Origin: Synechococcus sp. JA-3-3Ab
GTDB lineage: Bacteria; Cyanobacteriota; Cyanobacteriia; Thermostichales; Thermostichaceae
Reading direction: 5' to 3'
DNA length: 64,000 bases
NCBI RefSeq assembly: GCF_000013205.1
Contig: NC_007775.1
Span: 2,377,001-2,441,000 of the forward strand
In this document: positions 1 through 64,000 of the stretch, in pieces
How the letters are laid out: the number at the start of each line of letters is the position of its first letter
Position numbering within the stretch: position 1 is the first letter of the stretch
Notes under the pieces: generated by a model
Told to the model about the DNA's origin: nothing
The model's database searches: none
What the model saw: the letters and a program-made list of their open reading frames with translations, nothing else
Made by a program: the position numbers and the translations under genes

Positions 1-315
1 TGAGGCCGTCAAGCCCTTGACACTCCCAGCGCCTGAAGGCAGGGGATTCTTACGCAGCCCAAAATGGACTGGCGAAGGCGCTGTCAAGACGCCCCTAGAT
101 AGTCTTTTGAGGCATAACCTCAAAGTTCTGCTTACTTCGGAGGACTTCAGTTCCTCCAGGTTAGTCATTGCCGCGCGGGTTTGGCACCGCAGTAGGTTGT
201 TTTCCTGGAGAAGCTCTAAAGAAGCAACTAAAGTGGCTCAAGGGCTTTTCCGCCCCGTCCTCAAGTACGGGGCTACCAAGCTATCCTTTTGTGTCAAAAG
301 GAATGTGTGGGCACT
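1..315 (+). repeat. tnpB-downstream conserved segment, copy 1 (candidate omega RNA / right end)
   Basis: This noncoding stretch matches, in opposite orientation, the segment 58150-58434 that follows the stop of a decayed tnpB. It has three stem candidates: TTTGAGG 106-112 with CCTCAAA 118-124; GGCG and CGCC near 77-93; and CCCCGT 253-258 with ACGGGG 267-272. Small ORFs across it in either copy are not conserved as protein. In IS200/IS605 and IS607 elements the region after tnpB commonly yields a guide (omega) RNA ending at the element's right end. I infer that role here. The matching tnpB would lie left of base 1. The right boundary is near 300, where similarity between the copies fades. Confidence 0.45.
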
Positions 316-351
316 GCCTGCCTGCTTGGGAAGACGACAGGACACAGCTCC

Positions 352-2085
352 TTACCGCTGGGTGAGGGCGGCCAGGAGCGATTGCACCTGCTGGACATGG
401 GCGCTGGCCGTGGAGCCCCTTTCTTGATATTGAGCCAGCTCTGCCTCCAACTGAGCCAGTTGTTCCGCTAACTCCGCCCAGCGATCTCGCTCAGGGTAGA
501 GGGTGGCCTGCAGATGGTTGAGGCGGCCCCAGGTTTCTGCCATCGCCTGGGTGCGGGCCCGCAGGGATCCCTCCTCTTGCTGCAACTGTTGCCACTGCTG
601 CTGCAATTCCTGCTGCTGGCGGGCCAGTTGCTCTTGTTGAAAGGGCAGAGAGGATTCCAGTTGGTGGACGAGGGTTTGCAGGCGGCTTTTTTCTTGGAGA
701 AGCTCCTGCTTCTGGCTGCCGATCTGCTCCAGGATCGGCCCGATATCGACCTGAACTGGGGCGGCAGCCTGATTTTGAAGCTGCCTAAGGCGGGCTTCCT
801 GGCGGGCCAGCTCCTCGTATTCCCGTTGCAGGTTTTTCTCCTGAGGCAGCAGGGCTTCCTCTAGGGCGCTGCAGGCAGACTGGGCGTAGTCGATATCCAG
901 TTCGATGTCGAACCGCTCCTCCGGAGAGGCGGTGGCCAGCCGCTCTTGCAGCTCCCGCAGGGTTTGCCGGTTTTGCTCCAGCTCGGCCCGCTGTTGGCTG
1001 ACTTGGGCTGCCCGCTGCTCGTAATCTCGGCGCAGTTGGCTCACCAAGGCCGCCAGCTCCTCGACCGAGATCGCAGACCCTGAGGCACCTGACCCGCCGT
1101 TGCTGCTGCCATCGACGATGAAGTCGTACTCCTGCACCAGGCGATAGGCTTTTTGGTACAAGCTCTCTTGGGATTGCAACTGCTGAAGGATCCTCTGCAG
1201 TTGCTCCTGATAGGCTCGCAGGGATCCCTGGCGGGCATGCCATTCGGCTTGGCTCTGCTCCAGGGATCGTTGGGATCCCCACCAGGCGGCGCAGCGCTCC
1301 CGCCAGGCATGGTAGTCTCGATCCAGCTCCTCCTGTTGAGCGTGGGCCTGCTGACGTTCTTGCTCCAGTTGGGCAATCTCTTGATTGAAGTGATCCTGCT
1401 GCTGCTGAACCTGGCTTTTTAAACTCTGGAGAAGAGCCAAGGGATTCGCGGAGAAATGTAAACTCTCCTGAACTTCTTGCAACAAAATCTGGAGCTGGAC
1501 CGCTTCTGCTTCCCCCAGCCGGCTGGAGCGGGCCTCTTGCAACTGAGCTTCCAGTTCCTGCCGTTGCCGGTTCAGGGCTTCTCGCTGTTCTCCGATCAGG
1601 CGCTGCTGCTCGGCCAGGTAGGCCTGCTGGGCTGCCAACTCCTCTTTGAGGCTGTCTAGAAGCTTGCGCTCTTCCTCCACGCCCTTGTATTGCTCGTACA
1701 GCCGCCGCACCTCCTCTTCTTGGGCTGCCAGCTCCATCTCGCGGCGGGTCAGCTCATGCGCCTGAAAGGTGAGGGACTTGCGCCAATTTTCAATCTCTTC
1801 CTCTTGGCTGCGGGCTTTGAGCTGAAGTTGGCTGAAGTTTTGTAGGTAGGTCACCACTTGGCGAGCGGCTTCGTTGATGCGGGTAATCTGACGGCTGCCT
1901 GTGATTTCTGCCAGCACCAAGGCCCCATCCTTGAAGCGCCCGGCCTCCTGGGCGATGCGGCCCTCTAGAGTAATCGATTCTTCGTTCACGGCCACCCAGG
2001 TGTTGTCCTGCTGCTGCTTGGCTAGCAATTGCAGCGACGATTTGGCAAACCCAATCGGCTTGGATAGCTCTGCCAGGTACAGCAC
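352..2085 (-). CDS. hmpF: HmpF-like pilus motility/taxis coiled-coil protein
   Basis: The 577-residue product has a short N-terminal domain starting MLYLAEL, followed from about residue 100 to the end by almost continuous Gln/Glu/Leu-rich coiled coil. That opening and the region around EEEIENWRKSLTFQAHEL resemble the cyanobacterial HmpF family, which is needed for type IV pilus motility in filamentous and unicellular species. The start is GTG at 2085, with AAGGAG seven bases upstream. It is transcribed divergently from trpC across a 412-base gap. No membrane segment or signal peptide is visible, so a cytoplasmic scaffold role is likely. The family call rests on the N-terminal domain; the coiled coil alone would not be diagnostic. 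Confidence 0.75.
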   Translation of the reverse strand: MLYLAELSKPIGFAKSSLQLLAKQQQDNTWVAVNEESITLEGRIAQEAGRFKDGALVLAEITGSRQITRINEAARQVVTYLQNFSQLQLKARSQEEEIENWRKSLTFQAHELTRREMELAAQEEEVRRLYEQYKGVEEERKLLDSLKEELAAQQAYLAEQQRLIGEQREALNRQRQELEAQLQEARSSRLGEAEAVQLQILLQEVQESLHFSANPLALLQSLKSQVQQQQDHFNQEIAQLEQERQQAHAQQEELDRDYHAWRERCAAWWGSQRSLEQSQAEWHARQGSLRAYQEQLQRILQQLQSQESLYQKAYRLVQEYDFIVDGSSNGGSGASGSAISVEELAALVSQLRRDYEQRAAQVSQQRAELEQNRQTLRELQERLATASPEERFDIELDIDYAQSACSALEEALLPQEKNLQREYEELARQEARLRQLQNQAAAPVQVDIGPILEQIGSQKQELLQEKSRLQTLVHQLESSLPFQQEQLARQQQELQQQWQQLQQEEGSLRARTQAMAETWGRLNHLQATLYPERDRWAELAEQLAQLEAELAQYQERGSTASAHVQQVQSLLAALTQR

Positions 2086-2497
2086 GCCCGAACTCCTTCA
2101 AAACAGCATGGACAGCAATATCCCAAACTCTGCCTCAGCCGAGCCTTTGCCCACAGTTGGGCAAGATGGGGAGACGAAACGGCTGCCGGAGCAAGGCACC
2201 CCGGGGCGCGAAAACCTGCGTCAAGCCTCTCGCTTGACCCGGGTTGACTTGGATCTGTCTCGAGCCATCTCGTCTTGAGCAGCACCTTTGTCTTGCCTCA
2301 AGCAGCGCCTCCGCCGGCTCTCTGCTTAACTGGCAGTCTAACCGGCATCGGCTGCTGCTCAGCCCTAAACTCAACCATAGAGTAAAAAAAACACCTTTGC
2401 CAGAGGCGGTTTGGGGATATTCGGAGTAGCTATTCAAACCGACAGCAGCACACTAGAGTAGTTTAGGGTGAGGTGTAGAGTTCTGTTCAGGGGTGGT
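2086..2497. promoter_or_regulatory. Divergent intergenic region between hmpF and trpC
   Basis: No gene is supported here. The only items worth noting are an AT-rich run at 2379-2396 (AGAGTAAAAAAAACACC) and the ribosome binding sites of the two flanking genes. Both promoters must lie in this stretch, but I cannot place a convincing -35/-10 pair. Confidence 0.4.
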
Positions 2498-3418
2498 ATG
2501 GAGCTGGAAGGTGAGCTGCTTGCCGTTCGTCGGCGTTCTCCTGCCCCGCCGGTGGTGGTGGCCTCGCAGGTGTACCGGACAAAGGCTCCAGAGGCCGAGC
2601 CACGCCACATTTTGGAGGAGATCGTCTGGCACAAAGAGCAGGAGGTGGAGCGCCAACGGGAACAGCTTCCTCTGAAGCAATTGCAGCAGCAACTGGAGCA
2701 AGCGCCACCGGTGCGGGATTTTGTGGCGGCCCTCACCCAATCCCCTCACCCCGTTTCCCTTATCGCTGAGGTGAAAAAAGCTTCCCCCAGCCGTGGGGTT
2801 CTCCGCGATCCCTTTGATCCGGTGGCCATTGCCCAAAGCTACGAGGCGGCGGGAGCCAGTTGCCTGTCGGTGCTCACGGATGAGCGGTTTTTTCAGGGCA
2901 GCGGCGAGTACTTGCGCCAGATCCGCCAGGCGGTAGGGATCCCCATCTTGTGCAAGGAGTTCATCCTCTACCCTTACCAAATCCTCTGGGCCCGCACTCT
3001 GGGAGCGGATGCGGTGCTGTTGATTGCCGCCATTCTCTCGGATGCGGACTTGGGCTATTTTCTCAAGCTCATTCAGCAACTGGGCATGGCGGCTCTGTTG
3101 GAGGTGCACACTTGCCAAGAGTTGCAGCGGGTTTTGGCCTTGCCGCACCTGCAACAGGCCAAAGGACGGGTGCTGATCGGCATCAACAATCGGGATCTCA
3201 AAACCTTTGCGGTGGACTTGAACACGACGCGGGATCTCTTGGTCGCCCATCGGGAGCGCCTCGGCGATCTGCCGGTGGTCAGCGAGTCTGGCATCCACAC
3301 CCCTGCTGACTTGCAGCAGTTGCGCAGTTGGGGGGTGCGCGCTGTGCTGGTGGGGGAAGCGCTGGTAACGCAGCCGGATCCCGGCCAAGCCGTCCGCTCC
3401 CTGTTGTCATCCCAGTAA
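2498..3418 (+). CDS. trpC: Indole-3-glycerol-phosphate synthase
   Basis: This TIM-barrel enzyme closes the indole ring in tryptophan synthesis. The phosphate- and substrate-binding motifs of the family are present: [14 protein letters not shown] near residue 86, LCKEFI near 155, GINNRDL near 230, SESGI near 263 and VLVGEAL near 289. ATG 2498 is chosen (306 residues) because AGGGG lies just upstream. A GTG at 2468 would add ten residues. It is monocistronic as far as can be seen, and other trp genes are not in the window. Confidence 0.95.
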
Positions 3419-3458
3419 GCCCAGGATTGTCAATGGATCCCAAGAAGGGCCTAGATCG

Positions 3459-3698
3459 ATGAAACGTATTCCTGTGCCGGCTCACGTCCACTACGAATTT
3501 CTGCTGCGGGTTCTCGAGCGGCAAACGTTTCCCACTGTCGAAGAGCAGGATTTCGGCAACCGAGGCCGCACGCAAGAGCTGATCAACTCTCTGCGCAAAG
3601 CCCTGACCCAACAGTTGCAACTGGAAGAGGACTGGCGACAGCGGGGCTATCAGGTAGACTACCGCTGGAACATAGAGGAGCCTCAGCCACCCTCTTGA
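3459..3698 (+). CDS. Small conserved cyanobacterial protein (DUF5340-like)
   Basis: The 79-residue soluble protein opens MKRIPVPAHVHYEFLLRVLE, contains Arg/Gln-rich helices and ends in a proline-rich tail. The pattern resembles a short cyanobacterial family of unknown function that I recall as DUF5340; this is from memory and unchecked. It lies 40 bases after trpC on the same strand. No catalytic motif is visible, and I assign no function. Confidence 0.6.
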   Translation: MKRIPVPAHVHYEFLLRVLERQTFPTVEEQDFGNRGRTQELINSLRKALTQQLQLEEDWRQRGYQVDYRWNIEEPQPPS

Positions 3699-3762
3699 CC
3701 TTCCAGCCCACTGGAAGGTTTAGCATCAAGCTGGTGGCATTGGGCTGGGGAGGTTTCCCAGG

Positions 3763-3957
3763 ATGCAAGTTGTTTTGACGGTGCCGAAGCTGGCCTGCTC
3801 CGCTTGTGTGGACACCATCACGCAGGCGGTGCGGCAACAGGATCCCCAGGCGCAGGTGGAGGCGGATCCCAAGACCAAGCAGGTGCGGATTACGTCTGAG
3901 CAGCCGGAAAGTGTCTGGCGGCAGGTGCTCGCCCAAGTGGGCTATCCGCCGGCCTAG
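3763..3957 (+). CDS. Copper chaperone, single HMA domain (Atx1/CopZ type)
   Basis: The whole 64-residue protein is one heavy-metal-associated domain. The copper-binding CSAC lies at residues 12-15, and the C-terminal loop reads VGYPP. Cyanobacterial Atx1 carries Cu(I) to the P-type ATPases that load copper into the thylakoid lumen for plastocyanin and cytochrome oxidase. The gene sits 110 bases before a copper ATPase on the same strand, which supports donor and acceptor roles. The usual first motif residue Met (MxCxxC) is replaced by Leu (KLACSAC). Confidence 0.85.
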
Positions 3958-4067
3958 CGATTTTTCCCTTGCCCGTCGGCAGTAGCGGGACAAGGTTCAC
4001 AGGTGTGGTTTTCCCCTGGTTGGGGGAAAGAGGGCTTTTGCTATTAATTTTTGCTCTGAGGACAGCC

Positions 4068-6401
4068 ATGTCTGATTCGGGTTCCCATTCCGCTGCCCCG
4101 GGCCTGTCCGCCTCATCTGCTGGCGGCACTTGGCGCTTGGCTATCCAGGGCATGAGCTGCGCCTCCTGCACTGCTGTCATTGAACAGGCCCTCAGTCGCG
4201 TGCGGGGCGTTACGGCACAAGCGGTCAACTTTGCCAGCGAGCAGGCCATCGTGCGAGGGGATCCCCGGCTGGTGAATCCGCAAGCCTTGATCCGGGCGGT
4301 GGAGCAGGCGGGGTATCAGGCGCGCTTGGTCGAAGACGATTGGCAACAGTCCGATCCGACCGACCCAGAACGGATCGCCCAACGGGCGGCAGAACGGGAA
4401 TTGAAGCTGAAGGTGGCAATAGGAGTGGGCCTCAGCACGGTGCTGCTGATCGGATCCCTGCCGATGATGCTGGGGCGGGAGATCCCCGGCCTGCCCCCCT
4501 GGCTGCAGGATCCGTGGTTGCAGTTGCTGCTGACGGCGCCGGTGCAGTTTTGGGTGGGCCAGCCTTTTTATCGTGGCGCCTGGGCGGCTTGGCAGCGACG
4601 CTCGGCGGATATGAATACCTTGGTAGCTTTGGGAACGAGCGCCGCTTTTTTCTACTCCCTTTTTCCAACCCTCTTTCCCAACTTCTTCCACCAGCAGGGC
4701 CTGCACCCGGATGTGTACTACGAAGTGGCGGCGGTGGTCGTCACCCTGGTGCTGGTGGGCAAATGGATGGAGCAGCGGGCCAAGGGGCAAACCTCCGAGG
4801 CCATTCGCAAGCTGATCGGGCTGCAGCCGAAAACGGCAAGGGTCATCCGCGACGGGGTGGAGCAGGATATCCCGATTGCGGCGGTGCAGGTGGGGGATCG
4901 CATCCGGGTGCGCCCCGGTGAGAAGGTGCCAGTAGACGGGGTGATCCTGGAAGGATCCTCCAGCCTGGACGAGTCGATGGTGACGGGCGAGAGCCTGCCG
5001 GTGAGCAAGTCGGCAGGAGATGAGGTTATCGGGGCCACCCTCAACCAGACGGGCAGCTTTGTGATGGAAGCGCGGCGGGTGGGCAAAGATACGCTTCTGG
5101 CCCAGATCGTGCGCCTGGTGCAGGAGGCCCAGGGATCCAAAGCTCCCATTCAACAGGTGGCGGATCGGGTGACGGCCTGGTTTGTGCCGGCGGTGATCGG
5201 GGTAGCCATCCTAACTTTTGTGCTCTGGTGGGGGCTGGCGGGCAATCCGACGCTGGCTTTGGTGAACACCATTGGGGTGCTGATCATCGCCTGCCCTTGT
5301 GCGCTGGGGTTGGCCACCCCCACCTCGATCATGGTGGCGACGGGGCGGGGGGCAGAACTGGGGATCCTGGTGAAGCGGGCCGAAAGCCTGGAATGGCTGG
5401 CCCATCGCCTGGGCACAGTCGTCCTGGACAAAACCGGCACCCTCACCGAAGGCCGTCCCAGCGTCACCGAGATCTGGACGCCAGGATCTTCCCCCCTAGC
5501 CCTGTTGCGCCTGGCAGCGGTGGTGGAACAACACTCGGAACATCCGCTGGCCCAGGCAGTGGTGCAAAAAGCCGAAGCCGAAGGCATCTCGATCCCGCCG
5601 GCCCAGCACTTTCAGGCAAAAGTGGGCGAGGGGGCAGAAGCCTGGGTGGAGGATCAGTGGGTCGGCATCGGTCGGCTGAGCTGGTTGCAGGCGATGGGGA
5701 TCGCTTGGGATCCCTCTTGGTTGGAGCGGGTTCAGACCTGGGAAAGCCAGGGCAAAACGGTGATCGGCGTGGCGCAATCCCACCGTCTGGTGGGGCTGTT
5801 GGCCATTGCCGACCCCATTAAACCCACCTCCCCTGTAGCGGTGCGCCAGCTTCAGGAGATGGGCCTGGAGGTGATCCTGCTGACCGGGGATAACCCCACC
5901 ACCGCCCAGGCCATTGCTCGGCAGGCAGGCATTCGCCGGGTGATCGCCCAAGTCCGCCCTGAGCAAAAGGCAGCCTATATTCGCCAGCTCAGACGGCCCC
6001 GCCACCGGGTAGCGATGGTGGGAGATGGCATTAACGATGCGCCGGCACTGGCAGAAGCCGATGTGGGGATCGCCATCGGGACGGGCACCGATGTGGCCAT
6101 AGCCGCCAGCGACATTACCCTGATATCCGGCGATTTGCGGGGCGTGGTTACCGCCATTCAACTTAGCCGCGCCACCCTTGCCAACATCCGCCAAAACCTC
6201 TTCTTCGCCTTTATCTACAACACGCTCGGGATCCCGATTGCCGCCGGGGCGCTCTACCCCTTCACCGGTTGGCTGCTCAACCCCATGCTGGCGGGGGCGG
6301 CCATGGCCTTGAGCTCTGTTTCCGTAGTGGCTAATGCCCTGCGGCTGTGGCATTTTCGGCCCTCACCCCCAACCCCTCTCCCTGGGGGAGAGGGGAGCTA
6401 G
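4068..6401 (+). CDS. Copper-translocating P1B-type ATPase
   Basis: From ATG 4068 the 777-residue product has an N-terminal HMA domain (GMSCASC, residues 28-34) and then the membrane helices. The transport motif ACPCALG is near residue 407, the phosphorylated Asp in DKTGT near 453, and GDGINDAP near 652. CPC marks Cu(I)/Ag(I) specificity. Cyanobacteria usually carry CtaA (plasma membrane) and PacS (thylakoid); I cannot tell which this is. The last dozen residues ([14 protein letters not shown]) are encoded by a dispersed hairpin repeat that also supplies the stop codon, so the native C-terminus was probably altered by repeat insertion. An upstream in-frame extension to 3969 lacks a good ribosome site. 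Confidence 0.93.
6360..6399. repeat. Dispersed CCCCTCTCCC hairpin repeat, copy 1
   Basis: It reads CCCTCACCCCCAACCCC, then CTCTCCC facing GGGAGAGGGG, and it carries the stop codon of the copper ATPase. It belongs to a family found at seven or more other places in this window. Confidence 0.8.
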
Positions 6402-6405
6402 GGAT

Positions 6406-6570
6406 CAAGGCAGGGGGCCGGGGCTATCCCCCCAGGGGGGCTTGGTGAACGGCAGGCGGCAAGCTAACCTAAGAAGCTCGGGCAGACTGGGGAAAGCGCG
6501 GTGCAAATCCGCCACTGTGACGCAACTGTGATGGGATCCCTCCCTCAGCCAGAACACCCACCTGCCCTTG
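6406..6570 (+). promoter_or_regulatory. Cobalamin (AdoCbl) riboswitch
   Basis: Hallmarks of the class are visible. They are GGGGAAAGCGCGGTGCAAAT followed by the B12-box core GCCACTG (6511-6517), then CGCAACTGTGATGG, then a 3' arm CCTGCC (6561-6566) that pairs with GGCAGG (6409-6414) to close the aptamer. A hairpin CCTTG 6580-6584 with CAAGG 6592-6596 follows and overlaps the ribosome site of the next gene. This suggests translational control of cbiX by B12. The class is established, whereas the sequestering hairpin is my reading. Confidence 0.9.
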
Positions 6571-6609
6571 TCCTGTACCCCTTGCGATTCACAAGGAACG
6601 GAGTTTTTT

Positions 6610-7638
6610 GTGTTGGATGTCCTCAGTTTTTCCCCTCCCCGTGCGGTTGGGCAGTTTTCTTCTCCTGCCTTGCCCCTGTTGCTCATCGGCCATGGATCCC
6701 GTGACCCTGAAGGGCAGCAAGCCTTTCTGGAGCTGGCCCAAGTTTATCAATCCCTCACCCCCCATCGGCCGGTGATCCCCTGCTTTTTGGAGCTAGCCCA
6801 GCCCAGTATTGCCCAGGGGGTGGAACAATGCTTGGCCCAAGGGTGGCAGGAGATCGTGGCCCTGCCGCTGCTGCTTTTTGGGGCGCGCCACAACAAGTTC
6901 GACGTGACGGTGGAGCTGGATCGTCTGCAGGCCCTCCACCCGCAGTTGCGCATCCACTACGGCGGGCCGCTGGGGATCCGGGTCGAGATCTTGCAACTGT
7001 TGCGGGAGCGATTGGCCACTCTGCTGGCTGCCCAGCCGCAGCAGATCCCAGGGGCGGAAACGGTGTTGCTGTTTGTCGGTCGCGGCTCCAGCGATCCCGA
7101 AGCCAACGCCGAAGCCTGTAAGCTGGCCCGGCTGCTTTGGGAAGGATCCGGGTTTGCTGCCGTGGAAACCTGCTTTATCGGCATCACCCATCCCCGCCTG
7201 CCGGTGGGTCTGGAGCGGGCCCTCTCTTGGCAGCCGCGCCGGGTGGTTGTGCTGCCCTATTTTCTCTTTACAGGGGTGCTGGTGAAAAAAATCGAGGCGG
7301 CGGTGGAAGAACGGCGACGCCAATACCCCGAGATCGACTGGCTGATGCTGCCGGAATTGGGCCTTGTGGACGCGGTGCTGCACAGCCTGCAGCAACTGGA
7401 GCAGGAAGCTCTCCAGGGCCAAACCCTGATGAACTGCCACCTCTGCAAGTTTCGCCTGGCGGTGAGCGCAGAGCTGGGAGCGGGGCATACTCATCACCAT
7501 GACCATGACTCCCATGGGCACGGATCCCATCACCATCACTCTCACCATCACCACAACCACGGCCATACCCCCGCAGCAGCAGCGGATCCCTGGGCCGAAT
7601 TGCAGAGCTACCACCAGCGGGCTTGGCAAGTGCCCTAA
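6610..7638 (+). CDS. cbiX: Sirohydrochlorin cobaltochelatase, CbiX type
   Basis: It inserts cobalt into sirohydrochlorin at the entry of the anaerobic B12 pathway. There are two tandem CbiX half-domains. The first has LLIGHGSRDPEG and LLLFGARHNKFD, and the second has LFVGRGSSDPEA and LPYFLFTGVLVKK, including the metal-site histidines. The tail is a run of His with Asp, Ser and Gly (about residues 296-323) followed by TPAAAAD. His-rich tails are typical of CbiX and may store or deliver metal. GTG 6610 fits GGAACGGAG just upstream. A TTG at 6568 would start inside the riboswitch closing stem and is less likely. It is directly downstream of the cobalamin riboswitch. Confidence 0.93.
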   Translation: MLDVLSFSPPRAVGQFSSPALPLLLIGHGSRDPEGQQAFLELAQVYQSLTPHRPVIPCFLELAQPSIAQGVEQCLAQGWQEIVALPLLLFGARHNKFDVTVELDRLQALHPQLRIHYGGPLGIRVEILQLLRERLATLLAAQPQQIPGAETVLLFVGRGSSDPEANAEACKLARLLWEGSGFAAVETCFIGITHPRLPVGLERALSWQPRRVVVLPYFLFTGVLVKKIEAAVEERRRQYPEIDWLMLPELGLVDAVLHSLQQLEQEALQGQTLMNCHLCKFRLAVSAELGAGHTHHHDHDSHGHGSHHHHSHHHHNHGHTPAAAADPWAELQSYHQRAWQVP

Positions 7639-7749
7639 GCGAGAAACAGAGGCTGCCGGCGGGATAAACTGAGATGCAGGCAGGCGATCTGTGAACCTGA
7701 CCTCTGGTTCTCCTGCTCCGGTGGTTCTGCTAGCGAAAAAACAGAAACG

Positions 7750-8643
7750 ATGATGTTCTCCCGCTCCTCTTGGGTCTCAGGTGCCGCTGCCGCGGGGAGC
7801 GGGATCTTTGTCTTCGCGTTGGTGGTGGGCCTGCTGGATCAGATCCTGCCGACCCTGCCCAAGGTTTCCCTGTCCTTGGCCGGGATCCCTGGGCTCCTGG
7901 CTGCAATTGGGGCCTCCTACGGGGTTTGGCGGCTGGTTCAGATGGGTCTGCAGTCGCATTCCTGGCCTGACTTTCGAGAATCGCTGTTGGCGGCTGTGTC
8001 TCCCTTTGATCCCGCCGATTATGGCGACAACCCTCGGCAACCCGAGGAGGATTCTCTCCCTTTGCAGTCGGTTGACGAGGATCCTCAAACCCAGATCCGC
8101 GATCGACAAATTCTTGATCAAGCTGAGCAGCAGACGGAAACTGAAACCGAAGTAAGCGAACACACTCAAGTAAGACTGCAGGGCGAGCAGCACCAGGATC
8201 AAGCTTCGCAGGCCAAGGCCCAACAGTTGCAGCCCCTACAAGAATTGTCATCACCTTCTTCCCCAAGCCCTGAGTCGGCAAAACCCACACCAGAGCCAGA
8301 GCTCAACCAAAAACTTCGCCAACTCCAGATGCAGGTCGCCACTCTGAAAATAGAACTGGAACTCCAAGAAATCCAACTGCAGCAGTTGGAGGTGAGGCGG
8401 ACTCGGCTTCAGCAGCAGAAGCAGAAACTCAAGCACGTTCTGCGTCGCACGGCGTCCGAAAATCAAAGGCTGCGCTTCTTACAGGAGCAAAAAGCCCGGC
8501 AACTGGAGCAAACTCAGCAAGAGCTGCAAGCTTTGCGGGAGTCCTACCGCGCCTTGCAAGTTCTACAGGAAATAAGCTCCACCCTAACCCAAAACCCATC
8601 TCACGAAAGGGCGGAAACGGAGTCCTCTGGATCCTCCGACTAG
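7750..8643 (+). CDS. Membrane-anchored coiled-coil protein of unknown function
   Basis: Of the 297 residues, two hydrophobic segments occupy about 10-35 and 43-65. An acidic Gln/Glu-rich linker follows to about 180, and then a coiled coil from 185 to 280 with heptad-like Leu and many Gln/Arg. No enzymatic motif is visible. The layout suggests a membrane-tethered scaffold with a cytoplasmic rod. Its stop overlaps the stop of the convergent fibrillin gene by four bases (8640-8643). The ribosome site before ATG 7750 is weak, and ATG 7753 is equally possible. I do not recognise the family. Confidence 0.75.
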   Translation: MMFSRSSWVSGAAAAGSGIFVFALVVGLLDQILPTLPKVSLSLAGIPGLLAAIGASYGVWRLVQMGLQSHSWPDFRESLLAAVSPFDPADYGDNPRQPEEDSLPLQSVDEDPQTQIRDRQILDQAEQQTETETEVSEHTQVRLQGEQHQDQASQAKAQQLQPLQELSSPSSPSPESAKPTPEPELNQKLRQLQMQVATLKIELELQEIQLQQLEVRRTRLQQQKQKLKHVLRRTASENQRLRFLQEQKARQLEQTQQELQALRESYRALQVLQEISSTLTQNPSHERAETESSGSSD

Positions 8644-9263
8644 CCGACCCGCTTTAGAACAAATACACTCCCCTCGCTGCCCCGACCCAGCCGCAAGTCT
8701 TCATCCAAATAGGTGATATCCAGCCAACCCGTTGGCTCGCGGCGGCGAACGTCGATCTGCACCGCCGGGATCCGTTTGGGATCCCGCTCGAGCAGATAGA
8801 GAAAACTCTCGATCTCGTAGCTCATCAAGGCCTGGGATCCGAGCACCAAGCGCTCGAAAATGACCCTGACCCGGCATTCCGACTCTGGGTAGAAGCGGGC
8901 CGCCACCGCCACAACTCCCCGGGGCAGCCAAGCCTGCAGCCAGCCGGATCCCTGGATCTCCGCCACGTTAAAGACCCGCCCAGCTTTGGCCCGAATGCAC
9001 TGGTAGATCTCGCCGGTGGTCAGAAGGGGCAACTGGGCCAGCCGCAGCAGGTCTGTGCTGGTGGTAAATAGGGTAAGCCAGTTCCCCTCCAACTGTTCAG
9101 GAACAGAGGTTGGCCTGGGGGTGGGGTTGAGCGCCTCCAAAGCAGCAATGTGAGACAAGATCTGGGCTTTCTGGTCAGGGGAAACCTTCCGGCCTCGGTC
9201 AGCCCCCTCCAGCAGGCGCAACAGGGCCAGCTTTTGCTCAGCCAAAGACTCAGGCATGGGCAC
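8640..9263 (-). CDS. PAP/fibrillin family lipid-associated protein
   Basis: The 207 residues follow the plastid-lipid-associated/fibrillin pattern. There is a helical N-terminus, then LEGNWLTLFTTSTDLL near residue 60, IYQCI and FNVAEI near 85-100, and the diagnostic closing strand WLDITYLDEDLRLGRG...VFVL near 180-205. Fibrillins are small lipocalin-like proteins associated with thylakoid lipids and photoprotection in cyanobacteria and plastids. The start is GTG 9263, with ATG 9257 as an alternative. It converges on the coiled-coil gene with a four-base overlap. Confidence 0.85.
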   Translation of the reverse strand: MPMPESLAEQKLALLRLLEGADRGRKVSPDQKAQILSHIAALEALNPTPRPTSVPEQLEGNWLTLFTTSTDLLRLAQLPLLTTGEIYQCIRAKAGRVFNVAEIQGSGWLQAWLPRGVVAVAARFYPESECRVRVIFERLVLGSQALMSYEIESFLYLLERDPKRIPAVQIDVRRREPTGWLDITYLDEDLRLGRGSEGSVFVLKRVG

Positions 9264-9312
9264 ACTCCACAGGCACCGGCCCTATTCTAGAGAACACGGG
9301 ATCCCTCTGCCC

Positions 9313-10020
9313 TCAACCCTCCGCTTCCACCGGCTTCAGATTTAGATTTATTAGATCCGCCACCTGCTCGTACCCCAAGCCGGCCCGCACCAGCAGCGGC
9401 TCCGGCCCCGTGAGATCGATCACCGTCGAGACCTGGGCCCGATAGGGAGCCTCGTCATCCAGCACCAAATCCACCTGTTTCTCCAACTGTCGCATTTCCT
9501 CGGCGGTAAAGATTCCCCCCTCTTCCCAATCCCCAGCAGAGTCAAAACCCACCTCCAAAGAGCCGACGGGATCCCCGCCCAGCTTGGCCGAGGTGGAGAC
9601 GATGGGATTGCCCAGCTCGGCCAACAGCGCCTGACAGATGGCCGAATCGGGCACGCGGATGCCGGTGGTTTTCCGCTTGGGATCCATGACCAACTTGGGC
9701 ACCAGCTTGGTGGCCGGCAGCAAAAACGTAAACGGGCCCGGGATCAGCCGCCGCATCAGCCGATAGGCGGGATCGCTCACTTGGGCATACTGGGCAATTT
9801 GGGAAAGCGAAGGGCACAAAAAGGTGAGGGGCTTGTCGTTGGAAAGCCGCTTGAGACGCCTTACCCGCTCCACCGCCTGCTTGTGGGTGACATCGCAGCC
9901 AATGGCATAGACCGTATCGGTGGGGTAAAGCATGACCGCCCCTTCCCGCAGAGCGGCTGCAATCCGTTGGATGGAACGGGCCTGGGGATGCTGTGGATGG
10001 AGCTTAAAATACTCGGCCAT
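9313..10020 (-). CDS. Sua5/YciO/YrdC/YwlC family protein (L-threonylcarbamoyladenylate synthase-like)
   Basis: The 235-residue product carries the YrdC fold signature: MLYPTDTVYAIGCDV near residue 30, KRLSNDKPLTFLC near 62, PGPFTFLLPA near 95, TTGIRVPD near 118 and PIVSTSAKLGG near 139. The family makes the threonylcarbamoyl-AMP used for t6A on ANN-decoding tRNAs. It is short, and the MDPKRKTTGIR spacing is closer to YciO than to the essential TsaC, so the exact role is uncertain. It is the last of three same-strand genes (obg, orf122, this one) spaced closely enough to be an operon. Confidence 0.85.
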   Translation of the reverse strand: MAEYFKLHPQHPQARSIQRIAAALREGAVMLYPTDTVYAIGCDVTHKQAVERVRRLKRLSNDKPLTFLCPSLSQIAQYAQVSDPAYRLMRRLIPGPFTFLLPATKLVPKLVMDPKRKTTGIRVPDSAICQALLAELGNPIVSTSAKLGGDPVGSLEVGFDSAGDWEEGGIFTAEEMRQLEKQVDLVLDDEAPYRAQVSTVIDLTGPEPLLVRAGLGYEQVADLINLNLKPVEAEG

Positions 10021-10041
10021 TCGGGAGAAAAAAGCAAAACC

Positions 10042-10410
10042 TCAAGACTCGGAGCGGCTAGGGCTTTCCACCACTTCCGCAACTCCCCCAGAACGAGGGG
10101 TAGGCGGCACCGACAGGGATCCCTGCGGCCAATCTTTTAGCCGTTGCATCAGCGCTTGAATATGCAGACGAGGCAAATAGGGCCAGTCGCCTGCTTCCTC
10201 CAAATCCTGAAGCACCCGATAGAGCTCTTGCCGGGTGTTGGGCAAAGACTCTCGGAAGGCCCCCTCCAAAATCGTGCGGTGCAGATCCTCCAACAACCGC
10301 AGGAGCATCAACAGCTCCACACAAGCTCCCGCCCTCGCCTGGGCCGCCTGCTCAATGGCCAACTTGATCTGGCGCAAATCGGGGGGCAGATCCTCCGCCG
10401 AGATATACAT
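10042..10410 (-). CDS. Conserved hypothetical protein, orf122
   Basis: The 122-residue soluble, mostly helical protein opens [20 protein letters not shown]. Leu-rich helices run to about residue 95, and a Ser/Pro-rich tail follows. Its start overlaps the 3' end of obg by 59 bases, and it ends 22 bases before the YciO-like gene, suggesting co-transcription. No motif is recognised. Confidence 0.65.
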
Positions 10411-11509
10411 AGCCGCTCATCTCTGAGTTTTGGGAAGGCAGGGGCACTCCTATTCTAAGATTCTCCTGCCCCCGAACTGGCTGGATTTTGCTAGCCGCCG
10501 CGGGTCGATGGAGATCCGGATCCCGGCCCAGGCACTGCCACACCCGCTGCAACAAGGGCTCCAGCCCCTGCCTGGCAACCGCCGAGATGGCCGATACCGG
10601 GGCACCGGCAGCCATTGACAGCCGCTGGGTGCGCTCGCTCACCTCCTGGGGCTCAAGGGCATCGATCTTGTTCAAAACCACAATCTGCGGCTTGTCGCTT
10701 AGCCCGTGGCCGTAGGCGCGCAGCTCCTGCTGAATGATTTGGTAATCCCTGACGGGATCTGCTGCTGTGCCGTCCACCAGGTGGATCAACACCCGCGTGC
10801 GCTCCACATGGCGCAAAAAGTCGTGGCCCAACCCCACCCCTCGGTGTGCCCCCTCGATCAGTCCGGGAATGTCGGCAAACACCACCCCATCCCCGGCAGG
10901 ATGGGGCACCACTCCCAAATTGGGCTGCAGGGTGGTGAAGGGGTAATCGGCGATCTTGGGCCGGGCGGACGAGACCACCGAGATCAGGGTGGATTTGCCC
11001 GCATTGGGCATACCGACGATCCCCACCTCGGCAATGAGCTTTAGCTCCAGGCGCAGGCGTCGCCGCTCTCCCGGTTGGCCCCTGGTAAATTGGCGGGGAG
11101 CCCGATTGTGGTTGCTGAGAAAATGGGCATTGCCCAGGCCGCCTTTCCCGCCCCGAGCCACCAGCAGCCGATCCCCGGGCTGCACCAGATCCCCCAGCAG
11201 CTCGCCGGTCTCTGTGTCGAACACCATTGTGCCGCAGGGCACCCGCACCAGCCGATCCGCACCACTGGCGCCACTGCGATGGTTGGGCCCCCCTTTGGCC
11301 CCATGTTCTGCCTTGATCACCGGCTGAAAGCGAAAATCCAACAAGGTCTGCAGGCCGGGATCTGCCACCAGGATCACCGAGCCGCCCCGTCCTCCATTGC
11401 CCCCTGAGGGCCCTCCGGCGGGCACATACTTTTCCCGGCGAAAGGCAACAATGCCATCTCCGCCGTTCCCCGCCTGCACTTCAATTTCCGCCTGGTCGAT
11501 AAAGTGCAA
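10352..11509 (-). CDS. obg: GTPase Obg/CgtA
   Basis: This ribosome-assembly GTPase has the glycine-rich Obg fold ([14 protein letters not shown] near residue 35), then the G domain with [25 protein letters not shown] and NKIDAL. TTG 11509 is chosen (385 residues, [14 protein letters not shown]) because it matches family N-termini and follows GAGAGGGG. The longer frame to 11575 adds 22 unrelated residues. The C-terminus continues about 40 residues past the G domain and overlaps the next gene. It is divergent from rpsA. Confidence 0.93.
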
Positions 11510-11709
11510 TCGCCCCTCTCCCACCTGTGGCCCTCTCTCTCTAGCTTGGCAGGATCGCGAGGAAGTTTGCCACAAAAGCTGCCCTCTTAAGCTACTATAG
11601 TATTTCCCAAGCCATTGCCTGTCCCGCCTGGGAGGGTGAGCGAGTATGGGAGCTGTTCCTTACAAGTTCAACTGCTAATTCGCATCAACTGCTCTGCTGT
11701 TACACCCCT

Positions 11710-12681
11710 ATGAGTCGATTCACCGCTGCTGCCGATGTAGGTTTCACCACCGAGGACTTTGCCGCCCTCTTGGATAAGTACGACTATCACTTCAGCCCTG
11801 GCGAAATTGTAGCTGGCACGGTATTTTCGGTGGAGCCGGGCGGTGCGTTGATCGATATTGGGGCCAAGACGGCTGCCTTCCTGCCTTTGCAGGAGATGTC
11901 CATCAGCCGGATAGAGGATCCGCACGAGGTGCTGCAGCCGGGAGAGACGCGCGAGTTTTTTATCCTCACCGAAGAAAATGAAGAGGGGCAACTGACCCTC
12001 TCCATCCGCCGCATCGAGTACATGCGGGCCTGGGAGCGGGTGCGGCAGCTACAAAAAGAAGACGCCACGGTGCGGGCCACCATTTTTGCCACCAACCGCG
12101 GAGGCGCCCTGGTGCGTATTGAGGGACTGCGCGGCTTTATCCCCGGCTCCCACATCAGCAGCCGCAAGCCCAAGGAAGAGCTGGTGGGCGAAGAGCTGCC
12201 CCTGAAGTTTTTGGAGGTGGACGAAGACCGCAACCGACTGGTGTTGAGCCATCGCCGCGCCCTGGTGGAGCGGAAGATGAACAAGCTGGAGGTGGGCGAG
12301 GTAGTGGTCGGCACGGTGCGCGGCATCAAGCCTTACGGTGCCTTCATCGACATTGGCGGCGTCTCTGGCTTGCTGCACATTTCCGAGATCTCCCACGAGC
12401 ATGTCGACACGCCTCACAGCGTCTTCAACGTCAACGACGAAGTGAAGGTGATGATCATCGACCTAGACGCAGAACGGGGTCGCATCTCGCTGTCTACCAA
12501 GCAACTGGAGCCCAATCCCGGCGACATGCTGCGAGATCCCAAGCTGGTTTACGAAAAAGCAGAAGAAATGGCGGCCAAGTACCGCGAGCAACTGCGGGCT
12601 GCCAAGCAAGGACAAGTCGAGGAGGCGCCGCTGGAGGTTTCGGAAGAGGAGCTGGAATACGCGGCTGCGGCGGTGGAGTAA
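11710..12681 (+). CDS. rpsA: 30S ribosomal protein S1
   Basis: The 323-residue protein has three S1 RNA-binding domains: about 31-100 (GEIVAGTVFSVEPGGALIDIG), about 115-180 (TIFATNRGGALVRIEG) and about 196-270 (GEVVVGTVRGIKPYGAFIDIGG). It has the short cyanobacterial/plastid form of S1, not the six-domain enterobacterial one. The tail is acidic. It assists mRNA binding on the small subunit. ATG 11710 gives the family N-terminus. Confidence 0.95.
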   Translation: MSRFTAAADVGFTTEDFAALLDKYDYHFSPGEIVAGTVFSVEPGGALIDIGAKTAAFLPLQEMSISRIEDPHEVLQPGETREFFILTEENEEGQLTLSIRRIEYMRAWERVRQLQKEDATVRATIFATNRGGALVRIEGLRGFIPGSHISSRKPKEELVGEELPLKFLEVDEDRNRLVLSHRRALVERKMNKLEVGEVVVGTVRGIKPYGAFIDIGGVSGLLHISEISHEHVDTPHSVFNVNDEVKVMIIDLDAERGRISLSTKQLEPNPGDMLRDPKLVYEKAEEMAAKYREQLRAAKQGQVEEAPLEVSEEELEYAAAAVE

Positions 12682-12807
12682 AGCCATCTTGCGGAGAGCC
12701 TTCGGCGGCCAAGGCTTGCCGGTTTGTCTCTCCCTTAGCCTAGCTGGGATCCCTGGCCAAGAGGGGTGTCGGGTGCGGGTACAGCAGCGGTGAGAGTTTG
12801 CTTGTCC

Positions 12808-14094
12808 ATGAGCGTTTGCGGCTACCTCTACACGCCCGCCCATGCCTCTTGGCCAGACCAGGAGCTGGCCTGGTTGAAAGCACACGGGGCCGATCCCATC
12901 TGGCACGACTGGGGATCCCGCATCCATCTGGAAGAGCTGTTGCAGGGCATTGCCGCCGGATCGGTGCAGCAGGTGCTGCTGGTGCGCCTGGCGGATCTGG
13001 GGGATCGAGTGGAGGAAGTCCACCAACGGCTATTGCAGATCCAACAAGCGGGGCTCCGCCTCAGCTTGGTCAACGAGTCCGGCCTGCACACCCCCAGCGC
13101 TGCTGCCGATTGGATCCCGCTGCTGGCCGAGCTCCCCCATCAATTGCAGAGCCGCCGCCTCTGCTGCAGCCAAGCCCAAAACCGTCTAGCGGGCAAGCCT
13201 CCCCCTGGGCCTGCCCCCTTTGGCTACCGCCGCGAAGGGGATCGCTACGCGCTGGATCGCCGCCAAGCCCCCATTGTTCAGGATTTTTTCCAGCACTTTC
13301 TTCTCTACGGATCCTTGCGCCAGGCGGTGCGCTTCATCGCTGAAAAACACCACAAGCGCATTTCGGTGGCCACCGGGCGCAACTGGCTGCTCAACCCGGT
13401 CTATCGTGGAGATCTGGCCTACGCCGACGGCACCGTTCTGCGCGATACCCACCCGGCTCTCCTCAGCCGCGCCGAGGCCGCCCAGATCGATCGCTGGCTC
13501 AAACGCAACCAAAAGATCCCGCGCCGCAGCGCCAGCGCCCCCCGCGCCTTGGCCGGCCTAGTCCATTGCCGCGTCTGCGGCAGCCTTCTGCGCATTGTGC
13601 AAACCACCCCTCGCAAGGCCAAGAAGAACGGCTCCTCCTACCTCTACCTGCGTTGCCAAACCTGTCGCTACAGCCTCCACTACGCCGCCGTTCTGCAGGA
13701 GGTGATCCGCCAAGTCTGCCAACAGCTCCCCCAGCGGGCCCAAAACCTGGATCGGCAGGCCCTGGATCAAACCCGCCAACAGCTCCAAGCCCAGATCCAA
13801 GCCAACAGCGAGCGGCTGCGACAACTGGAGGAGCTGCAGCAATCTGGACTAATGGACGAACCTGCCCTGGCCCAGCGCTGCTACCAGTTGCGGGCGGAAA
13901 CGGCCCGCTTGGCCCAAAAGCTGGAACAGCTCCCCCCCGCCAACTTCCTCCAGATTGCCCAAACTCTCTCCATCCCGCCCTTCTGGCAAGACCTCAGCGA
14001 GAGTGAGCGCCGCGCCTACCTGCGGGAATTCCTGCGCAGGGTTGAGGTGGATTCTACAGGGGCCGTGCAGATGACCTTTGCCTTCGATCCCTAA
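12808..14094 (+). CDS. Large serine recombinase-like protein with a degenerate catalytic domain
   Basis: The architecture is that of a large serine recombinase. It has an N-terminal resolvase-like domain (1-110), a recombinase domain (about 170-260, GRNWLLNPVYRGDLAY), a zinc ribbon (CRVCG...CQTC, about 257-290), a coiled coil (about 305-380) and a short C-terminal segment. The catalytic positions look lost: the usual YxRVST is YLYTPAH and the usual LDRLGR is LADLGDR. Both the nucleophilic Ser and the key Arg residues are therefore missing. It probably does not cut DNA; I infer a domesticated DNA-binding role. ATG 12808 is chosen; GTG 12766 or 12790 could extend it. It lies 126 bases after rpsA. 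Confidence 0.75.
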   Translation: MSVCGYLYTPAHASWPDQELAWLKAHGADPIWHDWGSRIHLEELLQGIAAGSVQQVLLVRLADLGDRVEEVHQRLLQIQQAGLRLSLVNESGLHTPSAAADWIPLLAELPHQLQSRRLCCSQAQNRLAGKPPPGPAPFGYRREGDRYALDRRQAPIVQDFFQHFLLYGSLRQAVRFIAEKHHKRISVATGRNWLLNPVYRGDLAYADGTVLRDTHPALLSRAEAAQIDRWLKRNQKIPRRSASAPRALAGLVHCRVCGSLLRIVQTTPRKAKKNGSSYLYLRCQTCRYSLHYAAVLQEVIRQVCQQLPQRAQNLDRQALDQTRQQLQAQIQANSERLRQLEELQQSGLMDEPALAQRCYQLRAETARLAQKLEQLPPANFLQIAQTLSIPPFWQDLSESERRAYLREFLRRVEVDSTGAVQMTFAFDP

Positions 14095-14474
14095 GGGATC
14101 CCTTTTGAATTGCCGATTCCGCCGCTCCTCTGGACATTGAGACAATTCTTGAGACCCGCCCTCACACCGGGAACAGGGATCCCGCCAGCCGTCTCCATCG
14201 GGTTGACGGGAGGACGTTTGTCGTCAGCGCTCGTCAGAGGCGAGGAGAGAGGCATCATTTGCTTTTGATCTACTTTTATACAAAAACAAAAAACAAAAGC
14301 TGATAAACAGCTAAAATCTAGCTCTAAAAATCTTTTGGACGGAATTTTGTCTGTCCAGCGATTTAGGAAACTCCTTTAACCTGTTTTAGACTTCCCTTAA
14401 CTCTTCTTAACACTTCTCAGGAGGTGGATGGGCTGCCGATAATGGCCTTTGCCAGGCTTGTGGAGGAACGTGCT
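14095..14474 (+). promoter_or_regulatory. AT-rich leader and promoter region of chlL
   Basis: A clearly AT-rich block at 14262-14340 (TTTTATACAAAAACAAAAAAC and neighbours) stands out from the G+C-rich surroundings, followed by two CTTAAC repeats at 14396-14412. The chlL promoter is probably here. An AGGAGGT at 14419-14425 looks like a ribosome site, but the nearest codons it could serve are badly spaced. Confidence 0.45.
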
Positions 14475-16447
<1,973 letters not shown>

Positions 16448-16467
16448 CTTGACAAACCCTTTTCTAG

Positions 16468-18110
<1,643 letters not shown>

Positions 18111-18140
18111 GGTCGGGGATCCCAATGCAGCAAGGGAGCT

Positions 18141-18178
18141 CCCTCACCCCCAACCCCTCTCTCAAGGGGAGAGGGGAG
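18141..18178. repeat. Dispersed CCCCTCTCCC hairpin repeat, copy 2
   Basis: CCCTCACCCCCAACCCC is followed by CTCTCTC facing GGGGAGAGGGGAG, between orf78 and hemL. The hairpin is eight bases beyond the start side of orf78 and just past the hemL stop, where it could act as a 3' stem for the hemL transcript. Confidence 0.8.
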
Positions 18179-18185
18179 AAAAACC

Positions 18186-19496
18186 CTAGAGCGTGCGCAG
18201 CACCTCTCGCGCTGCCTCTAGGGTTCTCTCCACATCGGCCTCGGTGTGGGCCAGGGAAGTGAAGCCGGCCTCAAATTGCGAGGGCGCCAGATACACCCCC
18301 CGCTCCAGCATGCCGCGGTGGAAGCGGGCAAACTTCTGCAAATCCGAGCGCTTGGCCTCCTCGTAGTTGCGCACCGGGCCGGCGGTGAAGAAAAAGCCGA
18401 ACATGCCGGGCAAATAGCCCCCGCACATCTCATGACCGGTCTCTTGTGCAATCTGCAGCAGCCCCGTCGCCAACTGCTCGGTAATCCGCTCCAGATACTC
18501 ATAGGTACCGGGTCGGCGCAAGATGTCCAGAGTGTGGATCCCGGCCGTCATGGCCAGGGGGTTGCCGGAGAGGGTGCCCGCCTGGTACATGGGCCCCGCC
18601 GGCGCCACCATCTCCATAATCTCCCGCCGACCGCCGTAGGCCCCCACCGGCAGGCCGCCGCCGATCACCTTGCCCAGGGTGGTCAAATCGGGGATGACGC
18701 CAAACTTGGCCTGCACGCCGCCGTAGCTGATGCGAAAGCCGGTCATCACCTCGTCAAACACCAGCAGGGCGCCATACTTTTGCGTCAGCTCCCGCAAACC
18801 CTCCAAAAAGCCCGGCTGCGGCGGAATGAAGCCGGCATTGCCCACCACCGGCTCCAGGATCACGCCGGCAATGGAGTCGGGATACTGCTCAAACAGAGCC
18901 TTGACTGCCTCTAGGTCGTTGTAGGGGGCGGTCAGCGTGGCACTGGTGGCAGCCTTGGGCACCCCCGGCGAATCTGGCAGGCCCAGCGTGGCTACCCCCG
19001 AGCCGGCCTTGACCAAAAACATGTCCGCATGGCCGTGGTAGCAGCCCTCGAACTTGATCACCTTTTCCCGCCCGGTGTAGGCCCGCATCAGGCGCAGCGC
19101 CGCCATGCAGGCTTCGGTGCCGGAGTTGACAAAGCGCACCATCTCCACGCTGGGCACCGCCTCGATCACCCGCTCGGCCAGCTCGTTTTCCAAAACGCAA
19201 GGGGCGCCAAAGCTGGTGCCTTTCTCCAGGGCCCGCCGCAACGCCTCGATCACCTCGGGGTGGGCGTGGCCGACAATCGCCGGCCCCCAACTGCCGATGT
19301 AGTCGATGTACTGGTTGCCATCCACATCCCAGGCGTAGGCGCCGGCAACGCGGTCGAAGACGACGGGATCCCCGCCCACCGACTTAAAGGCACGCACCGG
19401 AGAGCTGACGCCCCCCGGCATAAGCTGCTGCGCCCGTGCAAAGATCTGCCTGGAGCGGCTGGTGTTAAACGAGCGAGTGGGGAGAGTGCTGGTCAT
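18186..19496 (-). CDS. hemL: Glutamate-1-semialdehyde 2,1-aminomutase
   Basis: This PLP enzyme makes 5-aminolevulinate, the first committed tetrapyrrole precursor for chlorophyll, heme, bilins and B12. The 436 residues include [11 protein letters not shown] near 28, the cofactor Asp in FDEVMTGFR near 247, and the PLP lysine in [11 protein letters not shown] near 274. Length and motifs are normal. It lies next to the chlL-por-chlN cluster but on the opposite strand. Confidence 0.97.
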
Positions 19497-19574
19497 ACTG
19501 GGAGCTGTTCAACGCATCTTCTAGGCTAGCAGGCAAGGAGACCTGCTGGTGGACTGCTGCCCTCTCTTTTGGTT

Positions 19575-20813
19575 TTAGTTACTTGGGCTTCCTTCTGGGG
19601 GATCCACCCACCGCCCATCGGCTTTGATGAGCTCGATCAGCGCCTGGACGCCCTCCGACTCGGGCACCTTCTTCACCTCCTCCTTTCCGCGGTAGAGGGA
19701 GATGTAGCCGGGGGTTTTCCCCACATAGCCGTAGTCGGCGTCGGCCATTTCCCCCGGCCCGTTGACGATGCAGCCCATGACGGCAATGTCGAGGCCCACC
19801 AGGTGCTGGGTTGCGGCCCGCACCTTCTGCAGTACTTCCTCCAAGTTGAAGAGGGTGCGGCCACAGGAGGGGCAGGCCACATATTCCACCATGGTTTTGC
19901 GCAGGTTGAGGGCCTGCAAGATGCCGTAGGCCACCGGGATCTCTTTTTCCGGGGCTTCGGTTAGGGAAACCCGAATGGTGTCACCGATCCCCTCGGCCAG
20001 AAGCGTCCCGATCCCCACTGCCGATTTGATGCGGCCATATTCTCCATCGCCGGCCTCGGTCACCCCCAAGTGGAAGGGGTAGTTCAGGCCCAAGGCATCG
20101 AAGCGGCGGGCCGCCAGCCGGTAGGCCGCCAACATCACCTGCGGACGGGAAGCTTTGAAGGAAAGAACTACGTTGTGGAAGTCTTGCTCGGCGCAAATCT
20201 CGGCATATTCTAGGGCCGACTCCACCATGCCCTCTGGAGTGTCTCCATACATGAAGAGCATGCGCTCGGCCAGGGATCCGTGGTTGACGCCGATGCGCAG
20301 GGCTTTGTTCTGAGCTTTGAGGGTCTGCACCAGGGGGGTGAAGGTTTCGCGGATCTTATTGCGGATGGCCTCCAGTTCGGCTTGGGTGTACTCGGTGCGA
20401 CCGGGCTGCGGCTTTTCCAGGACGAACAGACCCGGGTTGATGCGCACCTTGTCCACGTATTGGGCGACCTCCAGGGCGATCTTGATGCCGTTGTGGTGGA
20501 CATCGGCCACCAGCGGCACCGGCTTGTAGGTTTGGATCAGCTTGCTCCGAATCGCCTCCATCGCCTTGGCATGGGCCATGCTGGGAACGGTAACCCGCAC
20601 GATCTCCGAGCCCGCCTCGTGCAGACGACGGATGGCCGCCACCGCCGCATCGATGTCGAGAGTGTCTTCGTTGATCATGGACTGCACCACCACCGGGTGC
20701 TGGCTGCCGATCAACACGTTGCCTACGGCTACGGTGCGGGTAGGACGACGGGGGTAGACCGGTTCTGGGTAGGGCTGCTGAGAGGGCGCGTTGGGCCGAT
20801 CTAGAGTCTGCAT
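19575..20813 (-). CDS. ispG: 4-hydroxy-3-methylbut-2-enyl diphosphate synthase (GcpE)
   Basis: This Fe-S enzyme carries out the penultimate step of the MEP isoprenoid pathway. The 412-residue product has VQSMINEDT near the N-terminus. The cluster cysteines are in CPSCGR and GCIVNGPGE near 302-345. Cyanobacterial IspG accepts electrons from ferredoxin. Length is typical for the two-domain bacterial form. Same strand as hemL, 78 bases upstream of it. Confidence 0.97.
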
Positions 20814-21538
20814 GGCTTGCTAAAAAAGGGCTGCTCTAGCTTGATTGTAGGCCGAAATGCCAGCAAGACCGAGGATCTCCCCGCTTGGCCCACAGCTCCG
20901 ACCCCCCGGCTTTGGCTAAAAAGCGCGGCACAGGTCTAGGGGTAGAAGGCGCAAACGAGCTGACTTCTCGGACAAATGGCGCAATAAAGAAAAGTCAAGC
21001 CAATCAACTGCCCCAGGGGAGCAGGATCACTCTCGATGAAGCCGTCCTAGCCGCACAAGCCGCACAATTTGCTAGAAACTAGGGTGTCGGTACTCCCTTT
21101 GTCAAGCTGGGCAAACTCCCCTGCCATTCTTGCCAGGGGGACGGTGGCTTTGAAGCAAGCCCGCCTGCCTTGGACGGCAACAGGGTGTCAAAGCAAAACA
21201 CCCTGAGTTCCAAGATGAGCCGTATGCACCTGGGAGCTCTAGAGGGAGAGAGAGCAATCCCCGGTTAGCGGTATAACCTCGGTCTCAAAGGTTTCTAGAG
21301 AAATCCCTCCGCACGAGCAGGCAGCGTTTTGGCTAGGGCCGATAAGCAGGAATTAAAATGCTCCCCTTGGGCTGGCGCGAGGGCGTCCTTTGCGGCCAAG
21401 TCTGAGGTGGAGGCAAGCCGCCCCTGAAAACGGCACTCAAGGGCCTAGGGGAACTGTCTACAGGGAAAGAGGCAACTGCCGGCGCTGAGGGTGCTCTTGG
21501 AGCCGCTCAGCATCTGTCCTAGCGGAGAAGACAGGGCT
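20814..21538. other. Long intergenic region with two strong hairpins
   Basis: 725 bases without a convincing gene; a 65-codon TTG-initiated frame at 20885 lacks a ribosome site and any family look. Two simple hairpins are present: CCCCTG 21118-21123 with CAGGGG 21134-21139, and an eight-base perfect stem CAGGGTGT 21181-21188 with ACACCCTG 21198-21205. Neither is followed by a U-run. A small RNA is possible but unproven. Confidence 0.35.
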
Positions 21539-22054
21539 TCAGCCATCCGATTCCGTGGGCTGATCCCTGAGGAGGTGGCTGCGAATAAAGTCTTTGGGCG
21601 TCACGCTTTCCACAAACTTATGGAAGGCCTCCCGCTCTGCCTCGTCGGCATCTTGGTTCATCGGGATCGAAGCTTCCGCAATCACCTCTTCTACGGTCCA
21701 GATGGGGGCATGGGCCCGCAAGGCAAGGGCAATGGCATCGCTGGGGCGGCAGTCGATCTCCTGCTTTTTATCGCCGCAGACTGTAACAAGCACTGCATAG
21801 AAGGTGTTGTCCAGCAGCGCGTGGATGATAACCCGCTCCAGCTTGATCCCCCAAGCTTTCCAGGAGTTCAGAATAAGGTCGTGGGTCATGGGGCGGAGGG
21901 GCTTTTGGTCGTCCAGCGCCTGCAGAATGGCGTTGGCCTCCGCTCTTCCTACCCAGATGGGTAGGGCACGCCGCTCATGGGTATCGCGCAAGATGACAAT
22001 GGGAGCCTGGTTGACAGCGTCGACCGCGATCCCAGCCACATGCATCTCGATCAT
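21539..22054 (-). CDS. Bifunctional nuclease family protein (DUF151)
   Basis: From ATG 22054 the 171 residues match the DUF151 pattern: IVILRD near residue 18, ALPIWVGRAEANAI near 28, RPMTHDL near 51, and the highly conserved DCRPSDAIALALR near 97. The family includes nucleases from plants and Thermotoga structures; the bacterial role is unclear. GGAGG lies nine bases before ATG 22054, so the longer frame to 22141 is rejected. It is divergent from cobK. Confidence 0.85.
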   Translation of the reverse strand: MIEMHVAGIAVDAVNQAPIVILRDTHERRALPIWVGRAEANAILQALDDQKPLRPMTHDLILNSWKAWGIKLERVIIHALLDNTFYAVLVTVCGDKKQEIDCRPSDAIALALRAHAPIWTVEEVIAEASIPMNQDADEAEREAFHKFVESVTPKDFIRSHLLRDQPTESDG

Positions 22055-22119
22055 GAGCACTCGCCTCCAGCCTTCAGACCTCGATCGTATCCACTGGTAG
22101 CAAACTTTGGCAACACAGC

Positions 22120-22950
22120 ATGGGCTCGGTTCGTACATCACTTGAAGTGGCCCTCATCGGTGGCACCAGCGAAAGCCGCAGCTTGGCCCACGTCCTCAGC
22201 CATGAGGGGATCCCTTGGATAGCCACCGTCACCACCGAGGGCGGAAGAAGGCTGTATCGGGATCTGCCCGGCCAGGTGGTGGTGACGCGATTTTCGCCGC
22301 CATCTTTGGCACAATTCCTACAGGAACACGGGATCCGCGTGCTGGTAGACGCTTCCCATCCCTTCGCCCAGGAGATCTCGCAACTGGCCATGCAGGTGAC
22401 CGCCCAACTGGGGATCCCCTACCTGCGCTACGAGCGCCCCCCGGTGGCGTTGGATCCCTGGGTACAGGTGGCGCCGGACTGGCAGGCGGTGCTCACGGAT
22501 GGCGTACTGGCGGGGCGGCGGGTGCTGCTGACGGTGGGGGTGAAGGCATTGCCCCTGTTTGGGCCCTGGCAGGATCGCTGCCAACTGTGGGCGCGGGTGC
22601 TGCCGGAGTCGGTTCCCCAAGCGGTGCAAGCCGGGATCCCTGCCGAGCGGGTGATCGGAATGCGCCTGCCCCTCAGCTTTGAGCAGGAACTGCGGCTTTG
22701 GCAGAGTCTAGATCCTCAGGTAGTCATCAGCAAGGAGTCTGGAGAAGCGGGTGGGCTGGCCGTCAAGCAGGCAGTGGCCAAAACCCTGGGGATCCCGCTG
22801 TGGGTCATCCGGCGGCCACCCTTGCGCTATCCCTGGTGCAGCCAGGATTTGACAGCGGTGGTGCAGGAGTGCAAGCGCCGACTGGCCAGAGCTCACGCTC
22901 AAACAAATCAAAACGGCTCCTCGGCGGGCAGGTCAGCCTCCCGGTCTTGA
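22120..22950 (+). CDS. cobK: Cobalt-precorrin-6A reductase
   Basis: It reduces (cobalt-)precorrin-6A in B12 ring synthesis using NADPH. The 276-residue product has the family N-terminus VALIGGTSESRSLA, then VDASHPFAQEIS near 85, and VISKESGEAGG near 205. It works in the same pathway as cbiX and cobS elsewhere in the window. The 3' end overlaps the opposite-strand ssb gene by 43 bases. Confidence 0.9.
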   Translation: MGSVRTSLEVALIGGTSESRSLAHVLSHEGIPWIATVTTEGGRRLYRDLPGQVVVTRFSPPSLAQFLQEHGIRVLVDASHPFAQEISQLAMQVTAQLGIPYLRYERPPVALDPWVQVAPDWQAVLTDGVLAGRRVLLTVGVKALPLFGPWQDRCQLWARVLPESVPQAVQAGIPAERVIGMRLPLSFEQELRLWQSLDPQVVISKESGEAGGLAVKQAVAKTLGIPLWVIRRPPLRYPWCSQDLTAVVQECKRRLARAHAQTNQNGSSAGRSASRS

Positions 22951-23264
22951 CGAGATCCCAGGAGTTCGAGGCGATCTACGGCAATGACGGGTCTTTGGCG
23001 ATCCTCACCGGTGGATTTGTCTTTCCAGCGATCGAACTTGAGGCTGCCGGTTACCCCAATGAGGCTGCCCTTGCGCACATATTCTCCGGCCACCTCGGCG
23101 GTGCGCCCCCACAGCTCTAGGTTGAACCAATCGGGCTTGTCTTCGCCTTTGCGGAAGCGGTTCACCGCCAAGCTAAAGGTACACACCACCCTGCCCGACT
23201 CAAAGTAGCGCACCTCCGGATCCATGCCGGCTCGCCCCACCAAGGTCACCAAGTTCAGGCTCAT
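22908..23264 (-). CDS. ssb: Single-stranded DNA-binding protein
   Basis: From ATG 23264 the 118-residue protein is one OB fold: MSLNLVTLVGRAGMDPEVRY, WFNLELWGRTAEVAGEYVRKG and VTGSLKFDRW. It ends in an acidic tail (DLPAEEPF), which is the protein-interaction tip of bacterial SSB. It is shorter than the E. coli form, as usual for cyanobacteria. It overlaps the end of cobK tail to tail. Confidence 0.92.
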   Translation of the reverse strand: MSLNLVTLVGRAGMDPEVRYFESGRVVCTFSLAVNRFRKGEDKPDWFNLELWGRTAEVAGEYVRKGSLIGVTGSLKFDRWKDKSTGEDRQRPVIAVDRLELLGSRQDREADLPAEEPF

Positions 23265-23636
23265 GGGCTTTTCTCCAGACAGTCTGCAGCTTTCAGCCTT
23301 TAGTTGTAGCGCTTGCAAGGGATCCCTGTCATCTTGGCAACGACAGTCTCAGCCGATCCCGTCAGCGGGCCGTAGGCCTTGCGGATCTGAGCTGGGGGAG
23401 AGTCTTCAGGATATCTCCCGATTCTCCTGCGGGGATCTCGGTTGATCGGGAAGAAGAATCTTTGCTCTCATGGACTGGGTGGTTGCAGGGGGGGCGCTGA
23501 TCGTGTTGCAAAGATTTACAATATCAGAAGCTCCAGAGCACCTGCCGGCCTAGGCCCCTGATCCCGACAGACAGATTGCCACCGGCCAGCAAGAAGGGCT
23601 CATCACTGCAAGAGGACGCATTCAGCACCAGTTCCT
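23265..23636 (+). promoter_or_regulatory. Region between ssb and ndhF1
   Basis: 372 bases divide the divergent ssb and ndhF1 genes. I see no further gene and no clear hairpin. TTGCAAAGATTTACAATAT at 23506-23524 is the most promoter-like stretch for ndhF1. Confidence 0.35.
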
Positions 23637-25787
23637 ATGGAATTCATCTACGCATACGCCTGGTTGATCCCCGTTTATCCGTTGGTGGCGGCTTTTTTAC
23701 TCGGCTTGGGCATTTTGCTGTTCAATGCCTGGACAAGGGCCAACCGCTCTCTGGCCGCCTTCTTGAGCGTGTTCGCGACGGGAACGGCGATGGTTCACGC
23801 CTTTGCCCTCTTGGCCGGCCAAGTGCAGGGCCATGAGACCGTTCTCAAAACCCTCACCTGGGCTCAGGCGGGCTCCTTCTCCCTGGACATGGGCTTTGTG
23901 GTGGATCACTTGAGCGCCATGATGCTGGTGGTGGTAACCACGGTGGCCTTTCTGGTGCAGATCTACTCCGACGGCTACATGGCCCACGACCCTGGCTATG
24001 TGCGTTTCTACGCCTACCTGAGCCTGTTTGCCTCCTCGATGCTGGGCCTGGTGGTCAGCCCCAACCTGGTGCAAATCTATGTCTTCTGGGAGCTGGTGGG
24101 GATGTGCTCCTACCTGCTGATTGGCTTTTGGTACGAGCGGCAGGCAGCGGCGGAGGCAGCCCAGAAGGCGTTTGTCGTCAACCGGGTGGGGGACTTTGGG
24201 CTGTTGCTGGGCATTTTGGGCTTCTACTGGATTTCCGGCACGTTTGGGTTCGAGGAGCTGGCTTGCAATGTGGAGCAGATGGTGGCCAACGGCGCGGTGA
24301 GCAGCAGCTTGGTTGCCCTGTTTGCGGTGTTGGTGTTCTTGGGCCCGGTGGCCAAGTCGGCCCAGTTCCCGCTGCACGTGTGGCTGCCGGATGCCATGGA
24401 AGGCCCCACGCCCATTTCGGCCCTCATCCACGCAGCCACGATGGTGGCCGCCGGGGTGTTCCTGTTGGCGCGCATGTTCCCGCTGCTGGAAGGGATCCCA
24501 CCAGTCATGGACCTCATCGCCTGGACAGGGGCTGGCACGGCCTTTTTGGGGGCCAGCATTGCCATCACCCAAAACGACATCAAAAAGGGCCTGGCCTACT
24601 CCACCATTTCCCAGCTGGGCTACATGGTCATGGCCATGGGATCCGGTGCCTATGGGGCAAGCTTGTTCCACCTGATGACCCACGCCTACTTCAAGGCGCT
24701 GCTCTTCTTGGGCTCTGGCTCTGTAATTCATGGCATGGAGGCGGTGGTGGGCCACGACCCGGTCTTGGCCCAGGACATGCGCCTGATGGGAGGGCTGCGC
24801 AAGTTCATGCCCGTTACGGCCTTCACGTTTTTGATCGGCACGCTGGCCATCTGTGGGATCCCGCCCTTTGCCGGCTTTTGGTCTAAAGATGAGATTTTGG
24901 CCGCGGTTTTTGAGCGCAACCCGGCCCTCTGGGGGGTGGGCTTCCTCACGGCGGGGATCACCGCCTTCTACATGTTCCGCATCTACTTCCTCACCTTTGA
25001 AGGGGAGTTTCGCGGCACCAACCTGAAGCTGCGGCAGGAGGTGGCCGTCAGCCAAGGCCGACCGGTGCCGGCTTTTGCCTACGCGTTTGCCGGGAAAGAG
25101 GCGGCCTATGGTCCCGGAGCCATGAACATTTACGAAAAGCCCCAGCCCAGCAGCCATCCCGAAGCTGGGGGAGAGGGACACGAAGGGCATGGCCACGCTG
25201 CCGAGCCGCATGAATCTCCGGCATCGATGACGATTCCGCTGGTGGCGCTGGCCGTTCCTTCCGTGCTGATCGGCTTGGTGGGCACTCCCTTTGCCAACTT
25301 CTTCGAGGCTTTCATCCATGCGCCTGGTGAGTCTGCAGCAGAAACTGGTTGGGCCCAGGTGGCCGCCGAGTGGCAAGCGGTGCTGGCCGGCCACTTCGAT
25401 TGGGCAGAGTTTCTGATCATGGCGGGCAGCTCGGTGGGCATTGGGCTGATCGGCATTGCCCTGGCGGGTCTTATCTACTGGCAAAAACGTATTGATCCCA
25501 GCACCTTCCCCCAAAGTCTGCAACCCCTGTACTACTTCTCCCTCAACAAGTGGTACATTGACGACCTCTACGAGCGGGTCTTTGTGCGGGGCACCCGCTT
25601 TGTGGCGCGGGAGGCCTTGGAGGTGGACAGCCGCATTGTGGATGGGGTGGTCAACTTGACGGGCCTGGCGACCATGGTCGGCGGCGAAGTGATGAAATAT
25701 CTGGAGAACGGCAAGGCGCAGTTTTACGCTTTGATCATCTTTGCGGCGGTGGTGGTGATGGTGGTGCTTTCTGGGGTTGGGGTCTAG
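23637..25787 (+). CDS. ndhF1: NAD(P)H-quinone oxidoreductase subunit 5, NdhF1
   Basis: This large antiporter-like membrane subunit belongs to the NDH-1L complex, which takes electrons from ferredoxin to plastoquinone in respiration and cyclic flow. The 716 residues contain about 15 hydrophobic segments. They also include the conserved YMAHDPGYVRFYAYLSLF near 112, FWELVGMCSYLLIGFWY near 150, and the C-terminal NKWYIDDLYE near 638. The close match in N-terminal and central segments to the F1 paralogue argues against the CO2-uptake forms NdhF3/F4. An IS607 element lies five bases after its stop without disrupting it. Confidence 0.95.
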   Translation: MEFIYAYAWLIPVYPLVAAFLLGLGILLFNAWTRANRSLAAFLSVFATGTAMVHAFALLAGQVQGHETVLKTLTWAQAGSFSLDMGFVVDHLSAMMLVVVTTVAFLVQIYSDGYMAHDPGYVRFYAYLSLFASSMLGLVVSPNLVQIYVFWELVGMCSYLLIGFWYERQAAAEAAQKAFVVNRVGDFGLLLGILGFYWISGTFGFEELACNVEQMVANGAVSSSLVALFAVLVFLGPVAKSAQFPLHVWLPDAMEGPTPISALIHAATMVAAGVFLLARMFPLLEGIPPVMDLIAWTGAGTAFLGASIAITQNDIKKGLAYSTISQLGYMVMAMGSGAYGASLFHLMTHAYFKALLFLGSGSVIHGMEAVVGHDPVLAQDMRLMGGLRKFMPVTAFTFLIGTLAICGIPPFAGFWSKDEILAAVFERNPALWGVGFLTAGITAFYMFRIYFLTFEGEFRGTNLKLRQEVAVSQGRPVPAFAYAFAGKEAAYGPGAMNIYEKPQPSSHPEAGGEGHEGHGHAAEPHESPASMTIPLVALAVPSVLIGLVGTPFANFFEAFIHAPGESAAETGWAQVAAEWQAVLAGHFDWAEFLIMAGSSVGIGLIGIALAGLIYWQKRIDPSTFPQSLQPLYYFSLNKWYIDDLYERVFVRGTRFVAREALEVDSRIVDGVVNLTGLATMVGGEVMKYLENGKAQFYALIIFAAVVVMVVLSGVGV

Positions 25788-25867
25788 CCCAGGAGCATGA
25801 CTCTAGTCAATGATATGCTGGACTATACTGAAAATAATGTACAATATGTTCAGTATGGCTGCTTGGT

Positions 25868-26461
25868 ATGGCTAGGTATGTAAAACCGAGAGAAGCGGCG
25901 GATTATTTTGGGGTGTGTCTCCACACCTTGAGGCGATGGGAACAGAAAGGCTGGATCAAAGCAATACGTACTCCATCTGGTAGGGCAAGAAGGTATGACC
26001 TCGACAGCTACATCAGAACGCCAAAGAAAGCCAAACGAGTCGTTTTGTACGCCCGAGTCAGCAGTCGAGGGCAAAAGTCAGACTTGGAGAGACAGATTGC
26101 AAGACTGGTTAACCTCTATCCTGGAGCCGAAGTGGTCGGAGAGGTTGGCGGCGGCCTCGACTTCAAAAGACCAAAGTTCCTTGCCTTATTGGAACGAGTC
26201 CGTGCAGGAGATATCGGAACGATTGTGGTCGCTCACCGGGATCGACTCTGCCGGTTTGGATTTGAGTTCGTTGAGTGGTACTGCCGTCAATACGGGTGCG
26301 AAATCTTGGTTCTCGATGACGATCACCTTTCTCCCCAACAGGAACTGGTTGAGGATATCCTCACCATCCTGCACTGCTTCAGCAGTCGGCTCTACGGACT
26401 CAGAAAATACCGGGCTGCAATCGAGAAAGATACGGATTTATCCGGAGCCAGCGCTGGCTAA
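25868..26461 (+). CDS. tnpA: IS607 TnpA, serine recombinase with MerR-type HTH
   Basis: The 197 residues have an N-terminal MerR-like helix-turn-helix (about 5-55, REAADYFGVCLHTLRRWEQ) and then a small serine recombinase domain. The catalytic Ser is in YARVSSRGQKSDLERQ near residue 63. AHRDRLCRFGFE near 122 carries the conserved Arg residues. This domain order, HTH first, is the hallmark of IS607. It differs from copy B by a Phe/Leu change near residue 134. It overlaps tnpB by about 110 bases. Confidence 0.93.
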   Translation: MARYVKPREAADYFGVCLHTLRRWEQKGWIKAIRTPSGRARRYDLDSYIRTPKKAKRVVLYARVSSRGQKSDLERQIARLVNLYPGAEVVGEVGGGLDFKRPKFLALLERVRAGDIGTIVVAHRDRLCRFGFEFVEWYCRQYGCEILVLDDDHLSPQQELVEDILTILHCFSSRLYGLRKYRAAIEKDTDLSGASAG

Positions 26462-27596
26462 AGTTTGGAAGCGGTGGCAAGCGGCGTGCCGGTACTGCTA
26501 CAACCAAGCGATTGCCTATCAGCGTCAGCATGGTGCCCCAAAAACGGCCAGAAAGCTGCGGGACATCATCCTGCACTCCGACCTGCCCGGGTGGGTGAAG
26601 GACGCCCCCTGCCACATCAAGCAGAACGCGGTCGTCGAGGCGTGGTTGGCGTTCCGCCGAAGCAAAGACGCGAGGTTTCGCAGTGTGCGGGACAGGTCGC
26701 ATACGCTGCAATTCAACGCCGGCAACTTTCGCAATGGGACGTGGTATCCGAAACTCACCCGAGGTTTGGCGTTCCGTGCATCCGAGGAGATGCCCAGAGA
26801 GTGGGTACGTGGAACTGAGCTAATGCGGGTGAAAGACAGATGGTATGCCATCTTTCCTGAGCCCGTGAACGAGCAGTGTTCGTTAGCAAAGGGGGTGATC
26901 GCACTTGATCCTGGAGTAAGAAGCTTCCTTACAGGGTTTGATGGGGCGGGCTTTGTAGATATCGCCAAGGGAGACTTTGGCAGGATCGTTCGGCTGTGCT
27001 ACCACCTAGACGATCTGCAATCTAGGCTGAGCAAAGCGCCGAGACTCAAGCGTAGGCGAATGCGGCAAGCGGCGTTTCGTCTGCGGGAGAGAATCAGGAA
27101 CTTGGTGGGCGAGTGCCATCGCAAGGTAGCGGCGTTCCTGACGGATAACTACCGATTGATATTCCTCCCCACTTTCGAGTCAGCCAAGATGGTTGCCAAG
27201 GCAGGGAGGAAGTTTGGTAGCAAGACGGCAAGGGCGATGCTCACCTGGGCGCACTATCGGTTCAAGCAGTTCCTGAAGTTTCAAGCCAAGAAGAAAAACG
27301 TGGTTGTCGTGGAAGTATCGGAAGCGTACACCAGCAAAACCTGTACCAAGTGCGGGCACATCCACACCAAGTTGGGTGGCGCAAAGGTGTTTCGATGCCC
27401 AAAGTGCAACCATAGGCTACCACGAGATTGGCAAGGCGCTCTGGGTGTTATGCTCAGGGCTTTGCGGGATACCGCCTTTCTGTTTGGACTCCGTCCGAGT
27501 AGCGCGGTCGCGTCAGCGTCGCGTAGTGACAACGGAAACGGACAGAATGCTATCGCTTCACCGCTGAGCAGTAATGCTCAGCAGTGTTCAGCGTAA
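26349..27596 (+). CDS. tnpB: IS607-associated TnpB, RuvC-like RNA-guided nuclease family
   Basis: The TnpB body starts near KIRIYPEP and runs about 385 residues. RuvC positions are visible: Asp in VIALDPGVRS, Glu in VVVVEVSEAYTSKTC, and Asp in LPRDWQGALG. The zinc ribbon is CTKCGH...CPKC. TnpB nucleases use an RNA from the element's 3' end and help transposon retention. The start is uncertain: TTG 26349 is the nearest standard codon, but the same frame stays open back to 25995 through most of tnpA. Confidence 0.85.
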   Translation: MRISSPSCTASAVGSTDSENTGLQSRKIRIYPEPALAKVWKRWQAACRYCYNQAIAYQRQHGAPKTARKLRDIILHSDLPGWVKDAPCHIKQNAVVEAWLAFRRSKDARFRSVRDRSHTLQFNAGNFRNGTWYPKLTRGLAFRASEEMPREWVRGTELMRVKDRWYAIFPEPVNEQCSLAKGVIALDPGVRSFLTGFDGAGFVDIAKGDFGRIVRLCYHLDDLQSRLSKAPRLKRRRMRQAAFRLRERIRNLVGECHRKVAAFLTDNYRLIFLPTFESAKMVAKAGRKFGSKTARAMLTWAHYRFKQFLKFQAKKKNVVVVEVSEAYTSKTCTKCGHIHTKLGGAKVFRCPKCNHRLPRDWQGALGVMLRALRDTAFLFGLRPSSAVASASRSDNGNGQNAIASPLSSNAQQCSA

Positions 27597-27661
27597 ATGT
27601 ATCAGCTCGGTTGCTGCTGATCAAGGTTTTGCCATCAGCAGTAAACTAACCGGCTCCGACC

Positions 27662-27708
27662 GCCCCCCTCAATCCCCTCGTATACGGGGGGCAGGGGGGC
27701 CGGGGGGC
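27662..27708. repeat. GTATAC-centred palindrome module, copy 1 (imperfect)
   Basis: CCCCTCGTATACGGGGGG is followed by CAGGGGGGCCGGGGGG. It sits at the truncated 3' end of a tnpB remnant (minus strand). The same module is found at 50803, 58481 and 59678. Confidence 0.75.
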
Positions 27709-27830
27709 AAGTCTTCCAAGGCAATAGGACTGTTGGTTGCCTGCGCCCTACAAACAATCGCTTTGGAGAGGCAGTGATTCACCCAAGCCTGAGAGCGTCT
27801 CTCCCTGCCAGACAGCCGCTGAGCGACCGA
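27669..27830 (-). pseudogene. Remnant of tnpB (internal fragment joined to the palindrome module)
   Basis: On the minus strand the translation RLSGRERRSQAWVNHC...AIVCRAQATNSPIALEDL matches RLSGQERRLQTWVNPC...AIVSRAQATHSFIALEDL of the decayed tnpB at 58425-59609. The fragment holds the second RuvC acidic residue (the E of IALEDL). It then jumps straight into the palindrome module, so most of the C-terminal half is deleted. Upstream it breaks off where a different transposase fragment begins. Confidence 0.7.
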
Positions 27831-28055
27831 AGTACACGCGCCCTTGTCATTCGACTCTCCGCACAACACCGGAGCGCACCCTGCATTGCACAGTTTCTCG
27901 GATGCCACCCCGCCACTGTCCTCAACGACCTCAAGCGAGGGCAACAGCGTTGCTGCGATGGGCTTGCGGACGGCAAAGCACTTGGCGCTCCCCCAAAAGT
28001 TACCCCTGGGGTGAAGGCTTACCTTGTCACCCTGCCTGCCGAAAACTGCATCTAG
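27819..28055 (+). pseudogene. Truncated transposase N-terminus, helix-turn-helix (IS630-like)
   Basis: About 78 codons from LSDRSTRALVIRLSAQHRS through CIAQFLGCHPATVLNDLKRG to GLADGKALGAPPKVTPG read like the HTH region of IS630-type transposases, including the small GRPPKLT-like hinge. No catalytic DDE domain follows, so it is a relic. The family call is by pattern only. Confidence 0.5.
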
Positions 28056-28089
28056 GCAGCCACGCAACTGCAAGTGCATCTCTTCACAC

Positions 28090-28869
28090 TCACCCGACAC
28101 TTGAAGCAGCTCTACGGCGCCGCTGTTGAGGCCCAGATCCTGGGGCAGTTGCGCCAGCAGCTCGACTCGGCTGCTGCAAGGGAGGAGGCGGCTCTATGCC
28201 GAAGCTGTAGCCCACCTGGCGCACAGTGTGAATGAGGCGGGGTTGGTGCGGATCGCGCTCCAGTTTCTTGCGCAGGGAGAGGATGTGGGTATCGATGGTG
28301 CGGGGGTTGGCGGTGGAATCGGGCCAAGCCCGCTCCAGCAGCTCCTGCCGCGAGAGAGGATCCCCATCGGCCTGGATCAGCACCATCAGCAAGCTAAACT
28401 CCTGCGGGGTGAGGTCGATGCCTTGGCCGGCCAGGGTGACGCGCCGCTGCACCAGGTCGATTTTCAGATCCCCATACTGCAGGAAGGTGGGGGGAAGGCT
28501 GCGCCGCAGCCGACGGGTCAGGGCCTGAATGTGAGCATCCAGAAGGGGCAGACTAAGGGGCTTGGTGAGGTAGTCGTCTGCGCCTGCCTTCAGCCAAGCG
28601 ATGATGTCGGCTTCCGCTCCCTGTTGGGAGAGGAGCAAGATCAACACATCGCAATGGCGATGCGCCCACCGGCATAGTTGGAGTCCGGCACGGCTGGACA
28701 GCTCCGCATCCAAAATTAAGAGGTGGACAGGCTGCTGTTGCAGCAGGGTTTTGGCTTGGCGAATGTTCTCCGCTTCCCAAACCCGGTGCCGTGCCTGTTG
28801 CAGATGCCAACCCAGCAAGCTGCGCAGATGAGGGTTGCCTTCTGCCAGCAAGATGTGCAAAGGTTGCAT
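28090..28869 (-). CDS. OmpR/PhoB-family response regulator, atypical receiver
   Basis: From ATG 28869 the product has 259 residues. The receiver domain spans 1-118, with the presumptive phospho-Asp in LLILDAELS near 53 and Lys in YLTKPL near 103. The winged-helix output domain spans about 125-225 (FSLLMVL, TIDTHILSLRKKLERDP, VRQVGYSF). The N-terminal acidic pair is reduced to LLAEGN, so magnesium binding and phosphorylation may be weak. A Gln/Arg/Ala-rich tail follows. The start region faces fni head to head with a 97-base gap. No partner kinase is nearby. I cannot assign it to a named cyanobacterial regulator. Confidence 0.85.
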   Translation of the reverse strand: MQPLHILLAEGNPHLRSLLGWHLQQARHRVWEAENIRQAKTLLQQQPVHLLILDAELSSRAGLQLCRWAHRHCDVLILLLSQQGAEADIIAWLKAGADDYLTKPLSLPLLDAHIQALTRRLRRSLPPTFLQYGDLKIDLVQRRVTLAGQGIDLTPQEFSLLMVLIQADGDPLSRQELLERAWPDSTANPRTIDTHILSLRKKLERDPHQPRLIHTVRQVGYSFGIEPPPPLQQPSRAAGATAPGSGPQQRRRRAASSVG

Positions 28870-28966
28870 GGCTACTAGGTTGGATCCCGCCCTCATCATA
28901 GACAGCGGGCCACCTTCGGACAATGTTGTTCGCCCGCTACCGGTTGGACAGCCCTCTATCCAGACC

Positions 28967-30043
28967 ATGGCCGATTCTCCATCCCCTATCTCCGAACGTA
29001 AGCAGGATCACCTGGACATTGTTTTGCGGCAGGACGTAAACGCCAGAGGGATCCGCACCGGATTTGAGCGGTTTTTCTTCGAGCACGTGGCGCTGCCGGA
29101 GCTGCTGCTGCCCGAGATCGATCTCAGTTGCCAGTTTCTGGGAAAACGCCTGCAGGCCCCTCTGCTGATTAGCAGCATGACCGGGGGGACAGACACTGCC
29201 CGGGAGCTAAACCTGTACCTGGCGGCTGCCGCTCAAGAGCTGGGCATTGCCATGGGGGTGGGATCCCAGCGGGCAGCTTTAGAACACCCGGAGCTGGCCC
29301 AGACTTACCAGGTGCGCCCAGTGGCTCCGGATATTCTGCTTTTGGCCAACCTGGGCGCTGTGCAGCTCAACTACGGCTATGGCCTGGAGCAGGCGCGACG
29401 GGCAGTGGAGATGATCGAGGCAGATGCGCTGATTTTGCACCTCAACCCGCTGCAGGAGGCGGTTCAGCCCCAGGGGGATCCCGACTGGCGCAACCTCTAT
29501 CGCCGCATCGAGCAGTTGGTGAACCAGTTGCCGGTGCCGGTGCTGGTCAAGGAAGTGGGCAATGGCCTCAGCGCCCAAGTAGCCCGGCGGCTGGCCGAGT
29601 GTGGCGTGGCCGCCCTAGATGTGGCTGGGGCAGGGGGGACGAGCTGGAGCGAGGTGGAAGCCCATCGCCAGACCGATCCCCTCCAGAAACGCATTGCCCA
29701 CAGCTTCCGGGACTGGGGGATCCCAACCGCCTTGGCCCTGCTGGAAATCCGCCGCTTCCTGCCCAACCTGCCCCTGGTGGCCAGCGGCGGCATCCGCACC
29801 GGCATCGATGCAGCCAAAGCCATCCGCTTAGGGGCCGATGTGGTCGGCATGGCCGCTCCCGCTCTCCACGCCGTCTCCCGAGGGCGGGCCCAGGCGGTGG
29901 TGGACAGCTTCCGAGCCGTGATCGAGGAGCTGAGGATCGCCGCTTTTTGCACCGGATCGGCCAACTTGGCGCAGCTACGGCAAGCGGCTTTGCGCTGGCA
30001 AGATACCTGGGATCCGCTGCCTCCTATCATGGAAAGGGGTTGA
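28967..30043 (+). CDS. fni: Type 2 isopentenyl-diphosphate delta-isomerase (FMN-dependent)
   Basis: It interconverts IPP and DMAPP with reduced FMN. The 358-residue TIM barrel has RKQDHLDIV near residue 11, SSMTGGT near 70, MGVGSQRAAL near 97 and the FMN-phosphate loop ASGGIRTG near 268. ATG 28967 gives the family N-terminus; the frame runs open to 28835 through the promoter of the divergent regulator. With ispG it points to MEP-pathway isoprenoid supply for carotenoids and phytol. Confidence 0.95.
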   Translation: MADSPSPISERKQDHLDIVLRQDVNARGIRTGFERFFFEHVALPELLLPEIDLSCQFLGKRLQAPLLISSMTGGTDTARELNLYLAAAAQELGIAMGVGSQRAALEHPELAQTYQVRPVAPDILLLANLGAVQLNYGYGLEQARRAVEMIEADALILHLNPLQEAVQPQGDPDWRNLYRRIEQLVNQLPVPVLVKEVGNGLSAQVARRLAECGVAALDVAGAGGTSWSEVEAHRQTDPLQKRIAHSFRDWGIPTALALLEIRRFLPNLPLVASGGIRTGIDAAKAIRLGADVVGMAAPALHAVSRGRAQAVVDSFRAVIEELRIAAFCTGSANLAQLRQAALRWQDTWDPLPPIMERG

Positions 30044-30303
30044 AATCAAATTCCTAACACCTGCCACAGGCTCACCTCCAACCCCAGGACGGCCGCCCCT
30101 GCCGCACTTGCTTGCAGCTCACAGGCTACGGCGTCGGGCCTCGGGGCGATAGTTCTCCGCAAGGAGACCCCCTCTTTCCCTGGCAAAAAAGTGCCTCTGG
30201 AAAGGCTTGGCAAAGGATATCTCCAGCCTCAGGCTTTGAAACGCCGTCTGCGAGGCCTGGGCGGTCTTGGGATCCCTTAGCTGGGGGCTGCCCCAGGAAG
30301 CCT

Positions 30304-31923
30304 TTAGGGAAAGTGCAACTGTCGGCTAATCCGCACCATAGGCCCCAGGCCCAATCGGGTCGGGTTGAGCGCCTGCATCTCAAACAGGGCCAGAATGTGG
30401 CGTACCTGCAGCTCTGGCCGGTTGGAATTTACCCCCATCGCCACCACCAGGCCACAATAGCCGCCCGTCTCGCGGCAACGCCGCTCCCAGCGCCTGCGAG
30501 CTTTGGCGTGCACGGGATCGTCCTCGGGAAACTCTGCAAACAGGTGCAGGTCGCGGTTGCCCGTTTGGACAATTTCCAAGTCGTAGCGGCTGCCGGCAAA
30601 GGGATCCACCCCTGTGTTAAAACAAACACCCTGGGGCCCCCCTTCGCCGCGCAGGTTTTCGATCAATTGCTTGGCCTTGGGGCGGGAGGTGCGCACGATC
30701 ACCACCGGCAGCCCTTCACCCCTTGGCACCAGCTTACTCTGGGGGAGAGGATGCCATTGCCCTGTGCGGCGCAGCGCCTCTACGGTGGCCCAGGGCAGCA
30801 CGCCCAGGCTAAGCTGCGCACCCTCAGGCACCAGATCATCTCGCAGCAGGGTTTGGGTGTGCTCTTCTTCGTCTCCTTCTAGCTCCAGAAGTTCTACAGC
30901 CAAGTCGGGCAAGGTGCGCACTTGCACCGAGAGGGTTTCCCCTGGGGCCTGGGGGTTGGGAATGCGATACCGCCCCTGACAGGGTTGGAAATCCTCTTCC
31001 AGCTTGCGGCGGTACTGCTTCAAAAAACGATGCAAGGCCTCCAAAGCCACCGCCACAGCCGCCGCCTCATCTTCCTGCAAAACAACGCGCAGGCCCTCGA
31101 GAGGGTGGATGGTGCCGAAGTTCGGCTCGATTTCTTCGGGATCCAGATCGGCCAAGTCCAGGTCTGATAGCTCGTTGAGTTCGGGATTGCGAGCTTGAAA
31201 GGTGAGATAGAGACAATCTTGCCTGAGGAAGGCTTCCTCCATCTCCTCGGAAGTCTCTGGTTGGCCCGCGTCCTGGCGAAACCGTTTGAGGGAGTGCAGC
31301 GAGCGATAAAAAAGAACCCCGTACTCCATCCCCAGCCGCCCCATGACCGAGACGTAGAGGGTTTCAATATCCCAGCGATTTAGCTCGATCGCCAAGATTT
31401 GGTGATCCTCTAGATAGTCCCAGGGGGCATCTTGCCAGAGGGTGAGGGCTTTGCCGGCCAGCAGCTTCGCGTAGTTCTCCGGCAGCGGCGGCGGGATCCC
31501 CTCACTGGCCTCTGCAAAGCTCTGCAGGATCTCGTCGATTAGCGGCAATTCCGGCTGGCATTCCACTTTGATGTCCAGCTCGTGCAAAATGCCGCGCAGG
31601 AAAAACTGCACCTCCCGATCCCGCACGACGACCTTTTGCGGACGAGCCGGCAAGGCAGCATTGGGCCGCTCCATAGCCATGATCAAGGTTCGCACCATCG
31701 GCTCCAAGCCGGAGCCAGCAGGCACCACCTCCATGGCCCGCACCACGCCCTGAACGCCATCCACCCATAAAATGCACTCCCCCTCAGCCAAGCCGGCGGA
31801 GATCTGGGATCCCAGGGCTAGCGAACCTGGTAGGCGGTGGCAATCCCCTTCCCATACCGAGGACACCTGGGGCAGCTTTTGCAATCGACGAACTGTAGCG
31901 GCTGGCAGACCCGACATAGACAT
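30304..31923 (-). CDS. Large conserved cyanobacterial protein of unknown function
   Basis: The 539-residue protein is soluble and acidic. Notable segments are MSGLPAATVRRLQKLPQVSSVW at the N-terminus, GILHELDIKVE near 112, an acidic central part near 255-270 and a basic C-terminal block RRRWERRCRETGG near 495. It resembles large hypothetical proteins found mainly in cyanobacteria (possibly DUF6930; recalled, not verified). No transmembrane or catalytic motif is apparent. Neighbouring genes give no hint of its job. Confidence 0.7.
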   Translation of the reverse strand: MSMSGLPAATVRRLQKLPQVSSVWEGDCHRLPGSLALGSQISAGLAEGECILWVDGVQGVVRAMEVVPAGSGLEPMVRTLIMAMERPNAALPARPQKVVVRDREVQFFLRGILHELDIKVECQPELPLIDEILQSFAEASEGIPPPLPENYAKLLAGKALTLWQDAPWDYLEDHQILAIELNRWDIETLYVSVMGRLGMEYGVLFYRSLHSLKRFRQDAGQPETSEEMEEAFLRQDCLYLTFQARNPELNELSDLDLADLDPEEIEPNFGTIHPLEGLRVVLQEDEAAAVAVALEALHRFLKQYRRKLEEDFQPCQGRYRIPNPQAPGETLSVQVRTLPDLAVELLELEGDEEEHTQTLLRDDLVPEGAQLSLGVLPWATVEALRRTGQWHPLPQSKLVPRGEGLPVVIVRTSRPKAKQLIENLRGEGGPQGVCFNTGVDPFAGSRYDLEIVQTGNRDLHLFAEFPEDDPVHAKARRRWERRCRETGGYCGLVVAMGVNSNRPELQVRHILALFEMQALNPTRLGLGPMVRISRQLHFP

Positions 31924-32055
31924 CTAGAGCAAACAAAGGAACAAATTGGCAGATACCCTGCGCGGGGATCTGAGGGGGTGAGGATGAAGGATCCCCCTGA
32001 AGTCAATCTAACCAAACTGCCAGAGTCAAAGCTGAGTGACTGAGCCGCCTGCCAA

Positions 32056-32127
32056 GCTGATGGTCAGACTCGAACTGACGACCGCTCGATTACAAGTCGA
32101 GTGCTCTACCAACTGAGCTACATCAGC
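32056..32127 (-). tRNA. trnT: tRNA-Thr (UGU)
   Basis: On the minus strand the 72-base sequence folds as a cloverleaf. The acceptor arm GCTGATG pairs with CATCAGC. The D-arm is AGCTCAGTTGGTAGAGC. The anticodon stem CTCGA/TCGAG encloses CTTGTAA, so the anticodon is TGT (Thr). The T-arm is GTCAGTTCGAGTCTGAC. CCA is not encoded. No intron is visible. Confidence 0.95.
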
Positions 32128-32230
32128 AATTTAGCTCTACCGATTCTAGCATTCTCTCTTGGGAAGTTGTCCCCCAGCCGCTGGCTTGCTTCGGGGGGCA
32201 AGAGGCGGGGGATGCTTTCTTGACCCAGAG

Positions 32231-32264
32231 GCCCACCCCCCTCCCAGAGGGAGAGGGGAAGGGA
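32231..32264. repeat. Dispersed CCCCTCTCCC hairpin repeat, copy 3 (diverged)
   Basis: GCCCACCCCCCTCCC faces GAGGGAGAGGGGAAGGGAGC in the gap between tRNA-Thr and the Psb32-like gene, just past that gene's stop. The pairing is less regular than in other copies. Confidence 0.6.
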
Positions 32265-32289
32265 GCTTAGCCTCAACTTGGCAGGACGG

Positions 32290-33102
32290 CTACTGCTGCT
32301 CCGCTGCCGGTTGGGCAATGGGGGCCAAGTAGATCACCAAGGCTCCTGCGAGAAAGCCCAGGATGTTGCGCACCAGCGGGAGCCAATCCTGGGTGCGGGT
32401 GATCACCGGGCCGATGCCGAAGGCCCCAAACAAAATGAACCACAAGGGAGAGATAAGCAAAGCCCAACGCCAGTTAAACAGCTCCTCCGCGTGGCGGGGT
32501 TTGCCGGCAAACCCGAAGACGATCCCGCCCAAGATAGAGGTGAGCAGCGTCAGGATCCACTGCTCCTGCGGCAGTCCGGGCACCACACGGCAGCCCCCTT
32601 GGTGAAAACAGCGATCCAAAACGTCAACGGTTTCCAAAATGGCGCGCTGAGTGCCGTGCTCTCGCACGTAGAACTGGTTGCCGAAGCGAGATTGCAGCTC
32701 AATCCAAAAGGTACGCGGCAGGATCTCCCGCACCGCGTCTCCCACGTTAAAGGCCAGCAAGTTGCCTCCCCTGGGATCGGCCACCATCAAAACGCTGCGC
32801 TCGTTCAGGCCCCAGTACTCTTTCACTTGGCGGCCTGGGGTTTGGTCAAACTGGGTCAGCACCCGCAGCTTCCAGCCCGTTTCTTCCTCCAACCGGTTCA
32901 GATGCTCGGCCAGTTGTGCTTCCTGATTGCTGGTCAACTGATCCGCCAAATCCAAAACCGGCACCGGCGGCTGCGGCAACTCCATCTCCACCACTGGCAA
33001 AGCAGGCTGGGCCCAGAGCGGGGATCCCCCACCTAGCCAAATCCACAGCCCCAGGCAAAAGCTTGCCCCGACGCGCAGTATCCGTTGCCATCCGATGCTC
33101 AT
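32290..33102 (-). CDS. TPM-domain protein, Psb32-like
   Basis: The 270-residue product has an N-terminal signal or anchor (about 8-31). The TPM domain follows (about 50-170), with VLDLADQLTS, LAEHLNRLEEETGWKLRVLTQ and SVLMVADPRGGNLLAFNVGDAV. Two membrane segments lie near 187-205 and 220-262. In cyanobacteria this arrangement is Psb32, a thylakoid protein that protects photosystem II and helps its repair. The TPM pattern is clear; the specific Psb32 name is likely but rests on resemblance. Confidence 0.82.
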   Translation of the reverse strand: MSIGWQRILRVGASFCLGLWIWLGGGSPLWAQPALPVVEMELPQPPVPVLDLADQLTSNQEAQLAEHLNRLEEETGWKLRVLTQFDQTPGRQVKEYWGLNERSVLMVADPRGGNLLAFNVGDAVREILPRTFWIELQSRFGNQFYVREHGTQRAILETVDVLDRCFHQGGCRVVPGLPQEQWILTLLTSILGGIVFGFAGKPRHAEELFNWRWALLISPLWFILFGAFGIGPVITRTQDWLPLVRNILGFLAGALVIYLAPIAQPAAEQQ

Positions 33103-33354
33103 GCTGGTTCCTCTCTTGGCTGTGATGACGAGATACTGAGAACTGGTGTTAAGAAGTATTTCAAGTTCTTACAGATCCATCATGCATCGGGACAAATCGT
33201 TTGGCCAGAGGGATCCCTTTTTCTGGGTTTTCTGAGTGGCCCCCGAAAAAGTTGGCAACAGGAACAGGCTCGTGACGCAGCGTGCTGATTTTCTGGTCAA
33301 TTGCCCATCCAGAGGGCATACTGGTGGCAACAATTTTGGATCCCGAGGGCGTGC

Positions 33355-35211
33355 ATGATGAACTTCAGACGCTGGTTGGGTCTCTGCTGCGCTGGCCTGA
33401 TGGCACTGCTGCTGACGGCCTGCGGCAAGGGATCCACCCCCTACGACAGCATCGTGGTCAACTTTGTCAACACGGCCACTCCCACTGAGATCGCTGCTCT
33501 TGCCAAAGCCTACAATTTGCCGCTGCGACCCAGCAGCAACAGCGCTTTTGCCCGCCAGGAGGCTATCTACCTGTTCGATGTGGATGCGGAACATCCAGGA
33601 GCCACACGGCGGCTCATCAAACGGCTCTCGCGGGAAGCCCTGGTCGAGTATGCCCACCCCAATTACCAATTTCAGGCGGCTTTTGTGCCCGACGATCCCC
33701 TCTATCCCCAGCAATGGAACCTGCGAGCCATCCGCATGCCGGAAGCCTGGGACATTTCCCAGGGAGAAGGGGTGACGGTAGCCGTGGTGGACACCGGGGT
33801 GACGCGGGTGCCGGATCTGGCCCAAACGCAATTTGTGCAGGGCTACGACTTCGTGGACGACGATGAGGATCCCACCGACCTCAACGGCCATGGCACTCAT
33901 GTGGCCGGCACCATCGCCCAATCCACCAACAACACCCTAGGCGTGGCCGGGGTTGCCTTCAAGGCCAAGATCATGCCGGTGCGGGTGCTGGATGCCAATG
34001 GTTTTGGATCCCTGTCAGACGTGGTGGAAGGGATCCGCTATGCTGCCGACCACGGCGCCACGATCATCAACCTCAGCCTGGGTAGCCGCGCTTCGGCCCG
34101 ACTGATGGAGGAGGCCGTAGCCTATGCCCACAGCAAAGGGGTGACGATCATCGCCGCCGCCGGCAACGAAAACTCAAGCCAGGTGAGCTACCCGGCCCGC
34201 TACCCGCATGTCATCGCCGTCTCGGCCACCGGGCCCGATGGCAGCAAAGCCCCCTACTCCAACTATGGGGTTGGGGTAGATATCGCCGCTCCCGGCGGGG
34301 CCAAGACTCCCGAGCATCCTGAGCACGGCATTCTGCAGCAGACCATCAACCGACGCAACCCCAACGAGCCGGTCTTTGCCTACTTCCAAGGCACCAGCAT
34401 GGCCACTCCCCACGTGGCCGGCGTAGCAGCGCTGATCCAGGCTCAGGGCATCAAAGATCCGGACAAGGTGGAAGAGGTGCTGAAGATGTCGGCCACCCCG
34501 GTGCCCGGCGACAAGCAGAACTTCTACGGCGCCGGTCGTCTGGATGCTGCCAAGGCGCTGGCCAGGGCCACCGGTCAGCAAGAGGAGAACCCCCTGCTGC
34601 TGTGGCTGAAGGACTTCCTGCAATACCTGAACAACAACGGCTACCTCAACCCTCGCTTCTGGTTTGACGGCGGCCCGATTGCCCTGGTGCCCAAGCTGCT
34701 GATGGTGGTGGGCGGCTACATCATCCTGGTGCTGATCCGCTGGTGGCTGGCTCCCAAGCCCATGCTGGCAACGGCGCCCCTCCTGGGAGGGATCCTGCTG
34801 GGCAGCGCCGGCCTCTTCCCGCTGCAGGGCCTGGCCATTGTGGGTGCCCCTCGCTGGCCCTTCCAATTGGCGGGGAGCTCCCTGCCGGAGCTGGGCACGG
34901 CCTTAGCCCAGACCAATGCCTTGAACCCCTTGTTTGCCAGCGTGTTGATCCCAGGGCTGTTGATGGTGCTGCTCCTGGGACATCGGCGCTGGCGTTGGGC
35001 GGTTGTCGGCCTCTCCATCGGCATGGCCTCCCATCTGCTTCTAGCTGGATCCCTGTTCTATGAGGGGGTACTATGGCTTGGATCCTCTGCTTGGCTGGGG
35101 CGCTCCTTCTTGCTTCTCAATGGTTTGCTCTGCCTGGGCCTGGCCTATTTGGGGGCGCAAGCCATCCTGGATTCCCAGCCCAGCAGCACCGGTTTAGCGC
35201 TGAGGAAGTGA
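33355..35211 (+). CDS. Subtilisin-like (S8) serine protease lipoprotein with C-terminal membrane segments
   Basis: From ATG 33355 the 618-residue product starts with a lipoprotein signal ending in the lipobox LLTAC near residue 23. After a propeptide-like region the S8 triad follows: Asp in VAVVDTGV near 143, His in NGHGTHVAG near 180, Ser in GTSMATPHVAG near 347; the oxyanion Asn is in AAAGNENSS. The last 150 residues hold four or five hydrophobic segments. An exported, membrane-tied protease is likely. It overlaps the next gene's start by one base (TGATG), so translation is probably coupled. Confidence 0.9.
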   Translation: MMNFRRWLGLCCAGLMALLLTACGKGSTPYDSIVVNFVNTATPTEIAALAKAYNLPLRPSSNSAFARQEAIYLFDVDAEHPGATRRLIKRLSREALVEYAHPNYQFQAAFVPDDPLYPQQWNLRAIRMPEAWDISQGEGVTVAVVDTGVTRVPDLAQTQFVQGYDFVDDDEDPTDLNGHGTHVAGTIAQSTNNTLGVAGVAFKAKIMPVRVLDANGFGSLSDVVEGIRYAADHGATIINLSLGSRASARLMEEAVAYAHSKGVTIIAAAGNENSSQVSYPARYPHVIAVSATGPDGSKAPYSNYGVGVDIAAPGGAKTPEHPEHGILQQTINRRNPNEPVFAYFQGTSMATPHVAGVAALIQAQGIKDPDKVEEVLKMSATPVPGDKQNFYGAGRLDAAKALARATGQQEENPLLLWLKDFLQYLNNNGYLNPRFWFDGGPIALVPKLLMVVGGYIILVLIRWWLAPKPMLATAPLLGGILLGSAGLFPLQGLAIVGAPRWPFQLAGSSLPELGTALAQTNALNPLFASVLIPGLLMVLLLGHRRWRWAVVGLSIGMASHLLLAGSLFYEGVLWLGSSAWLGRSFLLLNGLLCLGLAYLGAQAILDSQPSSTGLALRK

Positions 35212-35432
35212 TGCAAGAATACAGCGGTACCATCGAGTTCCTGGATATCGAAGGGGGGGTGTGGGTGCTGACGCTCCCTTCCGGCCAGCACTACGCCCTC
35301 TTCCGCGCCCCCAAAGAGCTCTTACAAGAGGGGTTGGAAGTCACCATCCAGGGACAGCTCAAAGAAGATATGGTGACGGTGGCTCAGGTGGGGCCGGTCT
35401 TGGAGGTGAAGAGCTTCCGGACGCAGCCCTAG
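35211..35432 (+). CDS. Small protein of unknown function coupled to the S8 protease
   Basis: The 73-residue product starts MQEYSGTIEFLDIEGGVWVL and looks all-beta and OB-like, ending VGPVLEVKSFRTQP. The ATG overlaps the protease stop in TGATG, so a longer frame from 35073 (inside the protease) is rejected. No signal peptide is visible. It could be a cytosolic partner or just co-transcribed; no function assigned. An intrinsic terminator follows 20 bases later. Confidence 0.65.
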   Translation: MQEYSGTIEFLDIEGGVWVLTLPSGQHYALFRAPKELLQEGLEVTIQGQLKEDMVTVAQVGPVLEVKSFRTQP

Positions 35433-35451
35433 CTAACCCGATAAACAGCCT

Positions 35452-35482
35452 GGGATCCCCGCCTGGGGATCCCGATTTTTTT
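35452..35482 (+). terminator. Intrinsic terminator of the protease operon
   Basis: A perfect nine-base stem GGGATCCCC 35452-35460 pairs with GGGGATCCC 35465-35473 around a GCCT loop and is followed by GA and seven T. The stem is built from two GGGATCCC palindromes, the genome's abundant octamer. Confidence 0.9.
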
Positions 35483-35533
35483 AGAGAGCTTGCTGCGGCT
35501 GCAAGGCAGCACCCGCCTTGATTGAAAGCTTGA

Positions 35534-35893
35534 CTAAAACTCGAACCGTTGCATCCCTGCCGTTACCGGATCGAAACCGGCGGGGAAGCAGGTGTTGTGG
35601 TTGTACTGGGCTCCGCTTAAATTGGCTCCCTCCAAACAGGCTCCCTCCAGGTCGGCATAGCGCAGATCGGCACAGCGCAAGTCGGCATTGGCCAGATTGC
35701 TGCCGCGCAGGTTGGCATAGCGCAGGTTGGCCCCATGCAAGTCAGACCCGCGCAGGTCGGCCCGGCGCAGATCGACCCCCCGCAAGAAGGCGTACTCCAG
35801 ACAAGATTGGGGAAAGTGACGCTCTCCTTGCCGGTAACGGCTGAGCAGCTCTGAGGCCCCCCGCAGCCCACATTGGGCAATGGTTTGAGTCAT
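35534..35893 (-). CDS. Pentapeptide-repeat protein
   Basis: Of the 119 residues, about 35-95 are A(D/N)LRxx pentapeptides (VDLRRADLRGSDLHGANLR and on), about thirteen repeats forming a right-handed beta helix. The N-terminus MTQTIAQCGLRGASELL is a short helix. The C-terminus PAGFDPVTAGM is a cap often seen after such repeats. Pentapeptide proteins are abundant in cyanobacteria and mostly of unknown role. Confidence 0.9.
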   Translation of the reverse strand: MTQTIAQCGLRGASELLSRYRQGERHFPQSCLEYAFLRGVDLRRADLRGSDLHGANLRYANLRGSNLANADLRCADLRYADLEGACLEGANLSGAQYNHNTCFPAGFDPVTAGMQRFEF

Positions 35894-36370
35894 AATGCTT
35901 CTCCCAACTCAGACCCGATCCTTATATCTCCATCATCTCTACCCTTATTGGCCTGAATGGGTTTTGATCAAAGTTGCTTAACAAATAATTTTGGTTTTTT
36001 GGCAAGTTGTTCCCCCCAAGTCTTGCCTACAAGATCTATCCTCAGAGATAGCGGAAACTGCTCCAAACTTAGCTTTGCCAAGTAATATTTCTTAATTCTT
36101 TGTTGTGAAGGATGCTGAACAATTGGTCTTGTCTGCGGAGCCGCTCGCCCACTGCAAACTCTGCTAGGCATCTTGGTCCCAAGGGCTGGACATAATCAAT
36201 CCAGCCGTCGCCTTCCCTTCTCTGCGGTTGGTCAAGCGCCCCATGGCTACAGCTTGCTAGGGCCCAGGGCCCGCTGTAAGCCACTTGCAGGAGTAGAGTC
36301 TAGTCGGCTCGAAACTGCGGAGCGAAGAAGTTCTTAATTTTTTTGTTCAAACTGTTCATCCTAGAGCACC
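35894..36370. other. Intergenic region upstream of pfkA
   Basis: 477 bases, with an A+T-rich portion at 35960-36120 and another just before pfkA (36328-36360, TTCTTAATTTTTTTGTTCAAAC). I see no gene, tRNA or clear hairpin. The pfkA promoter is likely in the second A+T-rich patch. Confidence 0.4.
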
Positions 36371-37484
36371 ATGCCGAAACGGAAGCGAATTGGGATCCTC
36401 ACCAGCGGTGGCGATTGTGGCGGCCTCAACGCCGTCATCCGGGCGGTGGTGCGGCGGGCCCGCGACTATGACTATGGAGGTTTACGGCATCAAAAACGCG
36501 ACCGCAGGTCTGATGGCGCGACCGGTGGAAGCGGAGCTGCTGGACGTGAAGCGGGTTTCGGGCATTTTGCGCTATGGCGGCACCATTCTGGGTACGGTGA
36601 ACAGGGGCAACCCCTTCGCCTATCCCATGCCCGATGGCAGGTTGGTGGATCGCTCGGCAGAGGTGATCACGGGTTACCACCGGCTGGGGTTGGATGCGCT
36701 CATTGGGGTGGGGGGAGATGGCAGCCTGGCCATTCTCCGGCAGCTAGCTTTGCAGGGGGATTGGAACTTTGTCGGGATCCCTAAGACCATCGACAACGAT
36801 GTCGGCGCCACCGAGTATTCCGTGGGATTCAATACGGCTCTGAGCGTGGCGGTGCAGGCTCTGGATCAGCTCACCTACACGGCCATCAGCCACAGCCGCG
36901 TCATGGTCATGGAGGTGATGGGGCGGGATGCCGGTCACATTGCCCTCAGCGCTGGCATCGCCGGGGGGGCGCATGTGATCCTGATCCCGGAGATCCCCTA
37001 CAAGCTGGAAAACGTCTGCAAAAGAATCCTCGACCGCAAAGAGCGGGGCAACAATTTCAGCATTGTGGTGGTGGCGGAGGCTGTTCGCACCGAGTCGGGA
37101 GAGCCGGTGACCTACACCAACAGCCTGGGGCAGTCTCTCTACGGCGGTATTGGCTATTACATCGGCAACGAGATCGCGCTGCGCACCGGCATCGAGACGC
37201 GGGTGATGGTTTTGGGCCATCTGCAGCGGGGAGGCACCCCTTCTCCTTTGGATCGTCTGCTGGGGGCAGCTTTTGGGGTGGCGGCTGTGGACTTGATCGC
37301 CCAGGGCAAGTACGACCGCATGGTGGCCTGGCAAAATCGGCGCGTGGTGGATGTGCCCCTGGCAGAGGCCATCGCCCAGTACCGGCGGGTGGAGGTGGAT
37401 GGGGCTTTGATCGCCACGGCTATCGGGCTGAATACCTATGTGGGCGAGGTGGATCCGCAGCTTTTGCGCAGGTTTTCCCCCTGA
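36371..37484 (+). pseudogene. pfkA: 6-phosphofructokinase with a frameshift near codon 35
   Basis: Two frames together make a standard PFK. Frame 1 from ATG 36371 gives MPKRKRIGILTSGGDCGGLNAVIRAVVRRARDYDY, including the N-terminal ATP-phosphate loop. The rest, from EVYGIKNATAGLM, reads in another frame through GGDGSLAI, PKTIDND and RDAGHIAL to the stop at 37484. The switch falls at 36464-36480, in GACTATGACTATGGAGG. A net +1 insertion, a sequencing error or a programmed shift would each fit. The combination GGDGS with PKTIDND is that of the mixed bacterial PFK group. If the shift is real and not bypassed, glycolytic PFK from this locus is dead. Confidence 0.8.
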
Positions 37485-37645
37485 TCAAGCTCTGCCACCA
37501 CCGATTCACCCCAGTCAGGAGTCGGGCTCTTGTGCGGTCGAAAGGGCCTTGCCCTCCCATCGGCCGACAGAGCGGCAGAAGGTTCTGGAAGAACAGCGGG
37601 ATCCCATGGCCCGGCGAGCCGTCCCCAGCTATCGGGATGCGGGGT

Positions 37646-38662
37646 CTAGGTGCCGAGAACGGCCTGCAGAGCCCCCACATCGCAGTAGTACACCTGGTGC
37701 GGGTGGGTATATCCCTTGAGCTGAACCGCCTGCTGCGCAAAGCAGGTAGCTGCCTGTCCCAGTTGTTGCGCCAAGCAGGTATAGGTGTCGTGGCTGATGG
37801 CCAAGTCGGCGTTGAGGGTGCGGGTAACACTCTCGATGCGAAAGGCCAAATTGACCGTATCGCCCAGGGCGGTGTATTCCTGGCGGGTGTTGTTGCCCAC
37901 CTGGCGCACAATGGCCGAGCCGGTGTTGACGCCCGCCCCCAGGCGCAGGGGAGAAGGCAGCGGAAACTCGCCGTTCAGTTGCTCGGTCATCTGAAACAGC
38001 TTCACCATGGCCCGCAAAACCGACTTCACGTCGAGCTCGATCCCCACTTGTTCAGCTTGTAAGGGATCCTCATTGGCCTGGGGCGCATGAAACCAGACGG
38101 CCATGATCGCGTCGCCGATGTACTTATCGACAGTGCCGCCGTACTGCTGAATGATATCTCCGCCGCGCCGGAACCAATCGCCCATCACCTGGGAGAGGAG
38201 GCGCTCGTCCAGTTGCTGGGTCAGTTGTCCGTAGCCGCGCACATCCACCACGGCCACCGAGATCAGCCAGCGGGTTTGCAAAACCAGGGTGTCCGACAGT
38301 TTGGCCGCAGGACTGGGTTCTGGGCTGGCCAGGGATCCGCTGTGGAACTCGAGCTGGGATTGTCCGAGGGTGAGGTGATCTCCATCTTGCAGCAGGGTGG
38401 GAATGCTGACGCGGCGATTGTTGACGAACGAGCCGTTGCGGCTGCCCAGATCGATGAGATAGATGCTGTTGTTGTCCAGGTATTGCAGCAGGGCATGTTG
38501 GCGGGAAACGCTGGGATCGGTCAGGACGATGGCGTTGTCTTCATCGCGGCCCAGCGTCCAAGCGGTCGCTCCGGCGAGAATGTACTTCCTCTGGCTGCCG
38601 TCCGGCTCTCTCAGGATCACATAGGGGGCGGTGGTGGCGGCAGGTTCGCCTGGGACGCTCAT
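37646..38662 (-). CDS. FHA-domain class III adenylate/guanylate cyclase
   Basis: The 338-residue product pairs an N-terminal FHA phosphothreonine-binding domain (about 16-95, LGRDEDNAIVL, SVSRQHALL, SRNGSFVNN) with a class III cyclase domain (about 135-300). The two metal-binding Asp are in VAVVDVRGYG and KYIGDAIMAVW. The transition-state residues are in DTVNLAFRIES. Lys and Thr-like positions favour ATP. Such FHA-cyclases make cAMP in response to a kinase signal. ATG 38662 is preferred; ATG 38689 adds nine residues. It is likely cytoplasmic, as there is no membrane segment. Confidence 0.87.
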   Translation of the reverse strand: MSVPGEPAATTAPYVILREPDGSQRKYILAGATAWTLGRDEDNAIVLTDPSVSRQHALLQYLDNNSIYLIDLGSRNGSFVNNRRVSIPTLLQDGDHLTLGQSQLEFHSGSLASPEPSPAAKLSDTLVLQTRWLISVAVVDVRGYGQLTQQLDERLLSQVMGDWFRRGGDIIQQYGGTVDKYIGDAIMAVWFHAPQANEDPLQAEQVGIELDVKSVLRAMVKLFQMTEQLNGEFPLPSPLRLGAGVNTGSAIVRQVGNNTRQEYTALGDTVNLAFRIESVTRTLNADLAISHDTYTCLAQQLGQAATCFAQQAVQLKGYTHPHQVYYCDVGALQAVLGT

Positions 38663-38795
38663 AGTAGAACGAGAGGTAGATGCGACCACACTCTAATACG
38701 ATACTCCTCTTCTCCTCGGTTGAACTGCGGCTGGGCTGGGCTTGGCGGGGGGCTGGGCCTGCCAGTATCATTTTGTGTAGATACATTAAGGCCAT

Positions 38796-39281
38796 ATGGT
38801 GGATCCCTCCCATCCCATTCCTGCTGAGCAACAGCCGCTGCGGCAGTATGCAGAGCTGAGGGAGTCTTTTCCTTTTTCCTGGCCCGCTTTGGAGTGGATC
38901 CCCTATCTCAAGCGAATCTTCGCTGTTTGGGGGGTGGTCGTGCTGGCGGTTTCGCCGCTGGTCTGGGGCAGCTTTGCCGGGGATTGGCGCCACTTCGTCT
39001 CTGGGTCTGTGCTGGGGGCCAATGCCTTGCTCAGCCTGGTGTTGCTCCACCTCTACTTGGGATGGGCCTATGTGCGGCGGCGCTTGGTGCAGGCGCGGAT
39101 CCCCTATGAAGAAAGTGGCTGGTACGATGGGGCGATCTACGCGAAATCGGACGAGGAGCTGGCGCAGCATCGGCTGATCGTCCACTATCAAATCGACCCT
39201 GTGTTGCAGCGCCTGCGACGTAGCTTGTGGGCTGTGGCCGGCCTGAGCGGGCTGATGGCTTTGCTTTGGCCCCTCTGGTAG
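38796..39281 (+). CDS. CGLD27-like membrane protein (DUF1230)
   Basis: The 161-residue product has two or three hydrophobic segments (about 42-60, 67-90 and 143-158). It carries the diagnostic YEESGWYDGAIYAKSDEELAQHRLI near residue 107. The family, named for the Chlamydomonas conserved-in-green-lineage genes, is found in plastid-bearing organisms and cyanobacteria and is tied to photosynthetic growth, possibly through iron. The molecular function is unknown. The 3' end overlaps the open upstream frame of ribF but not its chosen start. Confidence 0.87.
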   Translation: MVDPSHPIPAEQQPLRQYAELRESFPFSWPALEWIPYLKRIFAVWGVVVLAVSPLVWGSFAGDWRHFVSGSVLGANALLSLVLLHLYLGWAYVRRRLVQARIPYEESGWYDGAIYAKSDEELAQHRLIVHYQIDPVLQRLRRSLWAVAGLSGLMALLWPLW

Positions 39282-39328
39282 AGATTGTCGGGCGGTGGTT
39301 AATCAGCTGTTGTTCGGGATCCCAAGCG

Positions 39329-40261
39329 GTGCACGTAACTTCTGACCTGGCTCAAACCTTGCGACCCACCGCCGTTGCCATCGGGAACTTCGATGGCTTG
39401 CACCTGGGCCATCAGAAAGTGCTGCAGCCCATTCGCGACTCCCTGCAGGGGGTGCGCACGGTTCTCACCTTTCATCCTCACCCCCAAGAAGTATTGACGG
39501 GGCGCAGGCAACTGTTGCTCACTCCCCCTGCCGAAAAGCTGGCTCTGCTGGCGCAGATGGGTTTTGAGCAGGTGGTGTTGCTCCCCTTCACTCCTGCCTT
39601 TGCCCGCCAGCCGCCCCAAGAGTTTATCCAAACAGTACTGGAACAGGGCTTGCGCGTTCGCCATCTCAGCGTCGGCTGGGATTTCTGCTTTGGCCACCGT
39701 CGCTCGGGCAATGCCCAAACTCTCCAGGCTTGGGGATCCGAGCGCTGCATTCCGGTGGAGGTGATCCCGGAGGCGCAACTGAAGGGGGAGCGGGTGAGCA
39801 GCTCTCGCATTCGCGCTGCCCTGGCTACGGGGGAGGTGGCGGCGGCAACGGAGCTCTTGGGCCGTCCCTACCGGCTGATCGGAGAGGTGGTGCCAGGGGA
39901 TCGGCGAGGCCGAGAGCTGGGTTTTCCCACCGCCAATCTGCGCCTGCCGCCGGAGAAGTTTTTGCCCCGCGACGGGGTGTACAGCGTTTGGGTGAATGTG
40001 CCTGCTGAGGCGGCAGCCCTGCCTGGGGTGATGAACATTGGCCATCGGCCCACGTTTGCCGGGCTGCAGCACACCGTTGAGGTGCATCTGCTGGATTGGA
40101 CAGGCGATCTCTACGGGCAAGAGGTGCAGGTGGCGCTGCAAGGCTTTATCCGCCCAGAGCGGCGGTTTCCCAGTGTGGCAGACTTAATCCAGCAGATCCG
40201 GCAGGATTGCCAAACGGCCCGCCAACAATTGGGCTTGGCCGAGCAAGTTGGCCTAGTCTAG
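39329..40261 (+). CDS. ribF: Bifunctional riboflavin kinase / FAD synthetase
   Basis: It converts riboflavin to FMN and FMN to FAD. The N-terminal adenylyltransferase part has AIGNFDGLHLGHQ near residue 18 and SSRIR near 160. The C-terminal flavokinase has GDRRGRELGFPTANL near 188 and MNIGHRPTF near 233. GTG 39329 (310 residues) gives normal length; the upstream open frame to 39227 overlaps CGLD27. The ribosome site is weak, so the start is moderately certain. Confidence 0.92.
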   Translation: MHVTSDLAQTLRPTAVAIGNFDGLHLGHQKVLQPIRDSLQGVRTVLTFHPHPQEVLTGRRQLLLTPPAEKLALLAQMGFEQVVLLPFTPAFARQPPQEFIQTVLEQGLRVRHLSVGWDFCFGHRRSGNAQTLQAWGSERCIPVEVIPEAQLKGERVSSSRIRAALATGEVAAATELLGRPYRLIGEVVPGDRRGRELGFPTANLRLPPEKFLPRDGVYSVWVNVPAEAAALPGVMNIGHRPTFAGLQHTVEVHLLDWTGDLYGQEVQVALQGFIRPERRFPSVADLIQQIRQDCQTARQQLGLAEQVGLV

Positions 40262-40263
40262 AG

Positions 40264-40311
40264 GCCCTCCCCCTCGGCCCCTCTCCCAATCCCAAAAGGA
40301 GAGGGGGGCTA
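40264..40311. repeat. Dispersed CCCCTCTCCC hairpin repeat, copy 4
   Basis: CCCCTCGGCCCCTCTCCC, a short loop and GGAGAGGGGGGCT lie between the convergent stops of ribF and cobS, where a two-way terminator would sit. Confidence 0.75.
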
Positions 40312-41088
40312 GGACGGGCCAAGCAGGGATCCCCACAACAAGGCTATCGCTTCCGACCATTCCACCGTAGCTCCGTAGGTGTCCCCTGTGTGCCCTCCCA
40401 ACTGGCGGTAGAGCCAATAGCCCACGGCCAGGGCTCCCAGGGCGGATCCCAGCGTCCAAAGCAGCAAAGGCCGCCAAGCCAGGAGCCCGGCCCAGCCCAC
40501 CCCCCCGCTGATGGCCAGCAACAGCAGCGTGCCCGGCCACAGGGATCCCGGCAGGGAAGTGGAGTCTTTGAGGAAGCGGGCGGATCCCTGGTCGCGCAGA
40601 TAGGGGTATAGGACAATGGCGAGCAACTGGCCCCAGCGCCCCCAGGCCGGCACCAAGAGCAAGAGAGGCCAGACCTGCAGGCTGCTCAGGGCAGCAAATT
40701 TCAGCAGCAACACCAGCACCAAGGCGAGCACCCCATAGGCCCCGGTGTGGCTGTCCCTCATCACCTGCAGGCGGCGGGATAGCCCGTTGACGGCTGGCCG
40801 TTCCGCGTCGGCAAAGCTTTTGGGGACGTTGACCGCCAACCCATCGGCAGTGTCAGCCACCCCATCCAGGTGCAGCCCGCCGGTTAACAGCACCCACAGA
40901 GCCACGAGCAAAGCTGCTCGCACCGGCGGCGGGAAAATCTGCAGCAAAAGCGCCGCCAGGGTGAGGATCCCGCCCAACAGCAGGCCCACCGCCGGCAGCC
41001 AGGCGGCAATGCCCTCAAACTGTAGCCCGCCCGCCCGCCCCAAAGGCAAGGCAGTGTAGAAGGTCAGGGCTGCCCAGAAGCGCCGCAA
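40309..41088 (-). CDS. cobS: Adenosylcobinamide-GDP ribazoletransferase (cobalamin synthase)
   Basis: This integral membrane enzyme joins the lower nucleotide loop to adenosylcobinamide-GDP in the last steps of B12 synthesis. The 259 residues have about seven hydrophobic segments and the acidic signature GGLHLDGVADTADGL near 70. FYTALPLGR near 10 is also typical. It is convergent with ribF across a hairpin repeat. It serves the same pathway as cbiX and cobK. Confidence 0.93.
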   Translation of the reverse strand: MRRFWAALTFYTALPLGRAGGLQFEGIAAWLPAVGLLLGGILTLAALLLQIFPPPVRAALLVALWVLLTGGLHLDGVADTADGLAVNVPKSFADAERPAVNGLSRRLQVMRDSHTGAYGVLALVLVLLLKFAALSSLQVWPLLLLVPAWGRWGQLLAIVLYPYLRDQGSARFLKDSTSLPGSLWPGTLLLLAISGGVGWAGLLAWRPLLLWTLGSALGALAVGYWLYRQLGGHTGDTYGATVEWSEAIALLWGSLLGPS

Positions 41089-41120
41089 TTGTTCAGGACG
41101 CTCAAAACAACGTTGATCAG

Positions 41121-41465
41121 CTAAGAATCATCCCGAAGGGTTCGCTCCACCACAATGGTCAGCTTGGCCACCAGAGCCCCGATCGCTCCCACAGCCGCCA
41201 ACACCGGGAACAGAGCCGCCCCCAACACCCCTGCCGCCACGCCTACGCCCAGAGGGATCTCGATCAGCGTCTGCCCTTCGGCATTTTTGATCAGAATGCG
41301 GCGAACATTGGCCTCCTCGATCAGCTCGCGAATTTTGGCCAACAGCTCGTCCCCGCTGATCTTAAACTCCTCCACGTGGTACTCCACCTGGGCCGGAGGT
41401 ACATCCTTGGCCTCTATGTCGGCCTTCTCAGGAAAGTTGGGATCCGGCGTCTCATTGGGGTTCAT
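41121..41465 (-). CDS. DUF4342-like protein
   Basis: From ATG 41465 the 114-residue product has an acidic N-terminus. The conserved core follows: EEFKISGDELLAKIRELIEEANVRRILIKN, then TLIEIPLGVGVAAG and a hydrophobic stretch near 75-105. The arrangement fits DUF4342, a small bacterial family with one membrane-prone helix pair. The role is unknown. It lies just upstream of cobS on the same strand, 33 bases apart. Confidence 0.72.
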   Translation of the reverse strand: MNPNETPDPNFPEKADIEAKDVPPAQVEYHVEEFKISGDELLAKIRELIEEANVRRILIKNAEGQTLIEIPLGVGVAAGVLGAALFPVLAAVGAIGALVAKLTIVVERTLRDDS

Positions 41466-41525
41466 GCTGAAGAGGCTCCACACGTCGGTTGGCAGCGGCA
41501 ACTGAGTCCATCCTAAGACCGGATC

Positions 41526-42740
<1,215 letters not shown>

Positions 42741-43391
42741 GCTGAGTTCCTCGTAACTTCAATCACAGACAACTGGAGGAGACTAAGGGGTTCTAGGCCC
42801 TGAAATGAGGGAAGCAGGTTCCAACTTTGCTGCGGCCCCTGACGCCAGATGGAGGGAGTCAAGTTCCGCAGACCCAAACCCCACTTGCGCCGGGCAAGCT
42901 CGCCCGCTTCTAGGCAACCGATCGCTCAGGCCAATCTCGAAGCAGATATCGCTCATAGGGTTTAACCGAACTGGCGCAAAACCCGTTTTGATGGGTAAAA
43001 CCTCCTGAGATCTCGAAAGGCAAGTCTTTGGCTTTGCCTATCCCCTGGCACAATCCAGGCCACTTACTGAGAGGGCAGGATATTCAGCACCTCAATCACC
43101 CCAACCTATAAGGAGAAGAGCGCATTGCAGCCGCCAGCAAGCGACCTTGAGGAAGATCCCTGCAGGCAACTGTAGCCGTTCACACCAAAATGTCTTCCCT
43201 AAATTAGCCCGCCCTTGGGGAAACAGCAACGGGGCAGACGAAGAAAATCTTAACTTCACCCCACCCCGTCCCGGCTCTGAGATCCTGGTCTAGGGGATCC
43301 CTGGGTTGGCCTAGTCCGGGGAAGTGGCTCAATGCTACCTTAAATCAGACTACCTTAAAAGGAAAGGATCCCTGCCAGCGCCGCACCGCCT
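42741..43391. other. Long intergenic region between sigA and metH
   Basis: 651 bases hold the divergent promoters of sigA and metH. I looked for SAM, SAH and cobalamin riboswitch cores before metH and saw none of their fixed motifs. TACCTTAAATCAGACTACC at 43335-43353, with its repeated ACCTTAA, is the most distinct sequence near the metH start. Confidence 0.4.
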
Positions 43392-46300
43392 ATGACCCAT
43401 CCCTTCCTGCAGCATCTCCAGGAACGTGTGATCGTCTTCGACGGGGCAATGGGATCCTCTCTGCAAGCCCAGAACCTGACGGCAGCGGATTTTGGCGGGC
43501 CGGAGCTAGAAGGCTGCAACGAGATCCTGGTGCTGAGCAAGCCGGAGGCGGTGGAGCGGGTACACCGGGGCTTTCTGGAGGTGGGGGCCGATGTCATCGA
43601 GACCGATACTTTTGGCGCCACCTCGATCGTCTTGGCCGAGTACGGGATCGCGGAAAAAGCCTACGAGCTGAACGTGGCGGCAGCGCGCCTGGCCAAGCGG
43701 CTGGCGGCGGAGTTTTCGACGCCGGAAAAGCCTCGCTTTGTGGCCGGCTCCATCGGCCCCACCACCAAGCTGCCCACCCTAGGGCACATCGGTTTTGACG
43801 AGATGCGGGCCAGCTACGCCGAGCAGGTGCGGGGCCTGATCGACGGGGGGGTGGATCTCCTCATCATCGAGACCTGTCAAGATATCCTGCAGACCAAGGC
43901 GGCGCTGGTGGCCGTGCAGCAGGAGTTTGCCCGGCGCGGGATCCGCCTGCCGCTGGTGGTGTCTCTGACCTTTGAGGTGCAGGGGACGATGCTGGTGGGC
44001 ACGGAGATCGGGGCGGCGCTGGCCATCCTGGAGCCCTACCCCATCGATGTGCTGGGCCTCAACTGCGCCACCGGGCCGGACAAGATGGCTGAGCACATCC
44101 GCTACCTCTCCCGCCATTCTCCCTTTCCCATCTCCTGCATCCCCAACGCCGGCCTGCCGGAAAACATCGGCGGCAAGGCCCACTACAAGCTCACGCCGGA
44201 GCAGTTGCGCTTCCACCTGGAGCACTTTGTGCGGGATCTGGGGGTGGCGGTGGTGGGGGGCTGCTGCGGCACCCGCCCGGGTCACATCGCCGCTTTGGTG
44301 GAGGCTGTGCGGGGGCTGCGGCCCAAACGCCGCTCCGTCGAGCGCATCCAGGCTGCCGCTTCCATCTATGCCCCTCAGCCCTACCTGCAGGAGAACTCTT
44401 TTTTGATCATCGGCGAGCGGCTCAACGCCAGCGGCTCCAAGAAGATGCGGGAGCTGCTGAATGCCGAAGATTGGGACGGCCTGGTGGCCCTGGCGCGGGA
44501 GCAGGTGCGGGAGGGATCCCACATCTTGGATGTCAACGTGGACTATGTGGGCCGGGACGGGGTGCGGGATATGCGGGAGCTGGTCTCGCGGCTGGTGACC
44601 CAGATACCCATTCCCCTGATGCTGGATTCCACCGACTGGCAGAAGATGGAGGCCGGCCTCAAGGTGGCCGGGGGCAAGTGCCTGCTCAACTCCACCAACT
44701 ACGAGGATGGGGAAGAGCGCTTCTTCAAGGTGCTGGAGCTGGCCAAGACCTACGGCGCGGGGGTGGTCATCGGCACCATCGACGAGGAGGGCATGGCCCG
44801 CACCGCCGAGAAGAAGTTCCAGATTGCCGAGCGGGCCTATCGCCAGGCCGTTGAGTACGGGATCCCGCCCTACGAGATTTTCTTTGACCCGCTGGCTTTG
44901 CCCATCTCCACCGGCATCGAGGAAGACCGGGCCAACGGGGCGGCTACCCTGGAGGCCATCCGCCGCATCCGCCAGGCTTTTCCTGAGGCCCACATTCTCT
45001 TGGGCATCTCCAACATCTCCTTTGGGCTCTCGCCGGCAGCCCGCGTGGTCTTGAACTCGGTGTTTTTGCACGAGTGCCGCCAGGCCGGCCTGGATGCCGC
45101 CATCGTCAGCGCCGCCAAGATCCTGCCCCTGAGCAAGATCCCGGAAGAACAGCAGCAGGTGTGCCGGGATCTGATCTGGGATCGGCGCCAGTTCAACGCT
45201 GAGGGCATCTGCACCTACGATCCCCTGGCGCGGCTGACGGAGCTGTTTGCGGGGGTTTCCGGGCAGGAGCTGCGGGCGACCGGATCCCTGGCCAAACTGC
45301 CCTTGGAGGAGCGGCTGCGGCGGCACATCATCGACGGCGAGCGCATCGGCCTGGAGGAGACCCTGGCAGAGGCGCTGCAGAAATACCCCCCCCTGGAGAT
45401 CATCAACACCTTTTTGCTAGACGGCATGAAGGAGGTGGGGGAGCTTTTTGGCGCCGGCAAAATGCAACTGCCGTTTGTGCTGCAGTCGGCAGAAACCATG
45501 AAGGCGGCGGTGAAATACCTGGAGCCCTTCATGGAAAAAGTAGGCGGGGAGGTGTGCAAAGGCACCTTCTTGATCGCCACCGTCAAGGGGGATGTCCACG
45601 ACATCGGCAAAAACCTGGTGGACATCATCCTCACCAACAACGGCTACAAGGTCATCAATTTGGGCATCAAGCAGCCGGTGGAAAACATCATCGAGGCCTA
45701 CGAAAAGTACAAGCCCGACTGCATTGCCATGAGCGGCCTGTTGGTGAAATCCACCGCCTTTATGAAAGAGAATCTGGAGGTGTTTAACGAGCGGGGCATT
45801 ACCGTGCCGGTGATCTTGGGAGGGGCGGCCCTCACCCGCCGCTTTGTGGAAGAAGACTGCCGCCAGACCTACAAGGGCCAAGTCATCTACGGCCGCGACG
45901 CCTTTGCCGACCTGCACTTTATGGATCGGCTGATGCAGGCCAAGGCGGCCGGGCGCTGGGATGACCGGCTGGGTTTTCTGGATAACTTCGAGCTGGGATC
46001 CCGCTCTGACAACCGCCAGAGGAGAGCTGCGGCAGCCGTGGAGGAAAGGGATCCCACCTTGCCGGCTCCAGAGGTGACCGTGGGCGCCGCTCCTGCCCCT
46101 GCTGTCTCGGCTGGCGACGGCGGGGCAGACACCCGTCGTTCCGAGGCGGTTACCCTCGATACCGAGCGGCCCATCCCCCCCTTCTGGGGATCCCAAGTTC
46201 TCGAGCCGGATCAGATCCCCTGGCCGGAGGTCTTCTTCTACATCGACAAGCAGGCCCTGGTGGCCGGCCAGTGGCAGATCCGCAAGCCGCGCGACCAGTC

Positions 46301-47051
46301 GGCGGAGGAGTTTGCCCAGTTTCTCGCCACCCAGGTGGAGCCGGTGATCGAGCGCTGGAAGGAGCGGATTGTTACCGAGGACTTGCTGCGCCCGCAGGTG
46401 GTTTATGGCTACTTCCCGGCGCAGGCGGAAGGGAATACGGTGATCCTCTTCGACCCGGCCAGCTTCCCCGAGCTGTTTGCTCTAGAGCCCGGCTCCACCA
46501 CCTATTTGCAATTGCCCACCGTCGATCGCCCTCGGCTTTCTCCCCAGGTGCGGGAGCTGGCCCGCTTCACCTTCCCCCGCCAGAAGAGCGGCCAGCGCCT
46601 CTGCATTGCCGACTTCTTCGCCGACCGCTCCACCGGCCTGGTGGACGTCTTCCCCATGCAGGCAGTTACAGTGGGGCCAGAGGCCACGGCCTACGCCCAG
46701 CACCTCTTTGCCGAGGGCCAGTACACCGACTATCTCTATTTCCACGGCCTGGCCGTCACCCTGGCAGAGGCCTTGGCGGAGTGGTGCCATGCCCGCATCC
46801 GGCGGGAGCTGGGCTTTGGCGGCGAGGACAGCCCCGACATCCGCCAGATCCTGCACCAGGGCTACCGCGGCTCCCGCTACAGCTTCGGCTATCCCGCCTG
46901 CCCCAACATCGCCGATCAGCGAGTTTTGTTGGAGCTGCTCCAGACGGAGCGCATCGGCCTGAGGATGGACGAAAGCGACCAGTTGGATCCTGAGCAGTCC
47001 ACCACCGCCATCGTCGCCTACCACCCGGCGGCCCGCTATTTCAATACTTGA
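43392..47051 (+). CDS. metH: Cobalamin-dependent methionine synthase
   Basis: The 1219-residue, four-module enzyme transfers methyl from methyltetrahydrofolate to homocysteine through B12. The homocysteine domain (1-310) has zinc cysteines in LNCATGP and [10 protein letters not shown]. The pterin domain is about 335-600. The cap and B12 domain (about 640-880) have DVHDIGKN, whose His ligates cobalt, near 735. The SAM-activation domain runs from about 950 to the end. A Pro/Ala/Glu-rich linker at about 875-925 is longer than usual. It is the main B12 user in the window, beside genes for B12 synthesis. Confidence 0.97.
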
Positions 47052-47081
47052 TCCCTCACCCCCGGCCCCTCTCCCTAGAGG
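47052..47081. repeat. Dispersed CCCCTCTCCC hairpin repeat, copy 5
   Basis: CCCTCACCCCCGGCCCCTCTCCC is followed by a short AGAGGAG arm, between the metH and potC stops. It encodes the last residues (SSRERGRG) and stop of potC. Confidence 0.75.
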
Positions 47082-47859
47082 AGCGGCTGAGCAGGGGAAA
47101 GCCCATCACGGCAACCAAGGTTATCGCGACGATCACGGTGGAGAGGGCGTTGATCTCCGGCGTCACCCCTCGCCGCGCCGTGCTGTAGATCAAAATGGGC
47201 AGGGTCTGGCTTTCGGGCCCGCTGGTGAAAAAGGAGATCACAAAATCGTCGATGGAGAGGGTAAAGGCCAGCAGCGCCGCGGCCAGGATCCCTGGCATGG
47301 CCAGCGGCAGTGTGACGTAGCGCAGCTTCTGCCAGGTGTTGGCGTAGAGGTCGTAGGCGGCTTCCTCCAAAGCCGGATCCAAAAGCTGCAGGCGGCTGCG
47401 CACCACGATGGCCACAAAGGCAATCTGAAAGGTGATGTGGGCAATCACCATCGTCCCCAGGCCCAGCTCAAACCAGCCGGTGTAGGCGCGCACCAACTGG
47501 TAAAACAACAGCAGGGTAATGGCCATCACAATGTCGGGGACGACCACCGGCAACAGCAGCAGTCCCTGCACAGCCTTCTGGCCGGGGAAGCGGTAGCGGT
47601 ACAGCCCATAGCCCAAAAGGGATCCCAGCAGCGTGCTCACCAGGGTGCTGACTCCAGCCAAGACAAGGGTATTTTGCGTGGCCTGCCAGATCGCAGCATT
47701 GCGAAAGAGAGCCCAGTACCAATCGAAGGTAAAGCCTGTCCACACCAACCCGAAGCGGGCGCGGTTAAAGGAATAGACAGCAATGAGCAAAATCGGCAGG
47801 TAGAGAAAGCCATAGATGGCATAGCTCACTCCCCGCAGCCAGATGGGTATCTTCGCCAC
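47056..47859 (-). CDS. potC: ABC transporter permease, PotC-like
   Basis: The 267-residue product has six hydrophobic segments and the EAA loop EEAAYDLYANTWQKLRYVTLPLAMPGI near 173. It also has FTLSIDDFVISFFTSG near 205, the pattern of spermidine/putrescine PotC. No ATPase, partner permease or binding protein is next to it, so it must work with genes elsewhere. The C-terminal residues come from a dispersed repeat. Confidence 0.9.
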   Translation of the reverse strand: MAKIPIWLRGVSYAIYGFLYLPILLIAVYSFNRARFGLVWTGFTFDWYWALFRNAAIWQATQNTLVLAGVSTLVSTLLGSLLGYGLYRYRFPGQKAVQGLLLLPVVVPDIVMAITLLLFYQLVRAYTGWFELGLGTMVIAHITFQIAFVAIVVRSRLQLLDPALEEAAYDLYANTWQKLRYVTLPLAMPGILAAALLAFTLSIDDFVISFFTSGPESQTLPILIYSTARRGVTPEINALSTVIVAITLVAVMGFPLLSRSSRERGRG

Positions 47860-47980
47860 TCCCCTTCCTGCCCTCCCAGGGATCTGCCGGAAAAAGCGGC
47901 CGCGCTGCCAGCCTACCTCCCTCCAAGTCTATAGCTCGCTGCCTATGGCAAGATGTAGCAAAACTGTATGCTGCCTGCCG

Positions 47981-48010
47981 CTCCCCTCTCCCTTTGGCGG
48001 GGGGGCCGAG
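47981..48010. repeat. Dispersed hairpin repeat relic, copy 6
   Basis: CTCCCCTCTCCCTTTGGCGGG is only partly matched by a right arm; it is the most diverged member. It sits in the 268-base gap between potC and the alpha/beta-hydrolase gene, where I see nothing else. Confidence 0.5.
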
Positions 48011-48127
48011 GCAGCCGAAATGCCGAGGGGGTTCTCTGTCTGCCGGCCTAAGAAGCTCGGCATGAGGGCGGTTTCTTAGTCTAAATCCGGGAAAGCCACC
48101 TTGCCTAAAGGGAGGAGTCGGCGTCCC

Positions 48128-49039
48128 TTAGTCCAGCTTTGGGCTCAAGCTCTCCAGAAACTCTCGAATCAAGGGCAGCACCTGCTCCGCATGCAGGGCG
48201 GGGATGGCGTGTCCAGCACCGGGCAGGATCTTGAGCTGGGCTCCAGGGATCCCCTCCGCATAGGCTTGGCAATGCCAGAGGGGAATGGTGTCGTCCCGCT
48301 CAGCGGCAACTACTAGGGTGGGAACCTGAATGGCATGAAGCTGACGTTCGACCGTATCGACGGCAGCTTGGGGGCGCAGGCGCTGGCGGAGAAATTGGCG
48401 GGCCACCGGCTGTTGGCGCAGGGATCCCCGCAGCCACAGCAGCCAAGCCAGTCGCTCCTCCCAACGTCCCCAACGGGCCAGGGGGATGGCGGCTCGCAGC
48501 AGCCTATCAACCCACGCGCCTTCCCGGAGCAAAAGCCGCATGTGCCGGTAGCGTTTGACAAAGCTGTCGTCGCGGATCCCGGCAGGCGCCAGTAAGACCA
48601 ACCCCCGCAGGGGGTAACGAATGGCGTAGGCCGCCGCCACCCAGCCGCCAAAAGAGTGGCCCACCAACACCGGCTCAGGCAGGCGCAGCGCCTCGACAAA
48701 CCCGCGCACAAACTCTACCTCCACGGCGATGTCGTAGCGCAGAGCCGGTTGGCTGGACTGACCAAACCCCAGCAAATCCAGGGCGATGCAGCGGTATCGG
48801 TCGCCCAACCCTTGCATCAGCGGCCACCAATTGGCGTGAGTGGCCATGAAGCCGTGCAAAAACAGCAGCGGCATCTCGCCTTGCCCCAGCTCCCGATAGG
48901 CGGCCCAGCAGGACTCTGCTCCCGCCAGATTTAATCCCTCCAACTGCACCCTGTGCAGCGGGATCTCTTGAATGCGGGCCCTCAACTCCGCCAGACGCTG
49001 CGCCAAGGGCAGTCGTTCCAGTAGCTCTTGCTCCCTCAT
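48128..49039 (-). CDS. Alpha/beta-hydrolase fold protein
   Basis: The 303-residue soluble product has the oxyanion HGFMATHANWW near 80, nucleophile Ser in VGHSFGG near 149, Asp in AAERDDTIPLW near 247 and His in GAGHAIP near 277. It is broadly like cyanobacterial epoxide-hydrolase/haloperoxidase-type enzymes, but the substrate cannot be told. No neighbours share its strand closely. The IS200/IS605 element begins about 140 bases upstream of its start. Confidence 0.87.
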   Translation of the reverse strand: MREQELLERLPLAQRLAELRARIQEIPLHRVQLEGLNLAGAESCWAAYRELGQGEMPLLFLHGFMATHANWWPLMQGLGDRYRCIALDLLGFGQSSQPALRYDIAVEVEFVRGFVEALRLPEPVLVGHSFGGWVAAAYAIRYPLRGLVLLAPAGIRDDSFVKRYRHMRLLLREGAWVDRLLRAAIPLARWGRWEERLAWLLWLRGSLRQQPVARQFLRQRLRPQAAVDTVERQLHAIQVPTLVVAAERDDTIPLWHCQAYAEGIPGAQLKILPGAGHAIPALHAEQVLPLIREFLESLSPKLD

Positions 49040-49211
49040 CAGCTCCCTAGTCGACGAATACAGCTTTTTCCACTTCTAAGGGATCCCCTCCGCTCTCTCC
49101 GAGCTGGTCGGAAAAAGCTGCCATCAGAACCTCTGGGGTACTCCCGCCACAGCGCAGCTTGGCGGGATGGGGGATAGGCGGTGAGACGAAGGGGTTCAAT
49201 GCCCCTGAGTC

Positions 49212-49688
49212 TCACAATCTGGGCGTTGCCTGCTGCTCGACATACTTCTTCAACTCCTCAACGGTGACCCCACCACAAGAGGCAACAAAATAGGCCCCTG
49301 TCCAAAATACAGGCTTGCTGTAGAACCGTGCCACCTCTGTGGCGAACTCTTTGCGAATCAACCGGCTGGAGACTGTTTTCAGGTTGTTCACCAGCTTCGA
49401 GACCTGAACATCCGGCGGAAAACTCACCAACAGATGCACATGATCCGCCTCACCCTTGAACTCCACCAAGGAACAGCGCCACTTTTGGCAGGTCGCTCGA
49501 AATATATCTTCCAGCCTCTGCAACATTGGAGCAGTTATCACCCGACGACGGTACTTTGTCACCAGCACCAAGTGGATTTGTAGGCTGTAAACAGAACGAT
49601 GGCCTATGTTGTAGCTCGTTGCGCTAAATGCTAGAACCGTCTCATGATTATCACCTACGAGTACCGGATCCTGCCCAGCGACGACCAA
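49212..49688 (-). CDS. tnpA: IS200/IS605 TnpA, HUH-type Y1 transposase
   Basis: The 158-residue product has the HUH metal site in DHVHLLVSF near 83 and the catalytic Tyr in EELKKYVEQQ near 148, with LVLVTKYRRRVI near 40. It catalyses peel-and-paste transposition of single-stranded DNA. The start is unclear: ATG 49688 makes it overlap tnpB by 45 bases, and a later non-standard start is possible. The 3' end runs into the left-end hairpin. Confidence 0.87.
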   Translation of the reverse strand: MVVAGQDPVLVGDNHETVLAFSATSYNIGHRSVYSLQIHLVLVTKYRRRVITAPMLQRLEDIFRATCQKWRCSLVEFKGEADHVHLLVSFPPDVQVSKLVNNLKTVSSRLIRKEFATEVARFYSKPVFWTGAYFVASCGGVTVEELKKYVEQQATPRL

Positions 49689-50885
49689 GCCGCTCTGATG
49701 ACCGAGTGGCTGGAATTGTTGCGGCGGCAGTGGAACGACGCTCTGGGGCAGAGACTGGACTGGCTGACCGCAACCCGTTGCCCAATTGACCGTTGCAGTC
49801 TTGTCTCGTGCCCGTTGCCTGTGTCAGAAGCTCCGCTGGAGCCGAATTATTATCGGCAGGCGGGATCCCTCAAACAAATCAAGCAACTGTTCCCGGCTTA
49901 CCGGGGCATTTACGCTGATGTGCTGCAGCAAAACTTGATACGGCTGGACAAGGCGTGGAAAGCGTGGCAGGTGCCGGATAGCACAGGCAAGCGGCGGGGG
50001 CGGCCTCGCTTCAAAAAAGCGGGGGAGTTGAGATCCTTCACATTCCCCCGCATCAATTGCCCCAAGGCGGGAGCGCATCTGGAAGGGGAGACTCTGCGGC
50101 TGAGCAAGATTGGCTCGATGCCTGTGGTGCTGCACCGCCCCTTGCCGGAGGGGTTTGTACCAAAAACCTGCACAGTGGTGCGCAAGGCCGATGGGTGGTA
50201 TGTCTGCATCAGCTTGGAAGACAAAAGCGTTCCTCTCCCAGAGCCTGTGCCGGTCAAAAAGGCGGTGGGCATTGATGTGGGATTGGATAGGTTTCTCACC
50301 ACCAGCGATGGGGAGGTGGTGCCTATCCCGCGGTACTACCGCCAAGCTCAAAAGCACTTGGCCCGACAGCAGCGGCAACTGAGCCGCAAGGTGAAGGGAT
50401 CCGCCAACTGGAAGAGACAAGCCACGAAAGTTGCTTGTTTGCAGTTGCACGTTGCCCGACAACGCAAAGCGTTCCACTACCAAGTGGCGCACTGGCTGGT
50501 GGGGCAATACGACCTGTTGGTGGTGGAGGATCTCAACGTCCGAGGGCTGGCACGGACTCGGTTGGCTAAATCGATTTTGGATGCGGCTTGGGGACGATTT
50601 CTTGACATTCTGACAGCAGTGGCGGTCAAACGCGGCAAACAGGTGTTGAGAGTAGAACCCCGTGGTACGTCCCAAAATTGTTGTGTTTGTGAGGAGCGTG
50701 TTCCCAAGACCTTGTCGGAACGGGTGCATGATTGCCCTCGTTGCGGGTCGTGGGACAGAGACTTGAACGCTGCTATCGAGATTTTGAAGCGTGGACTCAG
50801 GTCCCCCCGTATACGGGGGGATATAGGGGGGCGGTGGGACTGCCGCTCTCTGGCTGTGGAGGATCCTGGTTTACCAGTCCGTTGA
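49644..50885 (+). CDS. tnpB: IS605-type TnpB nuclease
   Basis: The 413-residue product appears intact. RuvC acidic residues are in GIDVGLDRF near 211, VVEDLNVRG near 295 and DRDLNAAIEI near 372. The zinc ribbon is CCVCEE...CPRC. The last ~30 residues (SPRIRGDIGGRWD...) are encoded by the GTATAC palindrome module and beyond, past the usual TnpB end. It is an RNA-guided nuclease family; the guide would come from its 3' end (see the right-end hairpin). Confidence 0.92.
   Translation: MIITYEYRILPSDDQAALMTEWLELLRRQWNDALGQRLDWLTATRCPIDRCSLVSCPLPVSEAPLEPNYYRQAGSLKQIKQLFPAYRGIYADVLQQNLIRLDKAWKAWQVPDSTGKRRGRPRFKKAGELRSFTFPRINCPKAGAHLEGETLRLSKIGSMPVVLHRPLPEGFVPKTCTVVRKADGWYVCISLEDKSVPLPEPVPVKKAVGIDVGLDRFLTTSDGEVVPIPRYYRQAQKHLARQQRQLSRKVKGSANWKRQATKVACLQLHVARQRKAFHYQVAHWLVGQYDLLVVEDLNVRGLARTRLAKSILDAAWGRFLDILTAVAVKRGKQVLRVEPRGTSQNCCVCEERVPKTLSERVHDCPRCGSWDRDLNAAIEILKRGLRSPRIRGDIGGRWDCRSLAVEDPGLPVR
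50803..50834. repeat. GTATAC-centred palindrome module, copy 2 (perfect 18-mer)
   Basis: CCCCCCGTATACGGGGGG at 50803-50820 is followed by ATATAGGGGGGC. It lies inside the 3' end of an intact tnpB. Confidence 0.85.
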
Positions 50886-50916
50886 AGCAGCAACTCCGGG
50901 AAGTGATTCTCGGAAG

Positions 50917-50950
50917 CTCCCGTCTACAGCCCGTCAGGGCTTAGCGGGAG
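50917..50950 (+). ncRNA. Two-tier hairpin at tnpB right end (candidate omega RNA 3' end)
   Basis: The outer stem is CTCCCG/CGGGAG and the inner stem AGCCC-GTCA-GGGCT, about 30 bases after the tnpB stop and just before the element end (about 50960). In related elements this structure lies within the omega RNA whose 3' neighbour bases act as guide. The RNA itself is inferred. Confidence 0.5.
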
Positions 50951-50960
50951 AGGATGTCAC

Positions 50961-51911
50961 TCAAGCGAGCAACTGTAAGTGGGGAGGGGGAGTTTTCAGC
51001 CAGTCTTGGCAGCTCAGCAGCCCCTCGCGAAAGCGGGTGGCCGCCTGCGATTGATAGCGCTCCGGGTTAAACGCCAGCCAAAGGGTGCGCCGTATCTGCA
51101 GCCCTTCCACCGCCAGCTTTTTCAGCCGCCCTTGCTCCAAGTCGGAGCCCACCGCCACCATCGACAAAAAAGCCACCCCCAAGCCAGCCTGGACGGCATT
51201 CTTGATTGCCTCAATCGAGCTGAGTTCCAGCCGTACATTTAGCTGGCCCGGGTTGATGCCGTGGCGATTCAGCACCCGGTCGATGGTCTGCCGCGTGGAA
51301 GACTGGGGATCCAGGGTAATGAAGGGCAAAGTCAACAGATCCACAAGGGCGGGAGCATCGAGGGCACAGCTGGGGGCGCCGACCAACACGTATTCGTCTT
51401 CCGCCAGAGCAATCACCTTCAAATGCCGCTGTAAGTCAAAGGGGATCTCCCCGCCGACAATGGCCAGATCCAGCCGACCCTCCACCAGCTTCTGGGCAAT
51501 TCGCCGTGTGGATTGCACCAAGAGCTGCACCGAAATCTGGGGATAGCTGCGGTGATACTGCGCGATCAAAGAGGGCATGACGTAGGTGCCCACCGTTTGG
51601 CTGGCCCCCAAAACCAAGTGCCCCCCTCCCATCTCTTGCAAATTGGCCAGAGCTTGAACCGCTTCCCGGCAGAGCTTGAGGATGCGCTCGCTGTAGTGCA
51701 GCAACACCTGCCCCGCATCCGTCAGCTCCACCTTGCGCCCGCCGCGGTCAAACAACACCACTCCCAACTGTCGCTCCAGGTTCTGCACCTGCAAGCTGAC
51801 CGCTGGCTGGGAGACAAACAGGCTCTCCGCAGCCCGCCGAAAACTCCCCTGCTGCGCAATCGCCTGAACGATGAGGAGCTGATCCAGGGTAAACGGCAGT
51901 TCATCCGCCAT
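50961..51911 (-). CDS. LysR-family regulator, RbcR/CmpR/NdhR-like
   Basis: The 316-residue product (ATG 51911) has an N-terminal winged HTH (about 10-66, SFRRAAESLFVSQPAVSLQVQNLERQL) and a periplasmic-binding-like effector domain (about 95-300). The HTH and SIEAIKNAVQAGLGVAFLS resemble cyanobacterial CO2/RuBisCO regulators, which respond to 2-phosphoglycolate or 2-oxoglutarate. No carbon-fixation operon is adjacent. The C-terminus ends exactly at the edge of an IS200/IS605 element, so the last residues may have been changed by the insertion. Confidence 0.85.
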   Translation of the reverse strand: MADELPFTLDQLLIVQAIAQQGSFRRAAESLFVSQPAVSLQVQNLERQLGVVLFDRGGRKVELTDAGQVLLHYSERILKLCREAVQALANLQEMGGGHLVLGASQTVGTYVMPSLIAQYHRSYPQISVQLLVQSTRRIAQKLVEGRLDLAIVGGEIPFDLQRHLKVIALAEDEYVLVGAPSCALDAPALVDLLTLPFITLDPQSSTRQTIDRVLNRHGINPGQLNVRLELSSIEAIKNAVQAGLGVAFLSMVAVGSDLEQGRLKKLAVEGLQIRRTLWLAFNPERYQSQAATRFREGLLSCQDWLKTPPPHLQLLA

Positions 51912-52180
51912 AGGGAACTCCAAATCACCCAGCGGGATCCCTTTCAACCCAGCGAACTCGGCAGCCCAGGATCGAAAGCCCGCCTGAGATCATCATATAT
52001 AAGCAGGCTAAATACTAAGAAAATACAAAAGGTGAGCAATCTCGAGAGAACGGCTCGCTCCCGCCTTTTGGACGGGATCTGGGGTGGAGCGCCTCTCCCG
52101 AAGAGCCGTTGAAACTGTTTGTTGAAGTTGAGAGCCATCCCCAAGGGCCAGGCGGCTCTGGACCTGTCTTTGGCTTCCCT

Positions 52181-52828
52181 CTAGCGAGGGCCATAGGGCG
52201 TCCAATAGCCGCGCCCCTGTTGCCTTGCCGCATTGGCTGCCTCTTTGAGAATGACGCCGTACTTGAGGCCATTGGTTTGCGGCGACAGTAGGCCATGCCC
52301 CAAAAACAGCATTTCCTGGTTGATGAGGGTATTGGCCCGCCAAACGTAGGCAGGCAGGGTGGGGGTGGGGGCCAGAGCGGGATCCAACTCCAAGAAAACC
52401 TCGCGCCCCAGCAAAGCCGTCTGCAGGTATTGACCAGCATTGGAGATGGGCAGAGGGGTTTGCCCGCGCAGCTTCGTCCACGTAGGATTGAGCTCTGCCG
52501 GCAGAGGAGCAATCCCGATCAGTTGCACCAGCCGCAAATTCAAGTCCCCTTCGAGCTGGACAACCAGGGTGTTGTAATCGACCACCCGAATGACTTGTGC
52601 CCGTTTGAGGCTGCGTAGATCCGGACGGGCCACCAAGGTCAAGGCCCAAGCGGGCCATGCCGAGACCAGCAAGGGCAAGGCCAGCAGGCTGCTCAGCTTA
52701 ATTAAACTCCGTCCCTGAGATATCAACAGAGACTTGGGACGGTGAGAGATGGGAACAGACCGCAGCGATTTCTGCATCATGGACTTCACCCGTTGCATGG
52801 CGGACTTGACGACAGGGATGGTTTGCAT
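52181..52828 (-). CDS. Staphylococcal-nuclease-like (SNase/TNase) domain protein
   Basis: Of 215 residues, 1-62 hold a basic leader and one hydrophobic anchor (SSLLALPLLVSAWPAWAL). An OB-fold SNase-like domain follows with VIRVVDYNTLVVQL near 79, RLVQLIGI near 98 and LLGREVFLELD near 137. The catalytic Arg/Glu set of true thermonucleases is not complete, so nuclease activity is uncertain. Probably secreted or membrane bound. Confidence 0.7.
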   Translation of the reverse strand: MQTIPVVKSAMQRVKSMMQKSLRSVPISHRPKSLLISQGRSLIKLSSLLALPLLVSAWPAWALTLVARPDLRSLKRAQVIRVVDYNTLVVQLEGDLNLRLVQLIGIAPLPAELNPTWTKLRGQTPLPISNAGQYLQTALLGREVFLELDPALAPTPTLPAYVWRANTLINQEMLFLGHGLLSPQTNGLKYGVILKEAANAARQQGRGYWTPYGPR

Positions 52829-53031
52829 GCTTAACCTTTGAATTTGACGCTGCCTTTACACCGCCACCCGGCGGGCCCAATGCCGGAGCCGGCTCACTGC
52901 CGTCACTCTACAAAAAACTTGGGCAGATGGGTCAGTTCTGCAAGCTGTCTCTCGATTTCAACTTGCGGATGCGCCACCCCCTGACAACCTATAGAGTCAT
53001 TTCAAAAATGAAACGGCTCGTTACGTTATTT

Positions 53032-53073
53032 CCTAGCTCCCCTCTCCCTCTGGGAGAGGGGACGGGGGTGAGG
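53032..53073. repeat. Dispersed CCCCTCTCCC hairpin repeat, copy 7
   Basis: CTCCCCTCTCCC-TCT-GGGAGAGGGG is followed by ACGGGGGTGAGG, just past the stop of yqeG. Its left neighbourhood (TTCAAAAATGAAACG...TTACGTTATT) partly resembles that of copy 8. Confidence 0.8.
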
Positions 53074-53089
53074 TTGTCCAAAGAATCTC

Positions 53090-53578
53090 TCAAACGCGGG
53101 GATCCAGGATGGCCGCAGGGCTCTTCTCCAGAGTCTTGGGCAGGAGGGAGTTGACCAATACGGTAACCAAGCCCAGCCGATTGCCCGCCAGGATATCCGT
53201 CCACAGGCGATCGCCCACGATGGCCACCGCCTCCACCGGCAGGTTCATTTGCGCCACAGCCCGCCGCAGAGCGCGCCGCGAGGGTTTGCCGGCGCCGTGA
53301 ATGGAAGGCAGGTTCAAGCTCTCGCCGATTTGGCGAATGCGGTTGCGGTTGAGGTTGTTGCTCACCAGCCAAATCTGAAAGTGGGGGCGCAATTGCTCCA
53401 GCCAGGCGGCCACAGCCGGATCCACCTCAGCCTGGCGGATCGGCACCAGCGTGTCGTCCACGTCGAAGATGACGCCCCTCACCTGCCAGGCCAACAGATC
53501 TTCTGCCCGCAGCCGCAAGACAGTGCCGGCCACCACCACATCCGGTTGCAGGAGCTTGAACCAAGGTTTGCGTACCAT
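53090..53578 (-). CDS. YqeG-family HAD IIIA phosphatase
   Basis: The 162-residue product has the HAD nucleophile motif FDVDDTLVP near 38 (DxDxT), then VSNN near 74, GKPSRRAL near 97 and VGDRLWTDI near 121. That is the YqeG/PGP-like group of phosphatases; plant relatives act on phosphatidylglycerolphosphate. It could make phosphatidylglycerol, the essential thylakoid phospholipid, but this is inference. It is 43 bases downstream of mltG on the same strand. Confidence 0.87.
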   Translation of the reverse strand: MVRKPWFKLLQPDVVVAGTVLRLRAEDLLAWQVRGVIFDVDDTLVPIRQAEVDPAVAAWLEQLRPHFQIWLVSNNLNRNRIRQIGESLNLPSIHGAGKPSRRALRRAVAQMNLPVEAVAIVGDRLWTDILAGNRLGLVTVLVNSLLPKTLEKSPAAILDPRV

Positions 53579-53621
53579 CGAGAACCTTTTCAGCCACCAA
53601 CTGCCAATGCTCCTGACCTTC

Positions 53622-54743
53622 TCATTGCGAAGTGGGCGGGGATCCCTGCCGCTCGCGGAGGATTTGCCGTTGAGCTGCCTCGTGCTCGGCTAGGGTCTTG
53701 CTGAAAACATGGGTGCCGTCGTAGCGGGCCACAAAGTAGAGGTAATCGGTCTCCTCAGGCTCCAAAACGGCTTTGAGGCTGGCTAAGCCCGGACTGGCGA
53801 TGGGGCCAGGGGGCAAGCCGGGGGTGAGGTAGGTGTTGTAGGGGGAGGGGGTACGCACCTCGGCAAGGGTGAGGCGGCGATCTGGCGTCTGCTGGATGTT
53901 CAGGGCATATTCCACCGTCGGATCGGCTCCCAAGGGCATTCCCTTTTTGAGCCGGTTCAAAAAGACGCCCGCGATTAAGGCACGCTCCTCCGGCACGGCG
54001 GCCTCCCGCTCCACAATGCTGGCCAAGGTAACCCACTCATGCAAGGAGAGGGAAGTAGTGTGCTGGCGAAACAGGGGTAGGGCCACGGCGGCAAACCGCT
54101 GCAGCATGGCGTTGATGACAATCTCGGCTTTTTGCTGATCCGGCAGGGATCCCTCCACCTGTTCGACAGGAAAAAGATAGGTGTCGGGGAAGAGATAGCC
54201 TTCCAGGGAGTTCAAGCTGGGGGGCAGCCAATCGAGGGGAGGGATCACGCGGGCCGTGGCGATGAAAACATCGGCTGCCAACCAGTTGCGCTCCGCCAAG
54301 GCCGCCGCCATCTGCTCGATCCGCCAGCCCTCCGGGATGGTCAGCCGCCGCTGCAGAATCCGGCCCTGCCGCAGTTGTCGGGCTACGGATAGCATGTCTT
54401 GGTTGGGATCCAAAGCGTAGGTACCTGCCTGAAACAGCCAGTCGCGTCCAAAGGTGCGGCTCCACAGCTCCCAGGCCAAGGCAGAGCGGATCACCCCCGC
54501 TTGGTGCAGTTGTTTCCCGATTAAACGGCTGCTGCTGCCCGGCTGGATCACCACCTGGATTGGCTCTGGGCCACCCAGCGGCTGAAGCCAGGTCTGCCAG
54601 CGCCAGTAGCCAAATCCAACGGCCAAGGCCACCAGGAAAGCTAAGCCTTGCACTAGACGGCGACCCCAGCGTTGGCGGCAGCGGGGCGGAGCACTTTGGG
54701 CGATCAGGCCTTCGGGCGAGGCGGGATCGCGGTGATCGGTCAT
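53622..54743 (-). CDS. mltG: Endolytic murein transglycosylase
   Basis: From ATG 54743, with GGAGGGGAAGG upstream, the 373-residue product has a single N-terminal membrane helix (about 30-47) and the YceG fold. EGYLFPDTY lies near 179, catalytic Glu in ASIVEREAAVPEE near 240, and FLNRLKKGMPLGADPTVEYAL near 262. It cleaves nascent glycan strands to set their length. The last residues are Gln-rich. A longer frame starts at 54773. Confidence 0.93.
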   Translation of the reverse strand: MTDHRDPASPEGLIAQSAPPRCRQRWGRRLVQGLAFLVALAVGFGYWRWQTWLQPLGGPEPIQVVIQPGSSSRLIGKQLHQAGVIRSALAWELWSRTFGRDWLFQAGTYALDPNQDMLSVARQLRQGRILQRRLTIPEGWRIEQMAAALAERNWLAADVFIATARVIPPLDWLPPSLNSLEGYLFPDTYLFPVEQVEGSLPDQQKAEIVINAMLQRFAAVALPLFRQHTTSLSLHEWVTLASIVEREAAVPEERALIAGVFLNRLKKGMPLGADPTVEYALNIQQTPDRRLTLAEVRTPSPYNTYLTPGLPPGPIASPGLASLKAVLEPEETDYLYFVARYDGTHVFSKTLAEHEAAQRQILRERQGSPPTSQ

Positions 54744-54863
54744 CGCCTTCCCCTCCACATCGCGACAGCACATGCTCTGGCCAGGTTAGCGTGGCCAGAA
54801 GAGATCTTCAGGCCGTCACCGGTCAGTTAGGGCCACCCCCAGTGTAGCCTCGGCCTATCCCAC

Positions 54864-55676
<813 letters not shown>

Positions 55677-55726
55677 CTAGCTCCGGTCAGGGTGTTGGTC
55701 AACAGAGCCTCTCGACGAACTTGCCA

Positions 55727-55879
55727 TCACGGCTGCTGTTCTTCGCCAGCGCTGGCCTCCTGATCCCGAGGAACAGAACGGAAGCGGCGGCTATTGCGAG
55801 CACGACTTTTCTGAAACTGCTTGGCATACTCGCGGTTGCGCTCGGCTTTTTCCCGCTTCAGGTTGCGTTTTTTGGCCAT
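55727..55879 (-). CDS. Very small basic protein (50 residues)
   Basis: On the minus strand ATG 55879, with AGGAAG six bases upstream, opens MAKKRNLKREKAERNREYAK, a Lys/Arg/Glu-rich helix. It continues KQFQKSRARNSRRFRSVP and ends in an acidic EEQQP tail. Good ribosome site and strongly biased composition suggest a true gene, possibly ribosome- or nucleic-acid-associated. It lies between pyrH and the GDT1-like gene on the same strand. Family unknown to me. Confidence 0.65.
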   Translation of the reverse strand: MAKKRNLKREKAERNREYAKQFQKSRARNSRRFRSVPRDQEASAGEEQQP

Positions 55880-55986
55880 GCTGGTCTTCCTGACCGGTTG
55901 TCCGGCATAAAGTGAGGCACTCAGGTGGAGTGCGAGGCGTCCTTAATCGTAACATGCTTTGCCGGAGCCATCCTGAAGGCCTCTGC

Positions 55987-56292
55987 TCAGCCAGCTATGG
56001 GCAGGGATCCCCAGAGCAGAGATAGGCCGATCAGGAGGAACCCCACGCCTGCCGAGGTTTTGATCCAGCGGGGGGGGATGACTCGCGCTACCCAAGCCCC
56101 CGCCCATACCCCAATGAAGCTGGTGCTGATTAGGGCAGCAGCAGCTCCGCAGAAGATCACCCCAAGATTTTGCGAGTGGGCGCTGAGGAGCAGGGTGGCC
56201 AACTGGGTTTTATCGCCCATTTCGGCCAGCAAAATTGAGCCGAAGCTGACCAGAGCAGCTCGCGCCGCTGTCTGTTTCAAGAAAGAGAACAT
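55987..56292 (-). CDS. Half-size GDT1/UPF0016 membrane protein
   Basis: The 101-residue product (from ATG 56292) has the signature LAEMGDKTQLATLLL near 21-35 and three hydrophobic segments. GDT1 proteins are Mn/Ca exporters made of two such repeats, each with ExGDKT. Here only one repeat is present, and its upstream side is the IS607 element at 56336. The open frame begins inside the IS (56358). It may work as a homodimer or with a separate half-gene, or its first half may have been lost at the IS insertion. Confidence 0.78.
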   Translation of the reverse strand: MFSFLKQTAARAALVSFGSILLAEMGDKTQLATLLLSAHSQNLGVIFCGAAAALISTSFIGVWAGAWVARVIPPRWIKTSAGVGFLLIGLSLLWGSLPIAG

Positions 56293-56345
56293 CTGACTGC
56301 TGTGCTGGCTCAACACGTTTCTCTGTAGCCACGTTGCTGATACAT

Positions 56346-57593
56346 TTACGCTGAACACTGCTGAGCATTACTGCTCAGCGGTGAAGCGATAGCATTCTGT
56401 CCGTTTCCGTTGTCACTACGCGATGCTGACGCGACCGCGCTACTCGGACGGAGTCCAAACAGAAAGGCGGTATCCCGCAAAGCTCTGAGCATAACACCCA
56501 GAGCGCCTTGCCAATCTCGTGGTAGCCTATGGTTGCACTTTGGGCATCTAAACACCTTTGCGCCACCCAACTTGGTGTGGATGTGCCCGCACTTGGTACA
56601 GGTTTTGCTGGTGTACGCTTCCGATACTTCCACGACAACCACGTTTTTCTTCTTGGCTTGAAACTTCAGGAGCTGCTTGAACCGGTAGTGCGCCCAGGTG
56701 AGCATCGCCCTTGCTGTCTTGCTACCAAACTTCCTCCCTGCCTTGGCAACCATCTTGGCTGACTCGAAAGTGGGGAGGAATATCAATCGGTAGTTATCCG
56801 TTAGGAACGCCGCTACCTTGCGATGGCACTCGTCCACCAAGTTCCTGATTCTCTCCCGCAGACGAAACGCCGCTTGCCGCATTCGCCTACGCTTGGGTCT
56901 CGGTGCTTTACTCAGCCTGGACTGCAGATCGTCTAGGTGGTAGCACAGCCGAACGATCCTGCCAAAGTCTCCCTTGGCAATATCTACAAAGCCCGCCCCA
57001 TCAAACCCTGTAAGGAAGCTTCTTACTCCAGGGTCAAGCGCAACAACCCCCTTTGCTAACGAACACTGCTCGTTCACGGGCTCAGGAAAGATGGCATACC
57101 ATCTGTCTTTCACCCGCATTAGCTCAGTTCCACGTGCCCATTCTCTGGGCATCTCCTCGGATGCGCGGAACGCCAAGCCTCGGGTGAGTTTCGGATACCA
57201 CGTCCCATTGCGAAAGTTGCCGGCGTTGAATTGCAGCGTATGCGACCTGTCTCGCACACTGCGAAACCTCGCGTCTTTGCTTCGGCGAAACGCCAACCAC
57301 GCCTCGACGACCGCGTTCTGCTTGATGTGGCAAGGGACGTCCTTCACCCACTCGGGTAGGTCGGAGCGCAGGATGATGTCCCGCAGCTTTCTGGCCGTTC
57401 TTGGAGCACCATGCTGACGCTGATAGGCAATCGCTTGGTTGTAGCAGTACCGGCACGCCGCTTGCCACCGCTTCCAAACTTTAGCCAGCGCTGGCTCCGG
57501 ATAAATCCGTATCTTTCTCGATTGCAGCCCGGTATTTTCTGAGTCCGTAGAGCCGACTGCTGAAGCAGTGCAGGATGGTGAGGATATCCTCAA
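56346..57593 (-). CDS. tnpB: IS607-associated TnpB, copy B
   Basis: Same layout as copy A, with RuvC residues in VVALDPGVRS, VVVVEVSEAYTSKTC and LPRDWQGALG and an intact zinc ribbon. Residue changes against copy A include PKTARK to PRTARK, HSDLPGW to RSDLPEW, VGECH to VDECH and KQFLKF to KQLLKF. The RuvC acids are unchanged, so both copies could be active. Start uncertain as in copy A (TTG 57593). Confidence 0.85.
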   Translation of the reverse strand: MRISSPSCTASAVGSTDSENTGLQSRKIRIYPEPALAKVWKRWQAACRYCYNQAIAYQRQHGAPRTARKLRDIILRSDLPEWVKDVPCHIKQNAVVEAWLAFRRSKDARFRSVRDRSHTLQFNAGNFRNGTWYPKLTRGLAFRASEEMPREWARGTELMRVKDRWYAIFPEPVNEQCSLAKGVVALDPGVRSFLTGFDGAGFVDIAKGDFGRIVRLCYHLDDLQSRLSKAPRPKRRRMRQAAFRLRERIRNLVDECHRKVAAFLTDNYRLIFLPTFESAKMVAKAGRKFGSKTARAMLTWAHYRFKQLLKFQAKKKNVVVVEVSEAYTSKTCTKCGHIHTKLGGAKVFRCPKCNHRLPRDWQGALGVMLRALRDTAFLFGLRPSSAVASASRSDNGNGQNAIASPLSSNAQQCSA

Positions 57594-58074
57594 CCAGTTC
57601 CTGTTGGGGAGAAAGGTGATCGTCATCGAGAACCAAGATTTCGCACCCGTATTGACGGCAGTACCACTCAACGAGCTCAAATCCAAACCGGCAGAGTCGA
57701 TCCCGGTGAGCGACCACAATTGTTCCGATATCTCCTGCACGGACTCGTTCCAATAAGGCAAGGAACTTTGGTCTTTTGAAGTCGAGACCGCCGCCAACCT
57801 CTCCGACCACTTCGGCTCCAGGATAGAGGTTAACCAGTCTTGCAATCTGTCTCTCCAAGTCTGACTTTTGCCCTCGACTGCTGACTCGGGCGTACAAAAC
57901 GACTCGTTTGGCTTTCTTTGGCGTTCTGATGTAGCTGTCGAGGTCATACCTTCTTGCCCTACCAGATGGAGTACGTATTGCTTTGATCCAGCCCTTCTGT
58001 TCCCATCGCCTCAAGGTGTGGAGACACACCCCAAAATAATCCGCCGCTTCTCTCGGTTTTACATACCTAGCCAT
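57481..58074 (-). CDS. tnpA: IS607 TnpA serine recombinase, copy B
   Basis: Matches copy A except for Phe/Leu near residue 134. The MerR-type HTH, catalytic YARVSSRGQ and HRDRLCRFG are intact. Transcribed towards the decreasing coordinates. Confidence 0.93.
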   Translation of the reverse strand: MARYVKPREAADYFGVCLHTLRRWEQKGWIKAIRTPSGRARRYDLDSYIRTPKKAKRVVLYARVSSRGQKSDLERQIARLVNLYPGAEVVGEVGGGLDFKRPKFLALLERVRAGDIGTIVVAHRDRLCRFGFELVEWYCRQYGCEILVLDDDHLSPQQELVEDILTILHCFSSRLYGLRKYRAAIEKDTDLSGASAG

Positions 58075-58149
58075 ACCAAGCAGCCATACTGAACATATTG
58101 TACATTATTTTCAGTATAGTCCAGCATATCATTGACTAGAGTCATGCTC

Positions 58150-58434
58150 TTACACAAGAGGATAGCTTGGTAGCCCTGTACTTGAGTACGCGGCGGAAAA
58201 GCCCTTGAGCCACTTTAGTTGCTTCTTTGTTATTAGTACAGAGCTTCTCCAGGAAAACAACCTACTGCGGTGCAAAACCCGCGTGGCAATAACTAACCTG
58301 GCGGAACTTAAGTCCGAAGTAAGCAGAACTTTGAGGTTATGCCTCAAAGGACTGTCTAGAGGCGTCTTGACAGCGCCTTCGCGAGTCCACTTTGGGCTGC
58401 GTAAGAATCCCCTGGGTGGGAGTGTCAAAGCCAC
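58150..58434 (-). repeat. tnpB-downstream conserved segment, copy 2 (candidate omega RNA)
   Basis: The segment follows the decayed tnpB stop and repeats copy 1 (1-315) with small changes. The TTTGAGG-CATAA-CCTCAAA stem is fully kept. The later CCCCGT/ACGGGG stem has weakened to GTAC-TCAA-GTAC. The far end (58150) is the insertion point of IS607 copy B, so this element's right end is cut or just complete. Confidence 0.5.
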
Positions 58435-59609
58435 CCTTCCCCTTCACGGGAGATGTGTAAACTACCGGGCTCCGACCGCTCCCCAACCCCCGTATACGGG
58501 GGGAGGTAGGGGGGCTGGTTTACAGCAGCCCCCAATAATGCAATCACGTTGGCACCGTTAAAATCTGCATCCCCTTTCCAGCCACAGACCGAGTTCACAC
58601 AACGAAAATGCTTCCCTTCCCGTTGCCCAATCCACAGGCACGGGTGGCAGGTCTGCGAGCTGTAGGCAGGCGGCACCACCCCAACCTGGATCCCGGCCCG
58701 CAGCGCCTTGTACTGCACAAACTGCTTCAGTTGATAGAACGCCCAACTATTCGACCGCCGCCGCTCTATCTTAACTGCGCGGCTGTCGGTTGGTGCGCTC
58801 CCTAATGCCACTCAGGTCTTCCAGGGCAATAAAACTGTGGGTGGCCTGCGCCCTCGACACAATCGCTTTGGAGATGCAGGGATTGACCCAGGTTTGCAAG
58901 CGTCTCTCCTGACCAGACAGCCGTTGCAAGAGTTGGCGGCATCTGCGCCGACTAGATCTTGTGCCCTGACTGGCTTTGCGTTGAAGTGACGCCCGCAGCC
59001 GGGAGGAGTGGTCTCTGACCTGGTTCAACGGCTGTCCATTCCAGTTGTCCTCCTCTGAGGTATGGGCAATATCTCTCCTCCCCAAGTCCACCCCCATCGC
59101 CTTGGGGGTGTCTGGCTCGACGCCAATCTGGATGTAGTGAGAACCCTCTTTGCGTTTGACCAACGTGGCCGATTTGGGATTGGTGCCGGCCAGCATCCCT
59201 CGTTGATAGTTGCCAATGGCCAACTCAAAGCGTTCCCGACCCTCTACGGTGGTCAGCGACACCGTCCAGTCGTTCTCGCGGAAGGAAAAGATGCGGGCAT
59301 CGTAGGTCACGAAGCCTGCCTTGAAGGCCTTGACCGGACAGTTCTGTTGCCGGGCAACCTTACGCGACCCTGCCACCCGTCTGCATACCTGTTGTGCCAG
59401 GATAGCCCAAAGCAGGTACGAATCTCGCGCTAGCAGAGAGATTGGAGCTTGACGGCGTTGACTATCTTCTCTGGTGTGTTCTCATTCACCCAGTTCAAGG
59501 CCTGCACAAAGGCGTCCAGAGTCGCATCCAGCTTGACGGCTTGTGACTCCGATACCTAAGGACTCCGTCCCGCTAGCGCGAACAGTTTGATAGTCAAGAC
59601 TTGGGGCAT
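58425..59609 (-). pseudogene. Decayed tnpB with frameshifts and a stop
   Basis: Spliced across frames, it gives a TnpB: MPQVLTIKL at 59609, then LDAFVQALNWVNENTPEKIVNAVKLQSLC ending in an in-frame TAG. It resumes with RVAGSRKVARQQNCPVKAFKAGF, GVDLGRRDIA (first acid) and FIALEDLSG (second). It then shifts near 58771-58811 to YSSQTCHPC...CVNSVCGWKGDADFNGANVIALLG (zinc ribbon and third acid). A short insertion after MPQVLTIKL adds another break. Inactive as it stands. The C-terminal tail is built from the GTATAC module. Confidence 0.85.
58481..58517. repeat. GTATAC-centred palindrome module, copy 3
   Basis: ACCCCCGTATACGGGGGGAGG is followed by TAGGGGGGCTGG, in the 3' tail of the decayed tnpB. 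Confidence 0.8.
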
Positions 59610-59671
59610 GCTGTAACTATACATCAACAGACCGCATTCCTCCCGTCACTGACCGGCCCGGCCCCCGGCCC

Positions 59672-59744
59672 CCCAGTCCCCCCGTATACGGGGGGATACA
59701 GGGGGGCTGGGCGGGGGGATATAGGGGGGTACAGGGGAGCTCCC
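59672..59744. repeat. GTATAC-centred palindrome module, copy 4 (perfect 18-mer plus G-rich tail)
   Basis: CCCCCCGTATACGGGGGG (59678-59695) with ATACAGGGGGGCTGGG and a second ATATAGGGGGG unit follow a CCGGCCCCCGGCC lead. It lies about 70 bases upstream of the decayed tnpB start, near the transposon's far end. Confidence 0.8.
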
Positions 59745-59784
59745 GCGGTTTCTAGCTGACCCGCATACCCCGAAACGAAACAGA

Positions 59785-59816
59785 GCGAGGGGTCTGTCTA
59801 GATTACTGCCCCTCGC
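59785..59816 (-). terminator. Terminator-like hairpin after psbJ
   Basis: GCGAGGGG (minus, from 59816) pairs with CCCCTCGC ending at 59785, around a 16-base loop, followed on the minus strand by TCTGTTTCGTTTC. It lies 20 bases past psbJ and is a reasonable end for psbEFLJ. Confidence 0.6.
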
Positions 59817-59835
59817 CCTCCTCTACTTGTCTAAA

Positions 59836-59955
59836 CTACACGGGCGCTCCAAGACCGGTATAGGAGCCATAGAAGAAAAGCCCAACCACCGTGACCACAC
59901 CCAAACCGACAACCACAGCCACTATCCACAGAGGGATCCTTGCCTGACTAGTCAT
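59836..59955 (-). CDS. psbJ: Photosystem II reaction centre protein J
   Basis: Reading the minus strand from ATG 59955 gives a 39-residue protein, [20 protein letters not shown]...[15 protein letters not shown]. It is a single-span PSII subunit near cytochrome b559 that assists electron flow and assembly. It is too short for usual ORF cut-offs but is in the expected place of the psbE-F-L-J order. There is a 140-base gap to psbL. Confidence 0.97.
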
Positions 59956-60095
59956 AGCAACTGGCCTCCAGAAGAAAAAGATAGGTCTAAAAAGTTGCAC
60001 CCGTAGTCTGCAAAGAGAACCAAGGGCTGGCTAAGGTAAGCCTACATTGATCCCTACAGCTTTTTCTCAACTTAAGACCAGAGACAAGTGAAGTC

Positions 60096-60221
60096 TCAGT
60101 TGAGAAAGTAGCTGGAAAACAACAGCCCCACCACAAACACCAGCAGCAAGCCCAAGTATAGGGAGGTGCGGTTTAGCTCTACCGGCTGGGTGTTGGGATT
60201 CTTCTCAGGTTGATCAGCCAT
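60096..60221 (-). CDS. psbL: Photosystem II reaction centre protein L
   Basis: The 41-residue protein from ATG 60221, [20 protein letters not shown] followed by one membrane helix, is the standard PsbL, needed for QA function and PSII dimers. It starts five bases after the psbF stop; a longer frame to 60308 would overlap psbF. Confidence 0.97.
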
Positions 60222-60226
60222 GGGGT

Positions 60227-60370
60227 TCACCGTTGAATAAACTGCATTGCGGCAATAGCTCCCAAAAAGAAAACGGTTGGAATCGCCAAAGTATGCACCG
60301 CCAACCAACGGACAGTAAAAACGGGGTAGAAAACAGGCTCGTCAGGTTTGTTAACAGATTTGGTCGCCAT
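60227..60370 (-). CDS. psbF: Cytochrome b559 beta subunit
   Basis: 47 residues from ATG 60370. One membrane helix carries the heme-ligand His in [12 protein letters not shown]. With PsbE it binds the b559 heme of PSII. Second gene of the cluster, 84 bases after psbE. Confidence 0.97.
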
Positions 60371-60453
60371 AGTCCAGATCCTGCATCTTGGAACGCAAAA
60401 TAGATTTACAAATCGCAACAACTAAAGAGTTGCCAGCCTGGCCCTGCTCTTTC

Positions 60454-60699
60454 CTAGCGAGTTAACTTTTCCAGTTGCTCAAGAGCGTTGAAGCGGTCGC
60501 TGACAATCGGTAACTCCTGCCGCTCTGCGGTGAAATACTCATTGGGGCGCGGGGTGCCAAAGATATCATAAGCCAAGCCGGTGCTGACAAAAAGCCAACC
60601 CGCCAAAAACAAAGCGGGAATGGTCAGGGCATGAATAACCCAGTAGCGGACGCTGGTAATAATATCGACAAAAGGTCGCTCTCCAGTGTTGCCAGCCAT
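60454..60699 (-). CDS. psbE: Cytochrome b559 alpha subunit
   Basis: 81 residues from ATG 60699, starting [20 protein letters not shown]. The heme His is in [11 protein letters not shown], and the lumenal tail has GTPRPNEYF...[10 protein letters not shown]. First gene of psbE-F-L-J. The in-frame extension to 60771 has no ribosome site. Confidence 0.98.
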
Positions 60700-61015
60700 G
60701 AAACTCCTCCCTGCACTAGGGGCAAAAGGGCTCTTTGAGTCTATAACACAATGATAAGGAGTTGCATGCACAGCTACAAGTTACAAGACAATTGCTCAAG
60801 CTGTTTGCCGCCAAGCGAGGCCCCATCCTTGCATAGGTAAGATCTCCTAACAGCCTCTGAGTTCAACTCTAGGGCAGCGTGAGCCGGAACGCCTGGGGTA
60901 GGGGATCCCACTGCCAAAGGGCGCAATCGCGACTGACATCGAGGGCTTGAGGACACGGCGGAACTTTGAGATAAGCTGACTCTGAGGGGATGTCAACGGA
61001 ACAGGAGTAACAGCT
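60700..61015. promoter_or_regulatory. Divergent promoter region of psbE and the SLH gene
   Basis: 316 bases without a gene. The minus strand has a promoter-like TTATCATTGTGTTATAGACTC (60740-60760) pointing to psbE. On the plus side AACAGGAGTAACAGCT at 60999-61014 is the ribosome site for the next gene. Confidence 0.45.
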
Positions 61016-62716
61016 ATGCGGTGCTCGTGGCCCCTAGCCCTGGGCCTATGTTGGACGCTAGGCTGGTCAAGCCTCAGCTTGCCGGCCTGGTCGCAAGGGG
61101 TCGAGCAGCAAGCCTCGCTGGCCTGGGCCGATGCCTACGTGGCAGCGCTGGAGCGCCAGACGGACCTGGTGCTCACCCAGGAGCCGCTGTCGGCGACCTT
61201 GACTCGTCTGGAATTGGCCCAGTGGCTAACGGAGTTTTTCGGCTACGTCCCCAACCCCAACCAGGTACAAGAGATTCGGGATCTCGAGCCCAATACCCCC
61301 GACTATTGGACGGCCCAAGCGGTGCTGCAGGCGGGAGCGATGCGCCTGTACGAGGGCAACGAGTTTCGCCCGCAAGGAGATCTCACCCACCTGGAAGCCC
61401 TGGCTATTTTGGTGCGGGCCCTGCAATTGCCTGCTCCCAACCAGGACGATATTGAGCGCTGGATGGCTCTGTACACCGATGCTGCCGAGGTGCCGGAGGT
61501 GGGGCGGGCTTTTGTGGCGATGGCAGGGGAAGCAGGGCTATTGGTGAATGTGCCGGATCCGGCCCGGCTGCGGCCCAATCGGGTGCTCAGCCGAGCCGAG
61601 GGGGCGGTGCTGTTGCACCAGGCGCTGGTGTATCGCGGTCAGCTTCCGCCTTTGCCAGCTCCGGTGGCGCAGTTGCGTCCCTCTCCTGCTCCGGTGGCCA
61701 AGACTGTCCAACCCGAAATCTTGCAAACGCGGATTACCCCTGAGTCGGGAGTGGTGCCGCCAGGGGGAACTCTGACTGTTGAGGCCCAGGCCACTCCCAA
61801 CGGCAGGGCCACCGTGGATATCGGCAGCTTGGTGCAGGGCTTGCCCATGCAGGAGGTGCAGCCCGGCTATTACCGCGCCGTTTACATCCTTGGCCCTCAG
61901 GACAGCGCCCTCAGTCCCGATATTCGTATCCAACTGAGCCTCAACGGACGGGAGACCCGCGTTCAGCGGCGGCTCCCTCAACTGGCCCTGGGCAATGTCG
62001 CTCCCCCGCCGGTGGAATCGGTGTTTCCGCCCCCATCCCCTCTGCCACAACCGGCCACCCCTGAGCCTGCTCCTCTGGCTCCAGTCGGCAACCGCTATCC
62101 GCGTATTGAGGCGATTCGCTTGGATCCCCAGCGCGACCTGGTGGAAGGGGATATTCTCACCATTGCCATCTGGGGGGACTCGGGGGGGATCGCCCAGTTT
62201 GATTTGGGGAATTTGGCCCTGAACCAGCCGATGCGGGAGGTGCGACCCCACCACTACGAGGGCACCTACGTGGTGGCCCCCACCCACCAAGCCAGCAACC
62301 CCGTTTTGCGAATTGTGCTCACTAAGGATGGCCTCAGCCAGGAACACCGGGAGATCTTCCCTTTTGCAATCGATGGATCTAAGGGAACCCGCTCCACCAT
62401 CCAGCCGGTCTCCGCACCTGTCGCTGCTGGGCTGCCCCGGATTTTCAATGTCACCACCAACAGCACCAACCTGCGCATGGGCGAGATCCTCAAAGTTACG
62501 ATGCGAGGGGATCCGGGGGGGCGGGCAGCTTTTCGCATCGTCGGGGTGACGCCGGAGGTGGAGATGCGGGAGGTGGCGCCCGGCCTCTACGAAACCCAGC
62601 AGCAACTGCCCTTCAACATGCAGCCGGTCAACAACGGCCTCGTTGAGGTGATCCTGGAGCGGGGCGGCCAAAGAGCCACCCAAACCAGCCCCTCGCCCAT
62701 TACCATCGCTCCCTGA
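61016..62716 (+). CDS. Exported SLH-domain protein with three C-terminal beta repeats
   Basis: The 566-residue product starts with a signal peptide (about 1-26, ending AWSQG). It then has two or three S-layer-homology-like units (about 35-200, with YWTAQAVLQAGAMRLYEGNEFRPQGDLTHLEALAIL and RPNRVLSRAEGAVLL). After a Pro-rich linker, three similar beta-domains start near residues 235, 355 and 470. Each holds an (M/P)(Q/R)EV(Q/R/A)P-type motif before a Tyr-rich strand. SLH units bind secondary cell-wall polymers or peptidoglycan in the outer envelope. Function unknown. Confidence 0.8.
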   Translation: MRCSWPLALGLCWTLGWSSLSLPAWSQGVEQQASLAWADAYVAALERQTDLVLTQEPLSATLTRLELAQWLTEFFGYVPNPNQVQEIRDLEPNTPDYWTAQAVLQAGAMRLYEGNEFRPQGDLTHLEALAILVRALQLPAPNQDDIERWMALYTDAAEVPEVGRAFVAMAGEAGLLVNVPDPARLRPNRVLSRAEGAVLLHQALVYRGQLPPLPAPVAQLRPSPAPVAKTVQPEILQTRITPESGVVPPGGTLTVEAQATPNGRATVDIGSLVQGLPMQEVQPGYYRAVYILGPQDSALSPDIRIQLSLNGRETRVQRRLPQLALGNVAPPPVESVFPPPSPLPQPATPEPAPLAPVGNRYPRIEAIRLDPQRDLVEGDILTIAIWGDSGGIAQFDLGNLALNQPMREVRPHHYEGTYVVAPTHQASNPVLRIVLTKDGLSQEHREIFPFAIDGSKGTRSTIQPVSAPVAAGLPRIFNVTTNSTNLRMGEILKVTMRGDPGGRAAFRIVGVTPEVEMREVAPGLYETQQQLPFNMQPVNNGLVEVILERGGQRATQTSPSPITIAP

Positions 62717-63021
62717 GCAAAACTTGCCGTGCAGCCTCGCGAGAACTTTATCCCGCTGGTGCAAACGGTAGCTCAAGGAATACGATCCGCTTGCCCAGCT
62801 ATTGGCGTTCACCGGCAGCTTGGTAGTTACAGCCATCTCAAATGGCAATGAAACGTTTCTCTGCGTCGTTATTGCTACGCAACGCTGTCGCGGACGCGCC
62901 GGCCGTGCGGAGCACTATCCCCAACTCCCCTCTCCCTTTGGGAGAGGGGCCGGGGGTGAGGGTAGAGGGGGTCGGCGGCAAAGTGTCTTCGTCTTGTTTG
63001 AAACGACTATACGCCCCTTGG
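62717..63021. other. Gap between the SLH gene and ppx, containing a hairpin repeat
   Basis: 305 bases between convergent genes. It has one clear element, the repeat at 62923, with a preceding stretch at 62868-62908 (GCTACGCAACGCTGTCGCGG) resembling a piece of the IS607 tnpB 3' end (CTACGCGATGCTGACGCGAC). Nothing else is supported. Confidence 0.45.
62923..62962. repeat. Dispersed CCCCTCTCCC hairpin repeat, copy 8
   Basis: AACTCCCCTCTCCC-TTT-GGGAGAGGGGC followed by CGGGGGTGAGGG; it is the best-paired copy, located between two convergent stops. Confidence 0.85.
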
Positions 63022-64000
63022 CTAGACGGCTGCCTCAAAGGGATCCGCGCTGCGCTGGATCTGGGTGGATAATTTGGGAATCACCTGCAGCTTGAACTGT
63101 TGCTCGAAGACCTTTTTCTTCTCGTTCAAGCTCCACAGCTCCAGGGCACAGTCGTCGTTAGGGTGCTTGGGATCCAAAATCAGCTCCATGCAGCGGGGGC
63201 CTTCTCCCAGAAGCTGAAAACGGCAGTGGAGAGCTTGGATGGCCTGCAGGCGGCGGCGATCCAGAGCACAGGCTATGCGCAGCAGGGGGCTGAGCTCGAG
63301 GACAACTTGGCGATCCCGCTCGTTGCTGAGGCGTTGAAAGTTCTCGTGCTTCTTCTTGGGGGGCGACTTGCGGTGGTAGCGGGCCAGGTTGGCGATCACC
63401 TCTATCTCTTCCTCGTTGAAGCCCAACAGCTCCCCGTGGCGGATCAGGTAGTAGGAGTGCTTGTGGTGGGCGGCATGGCTGATGAAGTGGCCGCAGTTGT
63501 GCAGCATGGCCGCCGCCCAGAGGAGAGCTCGCTCGCGGGAGCCCCAGGAGTGCAGGATGCCGCGGGTCTGATCGAAAAGACTGAGGGCAAACTCCGCTAC
63601 CCGCTCGGCATAGGGGAGCTCCACCTGGTATTTTTCCGCCAGCTTGAGGATGCTGCGCCGCCGCACCGAGCTGTGGTAGCGCAGCCGATCTTCAATGAGC
63701 CCCTGGCCGATCATCCAATCCACGATCAGCCCTTCCCGCAGGGCCCGTTCGCAAAACTGGATCCGCTCCACCCCCAGCAGGGTCATCACCTCCTCCAAGA
63801 TGACGGCCCCAGCCAGGATGATCTCCCCGCGTCTTTCCCCAAAGCCGGGCAGTTTTTGCCGTTCGGCCACGGTGAGGGAGCGCAGCTCTTTGACATAGGC
63901 CCGCAGGGCTTCCAGGCTGAACTCATACCCCTGCAGGCGAGTGGGGGCAGCGCCCAGCCGACGGCGGGCATCCAACTGGGCCAAGCACTCGATGGTGCCG
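63022..64000 (-). CDS. ppx: Ppx/GppA family exopolyphosphatase, C-terminal part (runs off the window)
   Basis: The visible 326 codons continue open to the window edge (GTIECLAQLDARRR upstream of the first in-window start). The piece has the end of the actin-like domain (VILEEVMTLLG...FCERALREGLIVDWM near 55-90). The HD-like C-terminal domain follows (AAMLHNCGHFISHAAHHKHSYYLI near 165 and LARYHRKSPPK near 200). These enzymes trim polyphosphate or hydrolyse pppGpp; the C-terminal HD domain suggests full-length Ppx. The N-terminus is outside. Confidence 0.88.
   Translation of the reverse strand, partial: GTIECLAQLDARRRLGAAPTRLQGYEFSLEALRAYVKELRSLTVAERQKLPGFGERRGEIILAGAVILEEVMTLLGVERIQFCERALREGLIVDWMIGQGLIEDRLRYHSSVRRRSILKLAEKYQVELPYAERVAEFALSLFDQTRGILHSWGSRERALLWAAAMLHNCGHFISHAAHHKHSYYLIRHGELLGFNEEEIEVIANLARYHRKSPPKKKHENFQRLSNERDRQVVLELSPLLRIACALDRRRLQAIQALHCRFQLLGEGPRCMELILDPKHPNDDCALELWSLNEKKKVFEQQFKLQVIPKLSTQIQRSADPFEAAV

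Follow-up and report, generated by a model that had tools for sequence, protein, structure and literature searches.

The window analysed here (64,000 bp, positions 2,377,001-2,441,000 of the single-contig, 2,932,766 bp genome of Synechococcus sp. JA-3-3Ab, labelled G000) contains two copies of a repeat that we interpret, in both identity and anatomy and with a probability of about 0.78, as miniature IS200/IS605 elements carrying the scaffold of a TnpB omega RNA. Element limits, an ACAC target, an internal deletion, a single intact element with tnpA and tnpB, a covarying fold, and varying flanks are directly observed. More tentatively, the guides of these miniature elements (MITEs) may be used in trans by a single TnpB.

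The two far-apart, inverted copies described in the original prediction are real, with 87% identity over query positions 17-294 (E = 1.6e-99) on opposite strands, and chance is excluded. The features of copy 1 and copy 2, in window coordinates, are as follows.

17-290, minus strand: copy 1, a 274-bp non-autonomous IS200/IS605-type element (MITE), with its left end at 290 and its right end GTGTCAA at 17
291-294 (read 294 to 291), minus strand: target tetranucleotide and candidate TAM of copy 1, ACAC, from ACAC statistics over copies and empty sites
222-290, minus strand: left end (LE) with a subterminal hairpin at 253-272, common to the autonomous element L173 and its deletion derivatives
140-221, minus strand: internal-deletion junction and tnpB coding remnant, from comparison with longer derivatives and with TnpB
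17-139, minus strand: omega-RNA-like scaffold, 120.9 bits (E 8.2e-33) with structure model R1, copy 1 being among the rows from which R1 was built
106-124, minus strand: helix 1 hairpin (TTTGAGG-CATAA-CCTCAAA), both sides being changed in 10 of 13 helix-1 pairs of alignment A3 (below)
77-95, minus strand: helix 2, whose loop UUGACA (82-87) is predicted from pairing counts to form a pseudoknot with UGUCAA (17-22)
50-76, minus strand: helix 3, from covariation
17-48, minus strand: right end, GAAT followed by the terminal hairpin and ending in GTGTCAA (TCAA cleavage-site-like), from comparison of copies
1-16 (read 16 to 1), minus strand: predicted guide of copy 1 within the variable flank, which differs between copies; a 20-nt guide would extend 4 nt beyond the window
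58156-58428, plus strand: copy 2, a 273-bp element of the same subfamily as copy 1, by sequence match
58152-58155, plus strand: target tetranucleotide ACAC of copy 2, from flank comparison
58315-58428, plus strand: omega-RNA-like scaffold of copy 2, 122.1 bits with R1, its terminal hairpin 9 nt shorter than that of copy 1
58429-58448, plus strand: guide predicted for copy 2, in the flank beyond its right end

The repeat had been proposed to be an RNA gene beside tnpB. The structured segment of the omega RNA type is indeed present, but the whole repeat is a miniature transposon with both of its ends and not an RNA gene alone; subterminal hairpins at both ends and the right-end TCAA are seen in the copies, as in IS200/IS605 elements. 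The element-strand reading frame within it is a remnant of the tnpB C-terminus, corresponding to residues ~441-464 of the intact 469-codon frame. The decayed tnpB whose stop was said to be directly followed by copy 2 does lie at that position (from about 59430 to 58425 on the minus strand, in two frames with stops, and with a Cys motif), but it meets copy 2 tail-to-tail, and it was rejected as the RNA partner because it is on the opposite strand and belongs to a different subfamily. Two other origins were discarded: the IS607 element at 56346-58074 as parent, as it has a serine recombinase and a different TnpB, and a target-duplicating (DDE) transposase as mobiliser, since the empty-site alignments contain no target duplication.

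The window also carries IS607-type TnpB genes at 56346-58074 (with the serine recombinase gene adjoining) and at 25995-27596, whose proteins are 97.9% identical. Elsewhere, at locus L010, the right end of a MITE is interrupted by an IS607-like end.

The sole intact tnpA and the sole intact tnpB of the family in the genome are found together in an autonomous IS605-type element of 1,806 bp (L173, genome coordinates 455,888-457,693), where the Y1 transposase gene lies just upstream of tnpB and is transcribed divergently from it, with the left end beyond tnpA; the 43 other TnpB matches and 15 other TnpA matches in G000 are all partial. On the element strand, the 17-137 piece of the repeat is at one site preceded by a 469-codon open frame that ends inside the piece. 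The parent TnpB, taken from an internal start (416 aa), matches NF040570 (guided_TnpB) with 168.3 bits (cut-off 100), and the parent TnpA is a Y1 (HUH) transposase matching NF033573 (IS200/IS605 transposase) with 130.1 bits (cut-off 55) and PF01797 with 114.6 bits. Genome-wide there are 19 Y1 gene matches, at least 13 of which have frames of 202-203 codons and lie outside L173, and these genes might be an alternative mobiliser of the MITE. MITEs are also present in the sister species G002, where we found three partial TnpB matches and a best TnpA match of 31% identity, in a 90-contig draft that leaves absence unproven.

Window positions 1-315 have at least 50 matches in the genome (40 of 65 first-look candidates were scored), and these are of three kinds: near-full copies of ~280 bp, right pieces (query 17-137), and left pieces (222-294). 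Many left and right pieces are paired at distances of a few hundred to ~1,150 bp and are the ends of longer elements. The RNA-like right end occurs in at least 43 genome copies (R1, E<=1e-10, from 150 scored out of 821 candidates); 32 of these have an identified left end, and for 11 there is none in the DNA examined. The two-ended copies comprise 14 of up to 300 bp, four of 300-400 bp, five of 600-750 bp, eight of 800-1,300 bp, and one full element, and copies 1 and 2 form a very uniform subfamily within the smallest size class. The 274-bp MITE is derived from the 1.8-kb autonomous element through internal deletion, and retains the left end together with the last ~120-200 bp carrying the TnpB omega RNA scaffold.

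Right flanks diverge directly after GTGTCAA, and left flanks diverge before ACAC, which precedes 24 of the 32 own-genome copies with a left end (eight deviate). We searched relatives for empty sites corresponding to 26 joined sites (11 of 15 in a first set, omitting L005, L012, L014, and L128, and then a further 15), and five were resolved. ACAC is present at three of these, the other two having ATAC and AGGC, and there is no duplication in the alignments. At the empty site of L019/L024, two relatives have ACAC in the same place with the right flank following immediately, and they differ from each other further left by an extra stretch of ~100 bp. The remaining sites are those of L068, an element of G002 (ACAC in the empty sites of both G000 and G001), of the G002 elements L081 (ACAC in G001) and L077 (AGGC), and a combination of the L027 left flank with the L124 right flank (ATAC in two relatives). 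ACAC is also constant while the first element bases vary, being AAAAGG in G000, ATTCGG in G002, and GTTAAA in one copy of G005. The view that ACAC belongs to the element and that left flanks lack a motif was rejected with the first of these empty sites (L019/L024). Because it is constant beside differing element starts and is present in empty sites, ACAC is target and not element sequence and, as judged from these alignments, is the target site of the family TnpA. According to PMC11870625 the TAM equals the TnpA target site in these elements, a rule that makes ACAC the expected TAM.

The flanks of L027 (G000:C1, about 2524136-2524807) and L124 (about 1116959-1118210) are swapped relative to G001 and G002: when one element's left flank is joined to the other's right flank, the two align end to end at a single site in relatives, and the reciprocal pair is less clean; the chromosome was probably rearranged via recombination between the copies. 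At L113 the left flank (G000:C1:369825-369899) places the insertion just behind what by appearance is the 3' part of a tRNA gene, 96-98% conserved in five relatives.

The 124-nt right end folds into a helix of the form GCAG(stem)CUGU, a GGCG/CGCC helix closed by the loop UUGACA, helix 3, and a terminal hairpin. The TTTGAGG/CCTCAAA stem had been noted as perfectly kept, and the 11 aligned subfamily copies all carry it in identical form (in copy 2 it lies within 58329-58349). Further copies do carry compensatory changes, which maintain this stem as helix 1. In A2, an alignment of 34 distinct sequences from the genus, 93.0% of cells pair and 14 of 36 pairs are changed on both sides, with 38 both-side-changed cells versus 14.4±2.9 in shuffles and no more than 19 when the structure was slid. 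In A3, with other cyanobacteria added (19 rows), 23 of 42 pairs are so changed, with 85 cells versus 31.9±4.6 shuffled and at most 30 slid. These shuffles take account of neither codons nor relatedness, and the region is partly coding. The own-genome alignment A1 (19 rows) is weaker: five of 36 pairs are changed on both sides, which 67 of 500 shuffles equalled, and there are 12 changed cells versus 6.0 in shuffles, although no shuffle reached either the cell count or the score. The predicted pseudoknot UUGACA/UGUCAA pairs in 91.2% of cells, and its three both-side-changed cells were reached by nine of 500 shuffles, again a weaker result. At L087 the GCAG/CUGU pairing is replaced by CGGC/GUCG.

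A1 omits identical rows and the incomplete L009, L014, and second L025. A2 omits L115-L118, L121-L123, L127, L131, L132, L084, L090, L064, L065, L069 (the same as L063), L075, L078, L082, and L016 (the last present in A1), and weaker R1 matches in G001-G005 stayed outside the alignments. The rows of A3 were picked for diversity, 11 from the genus and eight of 14 relative loci (omitting L180, L184, L186, and L188-L190). Since RNAalifold gave no more than 21 pairs on the gappy A2, pair counts use the structure from single-sequence folds. Single-sequence stability is significant in four of six sequences tested (z -2.73 to -4.65), but not in copy 1 (z -1.20, its stability matched by 24 of 200 shuffles) or L004b (z -1.62, 12 of 200). 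With Rfam 15 no family reaches its gathering score over the copies in the window or over the right ends at six loci, and window positions 1-400 yield two sub-threshold, chance-like matches only. The scaffold also spans the 3' end of the intact tnpB, whose frame stops inside the matched segment, and the terminal hairpin and TCAA double as the Y1 transposition end. By its conserved, covarying four-helix fold and predicted terminal pseudoknot, the scaffold is of the TnpB omega RNA type.

Four G002 copies (L077, L081, L130, L132) have a nearly identical insert of ~25 nt before the terminal hairpin. G005 (e.g. L075, L078, L082) contains a second TnpB-like family, with frames of ~402-412 codons and right ends GTGTCAA, that yields many weak matches to the RNA model. 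Among other RNAs, a cobalamin riboswitch is present at window positions 6437-6579 (33.2 bits against a gathering score of 31.5), and an NsiR9-like RNA occurs at L179 3771-3893 on a Cyanomargarita contig (84.7 bits, below the gathering score of 90).

TnpB relatives were found at 14 loci in other genomes, 13 of them cyanobacterial, with 28-65% identity in the best segment, and many share the same arrangement. Residues D196, E330/E331, and D378 of the family TnpB are invariant in 11 of 11 aligned homologues, with the glutamate off its usual position; in a weak profile match the protein shows GWN where Cas12f has EDL. As a single sequence the parent TnpB has no PDB match, and with a profile there are three weak ones. 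The family TnpB thus appears to be without the glutamate usual in RuvC-II, and may rely on one at a different position; PMC10711439 describes other TnpBs in which the RuvC-II glutamate is rearranged.

A flank varying from copy to copy had been expected after position ~300. The variable side is the other one: the guide side runs from window position 16 leftwards on the minus strand, and the side near 294 carries the target motif. The 43 flanks listed have no target in common. The predicted guide of copy 2 falls in the 3' end of the opposing decayed tnpB of the other family, and that of L020 (right flank G000:C1:135872-135944) lies beside or within a repeat that is dispersed through the genome in many near-identical copies. 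We found no sigma-70-like promoter in window positions 1-700 and no promoter-like site on the RNA strand at copy 2, where there is a single sigma-70-like site on the minus strand. Upstream of copy 2, its own strand carries nothing but the complement of the IS607 genes. As the RNA strand has no promoter-like site, expression would depend on read-through.

These elements suggest a possible mode of life, in which the Y1 TnpA would mobilise the MITE in trans via the MITE's terminal hairpins, or did so formerly, and the RNA of the MITE would be produced through read-through transcription. If transcribed, this RNA would carry the 16-20 nt after TGTCAA as guide. TnpB of the intact element could bind the MITE RNA and would cut ACAC plus guide, which form the empty site once the element has been excised; repair of the cut site from the sister copy would retain the MITE, so that a single TnpB might work with many guides. 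The family would then constitute a distributed guide-RNA system, in which one TnpB gene serves ~40 omega-RNA carriers, many of them MITEs, and each carrier remembers its own ACAC insertion site. The MITEs would owe their retention and spread to a nuclease encoded at another locus, those of G002 perhaps to a TnpB since lost. We regard this joint reading as possible but doubtful.

The strongest alternative, with a likelihood a little short of even, is that the MITE is purely a DNA parasite, in which the right ~200 bp were kept by an accident of deletion and the fold is a fossil with no role. This is compatible with the element anatomy described above and opposes only the use of guides in trans. 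Divergence within the MITE subfamily is low, and the copies are too alike to reveal selection on the fold within them; the absence of promoter-like sites on the RNA strand also fits a parasite, as do several copies that have lost part of the scaffold or an end (L009, L014, L016, L115, L117, L118, second L025, and L004b). However, the MITE subfamily and the derivatives of 327-338 bp, 616-668 bp, and ~1.2 kb mostly retain the whole scaffold, deletion of helix 1 is found once (L014), and five G002 MITEs (L062, L068, L073, L077, L081) also retain helix 1, observations that are suggestive only.

It is improbable that some copies are domesticated regulatory RNAs, either bound by TnpB without cutting, as in TldR, a TnpB-like protein that binds without cutting, or forming structures in the 3'UTR of an upstream gene. 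Copy 1 does lie just downstream (~60 bp) of a same-strand, mechanically called 577-aa ORF ending at 352, and its stem is terminator-like on the opposite strand (two found versus 1.0 expected in shuffles), but the invariance of D196, E330/E331, and D378 is consistent with a nuclease, and no common target emerges from the flanks. Strongly disfavoured, and the least probable, is that coding for the TnpB C-terminus together with Y1 hairpin constraints explains the conservation, without any RNA fold in the parent element either. In its favour, the last ~30 tnpB codons fall within the segment, a hairpin like that of the right end is standard in IS200/IS605 DNA ends, and the shuffles have the shortcomings given above. 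Against it, helices 1-3 are separate from the terminal hairpin and covary above both shuffled and slid controls, including the swap at L087.

If trans-use of the guides is correct, elements carrying nothing but a guide RNA could profit from the RNA-guided retention known from IS elements, in the way that MITEs profit from transposases. The known TnpB families would gain one that targets ACAC, and the host would offer ~40 natural guides for one enzyme. Omega RNAs and gene-less IS200/IS605 derivatives are already known kinds. Our literature search, whose coverage does not extend to several key papers, found no report of omega-RNA-bearing MITEs sharing one TnpB, and we make no claim of priority; 'ACAC' is absent from the main text of the publications searched for the string.

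The closest known counterpart is the omega RNA (reRNA) of the IS200/IS605 element ISDra2, which, according to PMC10097598, overlaps the tnpB 3' end and the right end, takes the flank after the right end as guide, and has a hairpin loop that forms a pseudoknot with the bases immediately preceding the guide. Scaffold position, guide position, and pseudoknot are alike in the family described here. In contrast to ISDra2, the target is ACAC rather than TTGAT, a covarying helix 1 lies upstream of the pseudoknot hairpin, the TnpB has no Cys zinc motif and has an apparently relocated RuvC-II glutamate, and most copies are on elements without an intact tnpB. In PMC9956272, 16 of 39 elements have TCAA as their right cleavage motif. 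The layout of L173, with divergent Y1 tnpA and tnpB, the right end TCAA, and hairpins near both ends, is that of autonomous IS605-type elements, whereas copies 1 and 2 lack both genes. PATEs are non-autonomous IS200/IS605 derivatives consisting of ends without genes and present in several copies. The MITEs here are likewise gene-less ends in several copies; their retention of the omega RNA scaffold may set them apart from PATEs. A further comparison is with ISSoc2, an IS607 element. PMC10969869 mentions ISSoc2-derived MITEs in thermophilic Synechococcus (Nelson 2012), and in PMC10711439 the name ISSoc2 appears in the legend of a figure that deals with IS200/605 and IS607 TnpBs. The ISSoc2 MITEs share with ours the same kind of host and a miniature form but differ in that the family here has a Y1 TnpA, and our family may overlap with the Nelson 2012 MITEs.

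Follow-up and report, generated by a model that had tools for sequence, protein, structure and literature searches.

A gene that resembles those of large serine recombinases (LSRs) lies next to rps1 in the window, the 64-kb stretch of Synechococcus sp. JA-3-3Ab DNA that was analyzed. Its reading frame is uninterrupted from the ATG to the stop codon, and this ATG is the common start of the homologues in the genus; an in-frame GTG farther upstream (12766) is not conserved. The product has a resolvase-like N-terminal domain (NTD), a recombinase domain (RD), a zinc ribbon (ZD), and a coiled coil, and we refer to it as the non-catalytic LSR (Table 1). A terminator-like hairpin follows rps1; the count of such matches is not above chance.

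Table 1. Positions in the window of the non-catalytic LSR gene, its parts, and other features discussed in the text
Feature	Positions	Strand	Remarks
rps1	11710-12681		Upstream neighbor
Terminator-like hairpin	12702-12722		After rps1
Non-catalytic LSR-like protein	12808-14094	+	428 aa plus stop; ATG 12808, stop 14092-14094
Resolvase-like NTD, residues 1-108	12808-13131	+	Fold retained, active site lost
YLYTPAH, residues 6-12	12823-12843	+	Y-x-R-V-S in active enzymes; R8 to Y, catalytic S10 to P
LADLGDR, residues 61-67	12988-13008	+	LDRLGR in active enzymes; D67 to A, R68 to D, R71 to D
Long helix, residues 109-127	13132-13188	+	Counterpart of dimerization/minor-groove helix E (AlphaFold2 model, structure alignment)
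RD (DNA-binding), residues 128-240	13189-13527	+	Strongly conserved
Basic RD-ZD linker, residues 229-250	13492-13557	+	Highest conservation within the family (mean pairwise identity, 0.76)
ZD, residues 251-292	13558-13683	+	C254, C257, C283, C286
Coiled coil, residues 293-375	13684-13932	+	Weakly conserved (0.43)
Post-coiled-coil part, residues 376-428	13933-14091	+	Conserved FWxDLSExERRxYxREF helix; identity of 0.65 over residues 376-414
IS607-like transposase gene	26039-26413		Resolvase domain
IS607-like transposase gene	57529-57903		Resolvase domain

By both descent and fold (NTD, helix E, RD, and ZD with coiled coil), the protein belongs to the LSR superfamily. The Pfam Recombinase profile matches it above the Pfam cut-off (3.2e-07), and the Zn_ribbon_recom and Resolvase profiles match below their cut-offs; a further match, at 1e-40, is to the PHROG integrase family phrog_95. 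The best curated match is XisF (NCBIfam NF041201), which covers residues 18 to 416 at 142.4 bits and does not reach the equivalog cut-off of 375. An AlphaFold2 model, built from 37 aligned orthologues and giving the domain arrangement of a DNA-free monomer, has a mean pLDDT of 89.7. Its residues 116 to 427 align with the DNA-bound LI/A118 integrase (4kis_B; Z of 15.1 and rmsd of 5.4 Å over 280 residues), and its N-terminal 115 residues align with the catalytic domain of Sin (5c34_B; Z of 13.3 and 2.0 Å over 106 residues). The NTD, helix E, RD, ZD, and coiled coil superpose with those of phage LSRs (LI/A118, Bxb1, phiC31, and SPbeta-type), in agreement with the original prediction of a complete LSR layout. 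The fold of the catalytic domain is also common to the small serine recombinases Sin, gamma-delta resolvase, and Gin (Z of 10 to 13), which, unlike the non-catalytic LSR, are active and carry one small DNA-binding domain.

The active site of this fold is lost. In an alignment with nine active cyanobacterial relatives, the two motifs named in the original prediction, YLYTPAH in place of YxRVST and LADLGDR in place of LDRLGR, fall where they had been placed, and Arg8, Ser10, Asp67, Arg68, and Arg71 are all replaced, from which the protein is predicted to be inactive as a recombinase. The loss holds for the whole family: no intact active site is found in any of the 73 rows of the orthologue alignment, which counts a few genomes twice and includes a few broken copies, and the search for orthologues with a full catalytic set, proposed as a way to overturn the prediction, thus returned none. 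Arg is missing from every row at the positions of both R8 and R71, and the R68 position holds Asp or Glu in 67 rows. Only two rows have anything other than a gap or Pro in the S10 column, and both of them also lack R8 and R71. Because the catalytic loss recurs in all sampled orthologues, chance decay is excluded.

Apart from f3 (small genomes resembling those of picocyanobacteria) and f14 (an outlying family that lacks the non-catalytic LSR), 115 of the 135 class genomes sampled have an intact, single-copy orthologue. Profile searches give one strong match per genome, in that orthologues exceed 450 bits and active paralogues stay under 120 bits, and members of the phylum outside the class give weak, paralogue-level matches only. 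A search with the single sequence recovered the gene in 43 of 59 relatives, a tally that counts a weak match to an active relative in G020 and a split copy in G011. G020 (L104), a member of f14, encodes an active-looking LSR with YARVST and LDRLGR motifs. A quick tree separates all 37 orthologues, as a single clade (SH-aLRT of 100), from the nine active sequences, and the stems of both groups are long. Searches of phages, plasmids, and viral contigs turned up no close relatives, and the phage and viral matches are remote. These results indicate that the LSRs include a genuine branch, spread across the class, that has lost catalysis. The gene is absent or broken in f7, f11, f22, f24, and parts of f13, f17, f30, and f31 and is therefore at times dispensable. 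The copies in G068, G109, and G196 (L118, L119, and L121) are truncated, split, or fragmented, and G184 retains a remnant with ten stops (G184:C1:1826537-1826866); these are independent losses.

Within the genus, dN/dS (Nei-Gojobori) is 0.11 to 0.19 overall, indicating purifying selection; this agrees with the predicted selection on an intact frame, and the gene is not a recent pseudogene. The values are 0.03 to 0.12 for the RD plus linker and 0.12 to 0.33 for the NTD. Class-wide mean pairwise identity is 0.35 for the NTD, 0.62 to 0.66 for the RD, and 0.49 for the ZD, beside the values for the linker, coiled coil, and post-coiled-coil part in Table 1. Among the active relatives, the NTD is instead the most conserved part (0.36), followed by the RD (0.30), the linker (0.27), and the last part (0.25); the active set is more divergent than the orthologue set, so that the order of the domains, not the identity values, is to be compared. 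Constraint has thus shifted from the catalytic domain to the RD and the RD-ZD linker. All 73 rows retain at least four ZD cysteines, and the RD has invariant residues as well. The ZD takes the form CxxC...CxxC in this genus and in G007 and G008 (L038 and L039), and the form CxxC...C-x(5 or more)-C across most of the class.

In serine integrases, the RD, linker, and zinc ribbon touch DNA, helix E dimerizes, and the coiled coil drives synapsis. Set against these roles, the pattern of constraint suggests that DNA binding was retained, that cutting was lost, and that synapsis was relaxed. DNA binding, which the original prediction had put forward as a possible object of selection, is the most likely function judging by domain conservation, and constraint is strongest in the RD and linker. 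The conservation of the RD could instead stem from protein-protein contacts.

The neighbors of the gene are chromosomal, and the gene is not part of a phage or prophage. The adjacency to rps1 (rpsA) that had been noted exists in this window but is private to JA-3-3Ab and was seen in no related genome looked at; the rpsA synteny does not hold, and the housekeeping setting is not supported. For example, rps1 lies at 2.46 Mb and the non-catalytic LSR gene at 1.06 Mb in the congener G004, about 1.4 Mb apart. In the other five members of the genus, murQ lies 13 to 23 bp upstream of the gene (L032:10549-11478 and the same place in L033 to L036); a search of the whole JA-3-3Ab genome, run without a positive control of its own, gave no match to murQ. 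Downstream, chlL-(por)-chlN is common to the genus, G006, and G008 only, and 10 of 41 loci have a VOC-family gene immediately upstream. A conserved operon partner was rejected, as neighbors vary across cyanobacteria and none is class-wide.

Taken together, the fold and domain order, the loss of the diagnostic catalytic residues, the single clade, the single copy, the purifying selection, and the shift of constraint make it probable that this is an LSR of the XisF/phage-integrase type whose catalysis disappeared a single time, early on, and which has since been inherited vertically as a DNA-binding protein that does not cut. The single loss would have taken place no later than the common ancestor shared by most oxygenic cyanobacteria. 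A dimer would bind a specific, probably palindromic, site through helix E, the RD, and the zinc ribbon and, since it would be unable to cut DNA, would serve either in regulation or in DNA architecture (as a nucleoid or site-marking protein). Integrases usually travel with mobile DNA; this one was apparently disarmed a single time, after which most of a bacterial class, Synechococcus elongatus-like genomes among them, retained it on the chromosome as a single-copy gene. Such a history would clearly exemplify the conversion of an integrase into a DNA-binding protein and would make the protein a candidate for an unrecognized regulator or nucleoid protein of cyanobacteria. We found no mention of a family of non-catalytic LSRs in the literature that was searched, which left most subscription journals outside its reach.

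XisF, the recombinase for excision of the fdxN element in heterocystous cyanobacteria, shares domain order and phylum with the protein; however, XisF retains its active site and is carried by excisable elements, neither of which is true of the non-catalytic LSR. The phage LSRs differ likewise in that their non-catalytic counterpart lacks the Ser/Arg catalytic set, is chromosomal and vertically inherited, and is not found in phages. A partnership like that of XisF, XisH, and XisI was rejected: XisH (PF08814) was not found in the JA-3-3Ab genome, and of ten genomes sampled among the carriers of the non-catalytic LSR, nine lack XisH. The same absence weighs on the idea that the protein modulates mobile DNA by partnering, in a dominant-negative or regulatory manner, with active serine recombinases, be they those of XisF-type elements or the IS607-like transposases of JA-3-3Ab. 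The shared fold and retained helix E could permit mixed dimers, and the JA-3-3Ab genome has 20 IS607-like matches to PF00239; two of these resolvase-domain transposase genes lie in the window. However, a genome search found no other LSR (PF07508) in JA-3-3Ab, so the protein is not an accessory of a resident one, and conservation peaks in the DNA-binding parts and is lowest in the domain and coiled coil expected to mediate mixed complexes. We regard such a role as unlikely.

The lost catalytic residues, the broken copies, and the G184 remnant might also be read as signs of a decaying phage or element integrase, either a pseudogene or a recent relic. Such decay is highly improbable given the low dN/dS and its pattern among domains, the single clade across the class, and the invariant Cys and RD residues; for the family as a whole, purifying selection and class-wide retention rule it out. 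A residual or altered enzymatic activity, with the active site reinvented, would fit the conserved acidic residues (D34 and LG[DE]) that stand where basic ones were. It is very unlikely, because the family has no conserved nucleophile in its S10 column and the catalytic domain is its least conserved part.

Among candidate sites of action for a DNA-binding protein of this kind, the highly iterated palindromes (HIPs; HIP1, GCGATCGC; Elhai 2015, PMC4390886) offer a lead, with a phyletic distribution that is partly common to that of the non-catalytic LSR. The window holds 64 copies of GGGATCCC, including those at positions 12746, 12912, 14095, and 14176, compared with a single GCGATCGC; GGGATCCC is the HIP1 variant that was published for the OS types A and B of Synechococcus (PMC4390886). 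With HIP variants counted in short stretches, 124 genomes have a HIP octamer, and the gene is intact in 111 of them; among the 29 genomes that lack an octamer, it is intact in 4. This association has a P of 2.5e-15 if genomes were independent, but a P of 0.05 when collapsed by family with f3 and f14 left out, and it rests on few independent events. The gene is lost or broken in the HIP-poor f30 members G184, G217, G298, and G068, whereas KaiA, which served as a check on general erosion, occurs in every one of the 53 genomes tested. G123 (L141-L142) is nearly free of HIP1 but rich in CGGCGCCG (43 observed versus 0.9 expected in 38 kb) and keeps the gene; CGGCGCCG can be regarded as an alternative HIP of that genome.

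Several lineages contradict the association. Families f24, f11, f7, and f22 and genomes G051, G094, and G144 are HIP1-rich without the gene, so that HIP1 as an obligate partner was rejected, and G041, G027, and G188 carry the gene without a strong palindrome. No DnaA C-terminal domain was found in five f34 genomes (G100, G149, G182, G188, and G220) or in G184, G217, and G298, and dnaA appears to be gone from the five tested f34 genomes and the small-genome f30 group. Loss of dnaA was rejected as a correlate of gene loss, since f34 lacks dnaA yet keeps the gene; genome reduction nevertheless remains a confounder because three of the f30 losses fall in small genomes that also lack dnaA. It is unlikely that the non-catalytic LSR acts at or with HIP sites (GCGATCGC or, in JA-3-3Ab, GGGATCCC), such as in organizing the nucleoid or in methylation-linked repair. 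A cyanobacterium-specific chromosome-organizing or repair-linked factor at HIPs or their methylated cores is slightly less probable again. If such a role were true, the protein would be the first candidate tied to HIP sites beyond methyltransferases. The zinc-ribbon type was also considered as a readout of the HIP type and rejected: G008, with HIP1, and this genus, with GGGATCCC, both have the CxxC...CxxC form.
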